Assembly (NCBI GenBank): GCA_029556045.1
Contig: JAKQGS010000313.1
Span: 1 to 12,021 of the forward strand
Origin: Pseudomonadota bacterium
Lineage (GTDB): Bacteria > Bdellovibrionota > Oligoflexia > Oligoflexales > Oligoflexaceae
DNA: 12,021 bases
Direction of reading: 5' to 3'
The notes beneath the pieces were generated by a model. It was not told the origin of the DNA. It did not search any database and saw nothing but the letters and a program-made list of their open reading frames with translations. This document shows, in pieces, positions 1 through 12,021 of the stretch. The translations under genes were made by a program, and so were the position numbers. The stretch's first letter is position 1; each line of letters begins with the position of its first letter.

Positions 1-1083
1 TGATTGGGGGTAGGGTTGTTGATAGCCGCCCGGATAGGGCTGTTGTTGGGGATATCCTCCGGGATAGGGCGTTGCATAAGGCTGTGGCATGGTATAGACG
101 GGCGATGGCACCACCACAGGGGCCTGATAAACGGGCGCCGGCTGCTGATAGACGGGTGCAGCTCCGGGGTACGGTGTTGGTGCACCCATGGGTGGGGCTG
201 CAGCTGGGTAGCCCTGACCGGACTCCGCCTCAAACTCCTTCTTTAAATCGCGACCAGTTGGGACTTCATCCTGATATTTTGGCACCGATTCCGAAAACAT
301 GTCGTCTTTCACTGGGGATGGGCGACTTTTTTCTGCGTTGGGGGTACGCTGGGCGACAGGAGCCGCTTTTTTCCTGGGCTGAATCTTATTCAAATTCAGT
401 GTGATTTTATTTTCACGGTTTTCGTGAATTCTGATGGTGAACGTCTTGGCATGAAATCCCGGCGCCTGCAGCGTCAGCTTGATGACGCCTGGACTGACTT
501 CGATCTTATCGCCAACGGAACCGGCCAGGATGCCATCCATCATGATGGTGGCGCCCTTGGCGTTGGAGTTGATGACCGCCCAGGTTGATTTGGTTGGTTT
601 GCCATAACGCGGTTTCCCGGTGCTGGCCGGTGCAGCGGGCCGCGCTGCTGTGCGGGTAGCGGAAGCCTGGCTCTTAAAGAATGGGATAACGGATTCATCC
701 AGCACTTCGTCCGCACTGATGGACAGCCCTGGTTGCAAGGCCAACGCATTCTTAAAGGAGGCGGCGGCACCTGCTTTATTACCCAGTGTAAATTGGGCGA
801 TACCCAGGAATTTGAGAATTTTTGCCTTTTCCGCAGGAGTTCTGGCTCGGGGCAAAGCTCGTTGCAGGGACTCTACCGTTCCTTTCATGTCGCCTTTGGT
901 GTATTTTTTATAGCCCAAAGCAAAGGTTTGTGCCTGCGCTATACCTTGATGACTCATGGGGATGCCATGCAGAACCAGAGACAGGGACAACCATAAATTG
1001 GCAACAATCCGCAGGAGGCGTCCATACGCATGCGCGATGGTCGCCCGCTTTCTGCTGCTGGATTTTTGCCTAAAACATTGCAA
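1..1083 (-). CDS. Secreted TPR-PEGA protein with Tyr/Pro/Gln-rich tail (3' end beyond window)
   Basis: The frame stays open from just behind the kinase stop codon to the left edge (361 codons), so the C-terminus is missing. A basic stretch (about residues 6-26) precedes a hydrophobic core (about 28-43) and an AQA-like cleavage site near 51, which fits an exported protein. Residues 55-120 look like TPR helices ending in KNALALQPGL. A PEGA-type beta domain spans about 165-232 (MMDGILAGSVGDKIEVSPG is the typical IDG...V.PG pattern). The tail from about 290 is rich in Pro, Tyr and Gln with near repeats of PYPGGY. I chose TTG at 1083 because it directly follows the kinase TAG, has a GGGGAGAGG ribosome site 6 nt upstream and keeps the signal peptide; the first in-frame ATG (957) would remove it. 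PEGA domains are associated with surface or cell-wall proteins; the precise role is unknown. It is probably translated together with the kinase. Confidence 0.8.
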   Translation of the reverse strand, partial: MQCFRQKSSSRKRATIAHAYGRLLRIVANLWLSLSLVLHGIPMSHQGIAQAQTFALGYKKYTKGDMKGTVESLQRALPRARTPAEKAKILKFLGIAQFTLGNKAGAAASFKNALALQPGLSISADEVLDESVIPFFKSQASATRTAARPAAPASTGKPRYGKPTKSTWAVINSNAKGATIMMDGILAGSVGDKIEVSPGVIKLTLQAPGFHAKTFTIRIHENRENKITLNLNKIQPRKKAAPVAQRTPNAEKSRPSPVKDDMFSESVPKYQDEVPTGRDLKKEFEAESGQGYPAAAPPMGAPTPYPGAAPVYQQPAPVYQAPVVVPSPVYTMPQPYATPYPGGYPQQQPYPGGYQQPYPQS

Positions 1084-3546
1084 CTATGGCCTCTCCCCTT
1101 GGGAACTGAATTTGGTAAAGTCCGCATTGAACGTCAATGCGCCGCTCCGTGATGAAAGCGTCACAGTACGCTCGATTGTTTTGCCTCCAAACGACATGGT
1201 GACCTGATAGCTTCCCGGTGCCAGGTTGACGGACGATGAATTGGAACTCAGGTTGATCTCCATCTTCTTGTCACCGTTGACCTGTTGAATGTGCGCTATC
1301 GCCGGGAAATGACTGGTGCGGAGGGTGAAACGCACGGTCTTCTCCTCACGCGTTAGGGTGTAGTTAAAACGATTTTTCTTGCCAGGGCTGGCCTCAATGG
1401 AAGTCGTCAGTGTTTTAAAGCCACTGCGCCTTAACTCCAGGGTGTGGGAGCCTGGTGGCACCTTGAAGCCGCGGCGTCGTGAATTTAAATCGTTGGTGGT
1501 TCCCACCTCGCGGCCGTCAATCATCACCTGTGCAGCTGGCTCTGAGATGATAAAGACGGGCACATCCGCCATAGACTGGGGTTCTGGTGCAGGTTTGACC
1601 GATTCAGGTGGTGTTGATTTGTTCACACTTTCTGGTGCTGAGTAACCTTCTTTCACAGGCTGGTCCCCGGTGGGATTGCCGGTCTTGGGTGTTGAAGGTA
1701 TGGAGGCTGGTTTTTCCCGGTCAACTCCATGGTAATCCGAGCTATTTAGTGCCCTATCCACCACGGCCACGGCTGGCCCAGATGGTTTATGCCGGGACGG
1801 TGGCTCAGAGGGTTTTTTGGTGACAACCCTACTGGAATAGGCTTTTTTAGCCAGTTTCACCTTGGGTGGTGGTGTTTTGATATCGTAACTTTTAACAGAA
1901 CTTTCTTTTTTGGTGTCAATTGGACGTTCCGGACGCTTGAATCTGGGCAACTCTGTTACGGGATCTGCCTTGGGAGAGGGGGAGGCTGTTGCTGGTAATT
2001 CTGCGGGATCTTGTTTTTCCACAGAAGCGATGACCGGGGGACGTTTTGCCACTTTCGTCTGGCGCTGGGATTTACGGGTCTTCTTGGGTTTTGGAATGTC
2101 CATGGAGGTGGTGTAAGCGACTTCCTCCATGAATTCCCGCGACATTTTGGCCAAACCAAAATACAAAAAGGCCGCAACAACCAATAATAGTCCCCCAGCC
2201 CAAATCAGAATGCGACGAGGTGATCGCTGGTGGTATGAACCGGCAGGGGGGAACGCCATGGTATGAGCGTCCATGCGGCGATAGTTGGCGCGTTTGTCGG
2301 CCGCCCGCTGATGTCGAGCTCCACCTGAACTATGGCCTCCCCCGGTGGGGACTTTAGGACGGCGATAGTCCCAGGCCCGGGGAGGCTGGGATTTGGGTGC
2401 TGAAGGCGGCACCCGTCCGGGCCTCGGCGGTTGATGCCGCGTGGCTATCTGGGTAGGCATGCGGTGATTTGGCACACGCATCGTAGACTGTATTTCGGTT
2501 CCCAACGCCTGCCTGAGGGTGGCAACTTCCGTCTGGTGTTCAGCATCGATCATTCTGGTCCGGGCATTTTGGTGCCGGGCTGTTGGCAGAGATGCCGGGC
2601 GATTCGCTCTTTTGGTGACTTCATTTCTGAATTTGACGTTCAATTCACGAAGGCGTGCATCAAATTGCTCGGGCGCATGAAAAAAGCGCTCCAGCTCCAC
2701 ATGGCTTTCGATAAAACCAAACTCACGCAGAAACCCATCAAGGGCCTCACCCAGACTCTGCGCATTGGCAAAACGATCCTCCGCTTTCAGGTTCATGCCC
2801 TTGACAATGATATTGCTGAGGGAGCGTGGAATCTCGGGCAGGATTTTATTGGGGGCAAGATAACGTCCCGCCATGATTTTGCTGATGACATCCGGTGTGG
2901 TGTTGCCGATAAATGGCAGGATACCGCAGATGATTTCGTAGTGCAGTACCGCCAGGCTGTAAATATCCGTGCGATGATCCATGTCCCGCCCACGGATCTG
3001 TTCCGGGGACATGTAGGACGGTGATCCCATCATGGTTCCGGTCATGGTGACATCACTGCGGCGGAGGTTTTTGGAGATACCGAAGTCCATCAGTTTGATG
3101 CGGCCATCCGTCAAGACCATGATGTTTTCGGGTTTGATGTCCCGATGGACAATCCCTTTGCTATGGGCATATTGCAGCGCCCGGCAGATTTCGCGAGCGA
3201 TGAGCGTGCCAACAATGGGATGCAGGGCTGAGTTGCTGAACTTCTGCACATATTGCGCCAGGTTTTTACCTTTCAGTACCTCGCTGACAATCCAAAGCTG
3301 CGAAGAATTCTCTCCCGAGAAGTCGAACACCTTGATGATATTGGGATGGTCAAGCTGGGATACGGCGCGGGCCTCCTGATGGAAGCGTTGGCGGATGTCC
3401 GCATGTTGCGTCAGGTGCGCATGCAGGATCTTAATGGCGACACGCCGGCCTAACTTCTCGTCTATTGCAACGTAGACCGAAGCCATGCCGCCCTCGCCAA
3501 TCAATCCCTTGATGCGATAGCGATCACCTAATATCTGGTTACGCAT
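1084..3546 (-). CDS. Transmembrane Ser/Thr protein kinase with C-terminal PEGA domain
   Basis: This is a PknB-type eukaryote-like kinase of 820 aa. The kinase domain (about 10-275) is complete: glycine loop GEGGMASVY (17-25), VAIK lysine K39, helix-C glutamate E58, HRDIKPEN with catalytic D136, DFG with D154, and an activation segment rich in Thr/Ser ending in SPSYMSPEQ. All catalytic residues are present, so it should be active on Ser/Thr. A basic, Pro-rich juxtamembrane stretch leads to one transmembrane helix (about 444-466). A long Lys/Pro/Ser-rich linker (about 475-660) follows, then a PEGA domain (about 662-735, VMIDGREVGTT and VPPGSHTLELRRSGFK) and a last small beta-rich region. The kinase is predicted to be cytoplasmic and the PEGA part periplasmic. 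ATG 3546 is preferred because AGAAGGA lies 7 nt upstream and the domain starts at residue 10; a TTG at 3618 would add 24 unrelated residues. The next gene, also PEGA, follows with no gap. Confidence 0.95.
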   Translation of the reverse strand: MRNQILGDRYRIKGLIGEGGMASVYVAIDEKLGRRVAIKILHAHLTQHADIRQRFHQEARAVSQLDHPNIIKVFDFSGENSSQLWIVSEVLKGKNLAQYVQKFSNSALHPIVGTLIAREICRALQYAHSKGIVHRDIKPENIMVLTDGRIKLMDFGISKNLRRSDVTMTGTMMGSPSYMSPEQIRGRDMDHRTDIYSLAVLHYEIICGILPFIGNTTPDVISKIMAGRYLAPNKILPEIPRSLSNIIVKGMNLKAEDRFANAQSLGEALDGFLREFGFIESHVELERFFHAPEQFDARLRELNVKFRNEVTKRANRPASLPTARHQNARTRMIDAEHQTEVATLRQALGTEIQSTMRVPNHRMPTQIATRHQPPRPGRVPPSAPKSQPPRAWDYRRPKVPTGGGHSSGGARHQRAADKRANYRRMDAHTMAFPPAGSYHQRSPRRILIWAGGLLLVVAAFLYFGLAKMSREFMEEVAYTTSMDIPKPKKTRKSQRQTKVAKRPPVIASVEKQDPAELPATASPSPKADPVTELPRFKRPERPIDTKKESSVKSYDIKTPPPKVKLAKKAYSSRVVTKKPSEPPSRHKPSGPAVAVVDRALNSSDYHGVDREKPASIPSTPKTGNPTGDQPVKEGYSAPESVNKSTPPESVKPAPEPQSMADVPVFIISEPAAQVMIDGREVGTTNDLNSRRRGFKVPPGSHTLELRRSGFKTLTTSIEASPGKKNRFNYTLTREEKTVRFTLRTSHFPAIAHIQQVNGDKKMEINLSSNSSSVNLAPGSYQVTMSFGGKTIERTVTLSSRSGALTFNADFTKFSSQGERP
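1090..1098 (-). promoter_or_regulatory. Ribosome binding site supporting the TTG start at 1083
   Basis: GGGGAGAGG on the minus strand lies within the last codons of the kinase gene, 6 nt upstream of TTG 1083. It supports a start that directly abuts the kinase stop codon, because no ATG start retaining the signal peptide exists in this frame. Confidence 0.5.
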
Positions 3547-3553
3547 CCATACG

Positions 3554-3560
3554 TCCTTCT
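3554..3560 (-). promoter_or_regulatory. Ribosome binding site deciding the kinase start
   Basis: AGAAGGA on the minus strand sits 7 nt upstream of ATG 3546. A nearer ATG four bases upstream of the chosen one is in another frame. The longer in-frame reading from TTG 3618 does not match the kinase family. Confidence 0.65.
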
Positions 3561-3660
3561 CAGTTGACGCTCCACCATGAGTCGTCAAATCCGTGCAAAT
3601 AAGTCTGCCAAATCGCAAACTTCCTCTATGGATTTATCGGCTAAAGTCGCAGATACTTTA

Positions 3661-3681
3661 CCGATCTTGGCCATGGATCGG
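3661..3681. repeat. Short inverted repeat upstream of the kinase
   Basis: CCGATC and GATCGG form perfect 6-bp arms around a 9-nt centre that itself contains TGGCCA. It lies about 115-135 bp upstream of the kinase start. No T-run follows on either strand, so a Rho-independent terminator is unlikely; an operator is possible but unproven, and a chance palindrome is not excluded. Confidence 0.4.
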
Positions 3682-3783
3682 AGATTTCTTACGGCTGGTA
3701 AATAAACCAATGAAGATGGGACGGGAGCTACTTTCGGGAAAGGCTCGGCAATAACCGTTGGTTAAGGACTAGGTGGTCATGGG

Positions 3784-5241
3784 TTAAAGGTCATGAGGCA
3801 TGATATCATGGGGTGAATTGAATTTTTTTAGCGGACTGTAAAAGCGCAGATTCGATATCCGGCTGGTGTAAAGGCAGGCATATTCTTCGACTTGTTTGGA
3901 AAATCGGCTTTTTTCCAAACCGACCCGCATGATTTCACCCCAAACGGGATGAATTTTTTGTTCCCTGGTTTTGATGAGCCCTTTGATTTCGTCTCGCAGG
4001 GTTACCAGCTCGTCCATTTTGCCCTGATATTTTTCTTTGAGTTTCTCAATGTTTTTTTCAAAGGAGCGGGCTTTATGGCGGTCGCCCTCCGTCTGCGCCT
4101 GCTTAAGGTGCCTCATGGAAGCCCGCATCAGGGAATTGACCCGTTGCGCTTCTTCGTCGAGAAGTTCGCTTTCCTGCACTTTGCGGTTGATTTGTTCCAG
4201 GTCGGTGCGGGTGGCTTCAAGTTTGGGTAGTTCGGTAACCAACTCCTCGACAACTAGGAGCGTTCGCCAGTTGAAAATACCTTTGGATCGAATGATGTCG
4301 CCGTAGATATGGTCACCCGCATAGAGAACCTCGTCTCCCTTGATCTGGGCCAGATCCTGAAACAGACGGGCATTGCCGCCCTGATACACCTTGCCTGATT
4401 TAAACGGCCCGGAATGTTGCTTCAAATAGCCGGATTCCGTTAGCACTTCGTAAAATGGCTGGCTGCCGGTAAAAAAACCCGGCTTGCCGGCGCCCACAAA
4501 GATGTAATCAAAATAGTTTTGCCATTTGCTGAAGTCTTCGTGTTCACCGGACAGCAGGTAGGACATCACGCAACTGGTGTAATCCCACATGGAATTGGTC
4601 AGGAGGAACAGGCTCTTGCCCCCGTCCACCAGGCCCACCAAGGTCTCCGCCAGGTGCTTGTCCTTGTCGATATACTGATGGGGATATCGCATCACTTCGT
4701 TTTTGATGGTGCCGTCCCGGTGGCTGAGATCGATGTAGGTGCGCAGATCCTTATAGACCTCCTTGAAGGATTTCTGGATCTTGTCGGGATGTCGACGCAT
4801 ATAGTCCACGATTTCAGTGAAGAGCTGTACCTCACTCAATGCAAAAAATGTATCGATGGACAGAAAATCCTGAGGTTTGAAGCTGGCGGCGTTATAAAAC
4901 ACATGCCGATCATGCTTAGACAGCTGGTGATGCCCGTGAAAGGCAATCTTTACATACTTGTGACCATCGACTTTGAGAAGGTTTCCACGCTCCTGATCGA
5001 CCAATAAACCGCGGATAACAAAATTTGGATTGAATTTGAGGGTCTGCAACTCTTCGGGATAGCCGGCATCGATGAATTTCTTCAGTGTTTCCCGAAAAGC
5101 CAATGCCTCGAAGTTTTCCCGGTTGTAGGTAACCAGTGTATGATCCATGTCGAAGCCAATGGCACGGATGGAGGCCATGTTCAGCGAGCGATTGACAAAG
5201 ATGCGCTCGGGTTTATGAAGTTTTACCGTCCGGTCTCCCAG
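3784..5241 (-). CDS. HAD-IG family 5'-nucleotidase (cN-II-like); start uncertain, first ATG at 5178
   Basis: This is a haloacid-dehalogenase superfamily nucleotidase related to eukaryotic cytosolic 5'-nucleotidase II, which hydrolyses IMP/GMP to nucleosides. Counting from ATG 5178 (464 aa): motif I FDMDHTL has nucleophile D10 and general acid D12, motif II LLTNS has T194, the motif III lysine is likely K232 (GAGKPGFF), and motif IV AGDHIYGDI has D289 and D294. VYQGGN (265-270) and the C-terminal HDIMPHDL are also family-like. Residues about 320-420 form a charged, probably coiled-coil insertion. Catalytic residues are intact. The family motif FVNRSLxM just before motif I is encoded upstream of ATG 5178, so the true protein is longer. 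CTG 5241 has AGGGGG 6 nt upstream; no ATG, GTG or TTG occurs in frame between the PilZ stop and 5178. Other starts are discussed at 5179-5283. Cytosolic; the real substrate is unknown. Confidence 0.9.
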   Translation of the reverse strand: MGDRTVKLHKPERIFVNRSLNMASIRAIGFDMDHTLVTYNRENFEALAFRETLKKFIDAGYPEELQTLKFNPNFVIRGLLVDQERGNLLKVDGHKYVKIAFHGHHQLSKHDRHVFYNAASFKPQDFLSIDTFFALSEVQLFTEIVDYMRRHPDKIQKSFKEVYKDLRTYIDLSHRDGTIKNEVMRYPHQYIDKDKHLAETLVGLVDGGKSLFLLTNSMWDYTSCVMSYLLSGEHEDFSKWQNYFDYIFVGAGKPGFFTGSQPFYEVLTESGYLKQHSGPFKSGKVYQGGNARLFQDLAQIKGDEVLYAGDHIYGDIIRSKGIFNWRTLLVVEELVTELPKLEATRTDLEQINRKVQESELLDEEAQRVNSLMRASMRHLKQAQTEGDRHKARSFEKNIEKLKEKYQGKMDELVTLRDEIKGLIKTREQKIHPVWGEIMRVGLEKSRFSKQVEEYACLYTSRISNLRFYSPLKKFNSPHDIMPHDL

Positions 5242-5283
5242 AAAATGCCCCCTTTTGTGACCATGTGATACACCGTCGTCGGC
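5179..5283 (-). other. In-frame N-terminal extension and start region of the nucleotidase
   Basis: From the PilZ TGA (5284) to ATG 5178 the nucleotidase frame is open and reads, near its end, RIFVNRSLNM joined to the annotated N-terminus. Human NT5C2 has the equivalent FVNRSLxM just before its FDMD motif, so this stretch is almost certainly translated. Two routes are visible. One is CTG 5241 behind AAAGGGGG. The other is ATG 5264, which opens a 13-codon reading (MVTKGG...) with A AAA GGG at 5256-5250 in the correct phase for -1 slippage; the slipped product joins the nucleotidase frame. ATG 5264 lacks a clear ribosome site but lies 19 nt behind the PilZ stop. A single missing G in the G5 run would give the same picture. 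Confidence 0.6.
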
Positions 5284-5880
5284 TCAATTGTCTTCAAACT
5301 GAAGGCCAATTTGATTGTAGCTTTTACCATCGATGCCAATAAAACGTCGTCCATACACAACCTTGCCGCTGACCGTATTGTAAAGATTTCCGTCGATAAG
5401 GATGCGCATGTCCTTAAATTCCGTACCGGGGGCAAAAAGTTTGGAGGCGTAACGGGTTTTAATGGAAATTCCGTGGGAGGACATGTCCATCACGGATTTG
5501 ATCAGCATGGTCTCGTTATCAATGGGGTTCAGGATTTCCACGACCACCCGCTCATCCGCTTCGAAGGGAAAACGCCTGGCCTGCCGGGTCTCTTCGATAG
5601 CCACCAGGCTCTCGAGAGGGAAAACGATATGAACGCCGTTACTGTCGATTTTTTCCGAAACAAAACGCATCATCTGGCACTGCAGATAAAACTTATCCGA
5701 TTTGACCACCTCAATAATATGGGACGGAGTAACCCTATTTTCGAGTAGGATGTGATCATTTTCTGCTTTAAGGATAAAGGTTTGAAATACGATGGGGACT
5801 TTATCCGTGGAGAAAAAAACTGGGCTCTTTTTCTCCGCACATTCCTTCAGCACGTCAAAGGCCGCGACATTGATACTCAT
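5284..5880 (-). CDS. PilZ domain protein, probable c-di-GMP receptor
   Basis: The protein has 198 aa and no signal peptide or membrane helix. Residues 1-95 form a beta-rich domain resembling the YcgR-type N-terminal flagellar-brake fold. The PilZ domain follows (about 97-196) with both ligand signatures intact: RQARR (R99 and R103 of RxxxR) and DMSSHG (D132, S134, G137 of the D/NxSxxG motif). These residues bind cyclic di-GMP in characterised PilZ proteins, so binding is expected. The ATG overlaps the upstream barrel gene's stop by one base (TGATG), and AAGGAG lies 8 nt upstream inside that gene, which points to translational coupling. The nucleotidase follows closely. The output target is unknown; candidates are the kinase or envelope proteins encoded nearby. 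Confidence 0.9.
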   Translation of the reverse strand: MSINVAAFDVLKECAEKKSPVFFSTDKVPIVFQTFILKAENDHILLENRVTPSHIIEVVKSDKFYLQCQMMRFVSEKIDSNGVHIVFPLESLVAIEETRQARRFPFEADERVVVEILNPIDNETMLIKSVMDMSSHGISIKTRYASKLFAPGTEFKDMRILIDGNLYNTVSGKVVYGRRFIGIDGKSYNQIGLQFEDN

Positions 5881-7610
5881 CAGTTGATCTCCTTGTTCAG
5901 CTCCAGATCGCCAAAGCGGTTGAGGAATGGTTTGATCCGGCGAAACGTTGGAAAGGCATATGTGTATTTCACCAGCACGCGCGATTTAGTGAAATCATAG
6001 ACTTTTTGGTCTGGGTTCGAATTGGATAGGGAGAGGTACTCCGCCGACCATCGTTCCGCTTGAGTGGGATCCCAATATAAGCCCGCCTTGTATAAAAGTC
6101 CTGTATCAACCCGGTTGCAAAAAGCCAGGTCTGCGCCACTGGTGGCAATGGCAGAAGACGTATAGCCGCAATTGCCGCTGTGGATGGTTTTGAGGGCGTA
6201 GGCATCCTGGTAATAAGCTATGTCACCCCCTATGCTGAGTTTCTTGTAAAACCGGTATTCACCGTTGATCTGTCCACCGGTGCGGGTGTAGTCCAGCCAG
6301 AAGTCATTAAATATGAGGTCGTAATAGAAAAAATCAAAACGCAGGGTGGTGGCGATGGTGGGAAATGCCATCTTTTGCGTTCCGCCGAAACTCAGCAGCT
6401 TGTCCTCTTTGTCGTCTAAAAAACTAAATGTTTTATAGGAATACTCCGGTGTCTCTTCATTCAATTCCTTGCGGAGAAATAAGTAAAAAATCGACTCGAA
6501 GTTGCGATAGTAGCTGGCGCCGATCCAGGGGACCATGGTGGTGGTGGAGGAGATATTCAAGGTTCGTTTCAACTCCTCCTGTTCGGGACCAGGAAAGTAC
6601 GCTGAACCAACCCTCTTGATCTCATGCATACCGAGAAAACCCATGGCGATATTGTTACCAAATGTTTTCTTAAAGTCGCCGAAAAACTGGTGACGTCGTT
6701 CCATCAAGTCCGGTCGGAATGGGATATACTGAATGTCGGTGGGATCATCCAGGAAGGTCGCCATGCGTTCGTTGTCCGCCTTCCAGTTTTGCAAATAGTG
6801 ATAGCCGAGGAAGGCGGTGGAGTTACCGGTTTCAATAGGACCCAGGCCAATGCCGGCATTGGCAATCAGTTCGTGTCGTTCGTAGGGCTCGGTTTTGACC
6901 GCCGGGGATCCATCAGGCCCGGCTGCAGGGTTGCGCACCGAACCAATCTCCCATTGGTAGCCCCCTTCGATGAACCAATAGTGGGGTCGGGGTGCCAGCG
7001 AGAGCTGGCTGTATCGGTAAAGCGAGCTTTCCAGATTTTCCTGCGCACTTCCCTCGATATCGTCAACATATTCGCCCCTCTCCAGATTGGCGCTCATGTG
7101 CACTAAAGTATTGCGGTGCACGCCGGCTGGAAAACGGGTCAGGTATTGGTTGATCCAGTAGCGGGCGTGATCCGCCCGTCGTTGGCGGTATTCAATCACC
7201 GCGAGCTCAAAGACAGCGCGAGCGGCAAAATCATCGTTGCCGCGTGCCGCCAGTGACAGATACTGCAGAGCTCCCTTATAATTCTCGATAGAGGAGTAGG
7301 AAACCCCGATATAATAGAGATTCATGGACCTCTGACTTACTCGCTCTCTGATCTTTTTCAGATAGGTCAACGCCTTTTGAGGTGATCCTACATGAAAATA
7401 ACAGGCCCCCAGCAGGTTCCAGGTGTCATAATCGCGGGGATAGGCCCGCAGATATTTGCGATAGTATTTAATGGCTGTGCTATACTGCATCGCCTGCTGC
7501 TCCGCCAGGCCACGTCGGAGGTACTGGGCTGGGGCTGCATCAGCGAATGCCTTACTCTTTATCGCGAATACCGCTATAATAATCAGAATGGCGCGCAAAC
7601 GGTACATCAT
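5880..7610 (-). CDS. Exported TPR / predicted outer-membrane beta-barrel protein
   Basis: From ATG 7610 the protein has 576 aa. It opens with a classic signal peptide (MMYRLR, a hydrophobic core ILIIIAVFAI, and cleavage near FADA at 25). Residues about 28-200 hold four or five TPR-like helical repeats (for example QYSTAIKYYRKYLRAYP and NYKGALQYLSLAARG). From about 212 to the end the sequence changes to alternating aromatic/polar strands with Gly, Tyr and Trp and short charged turns, as in an outer-membrane barrel. Two cysteines (C481 and C498) bracket a Ser/Ala-rich stretch and could form a disulphide in a loop. The C-terminus lacks the usual terminal aromatic residue. I recognise no named family. 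TTG 7643 would add 11 residues; ATG 7610 or 7607 gives a cleaner signal peptide, though the ribosome site is weak (GCAGG about 12 nt upstream). It heads the minus arm. Confidence 0.8.
   Translation of the reverse strand: MMYRLRAILIIIAVFAIKSKAFADAAPAQYLRRGLAEQQAMQYSTAIKYYRKYLRAYPRDYDTWNLLGACYFHVGSPQKALTYLKKIRERVSQRSMNLYYIGVSYSSIENYKGALQYLSLAARGNDDFAARAVFELAVIEYRQRRADHARYWINQYLTRFPAGVHRNTLVHMSANLERGEYVDDIEGSAQENLESSLYRYSQLSLAPRPHYWFIEGGYQWEIGSVRNPAAGPDGSPAVKTEPYERHELIANAGIGLGPIETGNSTAFLGYHYLQNWKADNERMATFLDDPTDIQYIPFRPDLMERRHQFFGDFKKTFGNNIAMGFLGMHEIKRVGSAYFPGPEQEELKRTLNISSTTTMVPWIGASYYRNFESIFYLFLRKELNEETPEYSYKTFSFLDDKEDKLLSFGGTQKMAFPTIATTLRFDFFYYDLIFNDFWLDYTRTGGQINGEYRFYKKLSIGGDIAYYQDAYALKTIHSGNCGYTSSAIATSGADLAFCNRVDTGLLYKAGLYWDPTQAERWSAEYLSLSNSNPDQKVYDFTKSRVLVKYTYAFPTFRRIKPFLNRFGDLELNKEIN
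5889..5894 (-). promoter_or_regulatory. Ribosome binding site of the PilZ gene inside the upstream gene
   Basis: AAGGAG on the minus strand lies 8 nt before ATG 5880, within the last codons of the TPR/barrel gene. With the one-base stop/start overlap it indicates coupled translation. Confidence 0.65.
7575..7580 (+). promoter_or_regulatory. Possible -10 box for the plus arm
   Basis: A perfect TATAAT lies about 65 bp upstream of ATG 7646, inside the signal-peptide codons of the divergent gene. The expected -35 position (TTACTC) matches poorly, and the stretch is AT-rich because it encodes Ile codons. It is a candidate only. Confidence 0.2.
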
Positions 7611-7645
7611 TAAACGGCGATACCTGCTTATAAAATGGGACAACT
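7611..7645. other. Divergent intergenic region between the two arms
   Basis: Only about 35 bp separate ATG 7610 (minus) from ATG 7646 (plus). It contains an AT-rich TATAAAAT and the probable TGGGA ribosome site for the plus gene. Because it is so short, promoters for the two arms must overlap each other or the opposite gene, so the arms may be co-regulated. Confidence 0.45.
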
Positions 7646-8506
7646 ATGACACTTTATCAAGCAATAGGTCCTAAGGGCGACAAAAATCGCCTGCCCCGGT
7701 GTGCCGGCATGCATCTGTCCGGGCCAACCATGTCAAAAACCGCCATTGTGATACTGGAGTCAGATGAGTCGGGCGAGTATCAGGCTGTCCGCAAGATCTA
7801 CGATAGAATCGGTTCGCGGGGGAAGATTTTCTCAGATGACCGGGTTGTGGATATCCTGCGTATGGAAGGCCCATTTACCGAGGTGGTGGTGGATGCCCCT
7901 TTGAACAGCCCCCCATGCGTCGAATGTGTTCGCCCTGTTTGTCCGGGGGTCAAGCACTGTGATGATGTGTCGGTAGCCTATATGATGTCGCTGGCAGAAA
8001 AATCCGAATTGGGTCGTCGGCGCAAAAAGAGGCCATTAAATCCACAAACACAAAGGCTTTGGGATGTTTTGTACGCCCACGAGTCCGGATTGGATCACCT
8101 GGAGCCGACCTATAGTTCCAACATGGCTCCTCTAGTGGTGCGATCCCGCACTCTACAAAAGAGATTGCGGGGTTTGCAGATGGGGCAGATGGTTCAGCTT
8201 AAAGAAACGTCCATTCCCCACGCTCTGAAAGCGATGTTTGGTCATTTGTCAAATTGGGGTGATTACCGGGATTTTGACCGGGGCTTGGAAGTGCGGGAGT
8301 CGATTCTGGACGCCAGCCTTGAGTTGGAAGCCTTCGGGATCAGTATTACCGCTGAAGACAGGTATAAGGTTTTTGCCACGGTTGAAAACTTTCACGCTTA
8401 TATTGCTGCAATTACAGCAGCTTACGTTCATGCTGGGCTATGCTGGCAGCCGCAGGGCTTGCAGGTGGGGGCACCAGCCGCCATATATCTGCCGCACCCT
8501 GTTTAA
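7646..8506 (+). CDS. DUF429-like protein with altered active-site residue and a four-Cys cluster
   Basis: The 286-aa protein resembles the DUF429 family, an uncharacterised group with a predicted RNase H-like nuclease fold. The clues are AGMHLSGP (20-27), which fits the family's G[IV]DL[AS]G first strand; VVVDAPL (81-87), the second acidic strand; QLKETSIPHAL, close to the usual E.xP motif; and AYIAAITAAYVHAG (251-264), the last helix. The usual Asp of the first motif is His23 here (CAT), and the last motif lacks its usual acidic residue, so nuclease activity is doubtful. C91, C94, C99 and C105 form a cluster directly after the second motif that could bind metal. ATG 7646 is kept, rather than 7730, because it includes AGMHLSGP and has TGGGA 5 nt upstream. 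It shares a strand with the PP2C gene but lies 94 bp before it, so co-transcription is possible. Confidence 0.6.
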   Translation: MTLYQAIGPKGDKNRLPRCAGMHLSGPTMSKTAIVILESDESGEYQAVRKIYDRIGSRGKIFSDDRVVDILRMEGPFTEVVVDAPLNSPPCVECVRPVCPGVKHCDDVSVAYMMSLAEKSELGRRRKKRPLNPQTQRLWDVLYAHESGLDHLEPTYSSNMAPLVVRSRTLQKRLRGLQMGQMVQLKETSIPHALKAMFGHLSNWGDYRDFDRGLEVRESILDASLELEAFGISITAEDRYKVFATVENFHAYIAAITAAYVHAGLCWQPQGLQVGAPAAIYLPHPV

Positions 8507-8600
8507 GGGCGGTTTGAGCGCAATTTCCATAACGCTTCTAAATATATCCAGATGTCGACCGATAGCCTAGGAAGAGGAATGGCCTTTCCAGGGAGCGACT

Positions 8601-9332
8601 ATGCGCATCCGGATGTATGGCGAAAGCGATATCGGTCGCGTTCGCAAGAAAAATCAAGACAGCGTTTATTTCAACGGTGAGCAGGGCATCGTCGTGGTGG
8701 CCGATGGCATTGGTGGTCGCAAGGGCGGTGAGGTCGCCTCCCAAATGGCGGTGCGGGGTTTAAAGAAGCAATTTGTCGAATGCGAAAGCCTGCGGCACGA
8801 ATCAATCATTCCTTTTCTGGCTTCCTCCATCGATAAAGTCAATCAGGGCATCATCGAAAAAGGTCAGACCACACCCAGTATCGAGGGGATGGGGACCACC
8901 TTGAATTGCCTGTTGTTCGTGGGTGAAAAAGTCTATATCGCCCACATAGGTGATAGCCGCACCTATCTCTATACCAAGGGTCAGATGTGGCAGATGACGG
9001 TCGATCATAACGTGGAGGTCTATGTCTCACGGGGCTGGTTGCCACGGGAAACCCTGCAGGGACGCTCTAAACCAGGAGCCCTGGTGAGAGCTTTGGGGCT
9101 GTCGCCTGAATGTGAGGTGGATATCTATGAAAAAGCCTTGCACGAGGGGGAGATATACGTGACCTGTTCGGATGGTCTCACAGGTATGGTGGATGACCGT
9201 AAAATTACAGCTATGATTCGGGAAAATGAAAAACGATTGGATGTGTTGCCGCGGCTATTGATCGCAGAAGCGAATCGCAACGGTGGCAAAGACAATATCA
9301 CGGTTGTGGTTACGGAGGTCCAAAAGGACTAA
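8601..9332 (+). CDS. PP2C-family Ser/Thr protein phosphatase
   Basis: This is a stand-alone, soluble PPM/PP2C phosphatase of 243 aa, the usual length of bacterial Stp1/PrpC enzymes. It removes phosphate from Ser/Thr and is the normal antagonist of PknB-type kinases. All motifs are in order: KNQDS (D20), VVADGIGGRKGGEVAS (D35 and G36), GMGTTL (97-101), IAHIGDSRTYLY (D118), TVDHN, CSDGLTGMV (D191) and GGKDNITVVV (D231). D35, G36, D191 and D231 are the expected metal ligands, so it should be active with Mn2+ or Mg2+. ATG 8601 has GGGAG 5 nt upstream. The next gene starts on its stop codon. The likely partner kinase is the one in the minus arm. Confidence 0.95.
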   Translation: MRIRMYGESDIGRVRKKNQDSVYFNGEQGIVVVADGIGGRKGGEVASQMAVRGLKKQFVECESLRHESIIPFLASSIDKVNQGIIEKGQTTPSIEGMGTTLNCLLFVGEKVYIAHIGDSRTYLYTKGQMWQMTVDHNVEVYVSRGWLPRETLQGRSKPGALVRALGLSPECEVDIYEKALHEGEIYVTCSDGLTGMVDDRKITAMIRENEKRLDVLPRLLIAEANRNGGKDNITVVVTEVQKD

Positions 9333-10642
9333 TGTCGGAGAAACTTTACCTCATTCGGGTTAACCTGGAACGCTTTCTCGGCCCTATGCCGTTGAAGGAG
9401 GTGAAAGCCCGTTATAAGAGAATGGAGTTTGGTCTCCAGGACGAGGTGGCCAGTAGCAACAAGTCATGGGTGACTTTTGACGACTTCGAGCGAATCCGCA
9501 GGATATATCCTGAGTTGAGTGATATCGTCCGCAAAGAAATGCTGGGCGCATGGAGCGATGCTTCCCTGACGCCTGTGCAAATTGTCCCTGGCGCCAGAAC
9601 ATCGACCAGAGGACGTGGGTTTGCAGCGGGCCTCATGGGAAAACTGTTTCTGGTTATGCTCATGGTGATCGTCGCGCTTTTTGCCTATAATATGGCGCGC
9701 AACGAGGAATTTTCCAGCCGTCTTTTTCGTCTCAAAGATCCCAATATATTACGGGCCGAGGAGTATCTGGGTAACGCCCATAATGCGCGGCATGAGGCCT
9801 ATTTGGATCGCTACATGAAAGATATCCTGCCCATGATCCGCAAAAAGAAGGCCTTTGACGAGTGGATGCCGCATCTGCGTGTGGTGGCCTTCCATCGTGA
9901 CGGTCGCATTGAGGGCTTACGGAGTACCTATTTGCGCGGCAAAAAGGCGCTGCCAGGACCTAAAGACTGTTCCGTTGCGGCGTGGAAAACCCGGTGGAAA
10001 CGGAGTATGCCGCAGTGGGAATTATTTGTGGATGGCCGTTTGCTGAATTCGAGTGATTGGTCGCGCCTTCTGGTCTGGGATCCGGATTGGATCAGTCGGC
10101 GTTCTCCCGCAGAAGGCTGGGTGGATCCGGGATCGTATTTTGAAGCCTGTCTGGAAATGGCGTTAAAGGCGATCGTCAGCCTTGATAAGGAATCCCTCGA
10201 GGGACAGGATGAATTGCGGGAAATTCTCGCCAGTCGAATAAAATGGCAATTGAAAATGATTCGTGGTGAAACGGTGGGGCAGGAATACTCCATGTCCGGA
10301 AGCCTTTGGGCTCTCAGTTGTATCGAAGGGAGCGAACGTCTGGAATCACTCGATGAGTGCCAAAAGGACATCGATATGAGTGCTGACTGGCGAACTCTAT
10401 TGCGCTCACGCACGGCTCTGGCGCAGTTTCGTATCCTGACCGCGTTGGAGGATCCCCTCAGCGCCGAATCCATGAGCATCCTGCAAAAAACCATGGAAAC
10501 CATCGCCCCCCGCGACTTTATCACCCGTTTTGACTATCAGGCGGAGATCCGCTTTTATCAAAAGGTGTTGAGCGGGGGTGACAGTTTAAGCAAGGCTGTG
10601 CGCCTGAACCAAGACAAGAGCGTTGATGTTCGTTTTGACTGA
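9332..10642 (+). CDS. GYF_2-like single-pass membrane protein, coupled to PP2C
   Basis: The 436-aa protein is not one I can name. Residues 4-52 resemble a GYF_2-type module (LYLIRVNLERFLGPMPLKEV, then an acidic stretch and SWVTFDDF), which in other proteins often sits in the cytoplasm ahead of a membrane helix. One transmembrane helix spans about 103-120. The remaining 300 or so residues are mainly helical, Trp- and Arg-rich, and probably periplasmic; no catalytic motif is visible. The ATG overlaps the PP2C TAA by one base (TAATG), and AAGGA lies just before it, so the two are translationally coupled and probably made in fixed ratio. The N-terminal module might tether the phosphatase to the membrane, but this is inference. 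The final part may be a helical-repeat or substrate-binding domain. Confidence 0.7.
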   Translation: MSEKLYLIRVNLERFLGPMPLKEVKARYKRMEFGLQDEVASSNKSWVTFDDFERIRRIYPELSDIVRKEMLGAWSDASLTPVQIVPGARTSTRGRGFAAGLMGKLFLVMLMVIVALFAYNMARNEEFSSRLFRLKDPNILRAEEYLGNAHNARHEAYLDRYMKDILPMIRKKKAFDEWMPHLRVVAFHRDGRIEGLRSTYLRGKKALPGPKDCSVAAWKTRWKRSMPQWELFVDGRLLNSSDWSRLLVWDPDWISRRSPAEGWVDPGSYFEACLEMALKAIVSLDKESLEGQDELREILASRIKWQLKMIRGETVGQEYSMSGSLWALSCIEGSERLESLDECQKDIDMSADWRTLLRSRTALAQFRILTALEDPLSAESMSILQKTMETIAPRDFITRFDYQAEIRFYQKVLSGGDSLSKAVRLNQDKSVDVRFD

Positions 10643-10658
10643 GGGAAAAATCCGTGCC

Positions 10659-12021
10659 ATGGATTTAAGAAAACATTGTGTCCGGCGACGCGTTACCCTT
10701 CTGGGGGTATGGTGGCTCGCGGGCATGTTGTTCTTTGGTTTTCCCCTGCGGGCTGCCCCACGCGCTTCACCGGAACAAATGTGGGAGCAGGCGCAAAAAG
10801 CCTTTTACAATCGACAATATGACCGCAGCCTCGACTATCTGGAAGCATTGTTGCGGCGAAAACCGCAATTTCGTGCAGCCTACGTCTTATTGGGGCGCAT
10901 CTGGTATGAAAAAGATAACCCCCGCAAAGCGGTGATCGGATTCCGCAAATCCGGACTGCGCAAACCACCGGCTGCTGCAGCCTATGCCTGGGGCCGCAGC
11001 TTCTATGAAGTCGGGGACTATCGCCGGGCTATCGGTGGATTTTTTGAAGTGCCACCGAATCAGCCTCAGGAGCAAAATCTTGCGATGTTTTACATCGGTA
11101 GTAGTTATTATCGCACCGGACAGAAACAACAGGCATGGACAGCCTTACAAAGAACCGATCCCCGTCGGCTTCCCCAAGTCTTGGCTGCGCAAAGGGATGG
11201 CATGTTGCGGGAAATGTCGCGGGCATCTTCGGTGCCCTCCGCTCCTCCCGTGGTGGTGGCTCCCCCAGTCGTGGTGATGATGCCCCCACCTCCACCACCG
11301 CCTCCACCAATTGTGATTGCACCACCACCGCCGCCATCGTCGCAGGCAACCTATGCACCGCCGCGGGTTCCCATGCCACCCCTACCTGATCGATTGGGAA
11401 CAAATTGGTATGTGACGCCCCGGTTTGTTTATGTCACGAAAAGTTCCAAGCAGGATTATGGTGAGGCCGGAGAAGAGACGTTGGTGCAGTCCAGTAGTAT
11501 TACGGGCGCCCAGGGAGTCGTGCAGCGGGATTGGCGACCAGCCCATAATTTTCCATCCAATGTTGGCCTCAGGCTCGATGGTAGTCTCGCGCAAAACAGC
11601 ACGAAAACCACCAGTGTCACCCTCTATCGCAAGGCGGAGGATATTGATACGATCCTGACCGAAGAATCGGTGGTGGCCTCCAATGAGCAGGTGGTATCGG
11701 TGTGGGCGGAACCTTTTTCCTGGGTACCGTTGATGCGGGGATTGGCTCTTGATGTCTCCTACCGATACCTTCAGCACCTGCCCAAGGGTAAAACCAAAGA
11801 TAGTTTCGGCGAAAAAAAGGCCGGTGCTGCACTGAACTATAATCCCTGGTCCAATGTCTTGCTCAAGTTGGGAGGTGCCCACATCGATCGCTTTCTAAGC
11901 CAGGGAAGCGTGGCCGTCGATATGCAGGGATATCTGGATATGGCGGCGACCTTTGGTGATTTTCTGCTGCGCACGGGAGGGCAGTATACCACCACGGACA
12001 ATCCGGCCGCTTTAAGCCTGG
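10659..12021 (+). CDS. Exported TPR / polyproline / beta-barrel protein (3' end beyond window)
   Basis: The frame is open from ATG 10659 to the right edge (454 codons). The N-terminus is a signal peptide: basic start (RKHCVRRR), hydrophobic core (about 13-29), and cleavage near LRAAP (31-34). TPR-like helices cover about 39-185 (NRQYDRSLDYLEALLRRKPQ, GDYRRAIGGFFEVPP, RTGQKQQAW). A Pro-rich hinge (about 193-245) includes nine consecutive prolines (209-217) and a second run of five. The rest, from about 248, alternates short strands rich in Tyr, Trp, Gly and Leu with turns, like an outer-membrane barrel. The layout resembles the barrel protein in the divergent arm, though I see no close identity. 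ATG 10659 is the only sensible start; GAGGGA lies 12 nt upstream, rather far. It begins 16 nt after the previous stop, so it is in the same operon. Confidence 0.8.
   Translation, partial: MDLRKHCVRRRVTLLGVWWLAGMLFFGFPLRAAPRASPEQMWEQAQKAFYNRQYDRSLDYLEALLRRKPQFRAAYVLLGRIWYEKDNPRKAVIGFRKSGLRKPPAAAAYAWGRSFYEVGDYRRAIGGFFEVPPNQPQEQNLAMFYIGSSYYRTGQKQQAWTALQRTDPRRLPQVLAAQRDGMLREMSRASSVPSAPPVVVAPPVVVMMPPPPPPPPPIVIAPPPPPSSQATYAPPRVPMPPLPDRLGTNWYVTPRFVYVTKSSKQDYGEAGEETLVQSSSITGAQGVVQRDWRPAHNFPSNVGLRLDGSLAQNSTKTTSVTLYRKAEDIDTILTEESVVASNEQVVSVWAEPFSWVPLMRGLALDVSYRYLQHLPKGKTKDSFGEKKAGAALNYNPWSNVLLKLGGAHIDRFLSQGSVAVDMQGYLDMAATFGDFLLRTGGQYTTTDNPAALSL

Follow-up and report, generated by a model that had tools for sequence, protein, structure and literature searches.

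A 5'-nucleotidase gene on the minus strand of the window, by which we mean the whole stretch of 12,021 nucleotides analyzed here, appears to be translated from a rare start codon, CTG 5241, that is rescued by a strong Shine-Dalgarno (SD) sequence; we give this reading a probability of roughly two in three. The features that enter into the argument are the following:

3784 to 5241, minus strand: cN-II/HAD-IG type 5'-nucleotidase, 485 amino acids if CTG 5241 is the start (PF05761, TIGR02244 and solved structures)
5176 to 5178, minus strand: ATG, the first canonical in-frame start, with no SD (+1.5 kcal/mol); a start here drops conserved residues
5179 to 5241, minus strand: the 21 codons ahead of ATG 5178, encoding LGDRTVKLHKPERIFVNRSLN (conservation, codon usage)
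5239 to 5241, minus strand: CTG, the proposed start codon (position in relatives, N-terminal length of homologue models)
5248 to 5253, minus strand: AGGGGG, SD-like, 6 nt from CTG 5241 (-10.7 kcal/mol with an assumed anti-SD)
5223 to 5264, minus strand: short out-of-frame ORF of 13 codons, ATG 5264 to TAA, which includes A AAA GGG at 5256-5250 (SD -3.4 kcal/mol)
5284 to 5880, minus strand: gene for a PilZ-domain protein, ATG 5880 to TGA 5286-5284, directly upstream in the same frame (PF07238, at the cut-off)

By its sequence, the minus-strand protein is a clear cN-II/HAD-IG nucleotidase, a purine nucleotidase of an ordinary bacterial kind. It matches PF05761 with 474 bits against a cut-off of 28.5, over residues 14-484 of the CTG-started protein, and TIGR02244 with 347 bits against a cut-off of 237, and its nearest solved structures in both sequence and fold are the cN-II enzymes Legionella lpg0095 and human NT5C2. 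D31, D33 and T35 are invariant in a 39-sequence alignment, composed of the window protein and 38 sequences chosen from 120 listed homologues (4,240 passed among 7,996 scored candidates), and their spacing is that of the HAD nucleophile motif DxDxT. The protein is like other members of the family in its full-length match, these three residues, the FVNRSL segment and the fold; the sole unusual feature of the gene is its start codon.

No stop codon interrupts the nucleotidase frame between the end of the PilZ gene, which is read in the same frame, and its own stop at 3784. Read codon by codon in this frame, positions 5283-5179 contain no ATG, GTG or TTG, as had been stated in the preliminary description of this DNA, whose central observation and coordinates agree with the sequence. 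The one-mismatch codons present in frame are just AGG 5253, CTG 5241, ACG 5229, ATC 5202 and CTG 5184. Standard bacterial gene callers take ATG, GTG and TTG only, so that their model of the nucleotidase would lack its first 21 residues, invariant ones included. This constitutes an annotation trap, and the 97% identical homologue P0001 has already been modelled from the methionine equivalent to 5178.

That the segment ahead of ATG 5178 is a translated part of the nucleotidase is well supported by sequence conservation. The preliminary description had held that this frame must be translated, given RIFVNRSLNM ahead of FDMD, and had suggested aligning the N-termini of homologues; such alignment places conserved residues upstream of 5178. 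For example, (F/Y)VNR, in this or a closely similar form, precedes FDMD in 114 of the 120 listed homologues, as it does in the CTG-started frame of the window, and a leucine seven residues ahead of F/Y (L8 in the window) is found in 110 of the 111 listed homologues that are long enough. N17, R18 and N21 are likewise invariant in the 39-sequence alignment. The segment is also covered by the alignments with the solved human and Legionella cN-II chains, and the human alignment is ungapped from its start through the nucleophile Asp, with R18 corresponding to human R39 and D31 to D52 (the structure-match numbering is offset, model residue 11 being chain residue 32). The codon-usage score of 5241-5179 is 5.93 bits, a value reached by 0.2% of out-of-frame stretches, while in-frame coding stretches average 5.90; the underlying table was derived from the ORFs of the window itself, their starts being assumed and 5241-5179 excluded, and out-of-frame stops were penalised. 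For the 14 codons before CTG 5241 the score is -0.4; since 12% of true coding stretches are equally low, codon usage does not fix the start boundary. Core packing of the N-terminus was considered using an AlphaFold model, in which residues 1-6 and 8-19 have pLDDT values below 50, giving no structural support.

Alternatively, the protein could truly begin at ATG 5178, its N-terminal segment having been lost. ATG 5178 is the only canonical codon, CUG is described as a very weak start in PMC11497404, and the six listed homologues that fall outside the 114 are all 464-residue models beginning at the Met equivalent to 5178, P0001 among them. However, these six are gene models, with a longest contig of just 1.5-2.1 kb for three, and ATG 5178 is not preceded by an SD. 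A short form would also lose invariant or near-invariant residues, including the R18 that aligns with human R39, and the segment ahead of 5178 has retained both its conserved residues and a coding-like codon usage. Loss of the segment is thus quite improbable, and ATG 5178 is probably the internal Met22. The models of P0082, P0090, P0100, P0104 and P0107 begin from the same internal Met as that of P0001, and may represent hidden weak starts or contig-edge effects.

Among the near-cognate codons of 5283-5179, only CTG 5241 is suitably spaced from an SD. The AGGGGG that the preliminary description had placed 6 nt upstream of it is present, and is predicted to pair with a standard anti-SD, here assumed, at -10.7 kcal/mol, compared with -3.4 kcal/mol for ATG 5264 and +1.5 kcal/mol for ATG 5178; this pairing includes one G-U pair, and the 3' end of the organism's own 16S may differ from the anti-SD assumed. 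The second-strongest SD among the tested starts of the window is -10.2 (ATG 9332, plus strand), and 7 of the 425 CTG triplets on both strands, CTG 5241 counted, reach -10.7 kcal/mol. The position of the codon points in the same direction. CTG 5241 lies 13 codons ahead of the Ile in RIFVNR, a place at which TTG serves as the start in 6 of 27 relatives, and a start 14 residues before F/Y, as CTG 5241 would provide, is the commonest length among the listed models (29/114; 7 begin with L or V). We infer that ribosomes initiate at CTG 5241 itself, which would be decoded by the initiator tRNA as fMet to yield the 485-residue protein with the N-terminus of its family. The strong SD would compensate for the weak codon, coupling to translation of the PilZ gene, the end of which lies 42 nt upstream, probably aids initiation, and TTG is likely to have been the ancestral start. 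Of the three explanations put forward in the preliminary description, position and SD favour the CTG start, slippage is disfavoured, and sequencing error has become somewhat less likely.

The 27 relatives used in this comparison are distinct loci (28 including the window) that combine a PilZ hit with a match to the motif within 400 nt; some of them are closely related, and loci such as L102, L104 and L107-L109 fall outside the set. Relatives with the PilZ-nucleotidase pair are assigned to Oligoflexales, Oligoflexaceae, Oligoflexia, Pseudobacteriovorax or plain Proteobacteria, together with further genomes. A canonical, unshifted in-frame start is available in 27/27, and none of these relatives needs a CTG start. 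The starts chosen are 17 ATG, 3 GTG and 7 TTG, six of the TTG codons being exactly at -13; one start was picked per relative where several were listed (L079, ATG of five; L087, ATG of two; L096, TTG of two), and starts at least 40 codons away were left out (TTG in L077). The -10.7 kcal/mol at CTG 5241 exceeds the pairing at the chosen starts of all 27 relatives (-1.7 to -8.1). Within the relatives, the mean SD is -6.8 for TTG (n = 7) and -4.1 for both ATG (n = 17) and GTG (n = 3), and the difference between TTG and ATG has a Mann-Whitney p of 0.0008, which is indicative only since the relatives are not independent. The three GTG starts are without stronger SDs than ATG, so compensation does not hold uniformly across the weaker start codons. 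Relatives less close than P0001, most of them some 55-62% identical, use ATG, GTG or TTG. Searches for DNA of closer relatives gave no match in plasmids, phages or viral contigs; genome contigs contained 76 loci, the full-length ones at most 62% identical, and 52 of 58 genomes of the phylum had a match, with full-length genes again at most 62% identical and partial genes at 63, 67 and 74%.

Bacterial genes that start with CTG have been described, but they are very rare. In PMC11497404, CUG initiation is given as about 0.86% of AUG efficiency and CUG as 0.024% of bacterial starts, and the survey in PMC5622118 reports switches to CUG from 2 of 61,358 ancestral AUG starts and 1 of 2,468 ancestral UUG starts. 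PMC5622118 also describes a compensation tendency, in which weaker start codons more often go with strong SDs, but it did not find switches of the SD to be significantly associated with those of the start codon; the stronger SDs of the TTG relatives fit this tendency. The window gene resembles near-cognate bacterial starts (CUG, AUU, AUC) in having no canonical codon and a strong SD, here judged from sequence alone. A CTG start is a known kind of exception; the result would mainly be an annotation correction and leave the broader picture unchanged. In this locus nature also provides a clean test of the power of a strong SD to rescue a CUG start, put at about 1% of AUG by PMC11497404.

A possible second case was encountered in the wider family, where 89 of 90 distinct loci (of 108 with a hit) have some upstream in-frame ATG, GTG or TTG, not necessarily used. 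The one locus without such a codon, L069 (same contig as L112), comes from a Candidatus Lindowbacteria MAG of low coverage (2.5). Around positions 1402-1410 of L112 there is an ATC where the 76% identical L113 has ATG, with AGGAGG ahead (-10.3 kcal/mol), and a third member, L114, likewise carries an ATG close by. Judging from these sequences, the start may be the ATC or an adjacent CTG. L066 was considered as another start-less relative and set aside, having a TTG 32 codons upstream with an SD of -8.0. Two cases, one of them in a low-coverage MAG, make no pattern. By analogy with infC, whose AUU start gives low, fidelity-sensitive initiation, the nucleotidase family could repeatedly take near-cognate starts with unusually strong SDs, an arrangement that would hold synthesis down on purpose and make it depend on the fidelity of initiation, but we regard this idea as highly doubtful.

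The CTG might instead stem from an error in base calling or assembly, or from variation between strains, with a canonical start in the true genome, for instance TTG at 5241 or an ATG 5264 brought into frame by an indel. TTG, found in relatives at the position of CTG 5241, is one substitution away, and AAAAGGGGG is a homopolymer stretch. Set against this is P0001, which differs from the window protein at 16 of 464 residues and is modelled from the same Met as ATG 5178. This model makes an in-frame upstream ATG unlikely in P0001 and argues weakly against an indel error confined to the window, while TTG or GTG would still be compatible with it because gene models can skip TTG. For instance, L012 has a TTG at -13, and P0058, whose longest contig is as long as that of L012, is modelled from a later ATG. 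P0001 is known as a protein alone, from a cluster of 2 sequences and 6 contigs. An extra G in the run, which the preliminary description had raised as a possible error, becomes somewhat less likely given this distinct protein with the same gene model, and error or variation as a whole is an unlikely account of the CTG.

Programmed -1 frameshifting, known in dnaX and IS3-type elements, could in principle join the ORF of ATG 5264 to the nucleotidase frame at A AAA GGG. ATG 5264 begins 20 nt past the final nucleotide of the PilZ stop, the phase of A AAA GGG fits P-site slippage, and the product would carry 22 residues before F, a length within the homologue range (3/114 listed). The preliminary description was right to place A AAA GGG at 5256-5250 in the frame of ATG 5264, but the site, described there as being in the canonical phase for -1 slippage, is not a canonical slippery heptamer, since it does not conform to X XXY YYZ and the post-slip A-site Gly tRNA would face AGG instead of GGG. 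The SD of ATG 5264 is also weak (-3.4 kcal/mol), and positions 5248-5190 fold no better than shuffled sequences (z 1.08) in a model of local, pseudoknot-free folding; three stretches analyzed around the start showed nothing unusual in RNA structure (z 0.63, 1.08 and -0.41). Nor is the layout kept in the relatives examined, 27/27 of which have a canonical start in the nucleotidase frame. The window is therefore like dnaX and IS3-type elements in having an A-rich slip site in the right phase, and differs from them in the lack of a true heptamer, of a visible stimulator and of conservation in the relatives examined. Frameshifting is poorly supported and very improbable here.

In relatives, the cN-II nucleotidase is repeatedly found with the PilZ gene immediately ahead of it, an arrangement that tblastn located in 28 distinct loci including the window (L066, L077-L106). 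In the window the two genes share one frame, as would be expected if readthrough of the PilZ TGA produced a PilZ-nucleotidase fusion. However, a shared frame occurs in 12 of the 28 loci, near the 9.3 expected by chance, the PilZ stop in relatives may be TAA, TAG or TGA, and the 14 codons past the stop score low for coding, if not decisively. The fusion was accordingly rejected as extremely improbable, and CTG 5241 is retained as the favoured start of the nucleotidase. Upstream of the PilZ gene, an ORF at 5880-7643 (minus strand) begins with a TTG that has next to no SD (-0.4 kcal/mol), and a later ATG, which precedes the signal-peptide-like MMYRLRAILIIIAVF, is its likelier start.
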